Source: Planctomycetaceae bacterium
GTDB lineage: Bacteria; Planctomycetota; Planctomycetia; Pirellulales; Pirellulaceae
NCBI GenBank assembly: GCA_007694185.1
Contig: RECD01000270.1
Span: 1-64,000, forward strand
Reading direction: 5' to 3'
DNA: 64,000 nucleotides
Part shown: positions 1-64,000 of the stretch, piece by piece
How positions within the stretch are numbered: the stretch's first letter is position 1
Layout: every line of letters begins with the position of its first letter
Position numbers and translations under genes: made by a program
The notes under the pieces: model-generated
What the model saw: only the letters and a program-made list of their open reading frames with translations
Databases searched by the model: none
Told to the model about the DNA's origin: nothing

Positions 1-89
1 GTTTCGACCCAGGTCGGCGTTTCGACTGGGTTTCCGGTGATATCAAAGCCGCTCAGGAAGGCGGTTCTTTTGGATATCCGACCGAGCCG

Positions 90-125
90 CTCCTCCTCGT
101 TCCATGCTCACGGAACGAGGAGGGG
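90..125 (-). terminator. stem-loop downstream of katG
   Basis: A perfect 12-bp inverted repeat (CCTCCTCGTTCC at 92-103, GGAACGAGGAGG at 112-123) encloses an 8-nt loop and can extend by two weaker pairs. It lies about 40 bp past the katG stop, so it may end or stabilise the katG transcript. No U-tract follows on either strand, so it is not a classical intrinsic terminator. Confidence 0.4.
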
Positions 126-166
126 AACATCCACCCGTCGGCGCGTTTGCGTCGACGAACCGGTGC

Positions 167-2650
<2,484 letters not shown>

Positions 2651-2735
2651 TCAACGGGCGATGTGCGGCGGCAAGCGTTTCTGGCTCGCAGCAGGCCAAC
2701 GGAACGCCGCTTCGGGATTGCCGGTCGCTGCCGAA

Positions 2736-2781
2736 GGCCTCATGTCAGTGGGCGGATCGGCCTCATGTCAGTGGGCGGATC
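2736..2781. repeat. 23-bp perfect tandem duplication
   Basis: Two head-to-tail copies (2736-2758 and 2759-2781) of a 23-bp unit that starts GGCCTCATGTCAGTGG and ends CGGATC. They are followed by GGCC, the beginning of a third copy. The repeat lies about 170 bp upstream of the katG start and is not coding. Confidence 0.85.
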
Positions 2782-2992
2782 GGCCCGGGGGTAGAGGCTG
2801 GCAGCGGGGCAAGCCGGAGTGACGGTCCCCCTATTGTACCTATCTGCCAAGTGAGGGCGGATCCTTTTCCCGAACGCCCGGTAGCGGAGGCGGCTTGGAC
2901 GCCGTTGCCTGGCGTGCGTGCCGCCGTCAAGCGGCAGTTGGCAATTAGCCGAGGCTGTTGTTGGTGGCAAGGGTAATCTCGCCGGATCGTCG

Positions 2993-3020
2993 TGCCGAGT
3001 TGCCTCGGCATCCTTTTTCC
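2993..3020 (+). terminator. hairpin with T-rich tail
   Basis: TGCCGAG (2993-2999) and CTCGGCA (3004-3010) form a 7-bp stem with a 4-nt loop, followed by TCCTTTTTCC. It looks like a weak intrinsic terminator on the + strand. There is no + strand gene upstream, so it may instead be the 3' hairpin of the gene ending at 3030. Confidence 0.3.
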
Positions 3021-3029
3021 TTGGCCCAA

Positions 3030-4076
3030 TCAGCCCGGCGGCGGCGGCAAGAGCAGCGGTGCGGACTTGGCAACCAACGTCTGCTGGTAGTGCTTGAGCA
3101 AACCATGAACCGACTGAAATTCGGGACGCGACGCCAGTTGCTGGAACTGAGGATCGGACGCGACCCGTTGGTACCGATCGAGAACCGGTTGCAGCACACC
3201 CGGATCGGGATGTCCGGTTGTCGTTCGCAAGCTTTCCGGCAAGGCCAAGAATGCCTGCCAGGAGGGATCGAGTAGGGCGAAGAATTGCGGCGTCAGTTGG
3301 AGTAATTGGTTTCTGAGCAGATCGGCTTCGGTCGCAGAATCCGGTTGGGCGAGCAGCGGTCGATGTTGGATCGCATTGATTTCGGGCTGAGGCTGCCCAA
3401 CGAAACTGACGACCATTTGAGTCAATCTTGCCGCGGATGGCGGGACCACGGGAGGTTGCCCTGGCATGCCGCTTTGGTAGAAGGCGTTTGTGGCCAGGGA
3501 ATCCACTTGAATGACCGAACCGTCGATCGCCAGTCCGGCGAACAGGCCCCGACTGCGGGCATAGGAGAAAATTTCCGCCTGCAGCCTTCCGTCGGTAGCG
3601 ACTGCCCCCTGTCGACCGAGCGGCCCGGCCGCGACCGAGGCGTCGGCGCCCAGGGTCAGCTTTCCCGATAACAGCCCTTCAATGCTTCGTGGCGTTCGAA
3701 AAACCAGCAGAATGTCGGAGGACTGGACGCCGACCTGCCAGCCGATGTTACCGCCGGACAGTGTGATGAACACGGGAGCGCGCCAGGACCCGTCGGGTTC
3801 TCGGACAAACAGCAAACCGCGTCCGTGACGTGCGCCGACAATGAAGCCGCCCCGAATCACGTTCGGAATGATCGCCACTCCATGCGCGTTTTCGAGCATG
3901 GCCTGCGGGACACCATTCATTGGCGATGCCATCACCTGAGACAGCACTTGGGTCGCCGACAGGACCGTCGCCTCCTCCGCGGACTGTGCGGATGCCGTGC
4001 GGCCGCCGGAGAGGCCGATGGTCAGTACCAAGCCGACGAACACACGCGACAATCGAGCCAAGCAGGGCGAGATCAT
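3030..4076 (-). CDS. secreted SYLF-domain (Ysc84-like) protein
   Basis: The start at 4076 gives 348 residues with a signal peptide ending near TASAQS. A longer upstream reading of the frame has no family-like sequence. A SYLF/Ysc84 domain follows over about residues 40-200. It shows the typical run of a helix, then GVAIIPNV, GGFIVGARHGRG, and a GGNIGWQVG beta segment with LLVFRT. SYLF domains bind lipid or phosphoinositide in eukaryotes; bacterial members are envelope proteins of unknown function. The C-terminal part is helical and Pro-rich, ending in a run of prolines. It stands alone, transcribed away from the symporter gene at 4579. Confidence 0.85.
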   Translation of the reverse strand: MISPCLARLSRVFVGLVLTIGLSGGRTASAQSAEEATVLSATQVLSQVMASPMNGVPQAMLENAHGVAIIPNVIRGGFIVGARHGRGLLFVREPDGSWRAPVFITLSGGNIGWQVGVQSSDILLVFRTPRSIEGLLSGKLTLGADASVAAGPLGRQGAVATDGRLQAEIFSYARSRGLFAGLAIDGSVIQVDSLATNAFYQSGMPGQPPVVPPSAARLTQMVVSFVGQPQPEINAIQHRPLLAQPDSATEADLLRNQLLQLTPQFFALLDPSWQAFLALPESLRTTTGHPDPGVLQPVLDRYQRVASDPQFQQLASRPEFQSVHGLLKHYQQTLVAKSAPLLLPPPPG

Positions 4077-4578
4077 GATCAGGGAATCCTTTTCCGAAAA
4101 TGAAAAATCGCCGAGCGACATCCAGGAACACGAACAGACGTGCCCACCGGAATCGATCACCGCTCGGGCCCGTGTCGAAGCCAGCCGAACCTGCCCACCA
4201 AATGGGCAACCCAGCAGACAGGCCATGACGGGCCACAGACAAGAGAAGGTCAGAGGGCGATTTACAAGTCGACCACACCCATGCCGTTGGCACGCCGTCT
4301 TGCGGAGGGTATCCGAATGCCCGGTAGGAAACAAGCTCGATCGCCTCACCCGAAAACAGAAAAACAGAAGCACAAAACGGAGAGCGGGGCCCGCTTTCGG
4401 CGGTTATGCTCGAGTCGGTGCGGATCTGTTAAATTGCCGATCGACCGGGCCGACCCGGCGTGAAACCGGATTCACGGCCACCGCCGCACGGCGTCCCGAC
4501 CGCGCTGGGCTTGCCATCCTTGCCGCACGTTCAAGCAGTCTTCCCCACGCTCGGCGATCCGACGTCGAAAGGGCTCTC

Positions 4579-6258
4579 ATGCTGATCGCCGCCACGAATG
4601 TTCTGACCTTTCCCGACTATGCCGTCATCCTCGTCTACCTGTTGATCACGCTCGGGATCGGACTGGCGATCGGTTGGCGGCTAAAAACGGGAGCCGACTT
4701 CTTTTTGGGCGGCCGACGTCTGCCCTGGTGGGCGGTCGGGATGTCGCTGGTTGCGACCGACATCGGCGGCACCGACATCATCGGCGTCGGTGGTGCCGCT
4801 TATTCATACGGTCTGGCGGTCGCCAACTTCGAATGGATCGGCTGTGTCCCGGCCATGATCGTTGGCGCGTTCGTGTTCATCCCATTTTTCTACCGCTCCG
4901 GCGTGTACACGGTCCCGGAATTTTTGGAACGACGCTACAACGCCGGAGTCCGCTCCGTGACCGCCGCTTGCTGGCTGATCTTCATGGCCTGCAACCTGGG
5001 GATCATGCTGCTGGCCTCCGCCAAAATGATGTCAGCGGTCTTCGGCTGGAACGCGGAAGCGTGCATCATCGGAACGGCCCTGTTGGTTGGCGGCTACACG
5101 TTCGTGGGCGGCATGGCGGCGGTCGTTTATACGGACACGCTGCAATGCGCGGTGATGATCTTCGGTTGCTTGCTGATCCTCGTCCTCGGAATCGTCCGAG
5201 TCGGTGGGATCGGGGAGTTGCGGGAGCGATTGCGCGAGGTGGAGAACCGCGAAGCGAGCATCGTGGCAGGCGTCTCGGCAGACGCTTCCCTCCCGCTGCC
5301 GCAGCAGGCGACTCGCGGTTCCGACCCGGCGCCGATCGATCCCCCGTCACGAACCTCCTTGATCCTGCCGGTCGACACGCAAACCCCTTTCCCGTGGCCG
5401 GGGATCCTGTTCGGGCTGACGCTGATCCTTAGCCCGGCCTACTGGATTGGCAACCAAGCGATCGTGCAACGCTCGTTGAGTGCCCGCAGCGAGTTCGAAG
5501 CGAAGGCGTCGTACGTCTGGGGGGCGTTGCTCAAGAATCTGATTCCGCTGATCGTTGCCATTCCCGGATTGATCGCCTTGGCCTTGATCCCCGACCTCCG
5601 CGACGGCGACGCGGCGATCCCCCGACTGGTGGGCGAGCTCCTGCCGGCAGGTTTGCGGGGCCTATTTGTCGCCGCGTTTTTAGCCGCCCTGATGTCGAGC
5701 ATCGACTCCTATCTCAACTCCGCAGCCACGATCGTCTCGCATGACCTGTACAAGCGGTTCATTCGCCCCGACGTTTCTGACGAAAGTCTGCTGCGAATCG
5801 GCCGCGGTACGACCGTCGCGTTGGGCGTCTGGGCACTCGTCTTCGCCTTGCTGTTGACGCGAATGAGTGAGCAATCGGGGATCTATGCGATTTTTCAAAC
5901 CCTGATGGCTTTCTTTCAAGGGCCGACTTTCGCCGTCCTGTTGCTGGGGATTTTGTGGTACCGCGCCACGGGCAAAGCCGCTCTGATCGCTCTGCTGTGC
6001 GGGATCTCGACAGCGATTTCCTTGTACGCGTTGAATCAACCCGCAGTTTTTCGGACGCTCGGATGGGAGCCGTTGTTTCGGATCCAAGACCCGTTCCTGT
6101 ATTTCTCGATCTGGTCATTTCTGGTCACCGCCACGGTGCTGGTCACGATCAGTCTGCTGAGTCCACCCGACCCGCCCGAGAAACTTCGCTACGTCTTCCG
6201 TTTCGACTCGCGGGGCCGAAACGCCTCGTCCCGCGCGGCTTCGGGAGAATCCTCATGA
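4579..6258 (+). CDS. sodium:solute symporter (SSS family)
   Basis: A 559-residue inner-membrane transporter of the SSS/SGLT family (TC 2.A.21), expected to couple Na+ entry to uptake of an organic solute that cannot be named from sequence. About 13 hydrophobic segments are visible. The family's early signature is present: DYAVILVYLL, then the FFLGGRRLPWWAVGMS stretch and the GTDIIGVGG segment. A hydrophilic loop of about 70 residues follows the sixth segment. The ATG at 4579 was chosen because family similarity begins there, although the frame is open about 190 codons further upstream. The stop overlaps the next gene by 4 bp (ATGA), so the two are probably translated together. Confidence 0.92.
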   Translation: MLIAATNVLTFPDYAVILVYLLITLGIGLAIGWRLKTGADFFLGGRRLPWWAVGMSLVATDIGGTDIIGVGGAAYSYGLAVANFEWIGCVPAMIVGAFVFIPFFYRSGVYTVPEFLERRYNAGVRSVTAACWLIFMACNLGIMLLASAKMMSAVFGWNAEACIIGTALLVGGYTFVGGMAAVVYTDTLQCAVMIFGCLLILVLGIVRVGGIGELRERLREVENREASIVAGVSADASLPLPQQATRGSDPAPIDPPSRTSLILPVDTQTPFPWPGILFGLTLILSPAYWIGNQAIVQRSLSARSEFEAKASYVWGALLKNLIPLIVAIPGLIALALIPDLRDGDAAIPRLVGELLPAGLRGLFVAAFLAALMSSIDSYLNSAATIVSHDLYKRFIRPDVSDESLLRIGRGTTVALGVWALVFALLLTRMSEQSGIYAIFQTLMAFFQGPTFAVLLLGILWYRATGKAALIALLCGISTAISLYALNQPAVFRTLGWEPLFRIQDPFLYFSIWSFLVTATVLVTISLLSPPDPPEKLRYVFRFDSRGRNASSRAASGESS

Positions 6259-6488
6259 CACCGCTCCATGCCTTCGGCGATGCCCTGCGTGAAGGGTTGC
6301 TGGCGATCCCGTTGTCGGCGGTTCGTGGGCTGTTTGTCGCCCTACTCGTCGGCTTGCTGATTTGGGTCTTATGGCTGCCCGCAAAGGCGACTCAGCCCCC
6401 CGGCGGCGCTAAGCGATTCGATGAAAACCTGAAGTGGGGTGCCGCGATCGCGATCCTCATTCAGATCATGATTTATTCGTTGCTGTAG
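6255..6488 (+). CDS. small membrane protein coupled to the SSS symporter
   Basis: A 77-residue protein whose ATG overlaps the symporter stop codon. It has two predicted transmembrane helices, around residues 22-43 and 61-77. A polar loop (KRFDENLKWG) joins them. No family is recognised. The 4-bp overlap, the two-helix topology and the isolation of the pair suggest an accessory subunit of the symporter, as seen for small partner proteins of some SSS transporters. That role is inference. Confidence 0.75.
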   Translation: MTPLHAFGDALREGLLAIPLSAVRGLFVALLVGLLIWVLWLPAKATQPPGGAKRFDENLKWGAAIAILIQIMIYSLL

Positions 6489-6749
6489 CCGATTCCCGCC
6501 ATCGGCCCTGCCGGCGAGGGCGGATGAGGCGGGACAAAGAGGGCGACGGACCAAGCCATGACGCTTCGTCCGCGACACCGGACAAACCAGCCGGGTTGAC
6601 ATGGCCATCGGGCCGAGACGCTTGCCGCGACATGTGGCTTGTCCTGGGCGGTAGAATCGACGGAACTGGAAATCGAAGCCGGCCCACGATTCAAGTGGCG
6701 GTTGCCGGGCGAAACCAAGTTCGAACTCGATACGCTGGAGAAACGTCGT

Positions 6750-7025
6750 ATGTCAGAGGCTAAATCCGCTCTTGAAACACTCATGGGCGAACTGAAACGG
6801 CAACGGGACGAATTGCGATTGCAAATGCACTTGGCCGGGATGGAAGCTCGTGCTGAGTACGATCGCTTGTCGCAGAAATGCGACCAATTGAGTGACCATT
6901 ACGAGCCGGTGACGAAAGCGGTCTCCGAAACTTCCCACAACTCCGTCGACGCACTTCGACTGCTAGCTGACGAACTCAAGCTCGGCTTTCAACGCGTGAG
7001 CAAAGCGTTGACCGAGGATAAATGA
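6750..7025 (+). CDS. small coiled-coil protein
   Basis: A 91-residue, highly charged, helical protein. Residues 5-45 (SALETLMGELKRQRDELRLQ and onward) have heptad-like Leu/Met/Ile spacing typical of a coiled coil. A second helix covers the C-terminal third. The ATG at 6750 is preceded by GGAG about 9 nt upstream. There is no signal peptide or membrane segment. No family name is assigned. Confidence 0.7.
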   Translation: MSEAKSALETLMGELKRQRDELRLQMHLAGMEARAEYDRLSQKCDQLSDHYEPVTKAVSETSHNSVDALRLLADELKLGFQRVSKALTEDK

Positions 7026-7247
7026 ATCACGTCCTCGACCGGTTGATCGCCCTGACGCTCGCCTGTCGGCCGAACAGGACATGGGGGGCCTTCGGGATCT
7101 CCACTCCGACCATATCCTTTCGCAATCGGTGAAATTCCTAGTCCATCTGTCGGTGGGCAACGTCCAAGTAGCGAGTGCGTTTTCCCGTTCGGATGCGGCC
7201 GCGTACGGGGAGCGTGAACGACTGCCCAATCGGCGTTCCAAAAGTCC

Positions 7248-8984
7248 TCAATAGCCGAGTGCGATCCCGTCCTTGCGGGACTCCGTGCCGCCCTGCAATA
7301 CGCCCGTTTCCGGATCGATCAGGATCCCTTGATAGCCGCCGAAGCTGCCTCCGCGAGCCTGGCGGATGCGGTGCCCCTTGGCTTCTAGTGCCGCCACGGT
7401 TTCAGCCGAGATTCCCGGTTCGACCAACACCGTCCCCCCGCCGTCAGCCGCCACTCCGGTCGGCGTGGCGCTGCCGATGTGCTGGATTCGCGCGGCGTCG
7501 CCGGCCGCTTGGACGTTCATGCCAAAGTCGATCAGGTTTGCCAGAATCTGCACGTGCCCCTGCGGTTGCATGTCTCCCCCCATCACCCCGAAACAAAACC
7601 AGGGGCGGCCTTCACGCGTCACCATCGCGGGAATGATGGTATGAAAAGGACGCTTTTTCGGCTCCAGCCGATTCAGGTGCCCGTCGTCCAGGGCGAACAA
7701 TGCCCCGCGATTCTGCATCACGAATCCGACATCTCCGGGGACCTCTTTCGATCCGAATCCGTAATAGATGCTCTGGATCAAGGAACAGCAGTTCCGGTCG
7801 CTGTCGACGACGGTCAAGTAGACCGTGTCGCCGTGAGACAAGCGGGGGTCTCCGGCCGGCACGTCGTCGGCCGCCCGGTCGAGCCGAATTCGGGCCGCTT
7901 GTCGTTGAGCGTACTCCTTTGAAATCAGCTCCGCGATCGGCAAGCGGTTGAAGTCCGGGTCGGAGTAGAACTTTGCCCGATCGGCGAAGGCCAACTTCTT
8001 GGCTTCGATCAGCAGGTGCAAGTAGTCCGGATGGTTGGGGCCGAGCGACTTCAGGTCATGCCGTTCGAGCAGGTTCAACATCTGTAGCGCGGCGATTCCC
8101 TGGCCGTTGGGCGGCAACTCCCAAACCTCGTGCCCGCGATAATCGGTCATCACCGGATCGGTCCAGTCCGATCGGTGTTCGGCGAAATCTGCAAGCGACA
8201 AGTAGCCGCCGTGTTGCCGGCTGTAGTCGACGATCCGTCGGGCGATCTCGCCGTGGTAAAATGCGTCCGCCCCGTCGCTGGCGATCGCTCGGTAGCTAGC
8301 CGCTAAGCGTGGGTTCGCAAAAATTTCGCCCGCCCGTGGTGCCTGCCCGTCCAAAAGATAGGTCGCCACAGAATCGGGGTATTGGCTCAGCGACTCCTCG
8401 CCAGCCTTCCAATAACCCGCGATGACTTCGCTGACCGGAAACCCCGCTTCCGCCGTTTCGATCGAGGCGGCGAGCAGTTCTGCCAACGGCTTGCTGCCGA
8501 ATCGCCGGCTGAGTTCGCTCCAACCGTCGACGCAACCGGGAACGCTCCATGACAAAATGCCGATATCAGGAATCTGCTCCAGACCCTGATCGGCAAACAC
8601 CTGACGGTTCAACGCGGCGGGGCTCCGTCCGCTGGCGTTCAGGCCGTGGATCTGCTGCGTCTTGTTGTCCCAGTAGATGCAAAACAGATCACCGCCGATG
8701 CCACAACTCATCGGCTCGACCACGCCCAACATCGCGTTGGCAGCGATCGCCGCATCGACAGCATTCCCGCCCGCACGGAGCACATCCAAACCGGCCTGCA
8801 CGGCCGTCGGGTGGCTGGTCGCGACCATTCCTTCACGGGCGTAGGCGATGCTGCGTCCTTGGTGGGCCTCCCCGGCCGGCCGATCAAAACCGCCGGGTTG
8901 TGTCGTGCCGTCGTCTGCGAAAGCGAGGGTCATGGCAGAAACCATGGTGCAGAGTGCCATCCCGATCGGAGCTAGGCGGGGCAT
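7248..8984 (-). CDS. ggt: gamma-glutamyltransferase, exported
   Basis: A 578-residue precursor of an N-terminal nucleophile hydrolase that cleaves or transfers the gamma-glutamyl group of glutathione. A signal peptide covers about residues 1-24 (start at 8984, before MPRLAPIGM). The large-subunit fold follows, with GLDVLRAGGNAVDAAIA and the CGIGGDLF motif. The autoprocessing and catalytic Thr lies in the GDTVYLTVVD motif near residue 385. The small subunit contains GVMGGDMQPQGH, typical of GGT-like proteins. The location should be periplasmic. Glutathione, cephalosporin acylase-like or other gamma-glutamyl substrates cannot be separated by eye. Confidence 0.92.
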   Translation of the reverse strand: MPRLAPIGMALCTMVSAMTLAFADDGTTQPGGFDRPAGEAHQGRSIAYAREGMVATSHPTAVQAGLDVLRAGGNAVDAAIAANAMLGVVEPMSCGIGGDLFCIYWDNKTQQIHGLNASGRSPAALNRQVFADQGLEQIPDIGILSWSVPGCVDGWSELSRRFGSKPLAELLAASIETAEAGFPVSEVIAGYWKAGEESLSQYPDSVATYLLDGQAPRAGEIFANPRLAASYRAIASDGADAFYHGEIARRIVDYSRQHGGYLSLADFAEHRSDWTDPVMTDYRGHEVWELPPNGQGIAALQMLNLLERHDLKSLGPNHPDYLHLLIEAKKLAFADRAKFYSDPDFNRLPIAELISKEYAQRQAARIRLDRAADDVPAGDPRLSHGDTVYLTVVDSDRNCCSLIQSIYYGFGSKEVPGDVGFVMQNRGALFALDDGHLNRLEPKKRPFHTIIPAMVTREGRPWFCFGVMGGDMQPQGHVQILANLIDFGMNVQAAGDAARIQHIGSATPTGVAADGGGTVLVEPGISAETVAALEAKGHRIRQARGGSFGGYQGILIDPETGVLQGGTESRKDGIALGY

Positions 8985-9213
8985 CGGATCGTCTCGGTGG
9001 AGGTCTGGAATTCGGAAAAAACAGGTCTTTCGGGCTCCCAGGCGGAATCCCGATATCGCTGAGGATAAGACGGACAATGTTCGCCTAGGCCGTCGAAGCC
9101 CGGTGCGACGAGGGAACAAGCCACAAGGCGTTCAGTCTCGTGGTCGGTACGTCGGACTTGGCAAAATCGACGCCGCTCAGGCCGTAGCCTAAACGTCCGA
9201 TGCTACCGTCAGC

Positions 9214-9966
9214 TTACTGTGAAAGCTCCGCCAACCGAACGTTCTTGAACTCTGCCCACATCGGCTTACCGGCGTGCAATTGGAAGGCCAGTACACCCTC
9301 CGACAGGGCTCGCTCCGGATCGTTGTCGGTGAAGTCGAGGATCAGACGGCCGTTCAGATAATGCAGGATCCGATTGCCGCGCGCGATGATCGCCACATCG
9401 TTCCAATCGTCGAGCCGGAACAGTTCTTGGAAACCGGCTTCGTCGATCAGGTCGGACCGCAGCACCTTCTTGCCGTCGCTGTCCCAAGTCGCGACCTCGC
9501 CGACCAAACAGATCCGCCCGCGGCGACCGCCTTCGTCGTAAATGAAGGCCGAGACGTTGGGGAATTTGTTTTCATTCCGAACTTCGTGCTGATACCCGCG
9601 AACCACCCATGCGTTGCGGACGTTCCCGTCGGTGATGTGCTTGGAGCGATACTGGATGCCTGAATTATTCACCGCGTTGCAGCGAAACGAGAGCCGGAAA
9701 TCGAAGTCTTTGGGGTTACCGCCCTGCCAGATCAAGAAGGTGTTTCCCATCGCGGGCTTGTCTTCGGTCGTCTCGCCTCGGATCACGCCGTCTCTGACGC
9801 TCCACAAACGCGGGTCACCGTCCCACCCTGACAAGTCTTTGCCGTTGAACAGCGACTTCATCCCGGCCGGCTCCGCGGGCACCGTGGAAGGGGCTTCCTC
9901 AGCGAGCACGGCAGGGCCGACTAGCAAGCCGACCAAAAGCAAAACGTTGAATGAGAAGCGAGGCAT
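9214..9966 (-). CDS. DUF1080 (3-keto-disaccharide hydrolase-like) secreted protein
   Basis: A 250-residue protein with a signal peptide (MPRFSFNVLLLVGLLVGPAV, cleavage near VLAEE). It is a single DUF1080 domain with the family hallmarks: SLFNGKDLSGWDGDPRLWSV near the start, FDFRLSFRCNAVNNSGIQYR in the middle, and GVLAFQLHAGKPMWAEFKNV at the end. This is a concanavalin-like beta sandwich that planctomycetes carry in many copies. Some members hydrolyse 3-keto-glycosides. It is separated by about 200 bp from the ceramidase-like gene on the same strand. Confidence 0.93.
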   Translation of the reverse strand: MPRFSFNVLLLVGLLVGPAVLAEEAPSTVPAEPAGMKSLFNGKDLSGWDGDPRLWSVRDGVIRGETTEDKPAMGNTFLIWQGGNPKDFDFRLSFRCNAVNNSGIQYRSKHITDGNVRNAWVVRGYQHEVRNENKFPNVSAFIYDEGGRRGRICLVGEVATWDSDGKKVLRSDLIDEAGFQELFRLDDWNDVAIIARGNRILHYLNGRLILDFTDNDPERALSEGVLAFQLHAGKPMWAEFKNVRLAELSQ

Positions 9967-10170
9967 GGGCGGTCTCCGTGGGTTCGTTTGAGAGGCGATG
10001 TTGATGGGAATCTGCGCCGGGGGATCGTCAGCGTCAGGATAGTCCATGCCGCGGGTCGCGTCACCGTCCGCACTTGATCAGGCGAATCACCCGTCGACGG
10101 GCGGTCAGGCACCCATTCGGCCGTCAAGGTTCGGGCCCGGCGATCGGATTGCTGCACTCGTGGGCCCGCG

Positions 10171-11736
10171 TCACAGTCGGTTCAGCAACTCGACGACCTT
10201 CGTTTCGTAGATCGCCTGCCACTGCGGCGCCAGCAGGCAATCGCTGTCTTCTTGCGCGTTGCCGATATTCGCCATCTGCTCCGCCGTCGGGCAGTAGTAG
10301 ATGTAGCCGTTCGTGTAGCCCGCGACGAAGGTCGGCTGATGCGGCGACAGCCGTTTCACGTTCAGGCCGATCTCGACCGTCAGCTCGCCGGGAAAGCTGG
10401 TCAGCACAAAGTCGCCGACACGAATCGCCATCAGTTCTACGTCGATCGTCCGTTTGCCGGCCGCGACCAAACTGGCGTGATGTTTCTTCAACAGTGCCAA
10501 GTTCGTTTGCAGACGGGTCAATTCTTCCATCACAAGAACGTTACGTGCGTACGCCTGCAATTGGCGGCGGTTCTCCGCATCGAGAACCGCCAATTCCTCG
10601 CGGCCGAGCGCTTGTTCGTGCAGGTACCGATGAGCCGGTCCCGACGGAAACTCGCGGGCCAATTCGTACCTGGCTTGCAATTGGAGAAACGTTTTGAAAT
10701 CGAGCGTCGTCCCACGCAGCGATCCCAGCAACCGTTGCTGCTCCGCCTCCATCGTAAAGATTCGCTGCGAAGAATCGATTCTGGGCAATGTGAGCGTTTC
10801 GTTGATGACCGCTAGCCGTTGGGCATCGCGACACTCGATCGCTCGGACCGCTTTCAATACGCTCAGTCCGAGCAGGTTACCGAGCGGTTCGGCGCTCCGC
10901 GGCCGATCGACGACCTTGTAGTGGGCGGGGTTGATGTCCCCCCCACAGCCCTGAACAAATAGGGCGAGCGCCCCCGAACCGAGGTTCTCCTCGATGACCT
11001 GTGACGCGAATCCGGTGATGTCTGCCGTGTTGCCACCACCGGGGACACCTTGGATCGGATGGCAGGCGAAGTTGTAGACGACCGCCAACGGCGTGCCGTC
11101 TTGGCGATCGATCCTCAGCACGCCGATTTGGGGATCGATCTTACCGACTTCGGCAACCTCATCATCCGGCGGCAACGAGTAGGCGTGGCGGACGTCGATG
11201 GTTCGTCCGCTCTTCAACAGCAGTCGTCGGTTTTCCATGATCCGATCCTCGTGACCGATCCCGGACCCCACGAGGACCGGTTCCAAGTCCTGTGCCGCAG
11301 CGTGAACTGCTTCCACCGTCAGGTCGGCGATATCTGTGCGGACGATCCCATGACAGTGGCTGGCATTGACGAACACGTTCTCAGAGGGGATTCCGAGTTC
11401 CGCTTGCAAGCGATCGCGTACTGTCGCGAGGTAGTCGTTCCCGATCCGGCCGATCTCGCCGATCGCCACGGCATCGACGGTGATCATCACCAACGTTTCG
11501 GCATCCGACCGCAACACCAGCGCCTTCGCGTACAGCGGGTCATTCACCGGCCCGGCCTCGCGATCGGTAATGTCGACCTTCGCGACCCCGGCACGCAATT
11601 CCGCCGCCTCGCAATGGTGACCGCCCCAAACGAAGCAGCCTAGGAGAATCGGGATCAGAGCGAGCGAGCAACTCGATTTCGCCGGATCGATTGCGCGTGC
11701 CCGAATAGTCGGGAAGCATTGTGAGGAATCGAACAT
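10171..11736 (-). CDS. neutral/alkaline ceramidase-like exported protein
   Basis: A 521-residue protein beginning with a long signal region (hydrophobic LALIPILLGCFVWGG around residues 25-40). It is followed by the neutral/alkaline non-lysosomal ceramidase N-terminal fold, RAGVAKVDITDREAGPVNDP. The metal and active-site regions NASHCHGIVRTD, NFACHPIQGVPGG and FVQGCGGDINPAHY are present. Planctomycetes carry many paralogues of this domain. Their substrates are mostly unknown, so amide hydrolysis of ceramide itself is not asserted. The start was set at 11736 ahead of the hydrophobic segment; no strong ribosome binding site is visible. Confidence 0.85.
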   Translation of the reverse strand: MFDSSQCFPTIRARAIDPAKSSCSLALIPILLGCFVWGGHHCEAAELRAGVAKVDITDREAGPVNDPLYAKALVLRSDAETLVMITVDAVAIGEIGRIGNDYLATVRDRLQAELGIPSENVFVNASHCHGIVRTDIADLTVEAVHAAAQDLEPVLVGSGIGHEDRIMENRRLLLKSGRTIDVRHAYSLPPDDEVAEVGKIDPQIGVLRIDRQDGTPLAVVYNFACHPIQGVPGGGNTADITGFASQVIEENLGSGALALFVQGCGGDINPAHYKVVDRPRSAEPLGNLLGLSVLKAVRAIECRDAQRLAVINETLTLPRIDSSQRIFTMEAEQQRLLGSLRGTTLDFKTFLQLQARYELAREFPSGPAHRYLHEQALGREELAVLDAENRRQLQAYARNVLVMEELTRLQTNLALLKKHHASLVAAGKRTIDVELMAIRVGDFVLTSFPGELTVEIGLNVKRLSPHQPTFVAGYTNGYIYYCPTAEQMANIGNAQEDSDCLLAPQWQAIYETKVVELLNRL

Positions 11737-12019
11737 CAAGTCGGCTACCGGAGAGAGTGGGTGGGAAGGATGATCGCGGCCGGTCGGGGCGGAGGGGCGA
11801 TCACTGTGACGCGAACGGTACCGCTCCATCTTAACCTGCGGTCCGGCACCTCGGCATTCGAGGCCTCGCTGTGCGGGGTGAACAGGCGACTTCGCAAGTT
11901 GTCCGCAACTCAAGCCGCGTTCGTCGCTCGACCGCAGCGGCAACGTGGCCATGGAAACTTCAACGGCTCGTGGCCGCCAGCGATCAGCGGCGGACGACGT
12001 CGGTGTCCGCCCCCAACGC

Positions 12020-13171
12020 CTAACGCATCAAGACGACACTGCTGACGACCAGGCCCCGCTCATCCTGCACGGTGATGAACCAGGCGGTCGCGCCGTCCGG
12101 CGGCCCTTCAACACGAATTTCTGTGCCATCGATCGTCGCCTCCCGATCATGCCAGATCCGCTGGTTGATCGCGTCATCATCCGTCGTGAAATGGAGCGTC
12201 GCGCTGCTCAAAGCGGAGGGGCCTTCCCAGCTCAACGTGACGATGCCAGCTCGCTTCATCGGCTCTCCGACACTGGGCAGGGGCGGATGCCCCAACAGGT
12301 GATGGCCGATGAACGCGTCGATCTCGTCCGGTGCCCAGCCGGCCTGATGGCCATGCGGCATGTTCACGGTGACACGAATCTGTTTGCCCCCAGGCGTCGC
12401 GGGACGCACGGCGTGATAGCTCTTCAGGTAACTGTCCAGCGGATAGGCGAAATCGTTCGTGCCGTTGATGAACAGGATCGGCAGCGTGACAGCCGGCAAA
12501 TAACCGGACGGATCCCAGAGCCGGACCCACCGCTGACGCTGCCCGGCGGGCATGCTTGCCAGTCGGGCCCGCCAAACGCTGTTTTCGTGCAAGAAGCCGC
12601 AGCCATAGACCGGCACGGCTGCCGCAAACCGATTGTCGAGGCCGGCGACGATGCACGTCAGGTAACCTCCCCAACTGATGCCGGTGATCGCCGTTCGGTC
12701 CCGGTTCACTTCGGGAAAGCTTCGGATCAGCGAATGGGCCCGGATCACGTTTGCGACCGCATGGTAGCTCCACTGCTCGCCCACCGCTTTGTCGATCGCG
12801 CCGAACTTCTCGTCATCCCCCTGGTTCGGGCCGCCGTCCGACAGCCGTTGTCGATTCGCGGCCAGATGAGGGTTTTGGCCTTCGATCGGACGCTGCCCGG
12901 CCAGGTCCATCGCGATCGCCGCGTAACCCCGGCGGGCCCACAACTCCACCCACTCGCGAAACGCAGTTCCGCCACCGCCATGGACCAAGACCACCGCGGG
13001 CAGATCTCGGTCCGCGGTTCCTCGCTTGATATCTATTCGATTAAGAAGTATTTTATTAATGAACCAATTGTCGGCATTTCTCCTGGCGGAGCGAAGCGGC
13101 GTGATGAAATTGCATGAAGAACTGCTCAGGCCGGTGCCGTTCAGGTCTCCGCAGCAGGAAGCGATCCTCAA
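12020..13171 (-). CDS. dienelactone hydrolase/acetyl-xylan-esterase family, N-terminally truncated
   Basis: An alpha/beta hydrolase. The oxyanion region LVHGGGGTAFREWVELWARR, the nucleophile elbow GISWGGYLTC, the acid region NGTNDFAYP and the catalytic His in MPHGHQAGW are all present. A C-terminal beta domain of about 90 residues follows. Family members normally have a signal peptide and about 100 residues before the VLVHGGGG strand. Here recognisable sequence begins only at RDLPAVVLVHGG (about 13010). The frame then runs into AT-rich DNA holding the marR promoter and into marR coding sequence. The 5' end is therefore probably deleted, and the protein, if made, would be cytoplasmic. It may be a pseudogene. 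Confidence 0.7.
   Translation of the reverse strand: MRIASCCGDLNGTGLSSSSCNFITPLRSARRNADNWFINKILLNRIDIKRGTADRDLPAVVLVHGGGGTAFREWVELWARRGYAAIAMDLAGQRPIEGQNPHLAANRQRLSDGGPNQGDDEKFGAIDKAVGEQWSYHAVANVIRAHSLIRSFPEVNRDRTAITGISWGGYLTCIVAGLDNRFAAAVPVYGCGFLHENSVWRARLASMPAGQRQRWVRLWDPSGYLPAVTLPILFINGTNDFAYPLDSYLKSYHAVRPATPGGKQIRVTVNMPHGHQAGWAPDEIDAFIGHHLLGHPPLPSVGEPMKRAGIVTLSWEGPSALSSATLHFTTDDDAINQRIWHDREATIDGTEIRVEGPPDGATAWFITVQDERGLVVSSVVLMR
13026..13054 (+). promoter_or_regulatory. sigma70-type promoter for the MarR-RND operon
   Basis: TTGATA (13026-13031), a 17-bp spacer and TATTTT (13049-13054) lie about 50 bp upstream of the marR ATG. They sit in a strikingly AT-rich patch of an otherwise GC-rich window. 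A transcript starting near 13061 would carry the three-gene operon. Confidence 0.55.
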
Positions 13172-13580
13172 CCTGTTGCGGATCGGAGATCAACTGGAAA
13201 ACCGGTTGGAGCGATTGTTTCGCGAGCATGGACTGACCCTGTCCCGATTCAACCTGTTGCGAAACCTCGTGTTGGCCGAGCGTCCGTTGGCTTGTGGCGA
13301 AATGGGTGAGCGGATGTTGCAGGTCGTGCCCGCGATCACCTCGCTCGTCGACCACCTCGAGCAGCAGGGGTTGGTGCAACGCGAACGGTCCACGGATGAC
13401 CGCCGGGTCGTTCGCGTCCACATCACCGACAAAGGCAAGCGATTGACGGAGGAAACCATGAAGCCTTTAGAGGAGTTGGAGCAGCGGTTGCTGAGCAAAC
13501 TGAAGCCCGCCGAAGTGCAAACGTTGATCGGCTTGCTAGACAAGACGCGGGTCTCGATCGCCACCCATCACCCAGCATGA
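13104..13580 (+). CDS. MarR-family transcriptional regulator
   Basis: A 158-residue winged-helix regulator. After an N-terminal helix (MKLHEELLRPVPFRS) it has the MarR core. The recognition region is around VVPAITSLVDHLEQQGLVQR, and the wing is STDDRRVVRVHITDKGKRL. A dimerising C-terminal helix pair follows. It is the first gene of an operon with a membrane-fusion protein and an RND pump. It probably represses that operon and responds to a small ligand. The ATG at 13104 was preferred over 13059 because homology begins there. Its stop overlaps the next start (ATGA). Confidence 0.92.
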   Translation: MKLHEELLRPVPFRSPQQEAILNLLRIGDQLENRLERLFREHGLTLSRFNLLRNLVLAERPLACGEMGERMLQVVPAITSLVDHLEQQGLVQRERSTDDRRVVRVHITDKGKRLTEETMKPLEELEQRLLSKLKPAEVQTLIGLLDKTRVSIATHHPA

Positions 13581-15244
13581 CAATGTCATCCACCGAAGCC
13601 ACCAATCGCCCCCACCGCTTGGCTGCGGAACCACTGCCGAGCGAGGCAGCCGTCCTCGGCAAGCCGAACACGCGGGCCGATGCCACTGGCGACCAGTCCC
13701 CCGGTGACGAACGAGAGCCCGGTATTCCCCACCGCCCCCAGCGGGCGATTTGTACTGCGACCGTCGCACTTTTTCTGCTCGTAGGCTGCGGTCCGGTCCA
13801 GGACGACCAGCCCCCGCCTCCTCCACCGACCGTCGTGGTCGCCCAACCGCACGTCAAGCAGGCCGTCGAGTGGGACGCTTACACCGGCCGGTTGGAGGCG
13901 ATCGATTTTGTCGAGGTACGGGCCCGTGTCAGCGGCTACCTGCAGTCGGCCCACTTCGTCGAAGGCCAAGTGGTCGAAGTCGGCGATCTGTTGTTCGTGA
14001 TCGACCCGCGTCCGTACGACGCCGAATTGTCAGCGGCCCAGGCGATGGTGCGGCAAGCCCAGTCCCAACTGCGGCAAACCCACTCTCAATTGCTGGAGGC
14101 GAAGGCGCAGCAGTTGCAAACCGACGCCAGGCTGCAACTGGCTAAGCTCCGTGTCGAACGTTCTCGGCAACTGCTGGAGCGTCAAGCCACGTCTCAGGAA
14201 GAGGTCGACGAGCGCGAAGCGGAGCTACTGCAAGCTCAAGCCGATCGGGAGGCGAGCGAAGCGCGAATCAGCTCGGCGGAAGCCGAAATCGTGACTGCCG
14301 AATCGGCGATCGAGCTGGCTGAAGCACGGGTCGAAGCGGCCGATTTGAATGTCCAGTACACCCGCATCGAGTCCCCCGTTTCCGGCCGCATCAGCCGCCA
14401 GTCCGTAACCGAAGGGAATTTGATCAACGGTGGTTCGGCGACTTCCACGCTGCTGACCACGATCACGTCGGTGTCACCCATCTACTGCACCTTCGACGCC
14501 AACGAGCAGGACGTGCTGAAGTACATCCGGCTGGCCCAGGCCGGCGGCCGAGAAAGTTCGCGGGTGGCCAAAAATCCCGTCTTTTTGGGGCTGATCGACG
14601 AGCAGGGTTTCCCGCACCAGGGGCACATGGACTTTGTCGACAATCGGTTCGACACCGACACCGCGACGATGCGTGCCCGCTGCATTTTTCGCAATGACGA
14701 TCAGGTGTTGTTGCCGGGCATGTTCGCCAGGATTCGCATCCCCGGCAGTGCGCCGCGGCAAACGGTACTGATACCCGACGCGGCACTCGGCACCGACCAG
14801 TCGTCGCAATTCGTCTTCATCGTGGTCGACGACGTGATCGAGCGCCGCACCGTCCGCACCGGCCCGATCGTGGATGGCTTGCGGGTGATCGCCGAAGGGC
14901 TAACCGGCGACGAATGGGTGGTGATCGAAGGGTTGTTGCAGTCGCGGCCAGGTTTAACGGTCGTGGCCAAGCCCGGCGAGATCCGAGTTGTCGATGACGG
15001 CTTGCCGGACGACTACCAGCCGGTTCCTCGTGAAGATTGGATCACGCCGCCGTCCGGCAGGCATGCGGTGTACCAACGCCCCGGCACCACCCCGGAGCAG
15101 CCGGCGGTGCTTCCGGACCTTCGGCCTGCGGGCCACGAACCGGCGGACGACGCCGAGCACCCCGCGGCGGCGACCAGGCTAACGCTGCCTGACCCTGCCG
15201 AGCCGAGCCGGCCGATCATCGCTCGTCCGGAGGAACGTTCGTGA
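13577..15244 (+). CDS. RND efflux periplasmic adaptor (membrane-fusion lipoprotein)
   Basis: A 555-residue AcrA/MexA-type adaptor linking an RND pump to an outer-membrane channel. A hydrophobic segment with the lipobox LLVGCG (near residues 67-72) is followed by a Pro-rich linker. Next comes the lipoyl half YTGRLEAIDFVEVRARVSGY, a long alpha hairpin (QAMVRQAQSQLRQ onward), the second lipoyl half, and beta-barrel and membrane-proximal domains. The N-terminus has about 60 extra residues before the lipobox, so the true start may be internal. The ATGA overlap with marR supports the start given. A Pro-rich tail of about 70 residues is unusual. It also overlaps the pump gene by 4 bp. Confidence 0.93.
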   Translation: MTMSSTEATNRPHRLAAEPLPSEAAVLGKPNTRADATGDQSPGDEREPGIPHRPQRAICTATVALFLLVGCGPVQDDQPPPPPPTVVVAQPHVKQAVEWDAYTGRLEAIDFVEVRARVSGYLQSAHFVEGQVVEVGDLLFVIDPRPYDAELSAAQAMVRQAQSQLRQTHSQLLEAKAQQLQTDARLQLAKLRVERSRQLLERQATSQEEVDEREAELLQAQADREASEARISSAEAEIVTAESAIELAEARVEAADLNVQYTRIESPVSGRISRQSVTEGNLINGGSATSTLLTTITSVSPIYCTFDANEQDVLKYIRLAQAGGRESSRVAKNPVFLGLIDEQGFPHQGHMDFVDNRFDTDTATMRARCIFRNDDQVLLPGMFARIRIPGSAPRQTVLIPDAALGTDQSSQFVFIVVDDVIERRTVRTGPIVDGLRVIAEGLTGDEWVVIEGLLQSRPGLTVVAKPGEIRVVDDGLPDDYQPVPREDWITPPSGRHAVYQRPGTTPEQPAVLPDLRPAGHEPADDAEHPAAATRLTLPDPAEPSRPIIARPEERS

Positions 15245-18200
15245 AGTTCCCGCATTTCTTCATCGAACGCCCGATCTTCGCGTCGGTACTCTCGTTCCTG
15301 ATCGTCCTGGTGGGTGGGATCACGTACTTCACCCTCCCGGTGTCGCAATACCCGCCGGTCGCGCCTCCGACGGTGGTCGTCCAAGCCAGCTATCCCGGCG
15401 CGACGCCGCAAGTGATCGCCGACACCGTGGCGACGCCGATCGAGCAGGAGATGAACGGAGTCGACAACATGCTGTACATGGAGTCGTCGTCGAGTTCCGA
15501 CGGCACCATGCAGTTGACGATCACGTTCAAGCTCGGGACCGACCTCGACATCGCTCAGGTGTTGGTCCAAAACCGGGTGGCGATCGCCGAATCCCGCTTG
15601 CCCGAGCAGGTTCGCCAGATCGGGGTGACGACGCGGAAGCAGATCCCTGACATGTTGATGGTTGTGCACCTCAACTCGCCGGACAGCAGCCGGGATCAGC
15701 TCTACATCGGCAACTTCGCTTTCCTACGAGTGCGTGACGCGTTGATGCGACTGGACGGTGTCGGTGACATCCGCGTCGCCGGCGGCGACGAGTACGCGAT
15801 GCGGGTCTGGCTCGATATCGAGAAGATGTTGCACGTCAACCTGACGGCCGGCGACGTGGTGAACGCGATTCGCGAACAGAACGTTCAGGTCGCGGCCGGC
15901 GTGATCGGCCAGCCGCCGAACGACGAGACCGGTGCGTTCCAGTTGAACGTGACGACACAAGGCCGGTTGCTGACGCAGGAAGACTTTCGCGACATCATCG
16001 TCAAGCGGGGCGAGGACGGACGCATCACCCGGCTCAGCGACGTGGCACGCATCGAGTTGGGGGCCCAGGAGTACGCTCGCCGCAGCTACTTGGATGGCAA
16101 GAAAGCGGTTGCCATTCTGGTCTACCAACGTCCCGGGACCAACGCGGTCGATACCGCGCGGGAAGTCAAGCAGTTGATGGTGGACCTGAGCGAAGATTTT
16201 CCGGAAGGGATTGACTACGAAATCGCCTACAATCCGACGGACTTCGTCGAGGAGTCGATCGCGGAGGTGATCAACACCCTGTTTCTGACGACCGGGTTTG
16301 TGGTGTTGACCGTGTTCCTGTTCCTGCACGGCTGGCGACCGACGATCATTCCCGTGATCGCGATCCCGATTTCGCTCATCGGCACCTTCGGGGTGATGCA
16401 ATTTCTCGGCGTGTCGCTGAACACGCTGTCGCTATTCGGTTTGGTGCTGGCGATCGGTATCGTCGTTGACGACGCGATCGTCGTGGTCGAGAACGTGGAG
16501 CGGCTGATCCGCAACGGGCTGTCACCCCGCGAGGCCGCCCACAAGGCGATGGACGAAGTCGGCTCGGCGTTGATCGCCACGACGTTGGTGCTGATCGCCG
16601 TGTTCGTGCCGACGGTGTTCGTGCCGAGCATCAGCGGTCAGTTCTATCAACAGTTCGCCTTGACGATCGCGATTTCGACCGCGATCTCGACGTTCGTCTC
16701 GTTGACGCTCAGCCCCGCGTTGTGCGCGCTGCTGTTGCAGCCACCCAATACGAAAAAACGTGGGTTGGCTAAGTTCGCTGCCAACTGCTCCGGGTGGTTC
16801 TTCACGCGGTTCAACCGATTATTCGATTTGACCAGCACCGCGTACGGGGGCCTGGTCGCACGCTTGGTCCGCAAGACCGGCGTTGCCCTGTTCGTCTACA
16901 TGCTGCTGTTGATCGCGACCGCTGGCAGCTTCTCGTTGGTGCCCACCGGCTTCATCCCGGAGCAGGACCAGGGTTACCTGATCGTCAGCATCCGGTTGCC
17001 GGACGGCGCGTCGTTGGCTCGCACCGACGCCGTGACCCGGCAGGTCGCCGAGATCGGCAGGGGGGTCGACGGGGTCGCTCACGCGGTTGGCATCGCGGGG
17101 TTGAACGGTTCGACGTTCACGATCAGCCCCAACGCGGCGGTCAGCTTCCTGCCGTTGGAGGATAGCAAGCTGCGGGCGCCGCGCGGACGTGGCGTCGAAG
17201 TGATCACCGACGAACTTCGCCAGAAAGTCGCCTCGATTACCGAAGCCGAAATCTTCGTCATCCCGCCCCCGGCCGTCCGTGGCATCGGTCGTGGTGGCGG
17301 CTTCAAGATGTACGTGCAGGACCGCAGCGGTTCGGGGATCGACCGACTCAACGAGGTCACGCAGTCGATGGTCGTGCAAGCGAACCAGCAGTCGGGGATC
17401 GTTCAGATCTTCTCGAACTTTCGGATGAGCGTCCCGCAGATCTTCGCCGACATCGACCGCACGAAGGCGCAGATGCTCGAGATCCCGCTGGAGAACATCA
17501 ACCAGGCGCTGCAGGTTTACCTCGGGTCTCAGTACGTCAACGACTTCAACTTTCTCGGCCGCACCTACCGTGTCACCGCCCAAGCCGAACCGGAATACCG
17601 CGACGACCCCAGCGACATCCTCAAGCTTCGCACCCGCAGCGCTCGCGGCGCGAATGTGCCACTGGGGGCGGTGGTCGACGTCAGGCACACCGCCGGACCT
17701 GACCGACTGGTGCGGTTCAACCTGTACCCCGCGGCGGACCTGAACGGCGGCACCGTGCCGGGCTTCAGCACCGGACAATCGCTGGCCACCATGGAACGCT
17801 TGGCACAGCAGTCGTTGCCCGCGGGGTTCGGTTACGAATGGACGGAGCTCGCTTATCAAGAGCGTCAGGCCGGCAACACGATCCTGTTCCTGTTTCCGCT
17901 GGCTGTGCTGTTCGCCTTCCTCGCGTTGGCGGCACAGTATGAAAGTTGGTTGTTGCCGTTGGCGATCATCCTGATCGTGCCGCTGTGCCTGCTCTTCGCC
18001 TTGGTCGGGGTTTGGTTCCGCGGCATGGACAACAACGTGCTCACCCAGATCGGCTTCATCGTGTTGATCGGTTTGGCCTGCAAGAACGCGATCCTGATTG
18101 TCGAGTTCGCCAAGGCGGAGGAAGAAGCCGGCAAGAACCGGTTTCATGCCGCGATCGACGCTTGCCGCTTGCGTCTACGACCGATCCTGATGACGGCGTT

Positions 18201-18396
18201 GTCCTTCATCCTCGGTGTCGTCCCGTTGCTGACAGCCACAGGCGCCGGCTTCGAAATGCGCCGCGTCTTGGGCACGACCGTCTTCAGCGGCATGATCGGA
18301 GTCACCGTCTGTGGCCTGTTCCTGACCCCTGTGTTTTACGTCGTTCTGCGTCGGTTTGCGAAATTGGCTGTCACGGGTGAGTCCCCCACCTCCTGA
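15241..18396 (+). CDS. RND multidrug efflux permease (HAE1/AcrB family)
   Basis: A 1051-residue inner-membrane proton-driven pump. It has the standard layout: TM1 (residues 10-30), a large periplasmic loop, TM2-TM6, a second loop and TM8-TM12. The proton-relay Asp pair is in LAIGIVVDDAIVVVENV (TM4), and the Lys of TM10 is in GLACKNAILIVEFAKAEEEA. The first residues KFPHFFIERPIFASVLSFLI are typical of HAE1 pumps. GTG is the start codon and overlaps the adaptor stop (GTGA). No TolC-type outer-membrane gene follows, so the channel must be encoded elsewhere. Exported compounds cannot be predicted. Confidence 0.96.
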   Translation: MKFPHFFIERPIFASVLSFLIVLVGGITYFTLPVSQYPPVAPPTVVVQASYPGATPQVIADTVATPIEQEMNGVDNMLYMESSSSSDGTMQLTITFKLGTDLDIAQVLVQNRVAIAESRLPEQVRQIGVTTRKQIPDMLMVVHLNSPDSSRDQLYIGNFAFLRVRDALMRLDGVGDIRVAGGDEYAMRVWLDIEKMLHVNLTAGDVVNAIREQNVQVAAGVIGQPPNDETGAFQLNVTTQGRLLTQEDFRDIIVKRGEDGRITRLSDVARIELGAQEYARRSYLDGKKAVAILVYQRPGTNAVDTAREVKQLMVDLSEDFPEGIDYEIAYNPTDFVEESIAEVINTLFLTTGFVVLTVFLFLHGWRPTIIPVIAIPISLIGTFGVMQFLGVSLNTLSLFGLVLAIGIVVDDAIVVVENVERLIRNGLSPREAAHKAMDEVGSALIATTLVLIAVFVPTVFVPSISGQFYQQFALTIAISTAISTFVSLTLSPALCALLLQPPNTKKRGLAKFAANCSGWFFTRFNRLFDLTSTAYGGLVARLVRKTGVALFVYMLLLIATAGSFSLVPTGFIPEQDQGYLIVSIRLPDGASLARTDAVTRQVAEIGRGVDGVAHAVGIAGLNGSTFTISPNAAVSFLPLEDSKLRAPRGRGVEVITDELRQKVASITEAEIFVIPPPAVRGIGRGGGFKMYVQDRSGSGIDRLNEVTQSMVVQANQQSGIVQIFSNFRMSVPQIFADIDRTKAQMLEIPLENINQALQVYLGSQYVNDFNFLGRTYRVTAQAEPEYRDDPSDILKLRTRSARGANVPLGAVVDVRHTAGPDRLVRFNLYPAADLNGGTVPGFSTGQSLATMERLAQQSLPAGFGYEWTELAYQERQAGNTILFLFPLAVLFAFLALAAQYESWLLPLAIILIVPLCLLFALVGVWFRGMDNNVLTQIGFIVLIGLACKNAILIVEFAKAEEEAGKNRFHAAIDACRLRLRPILMTALSFILGVVPLLTATGAGFEMRRVLGTTVFSGMIGVTVCGLFLTPVFYVVLRRFAKLAVTGESPTS

Positions 18397-19143
18397 TCCG
18401 AAAAATGGGACAAGCCCAATTCCCCGAAGCAACGAGGAGACTCTCGGTGACGAGAATCCAAATCGCCAATCCGAATCGCCGAAGCCCCAATCCGATCGTG
18501 TGGACGCCTTCGACAAGCAAGACGATGTCCGCCGGCGGTAAAATGGTTGCCGAGGTGGTCGAAAAGCTCGGGGTGAGCGAGGGCATTTGAGTCCGCTAGA
18601 GCAACCGGCATCGCCGCCTGGGCGCCCAGTCTGACTTCGGAACTCGCCACTCCCTAACTTTGGTTGCCACGTCGAAGCGGACCACGTCGTTGTCGCCGTG
18701 GAAGGTAAAGCCAAGTGTCCGGCTATCGTCGCCAAAAACCGGTCGAGCAACCACTTCGTCCGAAACCGACGGGCGTTCGACGCGTGGTTTCATGAGCCTG
18801 ACGCAAGGCGGCCGCAAAACCAGCATGGTTCCCGCCACATGGCCCGTCGGGTAACTCGGGACATTCGCTTCCCACCCAGCTCTTTTTTCGCCAGAACTCG
18901 GCAATTCGGGTGGCAAGAATTTGTCACGCGAGCGTTTTGAACCGATAATAAAGAATGGTGATCCTGTGGTTTTGATCGCCACCGAAAGGAATCGCCACGC
19001 GGCCGTCGCCGTAAATCGGATGCGTCCGCGGAGCCATGTGCGAATACTTTGACAGGTTCCGTTTCGAAAACGTCGGCTTATCGAGTGTTCGCACTCGTCG
19101 TGCATTTGGCGGTCAATGTCTTGTTAAAGGTCGGAGGCCTGTC
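18397..19143. other. gene-poor region downstream of the RND operon
   Basis: No confident gene is seen in about 750 bp. A minus-strand stretch at about 18640-18760 reads like a single WD40-type blade (DDSRTLGFTFHGDNDVVRFD), but no intact gene surrounds it. The plus strand at 18450-18500 has a short near-repeat of the form AATCCGAATCGCC. Confidence 0.4.
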
Positions 19144-19356
19144 ATGGACATCGATGATCTGCGGAATCCTGTCGAGGAATTGCTCCAGGAGGCGAACGTC
19201 GTTAGGCACAAATCGGTTGAGGCGCGGGAGGCTTGGTTGAAGCGACTCGACCTGATTGCGGCAAGCAACCCAACCCTTCGCTTTGCGGCCGATCCCATCC
19301 GGAAAGAGATTGTTGCGAAAACGAGGGGGCTGACCCCTGCGGTCGTCGCTCAGTGA
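19144..19356 (+). CDS. hypothetical 70-residue protein
   Basis: A short ORF with a strong GGAGG ribosome binding site 7 nt before the ATG at 19144. The product is helical and charged (MDIDDLRNPVEELLQEANVV and onward), with no membrane segment or signal. It is isolated in a gene-poor region. No family is recognised. The ribosome binding site and composition argue for a real gene. Confidence 0.5.
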   Translation: MDIDDLRNPVEELLQEANVVRHKSVEAREAWLKRLDLIAASNPTLRFAADPIRKEIVAKTRGLTPAVVAQ

Positions 19357-20086
19357 GTCGCTTCCAAAGCTCGGTATTGCGTCGCTTGGGCTTGCTTTGA
19401 CGAGCAGCGTGTTGGTCCCCAAGCGGGGCATTTTGACTTCTGAAGTCGCGTCCACTTCGTTGGCTGCCAAGTGACGGTGTGGAATGCCCTCGGGCACCTT
19501 TCAGGCTCGCTGTCATACTTTTGCGTTTCGCAGCCAAACCTTTGCGGCGAGCCGATCAAAAAAGCTGGGTCAGGTTGGGGGGGCCCGTGGTTGTCGGCGG
19601 AGGCCGGTTCCGCTCAGCACGTTTTTCGCTCGCAGGTGAGATCTTTTTTGCCGCACGACCCTGAAGTGCAGGCCGGTTTGAAAGGAAGCGAGAGCGGGGT
19701 TGCTAACGAGCTTGGCCTGCTGTGGCCACGTTCACGGTCGGGGGCTGGCTGCGCTGCTTCCGAGCAGCATTCGGTTTTGGCCGGGGCGGTTGGCGTTTTC
19801 GGTCCTTCAAACGCGTGGAAGGGCAACAACGCTCGGGCAGGCCTCGCTGCCGACAACCCTGCGGCGAGCAAGCTGTTCATGGCGGCAGCGAAGGATATTT
19901 TTGGCCGGAGCTATCTGGCGGGTGCCGGTGCGGCTATGTTCAGATTGGGGTGGTGGTCAAAGTCTATTTCTCCCGGCGCCCACCCCTGAGGCGTGTCGAT
20001 CGCGGCCAACTTGTTTTTGAGCTGTTCCGTTCCGATGGCGTCTGGTTCCAGCCGGGCAACCCCCCGTTTCTAATCGGAGATCGAAC
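19357..20086. other. gene-poor region upstream of the Spy-like gene
   Basis: About 730 bp with only low-complexity, compositionally unconvincing open frames. No RNA gene, repeat or promoter could be supported. Confidence 0.4.
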
Positions 20087-20599
20087 ATGAACAAGTTTTG
20101 TCGGTGGTTTTGTGCCGCGTTGTTCTTGGCTGTGGGCTCACCCGCAATCGCTCAGGACGCCAAGAAGCCGGCGGCAGCGAAAAAGCCAGCTGCGGCCAAT
20201 CAACGGGCGGTGAACAGCCCGTTGTTGAAGGCGGTCGAAGGCTTGGAGTTGACGGCGGAACAAAAGGTCAAAGTGAAGGCGATCGGCAAGGAGTTTACCG
20301 AGGCGATGCAAGGGCTCCGCAAAAAAGGCTTGAATCAGTCGTTGACCAAGCAGCGGACGGAGGCGGTCAAGAAGGCGCGAGAAGCCGGTAAGAAGGGAGT
20401 TAACCTAGCCGACGAGGTTTTGGCGACGATGTCGATCACGGACGAGCAAAAGGCGGTGCTGAAGCAAGCCTCGGAGGCTCAGGCGAAGCTGCAGGAGGGG
20501 TTAGCGGCCGTCTTGACGAAGGAGCAGATCGCGGCACTGCCGCAGCAAATGAAGGCGACGTTGACGCGAGCAGCCAATCGGGCGAAGAAATCAGCTTGA
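20087..20599 (+). CDS. periplasmic Spy/CpxP-like helical protein
   Basis: A 170-residue exported protein with a signal peptide ending at AIAQ, then a Lys/Ala-rich linker (KKPAAAKKPAAAN). The rest is all-helical. Two motifs near 57 and 122 (LTAEQKVKVKAI and ITDEQKAVLKQA) resemble the LTxxQ repeats of Spy/CpxP periplasmic chaperones and of related planctomycete proteins. It has GGAG 11 nt before the ATG. A role in metal or envelope stress is only suggested by resemblance. Confidence 0.75.
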   Translation: MNKFCRWFCAALFLAVGSPAIAQDAKKPAAAKKPAAANQRAVNSPLLKAVEGLELTAEQKVKVKAIGKEFTEAMQGLRKKGLNQSLTKQRTEAVKKAREAGKKGVNLADEVLATMSITDEQKAVLKQASEAQAKLQEGLAAVLTKEQIAALPQQMKATLTRAANRAKKSA

Positions 20600-20884
20600 C
20601 GGATTCGCGCCGATCTGCTGGAGAGCGGCGATTCACCGGGTTGATATGGGACGCCTCTGTGGCCACCCGTTTTCCGACGGGTGGTCGCTTTCGCTTTTGA
20701 GCGGTGGTGGTTTGCGTCGGGCACGGTGCTCGAGCAATCCTCTCTAACGGCTCTTGCTGCGTCCATGCGTAAACGCGAAAGCTGCTCCAGGCTTCTGATT
20801 CGAGGCCCGGAACGAAATTTTGGTAACCTTAGGTGCCACGTTGCCGACGGCGGCCTATCCTTTTTAAGCATTTCAAGGATCGTC

Positions 20885-21343
20885 GTGCTATCCCAAACTG
20901 CTGAATACGCGCTGCGGGCGATCGTGGACCTGGCATACGTGTTCCCTAAAGGGAAAACGACGGAACAGATCGCGCTATCAACCAAGGTCCCGCCTGCCTA
21001 CCTGTCGAAGGTGTTGCAGGCACTCAGTCGCGGCGGGCTGGTTCGGTCGCAACGGGGGGTCCGTGGCGGGATGAGCTTGCAAAAGCAACCGTCCGAGGTG
21101 ACGATTCTTGACGTCATCAACGCTGTCGATCCGCTGAAGCGCGTGCTCGAGTGCCCCTTGGGGCTTGTCGCGCATCGGGATCGACTTTGTGCTCTGCACC
21201 GGCGGATCGACGAGGTGATCGCCATTGCCGAAGGGGAGTTCAGGGAGACGACGATGGCGCAAGTCGTTGCGGAACAACTTCAGCAAGGTATCCGGTCATG
21301 CGGATTTCCGTTGCCTGATCCCCCGTCGTCCCAGGGCGCCTGA
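20885..21343 (+). CDS. Rrf2-family transcriptional regulator
   Basis: A 152-residue regulator starting at a GTG (20885) with AAGGAT 4 nt upstream. Reading begins at LSQTAEYALRAIVDLAY, the usual Rrf2 N-terminus. The winged helix covers about residues 8-65 (STKVPPAYLSKVLQALSRGG). The sensor region has two cysteines (ECPLG and LCALHRRID) rather than the three Cys of IscR. It belongs to a common subtype of uncertain cofactor, possibly Fe-S or NO sensing. ATCCTT/AAGGAT (20857-20862, 20875-20880) forms an inverted repeat over the ribosome binding site. It is convergent with the GCS2 gene. Confidence 0.88.
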   Translation: MLSQTAEYALRAIVDLAYVFPKGKTTEQIALSTKVPPAYLSKVLQALSRGGLVRSQRGVRGGMSLQKQPSEVTILDVINAVDPLKRVLECPLGLVAHRDRLCALHRRIDEVIAIAEGEFRETTMAQVVAEQLQQGIRSCGFPLPDPPSSQGA

Positions 21344-21398
21344 TCGACGGTTTGACAGACGCCACGGACCGGTCGACAGCTCCGCTGGGACGGGGGGT

Positions 21399-22649
21399 TC
21401 ACTCGTTGCCGAACATCCGTCCGTCGACGAGGCACTGGCAAAGTTCCCGATAGACGTTCGGGAGCTCCTTCAGGTCACCATTTAGCCGTCTCAGGATTCG
21501 TCGGGCCAGTGGGCCATGAGTGAGCAAGAAGCGGATGCGTTCGGTTGCCTGTCGGGACAAGGCGGTCGGCTCCATTTCCCGTTCGATCCGGGTCAGCAAC
21601 GACTCCCAGACCTCACCTGCTGTCGCACCGTTCGACGAAATGCCGGTCATGGCCAGCCACCGGCGATCACGGATGACCGCGAGCTCACCCTGCCGGATCA
21701 CGTCGCCAAACGTCGCGACCAGCGGTTCGACCTCGAACGCTTGTTGGCGAGCGTATTCGAGCGGGGAAGTTCGGGTTAGCAGTTCGACCGCGCGGCAGAC
21801 GAACTCGGCGATCGCCAGGTCGGCGGCGGGGCATTCCTGAACGTCGAGGACGCGGATTTCGATCGAGCCTCGATCGAACCGGGCGATCGCGCCGCGTGAG
21901 TTCAGGAAGGGGCCTCGCAGGCAGCCCGTGGGGTCCCTGTTCGCCATGTCTCGATCGATCGGGTCCAGGATTTCTCGCTGGTAGTCGGCTTGGGTGTAGA
22001 CCCGTTCCGGGATGACTTGGCCGGTGAGCGAGGGGACGCGAGCGGAGTTGTTGCGATAGGTCTGGAGCCGATAGTCGAGCCACGGGGTGATGACGCTCTC
22101 CGCGACCGGGGAACTGGCAGCTAGCGCCGGCAGGATCGGCAGCAGCAGACGGATCGCCGCGTGCAAACGGCCGAATTCCGCGTCATCCGCGAACGGCAGA
22201 TTGATGTGCATGCTTTGCAGATTGGCCCAGCCGTGTCGGCGGCAATCGAAAACCCGATCGTAAGCCGCATAGATTTCGTGACCCGCATGGGGCCACAATT
22301 CGGTGTCCTGCTCGGGCACCATCCAGGGATGCATGGCCGTGGGCATCAGGCAGACGCCGATGGCCTGGGCCTCGCGGTCCAGCCGTCGGATGCCCGCCTG
22401 AAAGAGATCGGCGAGTCCCGAGAGGGATGGGGCGGGGTCGGTCGTTTTGACTTCGATCACGTGTCGGGTGAGTTCATTCGAGCAGGTGAGCTCACCATCT
22501 TGGCGATCGCCGCTCGGATGGCCGTCGGAGTCGGTCAACAGTCGATCGGCGACCGAACGAACATCCAGCGTCGTCCGATCGACCAGCATGTACTCCAATT
22601 CGATGCCATAACCTTGGAAAAGCCGCAGCCGCTCGCCGTTCGGATTCAT
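21399..22649 (-). CDS. GCS2-type glutamate-cysteine ligase family protein
   Basis: A 416-residue member of the GCS2 carboxylate-amine ligase family, related to YbdK. The N-terminal GYGIELEYMLVD motif carries metal-binding acidic residues, and SNELTRHVIEVKT and NLQSMHINLPF follow. A substrate-side region, RGAIARFDRGSIEIRVLDVQ, comes later in the chain. These enzymes form amide bonds using ATP. It lies only 8 bp downstream of the ATP-grasp gene on the same strand, so the two are an operon. The RimK-like/GCS2 pairing is a known gene association proposed to make or attach short peptides. The product here is unknown. Confidence 0.88.
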   Translation of the reverse strand: MNPNGERLRLFQGYGIELEYMLVDRTTLDVRSVADRLLTDSDGHPSGDRQDGELTCSNELTRHVIEVKTTDPAPSLSGLADLFQAGIRRLDREAQAIGVCLMPTAMHPWMVPEQDTELWPHAGHEIYAAYDRVFDCRRHGWANLQSMHINLPFADDAEFGRLHAAIRLLLPILPALAASSPVAESVITPWLDYRLQTYRNNSARVPSLTGQVIPERVYTQADYQREILDPIDRDMANRDPTGCLRGPFLNSRGAIARFDRGSIEIRVLDVQECPAADLAIAEFVCRAVELLTRTSPLEYARQQAFEVEPLVATFGDVIRQGELAVIRDRRWLAMTGISSNGATAGEVWESLLTRIEREMEPTALSRQATERIRFLLTHGPLARRILRRLNGDLKELPNVYRELCQCLVDGRMFGNE

Positions 22650-22657
22650 CGTGCGGC

Positions 22658-24571
22658 CTAAAAGTGCCTTGATTTTTGACGCTCGATTCGCCGCAGAAAA
22701 AAACCCATGATCCTCCGATACAACTCGTCCTTCAGCACTTGGTCTTCGACACCGGCCTCGAGATTCGGGTTGTCATTAACTTCCATCACGTAGAATTTGC
22801 CTTCGGATTCCTTGATATCGACCCCGTACAGGCCATCCCCGATCAGGTTGGCCGCTTTGACGGCCGCCTGAACGGCTTTGCGGGGTGCCCAGTCGATCGG
22901 CATGGTTTCTGATCGACCGAAACGCCGCGGTTGCTCGGCGGCGTGGTTGATGATCTGCCAGTGTCCCGCGGCCATGTAGTACTTGCAGGCGAAGATCGGC
23001 TGCCTGTCGAGCACCCCAATCCGCCAATCGAAGGTGGTCGGCAAGAACTCTTGCGCGACGACCAAGTCCGATTGGCGGAGGAAGGTTTCTAAGCTCGCCG
23101 CCAACTCGTCCGCATTCCCGACCTTGACCACCCCATGCGAAAAGGCGCTGTCCGGCTTCTTCAGGACGAGCGGAAACCCGAGTCGCTCGCCGAGCCGGCT
23201 GGCATTGCCCGCATGGGCGACCACGGTTTGGGGAATCAAGACATGATGTCGAGCCAGCAGTTCGGCCAGGTAGACTTTGTTGGTGCATCTCAGGATCGAA
23301 CTCGGATCATCGACCACAACCAACCCCTCGACCTCAGCTTTGCGGGCAAACCGGTAGGTGTAGTTGCTGATGAAGGTCGTATCACGGATGAACAAGCCGT
23401 CGAACTGAGCGATCCGCCCGAAGTCATCTTTGGTGATCAGTTCGGCGGCCAGTCCCATCGATTCTGCCGCCCGGATGAATTTTTGGAGCGCTTTAGGGTT
23501 GGACGGTGGCGTGGGGTCGTCGGGTCGGTGCAGGATCGCCAGGTCATACCGAGGTTGAAACTTTTTCCGAGTCGCCCCGCGACGTGAAACGAAGTGTTCG
23601 ATGGCCGCTTGGGCGACAAAACCCCAGTGACTTTTGGGGACTTCGTTGCCCGAGATCGAATCGACTTTGCGGAGTTGCCAACGGCCTTTCGCATCCCGAG
23701 AAAATTCGGCTCGCAGTAAGGGGCTTTGGAATTGGTTGAACAGGGCCAACGCGAGTCGTTTGTATTTGGCAGCGAGATTTTGGCCGAAATAAATGCTGAG
23801 CCGAAAGGTCGGTGACTTGATCGGTGCCAGACCCCGCTGAATCAGTTCGTCGAACTCGTCCGAGACCATCCGGACGACGGACTGTGTTTTGAAATCTCGA
23901 ACGGTGGCGACACTCGGTAACGGTTTGTGCCCGCGGGCTTCGGCGAGCAGGGAAACGTAGTATCCGGCGGACTGGTAGCGGTAAGAACGACAGAGGTTGA
24001 AGACCTTGGCCCCACGGAGTTCGCAATATTTCGGGTCGGTCAGATAGGCTTCGTCGTCGACCACTTCGACGCCTTCGATTTTCGCGGGCCAATCCTCAGC
24101 GTTGTTGGTGACGATCAGAATCGAGGTGCGTCGATCCTGAGACGGTTGGTGGCGGCGTGGTTGGGAGCGCGCTGGGCCGTTCGCCTCCGGTGCCGAGAGT
24201 TGCGCCGAGTCTGACCGAGGATTCGAACCGACTAGCTCGGACGACCGATCGGTGGCTGCGGTGAGGATCCACTCGGGCTCTTTCCCCTCGCCGTTTTGGG
24301 CGTCGGTGATCTCCCCTGGGACGGGCGGTTTTCGGCGAGCTCGAAATCCGAGAACCTTGATTTCGGGCGCAGGCTTCGGGCCTGAGGTCGGTGAGGCGGG
24401 CACTGCCGATTCCGTGCGTGGCGGAATTTGGTTGTGGGCAAGCCGATTGCCGGGGCGGGCAGGCACCTTCTTAGAGTGCGCGGCTTTCCCGCGAGGACGT
24501 TTCGGCGTCAGTCTACCGGCCTGCTCGACCGCAGGTACGTCAACCGGGCCCGGAGGAGTGCTGGAACGCAT
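22658..24571 (-). CDS. RimK-like ATP-grasp ligase with RLAN domain
   Basis: The start at 24571 gives 637 residues. The first 148 or so are Pro/Arg/Ser-rich and probably disordered. The RLAN domain typical of these ligases follows (GVEVVDDEAYLTDPKYCELR, AKVFNLCRSYRYQSAGYYVS). Then comes a RimK-type ATP-grasp fold, with the lid and lysine region LGFPLVLKKPDSAFSHGVVK and the Mg-binding end VDIKESEGKFYVMEVNDNPN. It should ligate amino acids to a peptide or small molecule with ATP. The frame is open to 25018, but that stretch is antisense to a decayed CehA gene, so a later start is needed. Without the extension the protein would be about 489 residues, the family's usual size. Confidence 0.87.
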   Translation of the reverse strand: MRSSTPPGPVDVPAVEQAGRLTPKRPRGKAAHSKKVPARPGNRLAHNQIPPRTESAVPASPTSGPKPAPEIKVLGFRARRKPPVPGEITDAQNGEGKEPEWILTAATDRSSELVGSNPRSDSAQLSAPEANGPARSQPRRHQPSQDRRTSILIVTNNAEDWPAKIEGVEVVDDEAYLTDPKYCELRGAKVFNLCRSYRYQSAGYYVSLLAEARGHKPLPSVATVRDFKTQSVVRMVSDEFDELIQRGLAPIKSPTFRLSIYFGQNLAAKYKRLALALFNQFQSPLLRAEFSRDAKGRWQLRKVDSISGNEVPKSHWGFVAQAAIEHFVSRRGATRKKFQPRYDLAILHRPDDPTPPSNPKALQKFIRAAESMGLAAELITKDDFGRIAQFDGLFIRDTTFISNYTYRFARKAEVEGLVVVDDPSSILRCTNKVYLAELLARHHVLIPQTVVAHAGNASRLGERLGFPLVLKKPDSAFSHGVVKVGNADELAASLETFLRQSDLVVAQEFLPTTFDWRIGVLDRQPIFACKYYMAAGHWQIINHAAEQPRRFGRSETMPIDWAPRKAVQAAVKAANLIGDGLYGVDIKESEGKFYVMEVNDNPNLEAGVEDQVLKDELYRRIMGFFLRRIERQKSRHF

Positions 24572-24768
24572 CGATGGTCGACCGGCTACGGCCGACTCGC
24601 CTGGAATGACTCGCTTACACTGCTCAACCGTGAGCCGGCGGGCGAATCGCGGATGCGTGATTCTATCGACCCGTTGCCCGCCGCAAAGGCGGCATCTTGA
24701 TGGCAAAATGCACTGCATCGCTCGGGCTGCCCCAATTCGTCGATCGGGTGCCGGGTACCGAAAGGGTT

Positions 24769-25224
24769 TGACGGCCCCGACGGCCTGCCCGATTTTCGGA
24801 TCCCGGCGTTTGACCGGATCGGCGCCAACGAGTTCGTCATGGGTTTCGCTCGGCAGGTGCCCGGACTCGACGGCAAGCGGGTGCCAGCGGTCGATTTCAT
24901 CTCGACAACGAATAGCGATCGGACGGCGAAAGGGAACAACTGGTGCCGCATGCTCAATGGCGGCTTCTGCCCGCGGGTCACCGGTGCGACCGATTTTCTC
25001 TGCCTTAGCGGGGAACAAGTCGGTGTCGGCAAGGACTTACGTCCGACTTCGAGGGGCAGCTCGATTTTGACCGTTGGTGTGACGCGGCGACCCTCCGTTC
25101 GGAGGAATCGCCCCAACGAGTCGAATTGATCGTTAACGGGTATCCCGTCGCTGAAAGCGAGATTCCCGGCGACGGTCGGGAGCGGTTGGTCGAATATCGG
25201 CACAGGATCGAGGAGAGTCGTTAG
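24769..25224 (+). pseudogene. remnant of a CehA/McbA-family metallohydrolase
   Basis: The plus strand reads DGLPDFRIPAFDRIGANEF, then KRVPAVDFIST and GATDFLCLSGEQVGVG. These match the C-terminal region of planctomycete CehA-type PHP-domain metallohydrolases as I know them. At about 25030-25045 the reading shifts frame twice (TYVRL, then FEGQLDFDRWCD) and jumps to RVELIVNGYPVAESEIPGDG, ending at TAG 25222-25224. The block before the last segment and the normal C-terminal end are missing, as is the whole catalytic N-terminal half. It is therefore a relic with frameshifts and deletions, not an expressed gene. Confidence 0.7.
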
Positions 25225-25405
25225 GCTTCTTTTCGAGGTGCCACGGGGCGGAAGTCGCCTGCTGCTGTTTGCCACAAGTTTGACCAGGGGTTAGAACGGA
25301 TAGCGGGGATGGTTGCCGACCCTGACCCCGATTTCGTTGTTCGTCCGGTAGGTGTTTTGCCCGAGGTTCGAATTGAAAGTTTCCACGGTTTGTGGGTTCA
25401 GCTGC

Positions 25406-29217
<3,812 letters not shown>

Positions 29218-29335
29218 GTCGGTGGCTCCACGAGAGACCACCAGGAGCCGGTTTTGCGGATTCCCCGACTGCCGATTAGGCCGTTCGCTGCCTGTGGTTG
29301 GAGACCAACGGAGGTGGTTGACGCGACGAGCGGGT

Positions 29336-30634
29336 TTAGCTCCAGGATCGGGCTGGGCGGGAACGCAAGCCGTTCGCCTCGTCGTCATCGACGAACGCTT
29401 GTCGGATCGGATCGTAGGTCAACTTACGCTGCAGGATCCAAGCCATGGCGGCGGCATGGCAGGCAAGGTGCGAGTTTCGCATGACTTCCGCATTGGTTAC
29501 GGGCGGTTGCCGTGACTTGACGCAATCGAAGAAGTTGCGGGCGTGGGCGGAAACGTCGAGTCCGCGGACTCGAGTCGCCGTGGCCTGCAATTCACGTCGC
29601 AGCGATTCCGAGGAAACTTCCGTGTCGCCGCTGTCACCGGTTTCGACCCAGCCCTCGTCGCCGATGAACCGGACCGGGCAGGTCCCCAAACGGGTGATCC
29701 AATTCGGCCCTCGGTCACCGAACGGGGTCGGCAAGAAATCGAGAATCAGTTCGACACCGTTCTCGTAGCGGCAGCGGATATCCTTGTCGCTCGGCTCGAA
29801 GCTGATCGGTCCGCTGTCGTCGGCCCGATTGGCCCATTGGCAAAGGTCGACGGTGTGCGCCCCCCAATCGAGCAGCCTCGCACCCGAATCGAAGTCGTAG
29901 TAGCCACGCCATTGCCCTGCCACGTATTTGCCGTTGTAGGGCCGCCAGGGGGCCGGCCCCAGCCACAGGTTCCAGTCAACCACCGCTTTGGGTGGAGTCG
30001 GCTCACCGGGCAACCATCCGTTGTCCAGCGTCGGGACGTAAACGGAAGCGTAAAGCTGCTGGAGTTTGCCGAGTTTTCCTTGCTGAGCCAGATCGACCGC
30101 TTGGATGAAATTCGGAACGCTCCGTCGCTGGGTGCCGGCTTGAAACACGCGACCGGTTTCCCGAATCGTGTCGGCCAATTGCTGACACAAATCGATCGTC
30201 AGCCCGCAAGGCTTTTCGCTGTACACGTCCTTGCCGGCTCGGGCGGCCAGCATCGACGCGGTCGCGTGCCAACGGTCACCGGTGGCGACCAACACGGTGT
30301 CGATGTCCTTGCGTTCGAGCAGTTCGCGGAAGTCGCGATAGAGCTTGCAGTCGGTGTTTCCGTAATGCTCGTCGACCAACCGTTTGCCAGCATCCCGCCG
30401 CGATGCCTGCACGTCTGCGATGGCGACACAGCGGACGTCGGTCAGATTCAGCATCGCCTTCAAATCGTAAGTCGCTCGAGGGCCGATGCCGATGACACCC
30501 AAGGTGACCCGTTCACTCGCGGCGGTCCCGCCGTCCCGTCCCAACGCACGGGCGGGGACGAAGGTCGGCGCGGCCAACGTCGCCGCGGACGCCAATAGGA
30601 AACGACGACGGCTGGTTTCATTCGGATTCGACAT
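29336..30634 (-). CDS. Gfo/Idh/MocA-family oxidoreductase, Tat-exported
   Basis: A 432-residue NAD(P)-dependent dehydrogenase-like protein. A textbook Tat leader (SRRRFLLASAATLAAPTF) begins near residue 8, so export folded with its cofactor is likely. The Rossmann region reads VTLGVIGIGPRATYDLKAM, and the EKP signature occurs in YSEKPCGLTIDLCQQL. The C-terminal alpha/beta domain (FDSGARLLDWGAHTVDLCQW) contains the conserved GAHxxD motif. Substrates in this family are sugars or cyclitols and cannot be inferred here. The gene converges on the PSD1/DUF1501 operon. Confidence 0.93.
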   Translation of the reverse strand: MSNPNETSRRRFLLASAATLAAPTFVPARALGRDGGTAASERVTLGVIGIGPRATYDLKAMLNLTDVRCVAIADVQASRRDAGKRLVDEHYGNTDCKLYRDFRELLERKDIDTVLVATGDRWHATASMLAARAGKDVYSEKPCGLTIDLCQQLADTIRETGRVFQAGTQRRSVPNFIQAVDLAQQGKLGKLQQLYASVYVPTLDNGWLPGEPTPPKAVVDWNLWLGPAPWRPYNGKYVAGQWRGYYDFDSGARLLDWGAHTVDLCQWANRADDSGPISFEPSDKDIRCRYENGVELILDFLPTPFGDRGPNWITRLGTCPVRFIGDEGWVETGDSGDTEVSSESLRRELQATATRVRGLDVSAHARNFFDCVKSRQPPVTNAEVMRNSHLACHAAAMAWILQRKLTYDPIRQAFVDDDEANGLRSRPARSWS

Positions 30635-30789
30635 GACGGGGGCCGTAGGCAGGAGATTCAAGAAGAGTGGAAGGCGAGATTCGTTCTAGTCTCGTCAGCG
30701 GTCCGAATCAAGTCGAGCCGATCGAATCGGACGCGAGGGGCGGGGCGTCAGCGGCCGGCAGGTCGAACCGCGTCGCGATGCCGAGGCAC

Positions 30790-32526
30790 TCAGCCGCCCC
30801 ACAAAACCAGGCCTTGGGCGGCGAGAACACGGAGGATCATGGTGAGGGGAATGACGGTGGCAAACGCGATCGCGGGCAGTTCCGAATCCGTCTGCGCGTT
30901 GGCGAAGGCCAAAGCCGGCGGGTCGGTCATGCTCCCCGCCAGCGTCCCGACCATGGTCGCGTAATTCAGTTTCATCAACCGATAGGCGATGCCTCCGACG
31001 ATCAGCAGGGGTACGATCGTGATGAACACCCCGGCAAGGACCCACCACAGGCCGTCGCCATTGATCAGCGAATCGACGAACCGGTCGCCGCCGCGGAGTC
31101 CGACGGCGGCCAGGAAGATGGCGATCCCCATTTCACGTACGACGTGACTGGCGGCCGGGGGCAGAAAGAAAGCCCAGGGGCCGACCCGGCCGATGGAACT
31201 GAGTAGGATCGCGACCAACAGCGGCCCCCCCGCCAAACCCAAGCGAATTTCACTCGAAACCCCCGGTAGGCCGATCGGCCAGGTCCCGAGCAACACGCCC
31301 AAGGCGATCCCCATGAAGAGGGTTACCAAGTCCGTCCGTTCCAGTTCTTTCGGCAGGTCGCCCAGTTGGTGAGCGACCGCCTCAACCGCTTCCCTTCGCC
31401 CGACGACCAGGATTCGGTCCCCCAATCCCAGTCGCAATCCGGCCATCATCGGCATTTCGATTTCGGTCCGGCGGACCCGGGTGAGTTGGACGCCGAAGCG
31501 TTCGGCAAAATGGAGGTCATCGATCGTTCGTCCGACCAACTCGTGGTGCGTGACAACGGCCCAGCGGTAGGTGATCTCGCCCGGGACCAACATCAGGTCC
31601 AGTTCCGAACGTTCTCCGACGACGATCCGCAGTCGCTCCAAGTGTTCCGGGGTGCCAACCGCCAGCAACACGTCGTCGGTATGGATCAGCGTGTGTTCCC
31701 CCGGAACCGTCACGTGGTCATCGTGCCAGATCCGGCTGACTACGATCCGTGAGCCGACGATCCCGGAAAGCTGCCTCAGTTCCATCCCGTTCAAATTGGG
31801 GTTGGTCACGCGGAGATTCCAATGCTCGACCCGAGGGCGCTGGCTTTGCAGTTGTTCGTGCAGCGATTTGGCTTCCTCGACCGGGTTGGCTCGCAGCAGC
31901 CAGCGGAGAATCAGCATGGAAAGGATGATGCCTACGACCCCGAACGGGTAGGCGATCGCATAGCCCAGCCCGGGCAACTTCACCGTCTCGCCAATCAGGT
32001 TGTGCGGGTCATCACCGATCGCCATGCCTGCTTGAGCCAAAGAACTGACGGCGACTTCGATGCTCGGTGGGTGATCTCGCAAGGCTTGGCCGGCTGCTGC
32101 CAAGCTGGGCGTGTTGGTCGTCGCGCCGCTGAAGATTCCGACCGCGATCGGCATGTCGATTCCCAAAACCCGATGCATGACCAAGGTCACCAACACGCCG
32201 AGCAACACCACGCAGGCGGCGAGCAGGTTCAGCGGCAACCCGTGGGCGCGGAGCGTGCTCAAGAAACCTGGGCCGACGGCCAGGCCGATGGCATAGACGA
32301 ACAGGATCAACCCGAACTCGCGGCCGAACTCCAACGCCGTCGGATCGAGGGTCAAGCCGAAATGTCCGAATAGCAGGCCGCTAAACAACACGCCGGTCAC
32401 ACCCAGCCTCAAACCGAGGATGCGAACATGCCCCAGCATCAATCCGATCGCGACGACCACGGCCAGCACGAACAGGCAGGTGGCGATCGAGGAGGAATCG
32501 GTGAAGAGCTCGGCAATCCAGTGCAT
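30790..32526 (-). CDS. aspartate:alanine exchanger (AAE) family transporter with two TrkA-C domains
   Basis: A 578-residue inner-membrane protein of the AAE/YidE-YbjL type (TC 2.A.81). The first membrane half (residues about 15-185) contains FSGLLFGHFGLTLDPTALEF and the GATTNTPSLAAAGQAL motif. Two cytosolic TrkA-C/RCK_C regions follow at about 210-370. The second membrane half contains the partner motif MVGTLAGSMTDPPALAFANA. The two half-motifs are the internal duplication typical of the family. Substrate may be an amino or dicarboxylic acid; most homologues are uncharacterised. The gene stands alone. Confidence 0.9.
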   Translation of the reverse strand: MHWIAELFTDSSSIATCLFVLAVVVAIGLMLGHVRILGLRLGVTGVLFSGLLFGHFGLTLDPTALEFGREFGLILFVYAIGLAVGPGFLSTLRAHGLPLNLLAACVVLLGVLVTLVMHRVLGIDMPIAVGIFSGATTNTPSLAAAGQALRDHPPSIEVAVSSLAQAGMAIGDDPHNLIGETVKLPGLGYAIAYPFGVVGIILSMLILRWLLRANPVEEAKSLHEQLQSQRPRVEHWNLRVTNPNLNGMELRQLSGIVGSRIVVSRIWHDDHVTVPGEHTLIHTDDVLLAVGTPEHLERLRIVVGERSELDLMLVPGEITYRWAVVTHHELVGRTIDDLHFAERFGVQLTRVRRTEIEMPMMAGLRLGLGDRILVVGRREAVEAVAHQLGDLPKELERTDLVTLFMGIALGVLLGTWPIGLPGVSSEIRLGLAGGPLLVAILLSSIGRVGPWAFFLPPAASHVVREMGIAIFLAAVGLRGGDRFVDSLINGDGLWWVLAGVFITIVPLLIVGGIAYRLMKLNYATMVGTLAGSMTDPPALAFANAQTDSELPAIAFATVIPLTMILRVLAAQGLVLWGG

Positions 32527-32833
32527 CGTTCATTCCGGTCGCTGTCGAATCGTCGGCCGGGCTCAGCTTAACCCCGCGACGGCGGCCGGGCACAGGCTGC
32601 AAGCGGACGCCCGCCGCCACCTGGTCTACTGCTTGGTGTCGCCGGTTGGCGATACGGCTTGTTAAACACCGAAGGCTCGTCATAGTGGCGATTCGGCTGC
32701 CGAAGCGATCGAGACCGGCGGGACAGGGTACGGAAAAGAAATCAAAAAAATTGCTGACTTTGACCGGCGTCGGGCGATCGGCCTGCGAGCAGGATATCCT
32801 TTGGAAACCGCCCTCGCCGTTGCCGGAATTCCC
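32527..32833. other. intergenic region between divergent genes
   Basis: About 307 bp between the divergent AAE transporter and the acetyltransferase. No gene or clear repeat is seen. Promoters for both should lie here, but none could be assigned with confidence. Confidence 0.4.
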
Positions 32834-33325
32834 ATGATTGAAATCCTTCCCGCCGATTTCGGCCGCCCGAACCATGCGGACGCGTTGATCCAACTGCTCG
32901 ATGCCTACGCACGGGAACCGATGGGTGGCGGTCAAGGCTTGGCGGAGGGCGTCAAGGTGCGGCTGCCGACCGCGTTGGCCGAGCGTTCCGGAACGGTAGT
33001 GCTGTTGGCTTGGGAGGAGCGCGAACCGATCGGGTTGCTGATCGCGTTCGAGGGTTTTTCGACCTTCGCTTGCCGCCCGCTGTTCAATATTCATGACCTG
33101 TTCGTCTCGGCGGCTCATCGCGGCCGTGGTGTCGCTCGCCAACTGTTCGCCCGCCTCGAAGAGTTCGCGACCGATCGAGGGTGCTGCAAGCTGACCTTGG
33201 AGGTGTTGGACGAAAACCGGGAGGCACAGGCGACTTATCGCCGCCTCGGTTTTCGCCCCTACGAACTTTCTCCAGAAGCCGGTCGGGCGGTGTTGTGGCA
33301 GAAGTCACTCTCGATCCGGCCGTAA
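32834..33325 (+). CDS. GNAT-family N-acetyltransferase
   Basis: A 163-residue acetyltransferase. The GNAT fold is complete. The acetyl-CoA pyrophosphate loop is AAHRGRGVARQLFARLEEFA, with a preceding beta4 strand NIHDLFVS. Motif B is seen in CCKLTLEVLDENREAQATYR with RLGFRPY. The ATG at 32834 was selected because family similarity starts at IEILPADF. A substrate amine cannot be assigned; members of this type include acetylators of small molecules and proteins. Confidence 0.9.
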   Translation: MIEILPADFGRPNHADALIQLLDAYAREPMGGGQGLAEGVKVRLPTALAERSGTVVLLAWEEREPIGLLIAFEGFSTFACRPLFNIHDLFVSAAHRGRGVARQLFARLEEFATDRGCCKLTLEVLDENREAQATYRRLGFRPYELSPEAGRAVLWQKSLSIRP

Positions 33326-33400
33326 CGCTTCGTTGGGATCGACGAGCCGACAATTCCGAGTGGATGGTTGGCTCACGAACAACGCCCTGCCCTGCTCCGC

Positions 33401-33434
33401 CCTTCCCTTCCCTTCCCTTCCCTTCCCTTCCCTT
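33401..33434. repeat. (CCTTC)n pentanucleotide repeat with G-quadruplex potential
   Basis: Six perfect CCTTC units (33401-33430) plus a degenerate seventh are flanked by a 10-bp direct repeat CCTGCTCCGC at 33391-33400 and 33441-33450. The complementary strand is (GGGAA)n with at least six GGG runs separated by AA, a potential G-quadruplex. The tract is homopurine/homopyrimidine. It lies about 130 bp upstream of the beta-propeller gene. Confidence 0.9.
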
Positions 33435-33563
33435 TCCTCCCCTGCTCCGCAATTCCCTGCGAGGCCGGGCTAGACGGTGGCATGGCGGTGGTTTTGTTAC
33501 AATCCGGATGGTCGCTCCTCCGAATTCTCTCTCCTCCTTTGGACACTCGCCAAGGCCCCCACC

Positions 33564-34571
33564 ATGCTCCGATCGTTGCGGTTCATTGTCTGTTTGTTCG
33601 CCGTTTTCTGTCAGGATGGTTTTTTGCATGCCGACCAGCCGGTTTCACCCGTGCGGATGGGCTGTGGCATCATGACGTTTGACACCGTACCGGGATGGGG
33701 ATTGAGGCCGGATGGCCGTTCGGCACTGGGGCCGACGCATGGTGCGGTGGTGATCGATCAGGCGGGCAACATCTACACGAGCGCCAACGCCGGGGTGTTC
33801 GTGTTTTCGCCTGGGGGGGCGCTGATTCATTCCCATTTGGGGGGCGACTACACCAACCTTCACGATATGGAGATCCGCAAGGAGGGTGACCGTGAGTTCA
33901 TTTACGGGGCAAGAAATCAGAACGCAGAGGGGATCAAGTTGGATGCCCATTCCGGTGAAGTGGTGTTGAGGTTGCCTTATCCGGAGGAATCAGGCTTGGG
34001 CCCGATCAAGTTCAATCCGACGGCGATCACCGTCGCTCCCAACGGCGATATTTTTCTCTCCAACGGCTACGCCACGAATCACATTTTCAAGTTTGACGCG
34101 AAGGGCAAGTACCAGATGCACTTCGGCGAGCAGGGAAACGGGCTGAAACAATTCAACACCGCGCACGGCATGACGCTCGATACCCGCTACGAACCGCCGA
34201 GGTTGTTGATCTGTGACCGCAACCACCAACCCAAAGGCCGCCTCCTGCATTACACGTTGGCGGGCGAGTTCATCGAGGAGTTGATCACCGGGTTGGGGAT
34301 GCCGACATCCGCTTCGATTCAAGGTGACTACGTTTCGGTCCCGGATCTGCATGGGCGGTTGGTGATTCTCGACAAGAGCAACACGATCATGGCCGTGCTC
34401 GGCCACAACCCCGATCCTGCCAAGCGGGCGAATTTCAACGTCCCGCAAGAAGATTGGATCGAAGGTATATTCAGCGGTACACACGGTTCGTATTGGGACG
34501 TCGAAGGAAACCTCTACGTTCAAGACTGGAACGTTTCCGGTCGGTTGATGAAATTGCTCCGAGTCCGCTGA
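33564..34571 (+). CDS. secreted NHL-type beta-propeller protein
   Basis: A 335-residue exported protein with a signal peptide (MLRSLRFIVCLFAVFCQDGF, cleaved near HADQ). It then has repeating blades of about 45 residues, such as HGAVVIDQAGNIYTSANAGV, PTAITVAPNGDIFLSNGYAT and HGMTLDTRYEPPRLLICDR, which match six-bladed NHL propellers. Enzymatic residues are not apparent. The DUF1501 gene follows about 90 bp downstream on the same strand, so co-transcription is likely. A substrate-binding or lyase-like role is possible but unproven. Confidence 0.85.
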   Translation: MLRSLRFIVCLFAVFCQDGFLHADQPVSPVRMGCGIMTFDTVPGWGLRPDGRSALGPTHGAVVIDQAGNIYTSANAGVFVFSPGGALIHSHLGGDYTNLHDMEIRKEGDREFIYGARNQNAEGIKLDAHSGEVVLRLPYPEESGLGPIKFNPTAITVAPNGDIFLSNGYATNHIFKFDAKGKYQMHFGEQGNGLKQFNTAHGMTLDTRYEPPRLLICDRNHQPKGRLLHYTLAGEFIEELITGLGMPTSASIQGDYVSVPDLHGRLVILDKSNTIMAVLGHNPDPAKRANFNVPQEDWIEGIFSGTHGSYWDVEGNLYVQDWNVSGRLMKLLRVR

Positions 34572-34660
34572 GCCGAGCGATTCGGAGCGTCGGCCCGCTC
34601 ACTACGCATGTCCCTTGGGGGCCTGTTCGGAACGTAGCCTGCAACTTGGAGAACGACGGT

Positions 34661-36097
34661 ATGTTGACGATCGACGGTCGGGCGAGGTCAAGTTGCGACG
34701 GGCTGACACGGCGCCGGTTGCTGGAGGCGGCCGGGGCGGGACTGTTCGGGCTGTCACTGCCCAAGCTGCTCGCGGCAGAGGAACAGTCGGGTGTCGACAA
34801 GCCGAAGGCGAAGTCGGTCATTTTCCTGCTGCTGTTCGGCGGCCCGAGCCAACTCGAAACGTTCGACATGAAGCCCGACGCCCCCGAGTTGATCCGAGGG
34901 CCCTTTCGGCCGATCCCTTGCCGTACGCCGGATCTGTTGATCAGCGAGCATTTGCCGCGGACCGCAGACGTCTCTGACAAATTTTCCGTCGTCCGCACGA
35001 TGACGCATTCGTTCAACGACCACAGCGGTGGCGGCCATTACCTGCAAACCGGCAAGCGTTGGCATGTGCCGATCGGCGGAGGGTTCAGCCCCACGCCGCA
35101 AGACTGGCCTTCGATCGGGTCGATCGTGGAATATCAAGATCAGCAGCGTCATGGGCTGGGCCGTCCCCTCCCTGCCTACATGGTGTTGCCGAATTCACTG
35201 GGCAGTCTCCAGCAGGCCGGCCAGTATCCTCGGCCGGGAGAACATGCCGGATGGTTGGGGCAGCGTTACAACCCGTTGACCACACGGGTCCAAAAACGCT
35301 CGCTCGACGACAACCCGTATTGGCGGGACTGCGATGACGACGAATTGAGTTTCGAACCCTCCGGCATGGCGATCGGTGAGGGCCTGACGCTCGACCGAAT
35401 TCGCGATCGGCGTTCGCTGCTGGAACGGTTCGATTCCTGGCGGCGCCATTCGGACGATGTTAAGGGCTCCGACACCTTGGATGCCTTTCGGCAGCGAGCT
35501 CATGCCTTGGTCACGTCCGGCCAAGCTCGCGAAGCGCTCGACATCCGCCGCGAACCAGAGGGCACACGCGACCGTTATGGCCGGCACCTATTCGGTCAGT
35601 CCTGTTTGATGGCCCGACGACTGGTCGAGGCCGGCGTGCGGTTCGTCACCGTCCACTACGATTGTGTCGACGGCTACAGTTGGGATTCGCATCGCAACAG
35701 CCACGACGTCAAGAAGCACCTGTTACCCACGTTCGATCAGGCTTACGCGGCGTTGATCAGCGACCTGGCGGAACGGGGCTTGCTGGAGGAGACGTTGGTC
35801 GTGGCCACAGGCGAGATGGGGCGGACCCCCAAGGCGAATGCCGAGTGGGGACGAGACCACTGGAGCACCCTGTTTTCGACCGTGTTGGCCGGCGGCGGCA
35901 TTGTGGGTGGCCGGGTTTACGGCAAGTCAGACAAAGACGCCGCGTACGCGTTGGAAAACCCCGTCACGCCGGAGGACTTGGCGGCGACGCTCTATCAGTC
36001 GCTCGGGATCGACCCCGATACGAGGGTTCTGAATGCCGAAAATCGTCCGACCCCGATCGTCGAAGGTGGCAAGCCGGTGACCGCGCTGTGGAGTTGA
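34661..36097 (+). CDS. DUF1501 protein, Tat-type leader
   Basis: A 478-residue sulfatase-like protein. The ATG at 34661 has GGAG 8 nt upstream and precedes a twin-arginine leader (LTRRRLLEAAGAGLFGLSLP). Core motifs are FGGPSQLETFDMKPDAPELI, HSFNDHSGGGHYLQTGKRW, VVATGEMGRTPKANAEWG and RDHWSTLFSTVLAGGGIVGG. Unlike the copy at 27766 it has no PSD1 partner. It follows the beta-propeller gene instead, which is a less usual context. Predicted location is outside the cytoplasm. Confidence 0.93.
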   Translation: MLTIDGRARSSCDGLTRRRLLEAAGAGLFGLSLPKLLAAEEQSGVDKPKAKSVIFLLLFGGPSQLETFDMKPDAPELIRGPFRPIPCRTPDLLISEHLPRTADVSDKFSVVRTMTHSFNDHSGGGHYLQTGKRWHVPIGGGFSPTPQDWPSIGSIVEYQDQQRHGLGRPLPAYMVLPNSLGSLQQAGQYPRPGEHAGWLGQRYNPLTTRVQKRSLDDNPYWRDCDDDELSFEPSGMAIGEGLTLDRIRDRRSLLERFDSWRRHSDDVKGSDTLDAFRQRAHALVTSGQAREALDIRREPEGTRDRYGRHLFGQSCLMARRLVEAGVRFVTVHYDCVDGYSWDSHRNSHDVKKHLLPTFDQAYAALISDLAERGLLEETLVVATGEMGRTPKANAEWGRDHWSTLFSTVLAGGGIVGGRVYGKSDKDAAYALENPVTPEDLAATLYQSLGIDPDTRVLNAENRPTPIVEGGKPVTALWS

Positions 36098-36347
36098 ACC
36101 GATACCAGCGGGTGTGAACCGGAGTCCGCAGACGGCGAAGTCGATGGCGGATTTCGGGTGATGGCGTTCCCGCGGATTCACCGATCTGTTGGATTAGGAC
36201 CGTTCGTGTAGCTTGATTGCCCTACGAATCGGCAGGGCGATCGGCTGCGGACCGAGTCCCCTGCCCTGCCCTACCCGTCTCCTCTTCCCCCGGTCGCTTG
36301 CCGGCTTGCCGCTCGGCTTCGCTGGAGCTGACGAAATCGAATCACCT

Positions 36348-37973
36348 CTATCCGCAACCGCATGACCCCTTTCCGCAGGCTGCTGTGCGGGCGGCTTGCT
36401 TTTCGAGGCGGCCTTGGATCGCGATCGCTGTCGGTGTGATCGAAAGCCCCCCCAACGCCGTGCAGCGGAGTTCACGCGGCATTTGGGCGGCGACCCGTTT
36501 GGCGGTCAGAATCACTTCGTCCAACGGGATGACTTCGGTAAAACCGGATAGCGCCATGTTGGCACAGCAGACTGCATTCGCGGCCGCCATCACGTTCTTG
36601 CCTAAGCAGGGGGCTTCGACACGACTGGCGATCGGGTCGCAGATCAGACCGATCATGCTCTGCAACGCCATCGATGCGGCGGCGAGCGTTTGCCGCAGGT
36701 CGCCGCCGGCGAGCGTTACCAGTCCCGCAGCCGCCATCGCGGACGCCGATCCGCCCTCGGCTTGGCAGCCACCGACCTCGGCGGCGAATGAAAACTGGGA
36801 GGCGATGAAGACGCCGATCAGGCCGCTTGCCAAAAGCGCGCGCGCCATCTCGTCTTCGCCCAAACCCATCGCTTCGGCCATGGCGATCACGGAGCCGGGT
36901 AGCGCCGCGCACGCGCCGGCGGTCGGCATGGCGACGATCACCCCCATCGAACTCTTCACTTCCATCAAAGCGGTGACGGCAAGCACGATCGAATTGAGTG
37001 CCCCCGCGTCGAGCAACCCGCCGCCCTCCAATCGCTGGCGAAACGCCGGAGCTTGTGCCGGGAGGATTCGGTCTTCGTAGCGGGTACCGGCGATCCCGCT
37101 GGCGATCGAGGTCTTCAGGGTCCGAACCAAATCGTGTGTCAACGCCAGCACGGCGTCTTGGCTCAAGCCGCCGCGTTGACACTCGTATTCCAGAGCCAAA
37201 TGCCACAGCGGGGTGTTGCGATCGGCGTCGTGTGCCAGCAGTTCGCCGCAGGTCTCGAACGGCACGCTCATGTCGGGGTAGGAACGGACGGGCAGGACCG
37301 GTCGCAGCGTTCTGGCCATCGTGACCGTGCCGGCATCGACCAACTCGTCGACGAACTCGACTGGCAGCGGTTCGCAGGACGTCACCCGAACGAAGCGACC
37401 GGTGTGTCCGGAATGCACGGACAGGCCGGCCACTCCGACTTCACCTCCGCTGATCGCCCGCAAACGCTCGCCCCATTCTTCGGTGCGGGGTGGCTCGATG
37501 CCGGCGGCGAGCCACAGCAGGGTCTCGTGATAATCGCCAAACATCGATAAGGCGGCCCCGTCGAGACCGATCAGTTCGATCATGCCGCCTCCGGTCGAGA
37601 TCGCTCGGAGAGAATGCGTGTGGTCGTTGTTGCCCAACGTCAGGCGATACGTGTTGGGGTGGGGGTCGCCGACATCCACCGTTTCGATCCGGACCTTGCC
37701 GCCGGTCCCGATGAAGGATTCCAGCGAGCTCGGCAACCGCTCGTCGGTGGCGTCCCAGCCCATCAGTCCGCCGAACAGCCCCATGTCCGAACCTTGGGTG
37801 TCGTGGGTCGTCGGCAGCGAACCGCCTCGATCGAACTCGATCAAGACGTCAAGAACCTCGCCGTTCATCAGATCTCGGGCGAGCCGTCCGATCCGCAGCG
37901 CAGCCGCGCAGTGAGAACTCGACGCCCCGCGCATCACTGGCCCCAAAACGTCGTTGAAGATGCTGACCAGCAC
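36348..37973 (-). CDS. sdaA: L-serine dehydratase, iron-sulfur type, single chain
   Basis: A 541-residue enzyme converting L-serine to pyruvate and ammonia with a [4Fe-4S] cluster. The beta domain comes first (SIFNDVLGPVMRGASSSH) and the alpha catalytic domain second. Candidate cluster cysteines are in PTAGACAALPGS, EVGGCQAEGG, LICDPIA and EAPCLGKN. The start is a GTG at 37973 with GGAG 8 nt upstream, although the frame runs on to 38195. It is longer than E. coli SdaA (454), mainly through the N-terminal domain, and ends in an odd Cys/Gly tail (ACGKGSCGCG). It converges on the DUF1501 gene. Confidence 0.9.
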   Translation of the reverse strand: MLVSIFNDVLGPVMRGASSSHCAAALRIGRLARDLMNGEVLDVLIEFDRGGSLPTTHDTQGSDMGLFGGLMGWDATDERLPSSLESFIGTGGKVRIETVDVGDPHPNTYRLTLGNNDHTHSLRAISTGGGMIELIGLDGAALSMFGDYHETLLWLAAGIEPPRTEEWGERLRAISGGEVGVAGLSVHSGHTGRFVRVTSCEPLPVEFVDELVDAGTVTMARTLRPVLPVRSYPDMSVPFETCGELLAHDADRNTPLWHLALEYECQRGGLSQDAVLALTHDLVRTLKTSIASGIAGTRYEDRILPAQAPAFRQRLEGGGLLDAGALNSIVLAVTALMEVKSSMGVIVAMPTAGACAALPGSVIAMAEAMGLGEDEMARALLASGLIGVFIASQFSFAAEVGGCQAEGGSASAMAAAGLVTLAGGDLRQTLAAASMALQSMIGLICDPIASRVEAPCLGKNVMAAANAVCCANMALSGFTEVIPLDEVILTAKRVAAQMPRELRCTALGGLSITPTAIAIQGRLEKQAARTAACGKGSCGCG

Positions 37974-38250
37974 GAGCAAAACTCCGGTTGGCGAAATCGA
38001 CAGGTCAGCCCAAGTGGCGACCTGACCGACGTTCAGGATACCGTTTGACCACCTGAGGATGCAGGGATCTGGAAAGTGAATCGGACGGGCGATCAGGAGC
38101 AAGCCGCCACCGAACCCTATACAATCTGACGGTGGCATCCCGCTGTGTCGCTCGCGCAACAGCCGGTTCGCTCGTTTTTGCCCGCCGCCTCCCATATTCG
38201 GAACTTGCGAGCCCTTGCCTATTACCTCTCACTTCCATTGTGATCCTTCG

Positions 38251-39531
38251 ATGGCACCAGTCCGATTTCGATTGACGGTTTCGTCATGCGTAGCCCTGCT
38301 CGTCATGCAGTTTCTCCAGGGCTCGGGCAGCGTTGCCGATCAGCCGGATGAGTCGGCTTGGCGATCGATCCCGCTGAACAGTCGCGTCACGCGAGTGCAG
38401 CCGATGACGGGGATCGTGCTGTGGGCGACGAACCCAGGCGTCGAGACCGATTCGATTCAGCTCGAATACAGTTACTTGCGTTACGCCGATATCGTGACCG
38501 CACGGCAAACCTACGACTGGGCCACGGTCGATCGACTGCTCGCCAAAATCGCGGGCCGAGGCCACCAAGCGGTTCTGCGGTTCTACTTCGAGTATCCCGG
38601 CAAGCCCTCCGCAGAGCCCGCCTACTTGCGGGAGGTAGCCGATTACCTGCCGACCGAGGGGACCAGTGAAGGCAAACCGACGACCTTTGCCGATTGGTCT
38701 CACCCTGAATTGCACCAAGCGACGCTCGATTTTTACTCCGCGCTGGCGGCCCGCTACGATCACGATCCTCGGATCGCGTTCTTGCAGACCGGATTCGGGT
38801 TGTGGGCGGAATACCACATCTACGACGGCCCGATGAAGCTCGGAAAAACGTTCCCCAGCAAGGAGTTTCAAGCTCGCTTCGTGCGACATCTGAGCGAAAC
38901 GTTTCGCCTGACGCCTTGGTCGGTATCGATCGATGCTGCCGACCGTTCACGGTCGCCGTTGGCGGAAGAGCCGTCGCTTCGCGAACTGACGTTCGGGCTG
39001 TTTGACGATTCGTTCATGTGCCAAACCCACAGCGGCTACAACCGCGATTGCTGGCTGAAGTTCGGCAGCGATCGTTGGCATCGGGCGCCGGCTGGGGGCG
39101 AGTTCAGCTACTACACCGATCACGACCAGCGGCTCGCGCTCGGGCCCAAGGGGCCGCATGGCATTGCGTTCGAGCAGCTCGCGAGCGACTTTCATCTCTC
39201 GTACGTCATCGGGGATGGCCAGCCTCGCTATCAGCCGACCGAGCGGATCGTGGAAGCCGGGTTGGCGCTGGGGTATCGATTCCGTGTCACCCGGTTTCGC
39301 GCTCAGCCCGGATTTTCGGAGGTGACGGTACTCAATGAGGGAATCGCCCCGCTTTATCACGACGCCTACGTGACGGTGGATGGGGTTCGGGGTCCATCCA
39401 GCCTGAAGGGGTTGCTTCCTGGTGAATCGCTGACGGTCAGGATCGCCGCCGGAGGCCTTCAACCCGAATTGACCATCGAATCGGATCGGTTGGTCCCCGG
39501 ACAGGAGATCGGTTACAACGCGTCTTTGTAG
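38251..39531 (+). CDS. secreted DUF4832-type TIM-barrel protein
   Basis: A 426-residue exported protein (hydrophobic LTVSSCVALLVMQFLQGSGS at the N-terminus). It resembles DUF4832 glycoside-hydrolase-like proteins. An opening segment with GIVLWATN and SYLRYADIV is followed by a barrel with AVLRFYFEYPGKP, DPRIAFLQTGFGLWAEYH and FGLFDDSFMC. The last 100 residues form the beta domain characteristic of DUF4832 (ALGYRFRVTRFRA, then GIAPLYHDAYVTV). It probably acts on a polysaccharide. Acidic catalytic residues are plausible in GLWAEYH but unproven. It is divergent from the serine dehydratase. Confidence 0.8.
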   Translation: MAPVRFRLTVSSCVALLVMQFLQGSGSVADQPDESAWRSIPLNSRVTRVQPMTGIVLWATNPGVETDSIQLEYSYLRYADIVTARQTYDWATVDRLLAKIAGRGHQAVLRFYFEYPGKPSAEPAYLREVADYLPTEGTSEGKPTTFADWSHPELHQATLDFYSALAARYDHDPRIAFLQTGFGLWAEYHIYDGPMKLGKTFPSKEFQARFVRHLSETFRLTPWSVSIDAADRSRSPLAEEPSLRELTFGLFDDSFMCQTHSGYNRDCWLKFGSDRWHRAPAGGEFSYYTDHDQRLALGPKGPHGIAFEQLASDFHLSYVIGDGQPRYQPTERIVEAGLALGYRFRVTRFRAQPGFSEVTVLNEGIAPLYHDAYVTVDGVRGPSSLKGLLPGESLTVRIAAGGLQPELTIESDRLVPGQEIGYNASL

Positions 39532-39653
39532 ACTTGGAATTCACATTGTGTGTGGGCAATGCGGGGCGACAATCCGCTGAGGCCTGTTGCTCGGGCCGAA
39601 AAATCGTTTGTGTTTTGGCAGTAATACTTCTCCCCCAGTCTTGAGGAAACATC

Positions 39654-40142
39654 ATGTTCGGTCGATTGATTTCGTTCGGTTTGTTGGCGGCGGTCTTGGT
39701 GGCTGTGCCGGTTCGGGCTCAGCAGCCGCCGGAGTACGGGTTGCCGATCGATCTGGCCACGGCCAAGAAAGTGATGGCGGCGGCGGAAGCCGAAGCGAAG
39801 CGGCAATCGTGGCCGGTGGCGATCGCGATCGTCGACACGCACGGGGTGCTGGTCCTGTTTCAGCGGATGGACAACACCCAATATGGCAGCGTCCAAGTCG
39901 CGATCGAAAAGGCTTCCACCGCCGCCTTGTTTCGACGTGAGACGAAGGTCTTTCAGGACCTGCTGGGTGAAGGAGGTTCGAGCCTGCGGCTGTTGAAGCT
40001 CCCGGCCGCCTTGCCGTTGGAAGGGGGGATTCCGATCCTCGTTGACGGCAAGGTGATCGGCGCGATCGGCGTTTCCGGGGTCAAGTCGAACGAAGATGCC
40101 GAAGTCGGTTTTGCCGGCTTGAAGGCACTCGCCCCGCAGTAA
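39654..40142 (+). CDS. GlcG/HbpS-family exported protein
   Basis: A 162-residue protein with a signal peptide ending VRAQQ and a GlcG/HbpS domain. Features are LATAKKVMAAAEAEAKRQSW, then AIAIVDTHGVLVLFQRMDN, and finally GGIPILVDGKVIGAIGVSG. HbpS binds heme and GlcG is linked to glycolate use, but most members are unassigned. GAGGA precedes the ATG by 7 nt. The signal peptide implies a periplasmic or secreted form. Confidence 0.88.
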   Translation: MFGRLISFGLLAAVLVAVPVRAQQPPEYGLPIDLATAKKVMAAAEAEAKRQSWPVAIAIVDTHGVLVLFQRMDNTQYGSVQVAIEKASTAALFRRETKVFQDLLGEGGSSLRLLKLPAALPLEGGIPILVDGKVIGAIGVSGVKSNEDAEVGFAGLKALAPQ

Positions 40143-40412
40143 CCTGGGCCTGGATGACGATTTAACGCGAGCCGGCTTGATGATGAATGCCCCGGGCCGA
40201 ATGGGCATCACGGGCTGGCGGACCGGACGATGCATTCGCACACCGAACTCGGCGCTGCGGCGCCTCGTTCCTATTCACGAAACGCCCAGGAACGCTCGAG
40301 TCCGTTCCGTTTGAAAGCCGGAACGGCAGCGGACGCCGTTTTCGGGCGGCTTCGCCTCAACCTCCCCGACGAGATCGCGGGGTTCGTGTAGGAAACCGTC
40401 GTTTGCCGAAGT

Positions 40413-40745
40413 TCAGTGGAGTCGGCCGCCATCGGGAACTTCGCGATCCGGTCGTACCAGGACGACGTTTCCGTGTTCATCGGGAACGCCGAGCGTCAGC
40501 ACTTCGGAGCGATGCTTTCCGATTTGCCGCGGCGGAAGGTTGACGACCGCCAGCACCTGAGCCCCAACCCATTCCGGGCCGCGGCAAAGGGGAGCCAGTT
40601 TCGCCAGCGATTTTTTCTCCCCAATATCGGGGCCGAAGTCGATTCGCAGCACGTGCGTCGAGTATCGTCCTTCGGGAAAGGGTTCAGCCGCGATCACACG
40701 GCCGACACGGATATCAAGTCGCAAAAAGTCATCGACCGTTGCCAT
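40413..40745 (-). CDS. csaA: CsaA-like tRNA-binding-domain protein
   Basis: A 110-residue protein made of a single tRNA-binding OB fold, the size and architecture of CsaA. The motifs are DFLRLDIRVGRVIAAEPFPE, RIDFGPDIGEKKS and VLAVVNLPPRQIGKHRSEVL. The C-terminus, LTLGVPDEHGNVVLVRPD, closes the fold. CsaA is a dimeric RNA-binding protein with proposed chaperone activity in protein export. The ATG at 40745 starts where similarity begins. Confidence 0.9.
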   Translation of the reverse strand: MATVDDFLRLDIRVGRVIAAEPFPEGRYSTHVLRIDFGPDIGEKKSLAKLAPLCRGPEWVGAQVLAVVNLPPRQIGKHRSEVLTLGVPDEHGNVVLVRPDREVPDGGRLH

Positions 40746-41190
40746 CAAACCATCGCTCGCGTTCGTCATTCGGAATCGGTTCGCGGAACAGGCACGAGAT
40801 GCCCGCTGGTCCGCCGTGCGTCCGTTTCTACCCGAATATTCTCTTCGGTTTTGGCTGGGCGCGGGGCTACCCGTAACGGGGTGAATAACAGAAAGTCTGC
40901 GAGATCGCTGTCTGCAAATTTTCGGAACGTTTCTGGGATTGAGTAATGACTGTTCCTATCTGCGGACTCAGCAACCGTATCTGGTCGATCCGCCAATCGA
41001 GGAGGCCTTTCAAGGGTGGCGTCAAATCGTCGGTCCTGAACGCGATCTCGATTAGGAGAGCTTACTCGGGCAAGTGACCCGTGGTGCCGAAAGCCGTGCT
41101 CCGTGCCCAACTTGCTATTGCAGGTCCTTGCACCGGATCGGGTGCGGTCGAAAATCCGAGCAAGGGCTTTCTCACTTAGTTGTCGCAGCC
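40746..41190. other. intergenic region between CsaA and GIY-YIG genes
   Basis: About 445 bp without a supported gene. An unstarted plus-strand open frame (40885-41053) has protein-like composition (YLVDPPIEEAFQGWRQIVG) but no start codon or ribosome binding site, and may be a decayed gene end. Confidence 0.35.
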
Positions 41191-42111
41191 CTATTCGTCA
41201 CCAACGTACGAATGAGAGTTTAACTGAAGTTGCAAGCGTTCTTCGTGCCAGTCTTGATAAGTCTTGTTAGTGCCAGCAACTTTCCATGCGGTGCGGCCGT
41301 TGATGTTCCCGGCGTTCACGACGGCACCGCCCGCACTTGGGCTGGAGAAGGCGACATCGTCCGTGAACACGTAATAGTCAGTTTGATCACTCGGAACAAG
41401 CTTGCCGTCTTGGACCAGTTGGTCACGCTGAGATCGATACGAGGTCCACGACTGAATGCCTTTCATGCGGGCAGTTGATCCTTTCATGACAATGAATTCC
41501 CCGGCAATTTCCTGAGCTTTCGCATCGGTACCGGCGACGGTCAACGTAAACAGCGGCGATTCAGTTTTTGCTTGCCCAGTGCCGCTTCCGTCAATGACCG
41601 GTCTGGCCTGCAAGAACTGAAACCCAAGAACCGGAAATACCATCGTTAGTTGCGAGAGAAAGTACTCCATGTCAGCAATGTCTGACTCCGGCAGGGGAGG
41701 AGCAGGTGGTGCGGTGCCGTTGTGAACGGTCGCGCGTCCGGCGACGTGCGCTAAGCCGATCAAGCGGCTTTCAAGATACCTGCCGTGAGATTTCGTGATG
41801 TTCTGGTCTTTGCTAATGACGACCGCGCATCGAATCCAAAAATCCTTGGACTCGTCTTTGTCGTGCGCAGTCAGCCGCGTGATCACGTTATCCCCTTCCC
41901 CGATGTAGACTGCATCGCGAATCGGATTTTCCGGATCGGGTCCGAGTAGAACGTAAACGCCCGTTCGCTTGACTTCCTCGCGACTTGCGAGTTCAGCTAG
42001 CATCGAACGCGGTGCAACGACAATTTTCCCAGTCCAATTGATGATTTCTGCGGTTAGGATCTCGGACGGCGACCCGTTCACGAGATGAATTCGAATTGTC
42101 TTTCCGTTCAT
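41191..42111 (-). CDS. GIY-YIG nuclease-family protein with DUF4357
   Basis: A 306-residue protein. A GIY-YIG-type domain lies at about residues 50-130, with the two defining strands GVYVLLG and AVYIGEGDNVITRLTAHD. A DUF4357 domain sits at the C-terminus (FSSPSAGGAVVNAGNINGRT, then KVAGTNKTYQDW). This family is often found in accessory or defence-related DNA, but its target is unknown. The region looks less GC-rich than its surroundings and has non-coding spacers of 445 and 593 bp on either side, which fits acquisition by transfer. Confidence 0.85.
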   Translation of the reverse strand: MNGKTIRIHLVNGSPSEILTAEIINWTGKIVVAPRSMLAELASREEVKRTGVYVLLGPDPENPIRDAVYIGEGDNVITRLTAHDKDESKDFWIRCAVVISKDQNITKSHGRYLESRLIGLAHVAGRATVHNGTAPPAPPLPESDIADMEYFLSQLTMVFPVLGFQFLQARPVIDGSGTGQAKTESPLFTLTVAGTDAKAQEIAGEFIVMKGSTARMKGIQSWTSYRSQRDQLVQDGKLVPSDQTDYYVFTDDVAFSSPSAGGAVVNAGNINGRTAWKVAGTNKTYQDWHEERLQLQLNSHSYVGDE

Positions 42112-42704
42112 CGAGTGTCCCACTTATTGGCACTTGGGATGCAACCAAATCAACGGGCTCTGGAAAATCAAGCAGATCGGGTTCGCTCCATCTTTCGCAC
42201 CCCGCCTTTGTCGTGAAGTCATTCGATTCAACCCAAGTCGTCGATTGGCATCGATGGAAAGCCGGGAGCCATCGTGTGATCTGCCGCGTTCACCGGGGGG
42301 TAACGGCACGCGGCCCGGAGACGACAGGAGAATAACGCGGGTGACGGGAAGGGAGCCTAACTTATTCACGCGCAATTTCAACCAGGCTATCAGGGTGTTG
42401 ACCTCTGGTCGTCGGATCAATTTCGATGCCGACGTCGTGCGCCTCGGCGAGGCCGGACACCGACTCGGGTGGTTCGCCTCCGTCGTCGAGATGCCTACAT
42501 AGCGGGTTTCGCCAGGGTCCGCCGCACCGGCCCGAACTGCTCCGCCAACGCGTTGATGCCATGGCTGCGGACGACTGCGAGCAGGTTGGCATCGAGCGGC
42601 TTACGTACGATGCCGCCGTTTCCAACGGCGGCTTGGCATAGGCCCGGCCAAGAGGTGTCGATCTGCGTCTGGCCGGGCGATTGCGGGGCTATTCGCGTGG
42701 GTGC
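42112..42704. other. intergenic region, possible gene debris
   Basis: About 590 bp without an intact gene. On the minus strand, around 42500-42640, a frame reads NGGIVRKPLDANLLAVVRSH and ends in a stop near 42500. Its composition is protein-like but no start is evident. No terminator for the large gene ending at 42705 was clear. Confidence 0.35.
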
Positions 42705-45700
42705 TCAAGGGGGGGAGATGGTGCTGTTCGGTTCGCCTGCCAGTTCGATTTCTACCTGGTGCTCCTGGCGATCGTCTATCAGGGGAATCGTTTTGTCCGC
42801 TTGTTCGATGCCATCGACGGAAACCCGTTTCACCGACCGGCCCGGTGCCGGCTGCATGACGGTGATGTGATAGTAGGTTTCCCGGTAGCGGTAATGAATC
42901 TTGAACGTCGTCCAGTCGGCGGGTAGGCAAGGAGCGATTCGGAGCCGATCCGCTTCCAGGTGCAGGCCCAACAGCGATTCGGTAATCAGACGGTACATCC
43001 AACTGGCGGAGCCGGTGTACCAAGTCCAACCGCCGCGACCCGTATGGGGAGGAACGGCATAGACATCGGCCGCGACCACGTAGGGTTCGACTTTGTAAGT
43101 ATTCACCTGGCTTTGGGTAGCGGCGTGGTTGATCGGGTTGATCATCGCGAACAGTTCCCAGGCACGCTGATGGTCGCCGAGTTCCGCGAATGCCATGACG
43201 GTCCAGATGGCCGCGTGGGTGTATTGCCCCCCGTTTTCTCGCACGCCGGGGACGTAGCCCTTGATGTACCCAGGCTCCTGGTCCGACTTGTCAAACGGCG
43301 GATCGAAGAGCTGAATGAGCGAGCTGTTGTGGCGGACGAGCCGCTGGTACACGGCCTCCATCGCGCCGCGTGACCGCTGGACATCCCCGGCCCCGGACAG
43401 CACGGACCAGCTTTGCGCGATGGAGTCGATCTGGCATTCGGAGTTGCTCGCCGATCCGACCGGCTCGCCATTATCAAAGTAGGCGCGACGATACCACTGG
43501 CCGTCCCAGCCGTTATGCTCAATCTTCTCGCGAAGTTGGGCCGCTTGGGCGTCACAGCGGTCTGCGAAGGCCGCATCGTCGCGCGTGCGAGCAAGTGCCG
43601 AGAATTGCTTGAGGTTTTCGTACAGGAAGAAGGCCAACCAGACGCTTTCTCCCTTGCCGTGCTGGCCGATGAGATTCATCCCGTCGTTCCAGTCGCCGCA
43701 GCCGATCAGCGGCAGCCCATGAACGCCGAACTTGGAACCATGGGTGATGGCGCGGACGCAGTGTTCGTAAAGGGTTCCGGATTCCGTTGACGTATCCGGC
43801 AGGTCGTAGTACGCCTCTTCGTCCGGTTGGAGTTGGCGTCCTTCGAGGTAGGGGACTAGCTCGTCCAGAACGCCAGTATCTCCGGTCGCCATGACGTAGC
43901 GGCAGGTGATCAGCGGCAGCCAAAGGAGATCATCAGAAAAATGGGTGCGGACGCCGCGACCGAGTGGCGGATGCCACCAGTGTTGCACGTCACCTTCCCG
44001 AAATTGACGGCTGGCGCAACGCAGGAGGTGTTCGCGGATCAGTTGGGGCTCGGCATGCACGAGGGCCGCCACGTCCTGAAGTTGGTCTCGAAAACCGAAA
44101 GCGCCGCCGGACTGGTAGTAGCCGCTGCGCGCCCAGTATCGACAGGCGAGCGTCTGATACAGCAGCCAGCCGTTGGCCAAAACGTTGACACTCGGATCGG
44201 GTGTTTCTACGTGGACCGCTCCGAGCGTCCGGTTCCAGGATTCCCAAACTTCTTCCAGGGCGTGTCGTGAGGTCTCGACACCGCGGAACCGTTGGACCAG
44301 GTCTCGTACCTCCGCGACGTCGCGTCCGGCTCCGAGCATGAAAGTGATTTCACGTTCACGCCCATCGGCCAGGTCGAATGTCGTCTGCATGGCACCGCAG
44401 GGATCAAGCCCGGCGCCGACCTTACCCGACAGACGTGTGCGTCCCATTGCTGCCGGATTACCTGCGTCTCCGTTGCGGCCCAGGAATTCCGTCCGGTCAC
44501 CGGTGAGACTCCTGGAAGGGTCATTCACGTCCATGAAGGCGATGCGATCGGGGAATTCGATGCTGTAGGGGTTGCGGGCCAGCAGGGCTCCGCACTGCGC
44601 ATCGACTTCGGTGACGATATGCATCAGTCCTTTGCTTCGAAGTTCTCCCAGCACCCATTCGCAGCAGGCGGTCGCAGAAATTTTTCGGGGGCGTCCCGAG
44701 ACGTTCCGGACTTTGAGGACGGTGAATTTAACGGGAGCGTCGTTAGCGACATACACCCATAATTCCGATGTGATGCCGTTTTCGGTGTGTTCGAAGACGC
44801 TGTAGCCGAATCCGTGCCGACAAAGGTAGGGAGTACGGCCCCGCACCGGCAGCGGGGTGGGCGACCAAAATTCCCCGCTCTCTTCGTCGCGCAGGTAGAA
44901 GGCTTCCCCGCTGGCGTCGCTAACCGGGTCGTTGTACCAGGGGGTGAGGCGGAACTCGTGGGCATTCTCGCTCCAACTGTAGGCTCCGCCGCTTTCGGAG
45001 ATGACCGTTCCGAATCCGGAGTTGGCGATCACGTTCACCCACGGCGCCGGCGTCGTCCGTCCCGGTTCGGTCCGGATCATGTACTCGCGTCCGTCGGCCG
45101 TGAAGCCGCCCACGCCGTTTTCGAAGACCAGGTCCCCGTGAGGCTGTGCCTCGCCCTGGCTTGCGGCGATGCGGCGAGTACGGGGAACCAGTTCCGGAAC
45201 TCTCCGGTCCTGCGCGACTCGTCGGTCGAGTTGTTCGGCCAGCGTCCCTTGCGTATCGACGAGGATCACGCGGGCTACGGTTTGTAGGAGAATCTGGTCT
45301 TCGTCCGACGTCTGATCCGGCCGGCGGACAAAAATGCCGCCGGGATGATCGGCGGTTGAGACTTCCGTCCCGGCGGACACCAGACCGGCGATCAGGTCCT
45401 GCAGAACTTGCCGGTAGCCTTCCGCGCATTCATTCCAGATCACCAGGTCGACCCCCAACCCCTTGAGCCGCCAAAAGGCGTGCGCCTGGACGAGTTTGCG
45501 GACTAAATCGATGTTTTCGGCGTTGCCGATGCGGAGCAGGACGATCGGCAAGTCGCCGGAGATGCCGTGTCCCCATAGGCCGGACTGCCCGCGTCGGTTC
45601 TTCTTCAAGGTCCCCGCGTTTGCCCGCAGCGCGGCATTCGCGAATACGACGGGTCCGGCCAATCGTCCGAACAGTTGGGCGTCTGCTTCGCTGGCATTCA

Positions 45701-48700
45701 GTTGCCGCAGCACGACCTGCCCGTGAGTCCACGCCATATCAAACACCCGGTCAGCCAGGTGTCGATCGCGGTACTTGTCGATCATTTCCACGGCGGATTC
45801 ACGGGTCCTGGCCATGCCGGTGACATAATCCAGGCTGACGGTTTCGTCCGGCAAGAGCGTGACCTCCACACGAATCGCCACCATCGGATCGAGCACCGAG
45901 CCGGAGCTGTTCGAAAGGTTCCCCGCGAGGCTCATCGCTTCGGGGGTGGCCGTCGTGCGGCAGCGGCCTATGAACTTAGAGCGGTCGGTTTCGTAAGATG
46001 TCTCGCCGGTTTTCGCCCCGACGACGGCCATCAGGTGCAGCATCCAGGGGGGCTGTTCGTCTCGGGACCGCGGCCGACGCGTGCATAAGATGGCCTGCCG
46101 CGCATCGAGGATCTCGGTCTGGACGAACAAATTCGAGAACGCGGGGTGTGTGGCATCCGCGGCGGGCGTTGCCAGAACGACTTCGGCGTAGCTCGTCAGC
46201 TCGATCGTACGAGTGACGGTGGAATGATTCGTGATCGTGCTGCGACGGATCTCGATGTCGTCTTCCGGTGAGACGGCGATCTCGGTATGGATCGCGATAT
46301 CGTGGTCACGTCGCCGGTACTCGGCGCGCGCTTGAGAAAAGATCGCCTCGTACGACTGCGTCGGTCGGCGCGTCGGCTGATGCGTGGTCGACCAGACCTT
46401 GCCCAGTTTGGCGTCACGGACGTAACAGAACATTCCGGCGTTGTCACGCGTGGGATCCTCGCGCCAGCGGGTGACCGCGAGTCCCTTCCACGAACTCGAG
46501 CCACCTCCCGCATTGGTCACCATGACGTGGTAACGGCCGTTTGAGAGCAGGTGCACTTCGGGGGCAGGCGTGTGGGGCGTCTTGAAGATCCGTAGAAGGG
46601 CCACCGGTTCGCCGGCGTTCTGGCTTTCCCCGGTCACTTCGGACGAATGCGGGTAATACGGCGCTGCCTTAGGGATGCGTTCCTGCAACAACAGCTCGGT
46701 GGCCTGCAGTTGCGGGTCGGACTGAAACCGTTTTTGCATCGGTTTGTCCAACAGCAGGTAGGCCAGCGAAAGAAAGCTCATCCCCTGATGGTGTCCCATG
46801 TAGGATCGCACGACCGTGCTGCCCTGGCCACGCGTGATGCGTGTCCGCGTGTAGTCAACGGCTTCATAGAATCCATACTGCCCGGAGAACCCATGTTCGG
46901 TCATCCGCTGCAAATTGGCGCAAGCCTGTTCGGGAGCCACCATCAGCGCCATCGCCGTGGCATAGGGGGCGATCACGAGGTCATCCACCAGGCCACGTTT
47001 GAACCCCAATCCGGGAACACCGAAGGCGCGATACTGATAGTTAAGATCCGCATCGGTCAGGTTGTAGCCGGACTCCGAGATGCCCCAGGGGACGTCGCGT
47101 TGCCGCCCGTACTCGATGTGTCGGTCGACGACCGCGCCATACGTCTGATCGAGCAACGTGTGTTTGTAAGTCGGCATCACCAACAACGGCATCAGGTACT
47201 CGAACATCGAGCCACTCCACGACAGGAGTGCGGGCTGTCCGTGCGAGGTCGTCAGCAGTCGACCAAGCGCGAACCAGTGCTCTTGTTCCAACTGGCCCTG
47301 GGCGATCGCCACGAAACTGGCCAGGCGAGCCTCGGACGCCAGTAGGTCATAGAAGCTCGTGTCTCGTCGCCGTTCCGTGACGTTGTAGCCGATGGTCAGC
47401 AGTCGACGTGATGGGTCGTAAAGAAAGTCGTACTCGACCGTAGCCAGTTCACCACACTGCAGCGCGAGACGCTCGAGGGCGAGTAGTCGTTCCCGGACCC
47501 GCTGGCCGGCCTGGCTGATCAGCGTGCTCAGTTCCAGCATCCAGGATCGGGCCTGTTTCGATCCATGCTCGTCCGAGGAGAATTGGGCATCACGGTTGGT
47601 GGCGAGGGCGGGCAGATGGCGTTCCAGGTCGGCGATGTCTTGCAGCGTCGCGACTTCGTTCAGGGCGTCCAGGACGACTTGCAACTCGTCCTGCTGTTGA
47701 TCCTCGCGAAGGCCACTGTGGCAAAGCCCACCGGGAGCCGGCGGATGCCCAAGCCAGGGGGCCACGAACAACAGATCGGAACGATGATCACGACACTGAC
47801 GCTCCAACTCCCGCAGCCAGGTGATGACTTCCGGTTCCTCTTCCTGAGGCGGACCGATTGAGAACTCAGCCAAGGCCGCCAGCAGCTTCCCCAACCGATC
47901 TAGGGTGGCCAGGAGGTTGGTGGCGTCGGGACTTGTATCCGAGTCCGGGGGGAATGCATCCCAAAGCTTCCGAAATGTTGCCGAATCAAGGGCGGGCGAC
48001 CGCGTCTTCCGTTCGGCCCTCGCGGTCTGCACGAATTTTTTCGTCGCATCCTCCAACATCTGCCGCAACAGGCTCAGCGAGTTCCAGAGTTGCGGCGCGA
48101 TCAGCGGTTGTCGGGGGAGTTCCAGCAGCCCGGCTCGTAGCGTCAGCAGGTGGCCGATGAGATTCCCGCTGTCGACCGACGAGACGTAGCGAGGCAGCAG
48201 CGGTTCGAGAGTCCGCGTGTCGTACCAGTTCAGAAAATGCCCATGAAATCTTTCGAGTTGCTCGAGCGCGGAGAAGGTATTTCGAGTTCTTTCGATCAGT
48301 CGGGCCACGGAGATGTAGCCGAAATCGTATGCCGCCAGTGTCGACAGCAACGAGATGCCGACGTTCGTGGGCGACGTGCGGTGGGCAAGCGTGGCGACCG
48401 GTTCTTCCTGATAGTTGTCCGGCGGCAGCCAATGGTCTTCGGGTCCGATGAACCGTTCGAAAAACCGCCAGGTCTTTCGCGAGACCTGATGGAGAAAGAG
48501 GAGCTGATGCGGCGAAAGTTCCGCTTCCCTCGACCGGGCGGGCCAACTGATCCGCCACGCGATCAGCGGCGCCAGCAGCCATGCTAAGATGAGGGGCGTG
48601 GCGACCGGCAAGGCTTGCGGCTGGGTGATCACCAAGGCCATCGCGGTGAACACCGCCCAGACGGGGGCGATCCACATCGTCCGATACGCCCTCCCGAGCC

Positions 48701-51587
48701 CGCGATGGACTTCACGTTCGACATCGCTGGCGGTCTTCCATTCCAGCATCCGAGTGTGCGTCCACCGCATCCGGACGGCCGTCCGCGCGAAGGCGTCCAG
48801 GCTGACATAGGCCTCAAAGGGGAGTACGGCAATCGACAACGCAGCCTGAAGCAGGCTGTTCCCCAGCGACGCCGTGACTTCCCGTGAGTGTGCCCGCATC
48901 GGCACGTCGACGGCCTTGCGGAAGATGGAAAACAACGCGACGCAAACCGCGGGAATCAGTACGAGTCCCACCACGATCGCGGTCCACAACCAGGCGGGAG
49001 GCGACATCAGCCACCCCAATAGCAGCAGGAGCATCAGGACGCAGGGAATGGTGCTCCTGCGTAGATTGTCGAGAATCTTCCAGCGGGAAAGTAGGCTGAG
49101 CGGATTTCGCTCGAAGCGGCTGTTCGGTCCTGCAATGAACGGCAGCACCCAACCGGAGATCTGCCAGTCTCCCCGCATCCAGCGGTGTCGCCGGCTGACA
49201 TCGCCCAGGTATCCGGCGGGATGACTCTCAAAGACATGGACGTCATTCACCAGCCCGCAGCGGGCGTAGCAACCTTCGAGCAGATCGTGGCTGAGAATCT
49301 GATTCTCCAAAAAACGGTTCTCCGTTACGGCGGAGAATGCATCCACATCATAGATCCCCTTGCCGATAAACGAGCCTTGTCGGAACAAGTCCTGATACAC
49401 GTCCGAGGTCGCGCGGGTATAGGGATCGATGCCCGGTTCGCCGGAGTTCAGTCGGGCGAACCAGGATTGGCCCTCGAGTTCCAGGGTCGTCGCGACTCCG
49501 GGCTGAAGGATGCCGTATCCCTCCGTGACGATCCGGCGTTGTGCATCCACGTGGGGATGATTGAGCGGATGGGCGAGCGTGGCGACGAGTTGCCGAGCGG
49601 AATCGCGGGGCAACAGCGTATCCGTGTCCAGCGTGATGACGTATTTGACGGATGTGAGTACCGAGGTGTCTCCCACGATCAAAGAGAACGACTCATTCGC
49701 CTCTCCCCGGAGCAAGCGATTGAGGTCGCTCAATTTGCCTCGCTTGCGCTCTTGCCCCATCCAGGCTTGCTCTTGCGAGTTCCAGTGACGGGGGCGGTGG
49801 AACAGAAAGAAAGCGTCCGCTTTACCGTGGCTGTACTTTGCGTTCAGCGATTCGATTCCCGCCTGAGCCAGTCGCTGTAGCGATTCGTCCTCGGCGAGGT
49901 GCTCCTGGGACGCATCCCGGAAGTCGGTCAGCAGGCAGAATCGCAGTTGGTCATTCCTGTTGGCGAGGAACCGGACTTCGAGTCCCTCGAGTAACCGGCT
50001 GATGCTCTGCTCGTTGAGAAGCATCGTTGGGACCGCCACCAGGGTGTTGAACTCCGGGGGGATTCCGTGGGAGAAATCGAGTCGAGGCAGCCGATGCGGC
50101 GCTACCATCAACGTGACGAGCCAGTTGACGAGGCCAACGCTCAGGTGAGTGGCGCCGAGGAACAGGAGTCCTCCCAGTACCCAGGCCAGCCAGCCCGATG
50201 TAGCGACGAGGCTGAGTGCGCCCACGGTCACCCCCAGCGCGATGATCAAGATCGCGCCGAGATACACCGTCAGCGGCGCCTTCCGTAAACTGCCGCCAAT
50301 GCGATTCATGAGGGAAGGCCGCATCCGGCAAGCAAGTTCCAGTGCCGGCAACCCTTGATCGACTAGGAAATAGCCGACGTGCGCCCTTCGGACGTCTGCG
50401 GTTGATGATTCCTTACTGTGCGTCGCCAGTTGCACCGCTTGACGGGCGACTGCCTGTTCCGTTAGCGGGCTGCGTTTTGCGATGCGTTCGATGACATGCC
50501 GGTACTGGTCGCGGGTGCCGAAATCCATCTTGCCATGGACGCCCGCGGGATCGCGGAGGAGCGTCTGCTCGACGATGCTCAGCGATTCGACAAACGTCCG
50601 CCAGTCGATGGCATCCAGTTCTCGTAGACTGCCGATGCTGTTCCCGAATGAGACCTGATCCGCGGCTTGCTGCTGGGCCTCCGCCTGTACCAATTGCTCG
50701 ATTGTCCGTCCATCCTCCCAGAGTCGTTGTTCGATCCAAGTGAGCGGGATCGCCAATGCCGGGTTCTGGCCACTCAATCGACGCGTCATTTCCGCCACGA
50801 ACGCGCTGGAAAGCGAGGGCTCTTGCCTCGCCATGTCCGCCACTCCCAGGATCAACAGATTGGGAGTTTGCTCCGCGCATGCGATGAACTGATCAGCCCA
50901 CTTGCCGGCCTTATTCCGTTCGATCGTCCCCTTCGCGATCCGGGCCGCCACCCGTCGCAAATTCTCGATCAACGCTTGACGCAGCATGATCGGGATCGCC
51001 CACAGTTCCCCCAAGTTCAGTTGTGAGTTTAACTGATACGCGGCGATGTAGCTCCGAAGCGACTCGGCACCAACCCGACCATCGACATGAGAGATCAGTT
51101 CCAGTGCCAGATCGTAGACCCGCGGGTACCCCGCGGAGGGACCGTTTGCGAGTCGCGGTAGTCCCCGGCTGTATTGCTTCGGTAGGTGCCGGCGGGCCGT
51201 CCGAATCTGCCCTTCGATGACGTGGAAGTTGTCAAGCAGCCACTCCCCCGCGGGTGCGACAGGGCGGTGGTTTGCCACCACCTCCGTCACGATGCGGTTC
51301 GCATCCAGCAGCACCCTTTCGTTGTCGGCAAGACGGGTCAACAGACGGTCGGGGCCGGGACGTGGTTCGATCGCGTGCCATTCCGCGAGGGCTTCGGCGT
51401 GACGCTCCAATTGGTTCACGCTGAACACTTCCGAACGTAACGGTAAATCGTCTCCCAGCTCGCGGAATATTCCGTCGACGCCGACTCGGGACGCGAGACG
51501 TTCCCGTCCCTGGCGAATGGTCTTGCGTAAAAGTGTCAATCCGGTTCTCTCCTGGTCCATTTCAAATCTTCGCGCCGCAGCAGCCAT
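42705..51587 (-). CDS. cyclic beta-1,2-glucan synthase-like giant protein (GT84-GH94)
   Basis: A 2960-residue membrane protein with the NdvB/ChvB/Cgs architecture. The N-terminal domain of about 430 residues is followed by membrane helices at about 440-495, 850-890 and 990-1040. A processive glycosyltransferase lies between these, with VITLDTDTLLPRD near 650, LLEGCYARCG near 770 and RRHRWMRGDWQ further on. A glycoamylase-like region follows (YMGHHQGMSFLSLAYLL near 1600). Two GH94 N-terminal-type beta domains start near 1690 and 2190. Last is a GH94 phosphorylase-like barrel with GCGDWNDGMN near 2630. In alpha-proteobacteria such proteins make periplasmic cyclic glucans for osmoadaptation. An ATG at 51560 is an alternative start. 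Confidence 0.92.
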   Translation of the reverse strand: MAAAARRFEMDQERTGLTLLRKTIRQGRERLASRVGVDGIFRELGDDLPLRSEVFSVNQLERHAEALAEWHAIEPRPGPDRLLTRLADNERVLLDANRIVTEVVANHRPVAPAGEWLLDNFHVIEGQIRTARRHLPKQYSRGLPRLANGPSAGYPRVYDLALELISHVDGRVGAESLRSYIAAYQLNSQLNLGELWAIPIMLRQALIENLRRVAARIAKGTIERNKAGKWADQFIACAEQTPNLLILGVADMARQEPSLSSAFVAEMTRRLSGQNPALAIPLTWIEQRLWEDGRTIEQLVQAEAQQQAADQVSFGNSIGSLRELDAIDWRTFVESLSIVEQTLLRDPAGVHGKMDFGTRDQYRHVIERIAKRSPLTEQAVARQAVQLATHSKESSTADVRRAHVGYFLVDQGLPALELACRMRPSLMNRIGGSLRKAPLTVYLGAILIIALGVTVGALSLVATSGWLAWVLGGLLFLGATHLSVGLVNWLVTLMVAPHRLPRLDFSHGIPPEFNTLVAVPTMLLNEQSISRLLEGLEVRFLANRNDQLRFCLLTDFRDASQEHLAEDESLQRLAQAGIESLNAKYSHGKADAFFLFHRPRHWNSQEQAWMGQERKRGKLSDLNRLLRGEANESFSLIVGDTSVLTSVKYVITLDTDTLLPRDSARQLVATLAHPLNHPHVDAQRRIVTEGYGILQPGVATTLELEGQSWFARLNSGEPGIDPYTRATSDVYQDLFRQGSFIGKGIYDVDAFSAVTENRFLENQILSHDLLEGCYARCGLVNDVHVFESHPAGYLGDVSRRHRWMRGDWQISGWVLPFIAGPNSRFERNPLSLLSRWKILDNLRRSTIPCVLMLLLLLGWLMSPPAWLWTAIVVGLVLIPAVCVALFSIFRKAVDVPMRAHSREVTASLGNSLLQAALSIAVLPFEAYVSLDAFARTAVRMRWTHTRMLEWKTASDVEREVHRGLGRAYRTMWIAPVWAVFTAMALVITQPQALPVATPLILAWLLAPLIAWRISWPARSREAELSPHQLLFLHQVSRKTWRFFERFIGPEDHWLPPDNYQEEPVATLAHRTSPTNVGISLLSTLAAYDFGYISVARLIERTRNTFSALEQLERFHGHFLNWYDTRTLEPLLPRYVSSVDSGNLIGHLLTLRAGLLELPRQPLIAPQLWNSLSLLRQMLEDATKKFVQTARAERKTRSPALDSATFRKLWDAFPPDSDTSPDATNLLATLDRLGKLLAALAEFSIGPPQEEEPEVITWLRELERQCRDHRSDLLFVAPWLGHPPAPGGLCHSGLREDQQQDELQVVLDALNEVATLQDIADLERHLPALATNRDAQFSSDEHGSKQARSWMLELSTLISQAGQRVRERLLALERLALQCGELATVEYDFLYDPSRRLLTIGYNVTERRRDTSFYDLLASEARLASFVAIAQGQLEQEHWFALGRLLTTSHGQPALLSWSGSMFEYLMPLLVMPTYKHTLLDQTYGAVVDRHIEYGRQRDVPWGISESGYNLTDADLNYQYRAFGVPGLGFKRGLVDDLVIAPYATAMALMVAPEQACANLQRMTEHGFSGQYGFYEAVDYTRTRITRGQGSTVVRSYMGHHQGMSFLSLAYLLLDKPMQKRFQSDPQLQATELLLQERIPKAAPYYPHSSEVTGESQNAGEPVALLRIFKTPHTPAPEVHLLSNGRYHVMVTNAGGGSSSWKGLAVTRWREDPTRDNAGMFCYVRDAKLGKVWSTTHQPTRRPTQSYEAIFSQARAEYRRRDHDIAIHTEIAVSPEDDIEIRRSTITNHSTVTRTIELTSYAEVVLATPAADATHPAFSNLFVQTEILDARQAILCTRRPRSRDEQPPWMLHLMAVVGAKTGETSYETDRSKFIGRCRTTATPEAMSLAGNLSNSSGSVLDPMVAIRVEVTLLPDETVSLDYVTGMARTRESAVEMIDKYRDRHLADRVFDMAWTHGQVVLRQLNASEADAQLFGRLAGPVVFANAALRANAGTLKKNRRGQSGLWGHGISGDLPIVLLRIGNAENIDLVRKLVQAHAFWRLKGLGVDLVIWNECAEGYRQVLQDLIAGLVSAGTEVSTADHPGGIFVRRPDQTSDEDQILLQTVARVILVDTQGTLAEQLDRRVAQDRRVPELVPRTRRIAASQGEAQPHGDLVFENGVGGFTADGREYMIRTEPGRTTPAPWVNVIANSGFGTVISESGGAYSWSENAHEFRLTPWYNDPVSDASGEAFYLRDEESGEFWSPTPLPVRGRTPYLCRHGFGYSVFEHTENGITSELWVYVANDAPVKFTVLKVRNVSGRPRKISATACCEWVLGELRSKGLMHIVTEVDAQCGALLARNPYSIEFPDRIAFMDVNDPSRSLTGDRTEFLGRNGDAGNPAAMGRTRLSGKVGAGLDPCGAMQTTFDLADGREREITFMLGAGRDVAEVRDLVQRFRGVETSRHALEEVWESWNRTLGAVHVETPDPSVNVLANGWLLYQTLACRYWARSGYYQSGGAFGFRDQLQDVAALVHAEPQLIREHLLRCASRQFREGDVQHWWHPPLGRGVRTHFSDDLLWLPLITCRYVMATGDTGVLDELVPYLEGRQLQPDEEAYYDLPDTSTESGTLYEHCVRAITHGSKFGVHGLPLIGCGDWNDGMNLIGQHGKGESVWLAFFLYENLKQFSALARTRDDAAFADRCDAQAAQLREKIEHNGWDGQWYRRAYFDNGEPVGSASNSECQIDSIAQSWSVLSGAGDVQRSRGAMEAVYQRLVRHNSSLIQLFDPPFDKSDQEPGYIKGYVPGVRENGGQYTHAAIWTVMAFAELGDHQRAWELFAMINPINHAATQSQVNTYKVEPYVVAADVYAVPPHTGRGGWTWYTGSASWMYRLITESLLGLHLEADRLRIAPCLPADWTTFKIHYRYRETYYHITVMQPAPGRSVKRVSVDGIEQADKTIPLIDDRQEHQVEIELAGEPNSTISPP

Positions 51588-51692
51588 GCACGCGACAACG
51601 ATTTCACGCCAGGCACGTTCTCAGTCGGGACTTGCGCTCGAATCGCGATTGGGAAGGCAGGCAACGACTCGGCGAGCGTGCCCGTGCAAGGC

Positions 51693-51845
51693 TCAAATTC
51701 GTCCCATCAGCAACAGGATGATCAAAATCAGCACGATCAGCCCCAAGCCGCCACTCGGGCCATAGCCCCAGTTGCGGCTATGGTTCCAACGGGGAATGGC
51801 TCCCAACAAGAGCAGGATCAGAATCACAAGCACGATGGTGGACAT
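51693..51845 (-). CDS. DUF3309-family small membrane protein
   Basis: A 50-residue protein below the usual length cutoff. It reads MSTIVLVILILLLLGAIPRW, then NHSRNWGYGPSGGLG and a second hydrophobic helix ending LLLMGRI. This is the complete DUF3309 pattern: two helices around an aromatic, Gly-rich centre. Function is unknown; it is a probable inner-membrane peptide. It lies about 100 bp upstream of the glucan synthase start, on the same strand, and may share its transcript. Confidence 0.85.
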   Translation of the reverse strand: MSTIVLVILILLLLGAIPRWNHSRNWGYGPSGGLGLIVLILIILLLMGRI

Positions 51846-51929
51846 AAATCGGTTCGTCAGTTTGGGTTTTGCATGGTGTCAGGTAAACGCATGGGCGAGT
51901 CAGGCTAGCGCCAGTTAGCAATGAGCGGC

Positions 51930-52003
51930 AAAAAAGTGTCCGGCACCTTTTGTGCAAAGCACCCGAAGGGCGAGTTCCTCGCAAAAGGTTCCGGACACTT
52001 TTT
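51930..52003. repeat. cloverleaf-forming inverted repeat (REP-like)
   Basis: The outer arms AAAAAGTGTCCGG (51931-51943) and CCGGACACTTTTT pair over 13 bp. After one mismatch, 7 more base pairs form (ACCTTTT with AAAAGGT). Inside lie three short hairpins in series: GTGC-AAA-GCAC, CC-GAA-GG and GCGAG-TTC-CTCGC. The whole can fold as a four-way cloverleaf on either strand. It sits downstream of the 88-residue membrane protein gene and could also act as its terminator, since T runs end both strands. Confidence 0.85.
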
Positions 52004-52016
52004 CACCGCACGATCC

Positions 52017-52283
52017 TTAGTCGTTTTTTCGCTTCACGTTGTCGTCCGGGGTTTCGGGAGACGATGCCTCCTCTTCACCGCTCACCAGTTCGCGGGCCTT
52101 CGACTCTACCGTTTTGGCGTCGTCTCTTGCCTTGTCCGGGTCGACCGTCAATTGGACCTCCACTTGGTTGCTGTCGTCGCCCGCGTCCCGGCTTGCCAGC
52201 ACGAACCAGCCTCGGTAGAAGCCGAACCCGATGACGCATATCGCCAGCAAGATCAACAAATTGAATAGTGGCATCCTTCTCAT
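52017..52283 (-). CDS. small single-helix membrane protein
   Basis: An 88-residue protein: one transmembrane helix (FNLLILLAICVIGFGFYRGW) near the N-terminus, then a charged tail. The tail opens with a beta-like segment, NQVEVQLTVDPDKARDDAK, and ends in an acidic and then a basic stretch. No family is recognised, though planctomycetes have proteins of this shape. GAGAG lies 6 nt before the ATG. It belongs to a series of small same-strand genes. Confidence 0.7.
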   Translation of the reverse strand: MRRMPLFNLLILLAICVIGFGFYRGWFVLASRDAGDDSNQVEVQLTVDPDKARDDAKTVESKARELVSGEEEASSPETPDDNVKRKND

Positions 52284-52432
52284 GATTGTCTCTCAAATCT
52301 CTTCTAAAATTGAAACTAACAACTTGTGACGGTCGCGCGGGGGCCCAGTCGCCACCGGTTGTCAACGCTATCGTCGCCTGCCCTTTCGATCGCTCATGCG
52401 AAGCGATCTGGGAGCGGACAATGTCAGGCGGG

Positions 52433-52855
52433 TCAGTTCCTTCCGTACCTGTAGGGGATGTGGTGCCGCGACGCGTTGCTGTGGCGTGACGACCCAAAGG
52501 TTCGGAACTGCGGGGAATAGCCGCCCCGGTAGTAAGTGCCTTGCCTGAAGTAGGTCGCCGACGGGTAGACGTAGGTTCCCTGCTGTTTATAGCCATACGG
52601 CCCCTGCTCGTATCCGTTGTAGCCGCCGGTTCCTCGGTACCCACTGAATTCGCGGAATCGGTCGGTCCGCGTACCTCGGTTATCGGTTCGGTATCCGGTA
52701 TCGAAGCTTTGACTGTAGGGGCTGTAGTGGCCTTGAGTGATCTCACCACGCGGTAGGGTTACCTGAGCCGCAGATTGATTCGAGGGCATCAATACCAGGC
52801 AAAATGTCGCGGCGGTGAAACCTGCGGAGGCTTTGGTGCAAAATGTATATTTCAT
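52433..52855 (-). CDS. secreted Gly/Tyr-rich protein
   Basis: A 140-residue protein with a signal peptide (MKYTFCTKASAGFTAATFCL, cleaved near SAAQ). The mature part is very rich in Tyr, Gly, Arg and Ser, with short irregular repeats such as GYRGTGGYNGYEQGPYGY and FRQGTYYRGGY. It is low complexity and probably disordered or surface-associated. The ATG at 52855 has AAGGA 7 nt upstream, and that site lies within a 14-bp palindrome. No function is assigned. Confidence 0.75.
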   Translation of the reverse strand: MKYTFCTKASAGFTAATFCLVLMPSNQSAAQVTLPRGEITQGHYSPYSQSFDTGYRTDNRGTRTDRFREFSGYRGTGGYNGYEQGPYGYKQQGTYVYPSATYFRQGTYYRGGYSPQFRTFGSSRHSNASRHHIPYRYGRN

Positions 52856-52863
52856 GGTCTGTC

Positions 52864-52877
52864 CTTGTCTGGACAAG
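52864..52877. promoter_or_regulatory. palindrome over a ribosome binding site
   Basis: CTTGTC-TG-GACAAG is a perfect 6-bp inverted repeat that includes part of the AAGGAC ribosome binding site of the Gly/Tyr-rich gene. It could be an operator or a hairpin that hides the ribosome binding site. Confidence 0.35.
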
Positions 52878-53071
52878 TTTTAATTGAACGTAAATAGGGT
52901 CCCGCCAGCGCGATCGGCAAAAGGGATGCTTGGGCATCCGTTCGGATGCACGATGCCCCCGCCGCCTCTCATTGGCTTGAGATTGAGATTTCATTTGTCT
53001 CGGCCGACGTATTGCCGAACCGGGTTAGCGATCCGTCATGAAACCGTTCGGCAAGCGGCGATACCCAGTGC

Positions 53072-53371
53072 CTATCGTCGCGATCTCAAGTCCACCACTT
53101 TTCTGGAGCAGGCGTATCGGTACCCCCAATCGGCAGCATCGCTCCGAGGAGCCCGACGACCCAACCGCATCGGTTGTCGCGGGCCAGAGAAAAATGCTCG
53201 ACGGACGGCCTCGGACCACGGAGTACAGGTTTCCCCAATCAGGGCGTTGACGACTCCCATCAGAGCCGTCATCGCCAGACTGAGGTATTGCCAGCCAGGA
53301 ACCAGAGTCCTAACGCATCGCCCGGCGCTCAATCCGCACACGACCCGCGACGTGACGCTGCCGATACTCAT
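53072..53371 (-). CDS. hypothetical small protein with one hydrophobic segment
   Basis: A 99-residue ORF starting at 53371 with AAGGA 9 nt upstream. A central hydrophobic stretch, WQYLSLAMTALMGVVNALIG, is followed by a Cys (ETCTP) and a basic tail. The arrangement faintly recalls DUF2892-type membrane proteins, but the match is not good enough to name it. It fits between same-strand genes in the small-protein island. Confidence 0.45.
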   Translation of the reverse strand: MSIGSVTSRVVCGLSAGRCVRTLVPGWQYLSLAMTALMGVVNALIGETCTPWSEAVRRAFFSGPRQPMRLGRRAPRSDAADWGYRYACSRKVVDLRSRR

Positions 53372-53405
53372 CGTCTGGTTCCTTGTTGAGGAAATTCCTG
53401 TCCCA

Positions 53406-53909
53406 TTACTGTTGGGACACGGTGAACTGGATCTCTTCTGAGAAATCAGCACCGCTGCTGGCCGTTTTGCCGGTCACCTTGGCCGTGAAATCGCCCAAGG
53501 ACGCGTCGGCGGTTGCCTTGAGTAACAGATCCACACCCATGCTGCCTGGCGTGATGGCGGGGTCTTTCGTGTCTACCGTGACCCCGTTTGGCAGGCCGGA
53601 GATCTCGATATTCACCTGTTCCTCGAAGTTTTCACCACGATTGATCCCGATTCGCACCGGGGCTTCTCCGCCCTGAGTCAGCGCGATGGGCTCGAACGGG
53701 ACGCTCAAGGCGAACGTCTGATCCGCCTCGCCTGCGACCGGCTTGTCCGCTACCGGCTTGTCTGCGACCGATGTCTCAGCTCCGGACGGCGTCCTGGCTG
53801 TGGTCGGATCCGCAGCGGTGTTTCCGTCCTTGGTCGAATCTCCGCAACCCGACGCGGCGACCATCGTAAGCATGCCCATGCACATGCTCATGAAATACAT
53901 CTTCATCAT
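53406..53909 (-). CDS. small lipoprotein with a beta-sandwich-like domain
   Basis: A 167-residue protein whose signal ends in the lipobox MVAASGC, so a lipid anchor is predicted. A Thr/Ala-rich linker follows, with an imperfect internal repeat (VADKPVADKPVAGEA). The C-terminal domain of about 100 residues is beta-rich (ALSVPFEPIALTQGGEAPVR and ISGLPNGVTVDTKDPAITPG), similar in style to Ig-like or pre-peptidase domains of secreted planctomycete proteins. Its function is unknown. Confidence 0.75.
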   Translation of the reverse strand: MMKMYFMSMCMGMLTMVAASGCGDSTKDGNTAADPTTARTPSGAETSVADKPVADKPVAGEADQTFALSVPFEPIALTQGGEAPVRIGINRGENFEEQVNIEISGLPNGVTVDTKDPAITPGSMGVDLLLKATADASLGDFTAKVTGKTASSGADFSEEIQFTVSQQ

Positions 53910-54055
53910 ACTTCTCCATTTGATCGAATTGTGGAACCGTCTCCCCTCGCAACATGCGAGTCCGACAAGTCTCCACGTGATTGGTTGTTAGGTCTTCACA
54001 CGGACCGCAGGCGTCCACCGTCGGTTGCACTTGACCGCCCGGCTTGGGGCTTGTG

Positions 54056-54229
54056 TCAGATGCGTCCTCGGCCCATGCGTCCCCCCATGAAGAAGGACAG
54101 GATTGCTAAGATCAAGAACACGACGAACAGGATTTTGGCGATTCCCACGAAGGAACCGGCGATTCCCCCAAATCCCAAGACGGCGGCGATCAACGCGATC
54201 ACCAAGCAAGTGATGGCTAGATTTAACAT
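54056..54229 (-). CDS. DUF1328 (YtjA) family membrane protein
   Basis: A 57-residue protein below normal length cutoffs. It reads [20 protein letters not shown], then [20 protein letters not shown] and a C-terminus with MGGRMGRGR. This matches the DUF1328/YtjA pattern of two transmembrane helices. GGAG lies 8 nt before the ATG. E. coli YtjA is likewise a tiny membrane protein of unknown function. Confidence 0.9.
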
Positions 54230-54303
54230 GATTTACTCCAACATTCGGTCAGGGTGACTACCCGATCGGCGACGTGCCGTTCGCGGCTTTTCTCTAAAAA
54301 CTC

Positions 54304-54561
54304 TTATATTTCGGACGGTCGACGCTGGGGCGGCCAGTCCGGCAATACCCTGGTAGCACTCCGAGCGACAGGTCCCGCAGTCAGGACACCGATCGCGAAA
54401 CCGATCACCAGGGTTCCACACAACAACGCCGCGTTGGGCATCGTCAACGTTAGGAATAACAGTTTCGTTTCGACAGGCCGCGTGTTCTGCAGGATCACGA
54501 TCACAACCAGCAACACGACGACGGAAATTCCTATGACTTTTAACTTGTATAAATTTCCCAT
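54304..54561 (-). CDS. LapA-domain (DUF1049) membrane protein
   Basis: An 85-residue protein with two transmembrane helices: VIGISVVVLLVVIVILQNTR and LLCGTLVIGFAIGVLTAGPV. The first ends in the LapA-family signature QNTRPVETKLLF. E. coli LapA (YciS) takes part with LapB in controlling LpxC and lipopolysaccharide synthesis, but small LapA-like proteins are broadly distributed and the role here is open. Its ATG overlaps the stop of a possible upstream 62-residue ORF (TAATG). Confidence 0.85.
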   Translation of the reverse strand: MGNLYKLKVIGISVVVLLVVIVILQNTRPVETKLLFLTLTMPNAALLCGTLVIGFAIGVLTAGPVARSATRVLPDWPPQRRPSEI

Positions 54562-54749
54562 TACTCTGGGTTTCTCCAGATCGCGTGCCGCGTTCCGGTC
54601 TTAAGCTGGCTGACGATGTTCGTGCCTTCGTTGCCGCCCGACTGGTTCGTGTGACAGGGGCCGCTCGCCGTGGGCAGCGGGGCCCCGCCCCGGGGCGGGG
54701 TGCGATGGTCGTCGGATCTCCGCGTGGTCTTGAGTCGCTTTTTCATGAG
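54561..54749 (-). CDS. possible small hydrophilic protein upstream of lapA
   Basis: An ORF of about 62 residues (starts MKKRLKTTRRSDDHRTPPRG) with no known family. Its stop codon overlaps the LapA start as TAATG, which suggests translational coupling. Against it, the ribosome binding site is weak and the sequence contains a GC-rich palindrome. Low confidence. Confidence 0.3.
   Translation of the reverse strand, partial: LMKKRLKTTRRSDDHRTPPRGGAPLPTASGPCHTNQSGGNEGTNIVSQLKTGTRHAIWRNPE
54683..54700. repeat. 18-bp perfect GC palindrome
   Basis: CCCCGCCCC immediately followed by GGGGCGGGG, with no loop. It is self-complementary over 18 bp and made only of G and C. It lies between the DUF2294 and LapA genes. 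Confidence 0.85.
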
Positions 54750-54977
54750 CCGTTCCGGGTGAGCATTGATCGATTCGGGAGGTACCCTGTCGGCCCGGTT
54801 GCGATCATCGCGCCGCGGTTCGGGTCCGACGGACTGGCCAAATTTTCGGGCGAGTGCGGGAGCAGGTTCGCATCGGTTTGGGACGAGACCGGCGTTTCCT
54901 GAGGCGATCGATTCTGAGCTGAATTCTGGCATGATTCCGATTTCTTGAGTCGACTTTGGTAAGCGTGATTTTCGGGT

Positions 54978-55406
54978 CTACCCGGCGTTGTCGGCTGGCT
55001 TGTCTGGAGCCCCGTCCCAGACTTCCGCTGACAGGCCACCGGCCATTTGAAAGACTTGAACCATCGTTCCGGTCGTGAAGACCTGCACGACGGCGCCGGT
55101 CGATGGCTCGATCTCCGCTGTCGCTTCGTGGACTGCGATCCCGGTGATTCGTTCGATCTCCTCTCGCAACGGCGCGAGGGAGTTTTGAAACAGTTCGCGG
55201 TGAAACTCCCGTACCTGGGTGGCACCCTTGGGAGTCCGAAACAGCGCCTTCTCGGCTGGGGTCAGTGCTCCGTTCAACGTGACGACCAAGGTGTCTTCGC
55301 TGAGGACCACCGTCACGGATTCGGGGGCATGTCCGGTGCGCTGCTGTTGAAAGTCGCGAACCGCACGGGCTACCTGCTCCGCCATCGTCAACCGAGAATC
55401 GTTCAT
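54978..55406 (-). CDS. DUF2294-family protein (copy 1)
   Basis: A 142-residue protein of the DUF2294 family. It has an N-terminal helix with AVRDFQQQRTGHAPESVTVV, the strand pair SEDTLVVTLNGALTPAEKAL, a central REFHRELFQNSLAPLREEIE helix and a C-terminal beta region with GAVVQVFTTGTMVQVF. There is no signal peptide or membrane segment. A paralogue of similar layout is encoded divergently at 55795. The leader region holds an intrinsic terminator (55463-55510). The biochemical role of the family is not established. Confidence 0.88.
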   Translation of the reverse strand: MNDSRLTMAEQVARAVRDFQQQRTGHAPESVTVVLSEDTLVVTLNGALTPAEKALFRTPKGATQVREFHRELFQNSLAPLREEIERITGIAVHEATAEIEPSTGAVVQVFTTGTMVQVFQMAGGLSAEVWDGAPDKPADNAG

Positions 55407-55462
55407 TCAATTCATCTCCATCCTGTGTGCCGTAGCGGCCAGAGGGTTGGCGACATGGCACG

Positions 55463-55510
55463 AAAAAAGCCGACGTGGCGGAATTCCCGAAGGTTTTCCG
55501 TCACGCCGGC
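55463..55510 (-). terminator. intrinsic terminator in the leader of DUF2294 copy 1
   Basis: Read on the minus strand, the arm GCCGGCGTGACGGAA (55510-55496), a 12-nt loop and TTCCGCCACGTCGGC form a 15-position stem with 13 Watson-Crick pairs, followed directly by TTTTTT (55468-55463). This is a textbook intrinsic terminator. It lies 57 bp upstream of the copy 1 start on the same strand, so it is an attenuator or the end of an upstream small RNA. Confidence 0.75.
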
Positions 55511-55756
55511 TTACTGTTTAACTCGCCTCCCGAACAGAATCGGGATGCGTTTTATCTAGTCATCCGAACGGGTGGGCACTGCAGCAGTTATTGAAACAGG
55601 TCTCACCACGACTGTTGTCATTAATCGTCGTGTTGGCTCCCAGAGTCAATGGGCTCCACCACATTTTCCGTAAATGATTTGTTTTAAATCGCCCAGGGCC
55701 GAGGCGGCAGTGACTTTCCCTGTCGATCAAGTACAACAAGACCATAGACAGTTCCG

Positions 55757-55775
55757 CGTGTACACGCCGTACACG
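55757..55775. promoter_or_regulatory. operator-like inverted repeat before DUF2294 copy 2
   Basis: CGTGTAC (55757-55763) and GTACACG (55769-55775) are perfect 7-bp arms around a 5-bp spacer. The repeat lies 19 bp before the ATG of copy 2 and ahead of its GGGAGGG ribosome binding site. The size and spacing fit a dimeric repressor operator. Confidence 0.5.
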
Positions 55776-55794
55776 GGGACTATGGGAGGGCGTC

Positions 55795-56175
55795 ATGAAG
55801 TCGCGTGGAGAAGTCGAAGCCGCCATTTGCGAGGGGATCGCTCGTTTCGAACAGGAGTACATGGGGCGTGGTCCCAAGCACATTCATGCCCACGTGATCG
55901 GCGACCTGATCGTGGTTCGGCTGCAAGGGGTGCTGACCGCTGCGGAACAGCAACTCGTGAAGACACTCCCTCCCGAGAAAGGACGTGATTTGTTGAAACA
56001 GGTTCGAACGCAGTTGATCGAAACGGCCAGGCCGGTCCTCGAAGCCCTGGTTCTGAAAGCCAGCGGGGCGATCGTGGTCAGCTTGCATCACGACATCAGC
56101 GTGATCACAGGCGAGGAGATCATTCTCTTCACCCTATCGGAAACGTCGCAGTTCCGAGAAACGCGAAAGCGGTAG
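55795..56175 (+). CDS. DUF2294-family protein (copy 2)
   Basis: A 126-residue DUF2294-type protein: RFEQEYMGRGPKHIHAHVIG, then DLIVVRLQGVLTAAEQQLVK, the helical KGRDLLKQVRTQLIETARPV and a C-terminal beta region with GAIVVSLHHDISVITGEEII. It matches the layout of copy 1 but is clearly diverged in sequence. It is transcribed away from copy 1, and GGAGG lies 6 nt before the ATG. A 19-bp palindrome just upstream suggests regulation. Confidence 0.85.
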   Translation: MKSRGEVEAAICEGIARFEQEYMGRGPKHIHAHVIGDLIVVRLQGVLTAAEQQLVKTLPPEKGRDLLKQVRTQLIETARPVLEALVLKASGAIVVSLHHDISVITGEEIILFTLSETSQFRETRKR

Positions 56176-56256
56176 ACCGGCGTGGCATGCCGTTCGGTGG
56201 CGGCGATCGTAACGGCATCCACAGGCGATCAACGCGGTTGCCGACGAACCGTCGGC

Positions 56257-56484
56257 ATGCGGTCGTTGGCTGTGTACGCAGTCACCGTGCTGTTTGAAAA
56301 GTTATTGCGGTTTGTGGAAAAGGAGCGACCATTCCCTTTGTCGAGCTTCGTGGCGGTGAACGAAGATGCCCGGTCGAAATGGTTCAACAGGAATCCGTCT
56401 CCGCGGGGCAAGCGGCGAGTTGCGGCATTGCTTTTGGAACTCGGGCTTCAAATTACCGCCCAGCGGAAGAAAGCGGGGCAATGA
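56257..56484 (+). CDS. hypothetical small protein
   Basis: About 75 residues from an ATG at 56257; a GTG at 56287 is an alternative start. The composition is protein-like and basic (KLLRFVEKERPFPLSSFVAV and SKWFNRNPSPRGKRRVAALL). No ribosome binding site or family is recognised. The rest of the 486-bp gap before the tRNA shows nothing else. Confidence 0.35.
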   Translation: MRSLAVYAVTVLFEKLLRFVEKERPFPLSSFVAVNEDARSKWFNRNPSPRGKRRVAALLLELGLQITAQRKKAGQ

Positions 56485-56661
56485 ACCGAGTCGAGGAGAG
56501 GTATTCACACAGATGTGGCTGACTCCGAGGCATGCGCGGGTCTGAATTTACAAAACGGTATGTACCGTTTTGGCTTCCGGAAAAACGCCGCACTGCCGAC
56601 CACCGGCAGGTAACCACAACTCCTGTTTCGGCTATAAAAAAATTGCCACTTTCGTGGCCAG

Positions 56662-56736
56662 TCGGGGTGACAGGATTCGAACCTGCGACCTTTTGACCCC
56701 CAGTCAAACGCGCTATCCAGGCTGCGCCACACCCCG
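56662..56736 (-). tRNA. tRNA-Pro (anticodon GGG)
   Basis: On the minus strand the acceptor stem CGGGGTG pairs with CACCCCG. The D stem is GCGC/GCGC. The anticodon arm is TTTGA-CTGGGGG-TCAAA with GGG at positions 34-36, reading proline CCC codons. The T arm GCAGG-TTCGAAT-CCTGT contains the invariant TTCGA. The discriminator base is A, and CCA is not encoded. A plain single tRNA with no intron. Confidence 0.95.
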
Positions 56737-56987
56737 AGAATCTCTTGTCGGCGCGGTTCGGTAACCCGACCCGCCTTCACAAGACGAGCGAGTATGCCAG
56801 AAGTGGGCTCGCGCGGCAACCGGAAAGGGGTGACAAATTTGGGGCCGATCTTGACTCGGAGGCGGACAGGCCGATACAGGTTCACCGGCGGGTTGGGTAT
56901 GTGGCCTTCGCCGGGTTCAGACTCGGGGTGCGGCCGGTTCGGTTCGGTGGTCGACGGCGGGGAGTGGCGGGGAGACCTGTCGGGTTC

Positions 56988-58217
56988 ATGGGTACCAGTC
57001 GCGGAAAAACGCTGTTTCTATCGGTTGGTGAGCCGAGTGGTGACCAGCATGCCGGTCGGTTGATCCGGGAACTACGCCGGCATGACGGGAACCTGCGGTT
57101 TCGTGGCTTTGGCGGGCCGGTGATGAGCGAGGCCGGTTGCGAAATCGATCATGACCTGACCCGGCTCGCGGTCGTCGGCTTGGTCGAGGTGTTGCCGAAG
57201 CTGCGCGAGTTTTTTCGCTTGGCGGACGCGGCCGAGGAACTGTTTCGGCGCGGCGACGTGGATGGTGTCTTGTTGGTCGATTTTCCCGGATTCAACTGGC
57301 ACATTGCCAAACGGGCGAAGAAATATGGGTTGCCGGTCCATTACTACCTGCCCCCGCAACTGTGGGCTTGGGGCGGTTGGCGGGTGCGCAAGCTCCGTCG
57401 CTCGGTCGATCACGTGATGTCCGTGTTGCGATTGGAGCAGCGTTGGTACGACGAACATCAGGTTCCCAACACTTACGTCGGGCATCCGTTCTTTGACGCG
57501 GTGGCCGAGCAGCCCTTGGACGACCGTTTGCTCGAGCGTTTGACGCCCGAACCGGGACGGGGCCAGCGATCGGTCGCCGTGTTGCCCGGTTCGCGGGATC
57601 ACGAGGTGCATCAAAACTTCCCGCTGATGCTCGACGCGATGCGGCGGATCGCGGCCCGGCATCCCGATGTTCGGTTTTTGCTCGGGGCTCATCGCGACGC
57701 GCACGCGTTGTGGTGCCGTGATCGTCTGCACGAGCAGGACCGGGGGTTGCCGGTCGAGATCTTTGTTGGGCGAACGAGCGAGGTGATCGAGGCTTGTGAG
57801 TGTGCGATGATGGTCAGCGGGTCGGTCAGCTTGGAGTTGTTGGCTCGAGGAAAGCCGGCGGCGGTGATCTACCGTGTTGGGCGGATTTTGCACACCTACG
57901 CGAGGCTGATGGTCAACGTCAAAAGCATCACGCTCGTCAACCTGATGGCGGGGCGGGCGATCTTTCCCGAAATGGTTTCGGTCGGTCGGCCGGAGCCGGG
58001 GATTGAGTTTTTGGAGCGCAGCGTCTGTGCGATGCTGGAGGACCGCTTCTACTACGACTCCCTGGTCGAGCAGCTGGCCGAATTGCGGGCTAGTCAGGGG
58101 AGTCCGGGGGGGATCGCGCGAGCCGCCGCAGTCTTGCTCGATCAGTTCGGCTGGACAGGGTTGGACCGCCCGCAACTGGAAAGCGTCACCGACGGGCAGA
58201 GAAAAGCGGCCGCGTGA
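56988..58217 (+). CDS. lpxB: lipid-A-disaccharide synthase
   Basis: A 409-residue GT19 enzyme joining UDP-diacylglucosamine to lipid X to give the lipid A disaccharide precursor at the inner membrane. Family motifs are SVGEPSGDQHAG (residues 12-23), VDFPGFNWHIAKRAKKYGLP, YLPPQLWAWGGWRVRKL, LPGSRDHEVHQNFP and the C-terminal SGSVSLELLARGKPAAVIYR. The ATG at 56988 is just ahead of the conserved N-terminus, although the frame is open from 56745. Its presence supports an outer membrane with lipid A. It converges with coaD. Confidence 0.95.
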   Translation: MGTSRGKTLFLSVGEPSGDQHAGRLIRELRRHDGNLRFRGFGGPVMSEAGCEIDHDLTRLAVVGLVEVLPKLREFFRLADAAEELFRRGDVDGVLLVDFPGFNWHIAKRAKKYGLPVHYYLPPQLWAWGGWRVRKLRRSVDHVMSVLRLEQRWYDEHQVPNTYVGHPFFDAVAEQPLDDRLLERLTPEPGRGQRSVAVLPGSRDHEVHQNFPLMLDAMRRIAARHPDVRFLLGAHRDAHALWCRDRLHEQDRGLPVEIFVGRTSEVIEACECAMMVSGSVSLELLARGKPAAVIYRVGRILHTYARLMVNVKSITLVNLMAGRAIFPEMVSVGRPEPGIEFLERSVCAMLEDRFYYDSLVEQLAELRASQGSPGGIARAAAVLLDQFGWTGLDRPQLESVTDGQRKAAA

Positions 58218-58355
58218 ACCGACGTCGAATTTTCGCCGGCGCGTTCCCGTCGTCACTTCCGGCTACGTCGGTCGTCGCTTGGGCCCTTTGCCGGCCTCGG
58301 TTTCCGGCCTCGGTTTGGGGCTTGATCGCTTGCGGCCGGTCAGGGAATCGTCAGG

Positions 58356-58853
58356 TCACCGCCGGAGTTGATCCCGAACATCGGCGATGATTTCGCGAGG
58401 TACGAACTTGGCGAGGTGTTCGTCGTCTTGGCTCATCTGGGCGATCTGCTTTAGCAATGAGCTGCTGATGTGCACGTACTGCTCATCCGCCATCAGGAAC
58501 ACGGTCTCGATGCCGCCATCGAGTTGGCGATTGGCCATCATCATCGTGAACTCACCGGCGATGTCGGTGAGCGGTCGGACGCCTCGGACCATCACGTGGG
58601 CGCCGACTTGGCGGACGAAGTCGACGGCCAGCCCGTCGAAGGTTTCGACCTCCACGCCCGGCATGTCGCGGGTGACACGTCGGACCAGTGCGACCCGCTT
58701 TTCGGGTTCGAATAACGGGCGTTTGTCTTTGTTGATCCCGATCCCGACCACGATTTTCGGGAATAGGCCGCAGGCGCGGCGGATGATGTCGAGATGCCCG
58801 AGGGTGACCGGGTCGAACGAGCCTGTGTAAACAGCTTTGATGTCTGGGGTCAT
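58356..58853 (-). CDS. coaD: phosphopantetheine adenylyltransferase
   Basis: A 165-residue enzyme of coenzyme A synthesis that adenylates 4'-phosphopantetheine. The nucleotidyltransferase motif TGSFDPVTLGH is at residues 10-20. Other family features are GINKDKRPLFEPEKRV, FVRQVGAHVMVRGVRPLTD, FTMMMANRQL and the ISSSLLKQIA motif near 128. The length matches E. coli CoaD (159). The ATG at 58853 was chosen over an upstream ATG in the same frame. It lies 35 bp after the aminotransferase gene on the same strand, so the two may be co-transcribed. Confidence 0.96.
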   Translation of the reverse strand: MTPDIKAVYTGSFDPVTLGHLDIIRRACGLFPKIVVGIGINKDKRPLFEPEKRVALVRRVTRDMPGVEVETFDGLAVDFVRQVGAHVMVRGVRPLTDIAGEFTMMMANRQLDGGIETVFLMADEQYVHISSSLLKQIAQMSQDDEHLAKFVPREIIADVRDQLRR

Positions 58854-58888
58854 GACGCGCTGGGGATGAGGGGGACTGGGCCGCCGAA

Positions 58889-60088
58889 TCAATTTGGCTG
58901 ACGAGCGGTATCGATGGCGAGCAGGCGATCGATATCAGACGAGTTGTTGTAAGCGTGAATGCTAGCCCGCACGCCGATCCCACGACAGCTAACGGCGATT
59001 CCCCGTTCTGCAGCGAGGCTTCGAAATCGGGCGGCCGACAGATTTGCCGGGGCGAAGGTCACGATCCCGCTGCGATTTTGGCGTCGTGGGGCGGTCGCGG
59101 TCGTGGCCCCTGCGTTTCGCAATTTTTCATCGAGTTCTTCCGCCAGGTCGAGAACCCGGTCGGCGATCGCCGCTTCGCCGAGAGCTTCACGGAGCCGAAG
59201 GAAGATCGACAGGCTCTGACGAAGGGCTCGGCAGCCCAGCATGTTCGTCGACCCGATCTCGAAGCGAGACGCGTCCGGTTTCAGATCGAGCTCGGCTTGG
59301 CCGAAACGGTAAGCGCCGCGGACGCTGTTCCAGCCCACGGGGGCGACTGTCAGCCGTTCCAGATGTGGTTTTCGGATCACGGCGACCCCTGCCCCCTCGG
59401 GGCCGAGCAGCCATTTGTGGCCGTCGGCGGCGAGGAAATCGACCGGGACCCGCTGTAGGTCGAGCGGGAATACGCCTAAACCTTGGATCGCATCGAGAAA
59501 AAAAAGTGGTCCTGCGGCATGGACGGCCGCGACGGCTTCTGCCAGATCGAGCCGGTAGCCTGATGCGAAGCCGACCCAGCTAGCCGCCACGATCCGGGTG
59601 CGGTTGTCGATCGCCGCCAGGATGGCCGACAAGTCGACGCTGCCATCGGGGCGGTTGGGGACGATTCGCAGTGCGACGCCGCGACGGGCCTGGTTCTGCC
59701 AAGGAAAGACGTTGGACGGAAACTCGTCCGCCGGGATCACCACGTTGTCCCCTGCGACCCAGGGGAAACCTTCGGCGACTAGGTTGATCCCGTACGATGT
59801 GTTGGGAAGAATCGCCACTTCGCTCGCGTCGGTGTGCAGCAGCGTCGCGAAATCGCCGCGAAGTTGCTCGACCTCTGCGGCCCACTCCGGCCAAACCGTG
59901 TCGCCAGCTAAGCTAGCCTCGTCAGCAAAATCCCGAATCGCGGCTGCGGTCGGGGCGGGCAGCGGCGCGACCGCCGCATGGTCGAGGTAAGCCCAATCCC
60001 GAACGATCGGCATTTGGGACCGCCACCAAGCCCAAGGGTCGGCGAGCAGAAAATCGGGGCTGGCCGGCGAGGAGTCGGTGTGCGTCAC
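58889..60088 (-). CDS. class V aminotransferase (cysteine desulfurase-like)
   Basis: A 399-residue PLP enzyme. The cofactor lysine is in FLAADGHKWLLGPEGAGV, and the aspartate that pairs with the pyridine nitrogen is in FFLDAIQGLGVFPLDL. The N-terminal YLDHAAVAPLPAPT and the phosphate-binding PNTSYGINLVAEGFP are typical of the group. No active-site Cys loop of NifS/IscS type was seen, so desulfurase activity is doubtful; kynureninase- or isopenicillin-epimerase-like chemistry is possible. The GTG at 60088 has GAGG 8 nt upstream. The frame is open to 60157. Confidence 0.85.
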   Translation of the reverse strand: MTHTDSSPASPDFLLADPWAWWRSQMPIVRDWAYLDHAAVAPLPAPTAAAIRDFADEASLAGDTVWPEWAAEVEQLRGDFATLLHTDASEVAILPNTSYGINLVAEGFPWVAGDNVVIPADEFPSNVFPWQNQARRGVALRIVPNRPDGSVDLSAILAAIDNRTRIVAASWVGFASGYRLDLAEAVAAVHAAGPLFFLDAIQGLGVFPLDLQRVPVDFLAADGHKWLLGPEGAGVAVIRKPHLERLTVAPVGWNSVRGAYRFGQAELDLKPDASRFEIGSTNMLGCRALRQSLSIFLRLREALGEAAIADRVLDLAEELDEKLRNAGATTATAPRRQNRSGIVTFAPANLSAARFRSLAAERGIAVSCRGIGVRASIHAYNNSSDIDRLLAIDTARQPN

Positions 60089-60212
60089 CGCTTCGGCCTC
60101 GCGACGGCAGGAGTGCGTTGGACCAGATAACCGATACCGAAGGAATGACCCATACAACCAAAAAGTTGCCTGAAACTCCCAGTCCGTTTATTTTTCCTGG
60201 GCATACAGGTGG

Positions 60213-60240
60213 TTAACATGGCGGATCACGTAACTATACT
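60213..60240 (+). promoter_or_regulatory. sigma70-type promoter for the 67-residue membrane protein
   Basis: TTAACA (60213-60218), a 16-bp spacer and TATACT (60235-60240) lie about 70 bp upstream of the ATG at 60310. This is one of the better promoter matches in the window. Confidence 0.55.
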
Positions 60241-60309
60241 GCGGCAGATAGGCGGGAGCGGCCCCGTTTTCATTGATCGCCGCGAACGATCATACCCCGA
60301 GGTTCATGA

Positions 60310-60513
60310 ATGCCCAAGGCGCTTAGCCTGATCAGCCTAGTGATAGCGGCGGTTGTCGTCCTGTTCTTTCTGGCCGACGCTGTGATGGGCATTCTTGGCA
60401 TGGATAAGTCCGCTCCGATGGGTGGGGCGAGCCTGGTGATGGACTTCGCGTTCATCCTCGCCGGGTCTTTGTTGATTTTCATGAGTTGGGCGACTTGGCG
60501 GGAGCTTCAGTAA
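60310..60513 (+). CDS. small two-helix membrane protein
   Basis: A 67-residue protein with two hydrophobic helices (LSLISLVIAAVVVLFFLADA and SLVMDFAFILAGSLLIFMSW) around a short loop containing GMDKSAPMGG. GAGG lies 8 nt before the ATG, and a good promoter match lies upstream. No family name is known to me. Its 3' end overlaps the convergent MfnB-like gene by 35 bp. Confidence 0.75.
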   Translation: MPKALSLISLVIAAVVVLFFLADAVMGILGMDKSAPMGGASLVMDFAFILAGSLLIFMSWATWRELQ

Positions 60514-61303
60514 AGGCCGCAGGTCGGCTGAGGTTCGGTTCGTCCGAGTGGGAGCTCACGCGGAGTGTCGCGAGCCAAGCGGTCCACTGGATGGCTTTTT
60601 CCGGCACGAGCGGCTGATCACGCCCGGAGTCACAGACGGCACCGCGAACACCGAAGAAATCGGGGCGAATGCCGCTGGCGACGACTTTTTGGGCGACCGC
60701 CAGGGTCAGAGAGCCGGCGAGCACCCAAGTCGCCCTTGCCGATTCGGCGAGTGCTGCCAATTCGGCCAAATCTTGGTAGGTGAGGCAGGATGTCAGGCTT
60801 GAGTTCGGGGATTTGTCGTGCGTATCGATCAGCCAGGTTCGTAGGCCCACGTCAGCAGCTCGCCGGAAGATCGCTAAGTGGTCGGGGCAATTGGCTGACA
60901 CGTGGTCGGCGTAGGCGACGGCCACCAGTTCCACCGGGTCAGCCAGGGCTCGTTTCGTTTCGGCCCAAAACGTCGCCAACTCGTCGGTCGAAGCGGCTCC
61001 GGCTGGGCAGCTTTTGGCGTAGGAGAATGCCGCGGGCAGGCTGGCTGCCAATTGCGGAGCGAATCGGAAGCTGCCCAGGGCGGCGGAGAGGCGTCCCCGG
61101 CGGAGCGGGTCGGCAGCCGCCTGGTGCCAGGGTTCGGGGTCGGTCGGGGCCAAAGCGCCATGGCTTGGCTCTTTGAAATCGATCAGATCGATCGACAAGT
61201 CACGTACTTGCTGCCACTCATTCGCATCGCGGATGCTGATCAGCAAGCCGGTTGTTCGGGTCGAGGTGATGTCCTGTTTCGCGGCGGTTGGGCGGTGATC
61301 CAT
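60479..61303 (-). CDS. mfnB: (5-formylfuran-3-yl)methyl phosphate synthase-like protein
   Basis: A 274-residue protein resembling MfnB (DUF556), which condenses two glyceraldehyde-3-phosphate molecules to start the furan ring of methanofuran. Key features are LLISIRDANEWQ, the lysine region LIDFKEPSHGALAP, SAALGSF, VAVAYADHVSANCPD and the second lysine region WLIDTHDKSPNSSL. The C-terminal VLAGSLTLAVAQKVV closes a barrel. Planctomycetes are known to hold methanopterin-linked C1 genes, and this enzyme would fit that pathway. No other C1 gene is in the window. The frame is open to 61528, but similarity begins near 61303. Confidence 0.8.
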   Translation of the reverse strand: MDHRPTAAKQDITSTRTTGLLISIRDANEWQQVRDLSIDLIDFKEPSHGALAPTDPEPWHQAAADPLRRGRLSAALGSFRFAPQLAASLPAAFSYAKSCPAGAASTDELATFWAETKRALADPVELVAVAYADHVSANCPDHLAIFRRAADVGLRTWLIDTHDKSPNSSLTSCLTYQDLAELAALAESARATWVLAGSLTLAVAQKVVASGIRPDFFGVRGAVCDSGRDQPLVPEKAIQWTAWLATLRVSSHSDEPNLSRPAAFTEAPAKSPNS

Positions 61304-61629
61304 CAGCACGGCAAGCACGCTCGTTCGGCACTTTGGAAAGGTCCGGGGCCCTTGCCGGGCGGGCACCGGTTCGGCGGGGCGGGTGGGTCGGTTGTCAGGC
61401 TGCCGCCAAGAGACGATGATCGTCGTCGTCAAAACCGGCGTCAATCGCTTGCACCGCCAACGGCGTAGAGCCCTTTTGTCGTCGGGACTGACGGGCCGAC
61501 GAGTCTCCCGCGCCGACTTTTGCGGCACGGCGATCTTTTTCGGTAAGTCACCAATCCACCTGCGGCCAACGCCTCTGCGGACGACGCCTCGCCGCTTTCG
61601 AAAGTGCCGCCGTCTTTCCAGGCATTCCG
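61304..61629. other. intergenic region between divergent mfnB-like and rnd genes
   Basis: About 326 bp between divergent genes. No RNA, repeat or confident promoter is seen. The MfnB-like frame is open through most of it, but without family-like sequence. Confidence 0.35.
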
Positions 61630-62844
61630 TTGAAGTACGAAATCATTTCCACCGCCGCGGATCTGGAGGATCTCTGCGATCGCTTGGCGGAAAAAAGCGT
61701 GATCGGCTTTGACACCGAGTTCGTTTCGGAAGACCGTTACCGGCCGCAACTCTGTCTGATTCAAGTCGCGGCTGGTGAGATCGTCGCCGTGATCGACCCG
61801 TTGAAGATCGAGGACACGACACCTTTTTGGGAATTGCTGTCGGAGCCTGGGAGGACCGTCGTCGCTCACGCCGCACGTGAGGAGATCCGCTTCTGTTATC
61901 GGCATTCAGGACGGGCGATCGGCGGTTTGTTTGATACTCAATTGGCAGCCGGGTTCATCGGTGGCGAGTATCCGGCTTCGTTGTCCAACTTGGCCCTCAA
62001 ATTGTTGGGCGTCAAGTTGAGCAAAGGGGAGACGCGAACGAATTGGCGGACCCGTCCCTTGACGCAAGCCCAGTTGAACTACGCCGTGCGGGACGTCACC
62101 GAATTGGAGGCGATGCACCGGATTTTGCGAGATGCGGTCTCAGAGGCGGGGCGTTTGGGTTGGTTGGAAGAGGAGACGGAAGTCAATCAGCAGGCGATTC
62201 ATCAATCGGAAAATCGAGAAAACTGGCATCGGGTCTCGGGAGCCACCGGCTTGACGCCGCGGCAAGGCGAGATCGTCCGTCAGTTGTGGCGGTGGCGCGA
62301 CCAGCGGGCACGGGAAGTGGATCGCCCCGCGAAATGGGTTTTTCGCGACGACTTGATCGTCGAAGTCGCCCGCAGCGGTTCTGATGACCCGCGGGTGATC
62401 CGGGGGATCCGGGGGATGGAGTTTCGCCACTTTCACGACCACTACGACGACCTAGCGGCGGCGGTGCGGCGGGCATTGGAGACGCCGGATTGTGACCTGC
62501 CTCGGCGGGAGCGGGGCCGATCGAAGCGGGCGGCACCGATGCTCGCGCAGTTCCTCAACACCTCGATCGCTTGTGTCTGTCGCCAGCACCAGATCGCGCC
62601 GATGATCGTCGGCAATACGGATGACGTGCGGGATTTGATCGAGTACGAGCTGGATGGCGGCCGCGAGGGGGAGCAACCCGCGCTGCTACGGGGTTGGCGC
62701 GGACGGATTGTCGGCGAGGCCTTCCGCAGGCTTCTCCGAGGCGAATTGGCGATCCGGGTCGCCGATCCCTACGCGGCTCAGCCGTTGGAGTTTGTCGCGT
62801 CGGATGGGACCGCGGCTCCGACGCCGACCGCAGGTCGAGGCTGA
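61630..62844 (+). CDS. rnd: ribonuclease D
   Basis: A 404-residue 3'-5' exoribonuclease that trims tRNA and other RNA ends. The DEDDy exonuclease domain has Exo I at GFDTEF (Asp28, Glu30) and Exo III at YAVRDVTELEAM. At Exo II the usual Asp is replaced by Glu in VVAHAAREEIRFC, a conservative change. Two HRDC-type regions follow: GLTPRQGEIVRQLWRWRDQR, and a second after residue 290. The start codon is TTG at 61630; no in-frame ATG fits the domain. Length compares with 375 for E. coli RNase D. Confidence 0.9.
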   Translation: MKYEIISTAADLEDLCDRLAEKSVIGFDTEFVSEDRYRPQLCLIQVAAGEIVAVIDPLKIEDTTPFWELLSEPGRTVVAHAAREEIRFCYRHSGRAIGGLFDTQLAAGFIGGEYPASLSNLALKLLGVKLSKGETRTNWRTRPLTQAQLNYAVRDVTELEAMHRILRDAVSEAGRLGWLEEETEVNQQAIHQSENRENWHRVSGATGLTPRQGEIVRQLWRWRDQRAREVDRPAKWVFRDDLIVEVARSGSDDPRVIRGIRGMEFRHFHDHYDDLAAAVRRALETPDCDLPRRERGRSKRAAPMLAQFLNTSIACVCRQHQIAPMIVGNTDDVRDLIEYELDGGREGEQPALLRGWRGRIVGEAFRRLLRGELAIRVADPYAAQPLEFVASDGTAAPTPTAGRG

Positions 62845-62925
62845 ATGCTGGATGTTGGCTGGCGGCGGGCGCCTGTCAAGTCACGCTCTTGCCGGTCTGC
62901 GAATGCCGGTTGCGATCAGAGCGGT

Positions 62926-63693
62926 TCAATCGAGCGGGCGATCGGCGGCCCACAAGGTGCCGCGGACGAGGGTTCGCAGGAAGACGGGGTCGCGGAACGT
63001 TTCTTCGGAGTGGCCATAGGTGGTGCCGAAAACACGCCCTTTGCCATACCGGTTCGTCCAGAAAACGGGCTGCTTTTCACCCGTCTTTTCGCTGGTGCTG
63101 GTCGCCAGCACTTCGGTGTTTGGCCAGACTTTTTCGATGATGTAAAGCTCATCCATTGCCGAGCGGTAGTCGCTCGGAAACCCTGCCATGATCGGGTGAT
63201 CCGTGGACGCGACGTCGACGCCATAGCGGCTTTGGTGTTCGTGGTGCCTCGAGGTGACCCCGAGGAATTCTCGCCAATCGTCGATTTTGGCCGAGCGGTA
63301 GGTGTGCATGGCACAGTGGATCACGACGGCGTTTGCGCCGGCGGCGTGGGGTTTGGTGATCTTGCGAATGTAGTCGGCGTCGTCCGTATCGGCGAAACAT
63401 TCGTTGTGGATCACCACATCAAAGCCTTCCGCCCACGCGGGGTTGTCGTACAGGTCAATCATGGCTCGGGTCCCCTTGCCACCTTCGTTCACGACGGTCC
63501 ACTGGACGGCCACACCGGCCTCCTTGAACGCTTCCCGCATCGCCAAGGCTTGGAACGGGTAGTCGTGGCAGCAACCGCCGGTAACCAGTAGCAATTTCAG
63601 CGGTTCGGGATCGGCCCCGCGGGCCGGGGCGGCCGACAACAGGAGCACCACCGAAAGCAGCCAAAAGACGGGGCGACGGAAGGAAAAGTTCAT
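62926..63693 (-). CDS. ThuA-domain exported protein
   Basis: A 255-residue protein with a signal peptide (FRRPVFWLLSVVLLLSAAPA, cleaved near ARGAD) and a ThuA class-I amidotransferase-like fold. Motifs are LLLVTGGCCHDYPFQALAMR, FDVVIHNECFADTDD, VVIHCAMHTYRSAKIDDW and GKGRVFGTTYGHSEETFRDP. ThuA is linked to trehalose or other sugar use, and planctomycetes carry many copies. The ATG at 63693 places the signal peptide at the N-terminus. Confidence 0.93.
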   Translation of the reverse strand: MNFSFRRPVFWLLSVVLLLSAAPARGADPEPLKLLLVTGGCCHDYPFQALAMREAFKEAGVAVQWTVVNEGGKGTRAMIDLYDNPAWAEGFDVVIHNECFADTDDADYIRKITKPHAAGANAVVIHCAMHTYRSAKIDDWREFLGVTSRHHEHQSRYGVDVASTDHPIMAGFPSDYRSAMDELYIIEKVWPNTEVLATSTSEKTGEKQPVFWTNRYGKGRVFGTTYGHSEETFRDPVFLRTLVRGTLWAADRPLD

Positions 63694-63822
63694 GGCGGGT
63701 CTTGGTGTGGCAAGGAGAGGAAAGGGACAGACGAGACGCATCGCAAAGCGGATCGGGAGCGCTGCGTCGTGCGTCCGCCGAACAACGAGGACAGTCGCTC
63801 GGGCTCAGACGCTTGTGGCTGT

Positions 63823-64000
63823 TCAGTCGCCCGATTCGATCACTTCGATCCCACCGTTCGCTTCGGTGAGCAGGTCGATTACATCGTAGCTGATGCTCGT
63901 GTTGGCAACGTTGATTTTCTTCAGCTTGGGCAACTTGGTCAATTCGCGAAAGGCGTCGTTAGTCAATTGGGTGCCGGCGACGTTCAGGTTTTCCAGGTTT
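63823..64000 (-). CDS. leucine-rich-repeat protein, C-terminal part (cut by window edge)
   Basis: A minus-strand frame open to the window end, stopping at TGA (63825-63823). It encodes about 58 residues: NLENLNVAGTQLTNDAFREL, then LPKLKKINVANTSIS, and a C-terminus VIDLLTEANGGIEVIES. The spacing of Leu/Asn matches bacterial LRR repeats (about 24 residues). The rest of the protein lies beyond the window, so its other domains are unknown. Confidence 0.8.
   Translation of the reverse strand, partial: NLENLNVAGTQLTNDAFRELTKLPKLKKINVANTSISYDVIDLLTEANGGIEVIESGD

Follow-up and report, generated by a model that had tools for sequence, protein, structure and literature searches.

What gathers so many very small genes beside a giant glucan synthase gene in this planctomycete, and could they share a control? 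An earlier note on the window (the whole 64,000-nucleotide stretch of Planctomycetaceae DNA analysed here) had described eight short genes within about 4.5 kb, mostly on the minus strand, with an 8.9-kb glucan synthase gene downstream, and had read them as a shared envelope or osmotic-stress module. We found every one of the eight ORFs at 51.7-56.2 kb where the note had placed it, seven of them on the minus strand, and the synthase gene lies downstream as described (Table 1). Two elements that the note lacked, a decayed yeaQ gene and a structured RNA, were also recognised.

Table 1. Features of the small-gene island and its flanks, in window positions
Feature	Position	Strand	Basis or remark
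NdvB-type cyclic beta-glucan synthase, 2960 aa	42705..51587	-	Pfam domains; PDB match 8rf0
DUF3309 small membrane protein	51693..51845	-	PF11752, E 2e-23
REP-like palindrome	51931..52006		178 sites in same genome
p88, 88-aa single-TM (single-helix) protein, undescribed family	52017..52283	-	No family; homologues in relatives
Gly/Tyr-rich secreted protein	52433..52876	-	ORF call; no family
Decayed YeaQ/GlsB (transglycosylase-associated) gene	53072..53452	-	Frameshifted
Lipoprotein	53406..53909	-	No Pfam or NCBIfam family; homologues in relatives
DUF1328 small membrane protein	54056..54229	-	E 1e-14
LapA-like small membrane protein	54304..54561	-	E 6e-6, 26.5 bits (cut-off 28)
mpsC-B (DUF2294/PF10057 paralogue B, 142 aa)	54978..55406	-	E 2e-24; first gene behind RNA
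Structured RNA, 115-position model R1	55458..55572	-	109.5 bits; proposed mpsC-B leader
Terminator hairpin + U-tract within RNA	55462..55513 (approximate)	-	Fold and covariation
Candidate promoter TTGACT-N18-ATTAAT	55620..55649	-	-10 element starts 59 nt upstream of RNA core
mpsC-A (DUF2294/PF10057 paralogue A, 126 aa)	55795..56175	+	E 3e-34; divergent from RNA and mpsC-B

The family assignments of the small genes held to different degrees. Both proposed DUF2294 copies match PF10057, named MpsC in current Pfam, well above its curated cut-off (86.6 and 117.9 bits against 23). The LapA call stood as an ORF, and its PF06305 score stays below the cut-off. Neither the LapA-like nor the Gly/Tyr-rich ORF had a tblastn match in the relatives' loci; the former obtained no support from relatives, and for the latter an ORF at the corresponding place of a Roseimaritima MAG (locus L085) was recognised by eye only. 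The N-terminal half of the decayed YeaQ is readable (57% identical to the intact YeaQ of L085 over 46 residues), its C-terminal half lies, as judged by eye, in a second frame, and intact copies are present in relatives. The window's copy of the island is partly decayed, with yeaQ broken.

The synthase contains two GH94 supersandwich domains, a GH94 catalytic domain and a glucoamylase-like domain, together with a weak GT match (23.2 bits, under the 27-bit Pfam cut-off). Its best PDB match is the NdvB cyclic beta-(1,2)-glucan synthase 8rf0, with residues 1317-2926 as the best stretch. If the sub-cut-off GT match is accepted, GT, GH94 supersandwich and GH94 catalytic domains are united in one chain of ~2900 aa, as in NdvB-type enzymes. 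The enzyme is like NdvB in its GH94 domains and by its top PDB match, and it differs in its planctomycete host and in the sub-cut-off score of its GT domain. The synthase was found in only 10 of 40 relatives.

Both island MpsC proteins belong to the same Pfam family as MpsC of the S. aureus MpsABC system; in contrast to that system, no mpsA or mpsB (dabB/dabA) was recognised among the 20 window proteins in or near the island that were scanned with Pfam. Elsewhere, MpsC has as neighbours DabA and an antiporter-type subunit (L013) or an antiporter-type subunit (L010). A good fold model of MpsC-A (pLDDT 90) resembled no PDB fold at E 0.001 or better, its sequence had no PDB match at E 0.1, and the model suggested no function.

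The structured RNA ends 51 nt upstream of mpsC-B, the first minus-strand gene. It consists of a 5' UCGGAUGACUA block, an imperfect stem domain of ~60 nt and a long terminator hairpin followed by its U-tract, the hairpin and U-tract being its most stable part; the fold z-score of 55458-55571 is -3.8. The 5' block has a sharp edge, and nine of its ten positions are more than 90% conserved in the 138 copies in which it could be placed. Among 150 aligned copies, which were fitted to the model and are therefore biased toward the structure, double changes affect 31 of the 36 pairs, including 15 of the 16 pairs in helices 1-3 of the 5' domain; the 501 double-change cells compare with 111.6 in shuffles, none of 500 of which reached 501, and with no more than 105 when the structure was slid. 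An alignment of 23 copies built by MAFFT without the model gave double changes in 26 of the 36 pairs. The RNA has a conserved structured domain backed by covariation, as do transcription-terminating riboswitches.

Model R1 found a single sense match in the whole genome (109.5 bits, E 1.4e-25); a second match in the list, of 35.9 bits, is this hairpin's own antisense image. A dispersed repeat was rejected as the nature of the RNA, given this one sense match versus the 178 sites of the REP-like palindrome nearby. Rfam scans at gathering thresholds returned only tRNA-Pro in the window and no family in seven loci with RNA copies; scans by E-value yielded a single miRNA match, on the opposite strand of 55380-55680, and ten matches to the copy in L017, all below cut-off. 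Across the scanned window and copies, the RNA reaches the gathering score of no Rfam 15 family. Its newness refers to Rfam rather than to an alignment with the Rhodopirellula-1 motif, which is presented as a candidate cis-regulatory RNA of Planctomycetes and Proteobacteria (Weinberg 2010, PMC2864571) and shares with it the character of a candidate cis-regulatory RNA in planctomycetes.

Matches to the RNA were obtained in 100 of 397 genomes and 63 of 186 sampled genera of the source's class, with nine candidates scored per genome, so that copies were probably missed. In the 397 genomes, whose lists were transcribed by hand, the RNA and MpsC occur together in 78, the RNA alone in 22, MpsC alone in 48 and neither in 249 (Fisher p 2e-29, a value that is too small because the genomes are related).

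The position of the RNA was examined in 79 loci of other genomes selected by MpsC-B (the best 80 of 92 matches, reduced to distinct loci, some of them G-genome records). The RNA lies on the same strand and at most 1.2 kb upstream of 71 of the 79 mpsC-B genes, and in 45 of these the gap is 52 nt or less, which would leave no room for a separate mpsC-B promoter; these counts use the best 150 of 192 RNA hits (125 after dropping overlaps with a better match on the other strand), omit tblastn pieces shorter than 80 residues and extrapolate the mpsC-B starts. Of the remaining eight loci, six carry a copy farther upstream; copies occur only downstream in L111 and only on the opposite strand in L162. 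For 68 distinct mpsC-B cases, the gene call next upstream is oriented away from the RNA in 42 and in the same direction in 22, and is missing in 4, so in most cases the RNA is not another gene's terminator; the gene calls in relatives are script-made and include doubtful small ORFs.

A second sample was chosen by the RNA itself, from 60 high-scoring regions at the top of the match list, excluding the window and the places in G007, G025, G036 and G037. mpsC-B follows the RNA in 20 of its 64 rows, or 19 of 62 distinct copies (the duplicate pair L205/L219 falls in this class), with gaps of 36-91 nt. Other copies precede DUF3309, YeaQ, response-regulator, sigma-factor, CsbD or CsrA genes; from the remaining 44 rows, 37 proteins were submitted to Pfam, one protein that occurred twice being omitted along with six rows whose score was low or that had no gene, and the families behind the RNA are those listed, 25 of 54 and 25 of 35, in two Pfam listings. 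The place before related genes is observed; from this position we propose that the RNA is a leader.

Promoter-like sites peak 50-80 nt upstream of the RNA, above resampled sequence (p 3e-32; 136 copies with a placeable 5' block and 200 nt upstream), and the candidate promoter of the window falls inside this peak. A stricter consensus scan detected no promoter in the window.

An invariant CCG can pair either with the invariant CGG at the 5' side, forming a basal helix (UCGG with CCGA), or with the terminator. When folded as nascent RNA, 148 of 150 copies formed the basal helix, compared with 15.2 of 150 when the 5' tail was shuffled, and as full-length RNA 148 of 150 adopted the terminator form. 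Because the basal helix is nearly invariant, covariation can lend it no support, and pairing at the flanking positions 5:96 and 6:95 was not in excess of shuffles. Established parts of the model that follows are the RNA with its covarying pairs, its location ahead of the gene, the co-occurrence with MpsC and, by computed folding, the competing pairings. A promoter about 60 nt upstream would start a transcript through the conserved RNA, whose 5' domain would be closed by the short basal helix. As long as this helix is held, the terminator would be blocked and RNA polymerase would read into mpsC-B, and possibly on through the same-strand genes as far as the glucan synthase; otherwise CCG would join the long hairpin and transcription would stop at the U-tract. 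A stress signal may stabilise the ON form, and the island genes would then act together. We consider it probable that this is a general-stress cluster whose first minus-strand gene, mpsC-B, is controlled by a cis-acting RNA switch; the terminator would presumably act conditionally in vivo. Whether a single transcript reaches the synthase is uncertain because gaps of 74-530 nt separate the island genes.

The element resembles transcription-terminating riboswitches and attenuator leaders in being structured, in having copies before functionally related genes and in a basal helix that, by computed folding, could compete with an intrinsic terminator; it differs from them in having no Rfam match, a broad stress gene set and a distribution mainly in one planctomycete class. 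We therefore entertain, tentatively and at somewhat less than even odds, an undescribed riboswitch class of Planctomycetota that senses a general stress signal, such as a second messenger, and switches on a stress regulon of mpsC-B, DUF3309, YeaQ, CsbD, CsrA, Hsp20, desaturase, kinase, response-regulator and sigma-factor genes, some genomes having nine or more copies. Alternatively, a protein rather than a small molecule could hold the anti-terminator form. The best candidate would be CsrA, since csrA matches occur in 27 of the 79 mpsC-B loci at a median distance of 437 nt (26 on the same strand), the RNA stands upstream of csrA in L005, L162 and L196, and the conserved 5' block of many copies includes GGAUG, which resembles a CsrA site. 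CsrA sites are typically located in loops, however, whereas the GG is base-paired in the folded nascent RNA, and no csrA was recognised in the island of the window; we regard this attenuator as rather unlikely.

Control in cis was also weighed against a small RNA acting in trans, which would stop at its own terminator and merely lie beside mpsC-B, the downstream genes having their own promoters. Such an RNA would suit the tandem copies in L002 (9684-9789 and 9805-9918), those copies that over 150 nt separate from the gene that follows, and an element with its own promoter-like sequence and strong terminator; but a leader, unlike a free RNA, should keep a constant distance to the start codon, and the short gaps in 45 of the 71 cases would leave no second promoter room, which makes this reading clearly unlikely. 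A plain strong terminator insulating the divergent mpsC-A from mpsC-B, with an incidental 5' domain, would agree with the stability of the hairpin and U-tract, but it is highly improbable, since the 5' domain covaries by itself, its block is conserved up to a sharp edge and the U-tract lies on the mpsC-B side.

Conservation of the neighbourhood in relatives, which the earlier note had set beforehand as a check, was largely borne out. Six of the eight small ORFs (all except the Gly/Tyr-rich and LapA-like ones) have tblastn matches in relatives' loci, and L085 contains five of these six in island order, its piece ending short of mpsC-A. Near mpsC-B, the 79 loci contained matches to CsrA in 27 (26 on the same strand), DUF3309 in 24 (23), the lipoprotein in 19 (19), DUF1328 in 14 (14), p88 in 13 (12), YeaQ in 7 (7), SPFH in 7 (7), the glucan synthase in 5 (5) and CsbD in 4 (4), at a tblastn threshold of E 1e-4 with short hydrophobic seeds, by which tiny families may be missed or cross-matched. 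MpsC-A matches, which include cross-matches to mpsC-B, were found in 63 loci, 47 on the opposite strand and 16 on the same. A chance gathering of independent stress genes without shared control would fit the gaps between the genes, the absence of each recurring family from most of the 79 loci and the fact that many of the 40 relatives also carry DUF1328, YeaQ and CsbD apart from MpsC; it is nevertheless quite improbable, as the neighbours recur with near-complete strand agreement and in much the same order in L085. The cluster of tiny genes is genuine: a planctomycete island of stress genes that is conserved in part.

The proposal of a shared module is therefore supported as to stress by recurrence, strand agreement and the order in L085, in spite of the loose association; an envelope or osmotic character forms no part of that support. 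The word stress is supported by the genes behind the RNA and by a table of sigma-S-controlled small proteins of Salmonella (PMC5437024), which includes YmgE (transglycosylase motif), YjbJ (CsbD) and YtjA (DUF1328), from the families of YeaQ, CsbD and DUF1328. Unlike these Salmonella genes, the planctomycete island is headed by a structured RNA and adjoins an NdvB-type synthase. An RNA placed before many genes of unassigned function gives direct access to stress control in planctomycetes: a single molecule can be tested with cell extracts, metabolites and proteins, and it supplies a list of genes for work on DUF3309, DUF1328 and MpsC. If the cis-acting switch is real, MpsC, whose deletion is stated in PMC6689103 to leave growth of S. 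aureus unaffected, would belong to a regulated stress response.

Control of the island by sigma-54 was considered and rejected, as the window genes score low (at best 8.4, for the LapA-like gene, the 90th percentile of 634 upstream regions; the others at most 7.4). In relatives, strong TGGCAC-N5-TTGC sites do stand before genes for DUF1328, DUF3309 and p88-like proteins at other loci.

The eight short genes that the earlier note had placed between 51.7 and 56.2 kb of the window were confirmed there. All but the second DUF2294 copy, which is a plus-strand gene, lie on the minus strand (seven of eight), in line with its description of nearly all of them as minus-strand genes. The 8.9-kb glucan synthase gene reported downstream encodes, according to its domains and best solved relative, an NdvB-type cyclic beta-glucan synthase. 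Pfam now names DUF2294 MpsC, and the two copies, mpsC-A (126 aa) and mpsC-B (142 aa), are distinct paralogues arranged as a divergent pair; mpsC-B matches the A-type genes of relatives at ~26-31% over ~100 residues. The island also contains a broken YeaQ/GlsB gene. Over 46 residues its first half is 57% identical to the intact YeaQ of L085, a locus of a Roseimaritima MAG, and its second half lies, by eye, in a different frame; a PF04226 search of the window's genome gave no match. The 88-aa protein p88, a small protein with a single TM segment that had no match in Pfam and NCBIfam scans, recurs beside DUF3309 and mpsC-B and was also present in L001, L012, L085 and L099. A tRNA-Pro gene (anticodon GGG) adjoins the island, and the 20-base arm of a REP-like inverted repeat occurs at 178 sites of the window's genome (≤3 mismatches; reversed control pattern, 0).

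Coordinates of the features in the window and in loci of other genomes
Feature	Sequence	Position	Strand
NdvB-type glucan synthase gene	window	42705-51587	minus
REP-like inverted repeat	window	51931-52006	
p88 gene	window	52017-52283	
Broken YeaQ/GlsB gene	window	between lipoprotein and Gly/Tyr-rich genes	minus
mpsC-B	window	54978-55406	minus
Structured RNA	window	55458-55572	minus
mpsC-A	window	55795-56175	plus
tRNA-Pro gene	window	56661-56736	
Tandem RNA copies before one gene	L002	9684-9789; 9805-9918	
Tandem RNA copies before one gene	L086	872-987; 1089-1204	
RNA copy with mpsC-B	L115	185-300	
DabA and antiporter-type region	L013	4357-9141	
Antiporter-type region	L010	74-2409	

The part of real interest in the island is a structured RNA before mpsC-B. 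It emerged as a shared hairpin from the comparison of upstream regions, and a search with the hairpin pattern found it before genes that were labelled by eye as mpsC-B, YeaQ, DUF1328, lipoprotein, csrA, glycosyltransferase and CsbD-like. An alignment of 23 copies folds into a 5' domain followed by a long terminator hairpin with a U-tract, with compensatory changes in 26 of 36 pairs. Among 147 distinct copies, standard pairs made up 93.5% of the pair cells (shuffled, 83.6%), double changes were seen at 31 of the 36 pairs, and double-change cells numbered 501, against 111.6 in shuffled and at most 105 in slid structures, figures that are favoured by the fitting of the alignment to the model. The only terminator pairs without a second standard pair were those of CCG:CGG (columns 92-94 with 171-173), and the 5' block, of the type UCGGNUGAC, was nearly invariant in 138 copies, its conservation ending abruptly on the upstream side. 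A simple reading is that CCG pairs with two alternative partners. In computed folding, RNA cut before the 3' half of the terminator formed the 5' helix in 148 of 150 cases, a figure that shuffling of the 5' tail lowered to 15.2 of 150, and the full-length RNA formed the terminator in 148 of 150; these predictions agree with a two-partner CCG. No covariation support was found for the 5' helix.

When named genomes were queried with MpsC-B, the best 80 of 92 matches comprised 79 distinct loci. The RNA was on the same strand and ≤1.2 kb upstream of mpsC-B in 71 of these 79, and in 45 of the 71 it lay ≤52 nt before the extrapolated start; the other eight had a copy farther upstream (6), downstream only (1) or on the other strand only (1). 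The nearest upstream gene call, in 68 distinct mpsC-B cases, was divergent in 42, on the same strand in 22 and absent in 4. Ahead of 136 copies, promoter-like sequences outscored resampled sequence, with a peak 50-80 nt before the RNA core; the window has a candidate promoter, TTGACT-N18-ATTAAT, at -59, and a stricter consensus scan of the window reported none. Because of its position before mpsC-B, the orientation of the upstream genes and the promoter-like peak, we propose the RNA as a probable leader of the attenuator type, an already known kind of element.

A covariance model of the RNA matched the window's genome once in sense orientation. Among 40 relatives, the window's own genome included, 15 matched at E ≤0.001, and 13 of these held 34 copies above 60 bits; MpsC was present in 12 of these 13 and in 13 of the 40. 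The exceptions were G019, with the RNA and without MpsC, and G034, with the reverse, whose MpsC adjoins a SulP transporter and a carbonic anhydrase. Within the class, 100 of 397 genomes matched the RNA (both RNA and MpsC, 78; RNA only, 22; MpsC only, 48; neither, 249), as did 9 of 294 genomes sampled across the phylum, two of them belonging to the class and three being weak matches. Tandem copies precede one gene in L002 and L086. L115, with an RNA copy and mpsC-B, comes from a MAG whose label, Candidatus Sumerlaeia, belongs to a different phylum, which points to either transfer or a binning error.

The earlier note had also proposed a shared envelope or osmotic-stress module, which is partly supported: the island families recur in relatives, nearly always on the strand of mpsC-B, but the genes associated with the RNA form a general-stress and regulation list that is not specifically envelope or osmotic. 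When 60 regions were sampled by the RNA instead of by MpsC, they gave 64 rows with 62 distinct copies; the next gene was mpsC-B in 20 of 64 rows (19 of 62 distinct) and mpsC-A in none. Pfam scans of 37 other proteins in this sample, with 25 of 35 families listed, gave DUF3309 (6), YeaQ-type (4), response regulator (3), KaiC-like ATPase, P-type ATPase and ECF sigma domain (2 each), and CsrA, CsbD, acetate kinase, ArsD, PilZ and FtsX (1 each). A second set, 54 non-mpsC-B genes ≤300 nt from copies in MpsC-chosen and earlier loci (25 of 54 families listed), gave response regulators (4), CsbD and YeaQ-type (3 each), ice-binding, desaturase, histidine kinase, CsrA and DUF1328 (2 each), and Hsp20, DUF3309, acetate kinase, KaiC, SufB and others (1 each). 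PMC5437024 tabulates small Salmonella proteins under sigma-S, among them YmgE (YeaQ family), YjbJ (CsbD family) and YtjA (DUF1328 family). Sigma-54-type sites (TGGCAC-N5-TTGC) lie ~75-150 nt before DUF1328, DUF3309 and p88-like genes at other loci (upstream of DUF1328 in L018, L019, L022, L026, L028, L030, L031, L033 and others), some of them, by eye, near NtrC-like regulators; such sites would give these families another mode of control.

As for the neighbourhood, DUF1328 was present in 24 of the 40 relatives, CsbD in 22, YeaQ in 20, DUF3309 in 11 and the synthase in 10. The divergent mpsC-A/mpsC-B pair also occurs in G007, G011, G023 and G025, with variants in G031 and G038. At the 79 mpsC-B loci (best 80 of 92 matches), the neighbours were CsrA (27), DUF3309 (24), lipoprotein (19), DUF1328 (14), p88 (13), YeaQ (7), SPFH (7), synthase (5) and CsbD (4), and 117 of these 120 shared the strand of mpsC-B (26, 23, 19, 14, 12, 7, 7, 5 and 4, respectively). 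L085 runs in a single direction through mpsC-B, csrA, SPFH, DUF502, DUF1328, lipoprotein, YeaQ, LTXXQ-like, Gly/Tyr-rich, p88, DUF3309 and synthase fragments (LTXXQ-like and Gly/Tyr-rich assigned by eye). The window keeps the common genes in the same order, without csrA, SPFH, DUF502 and an LTXXQ-like gene; its YeaQ is broken, and it carries a LapA-like ORF. One contig of the sister genome G002 (L020/L054) carries the RNA, DUF1328, DUF3309 and the synthase in order, and L087 the RNA, mpsC-B and the synthase. The synthase also occurs in other settings: in G003 and G039 the gene calls made in this analysis placed no island gene beside it.

The RNA is, Rhodopirellula-1 apart, undescribed in the sense that the copies tested matched no Rfam 15 family at cut-off and literature searches returned none: a full-text search with the letters of the conserved block found no paper, and the passages searched in the surveys PMC11109978 and PMC8632094 contain none of the planctomycete names looked for. 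The Rhodopirellula-1 motif appears in a single table line of PMC2864571, which gives it no Rfam number. MpsC of S. aureus is, according to PMC6689103 and PMC8552792, not a functional part of mpsAB, and the former describes MpsC outside staphylococci as not collocated with mpsAB. The MpsC neighbours in L013 (DabA and antiporter-type) and L010 (antiporter-type) speak against the latter statement.
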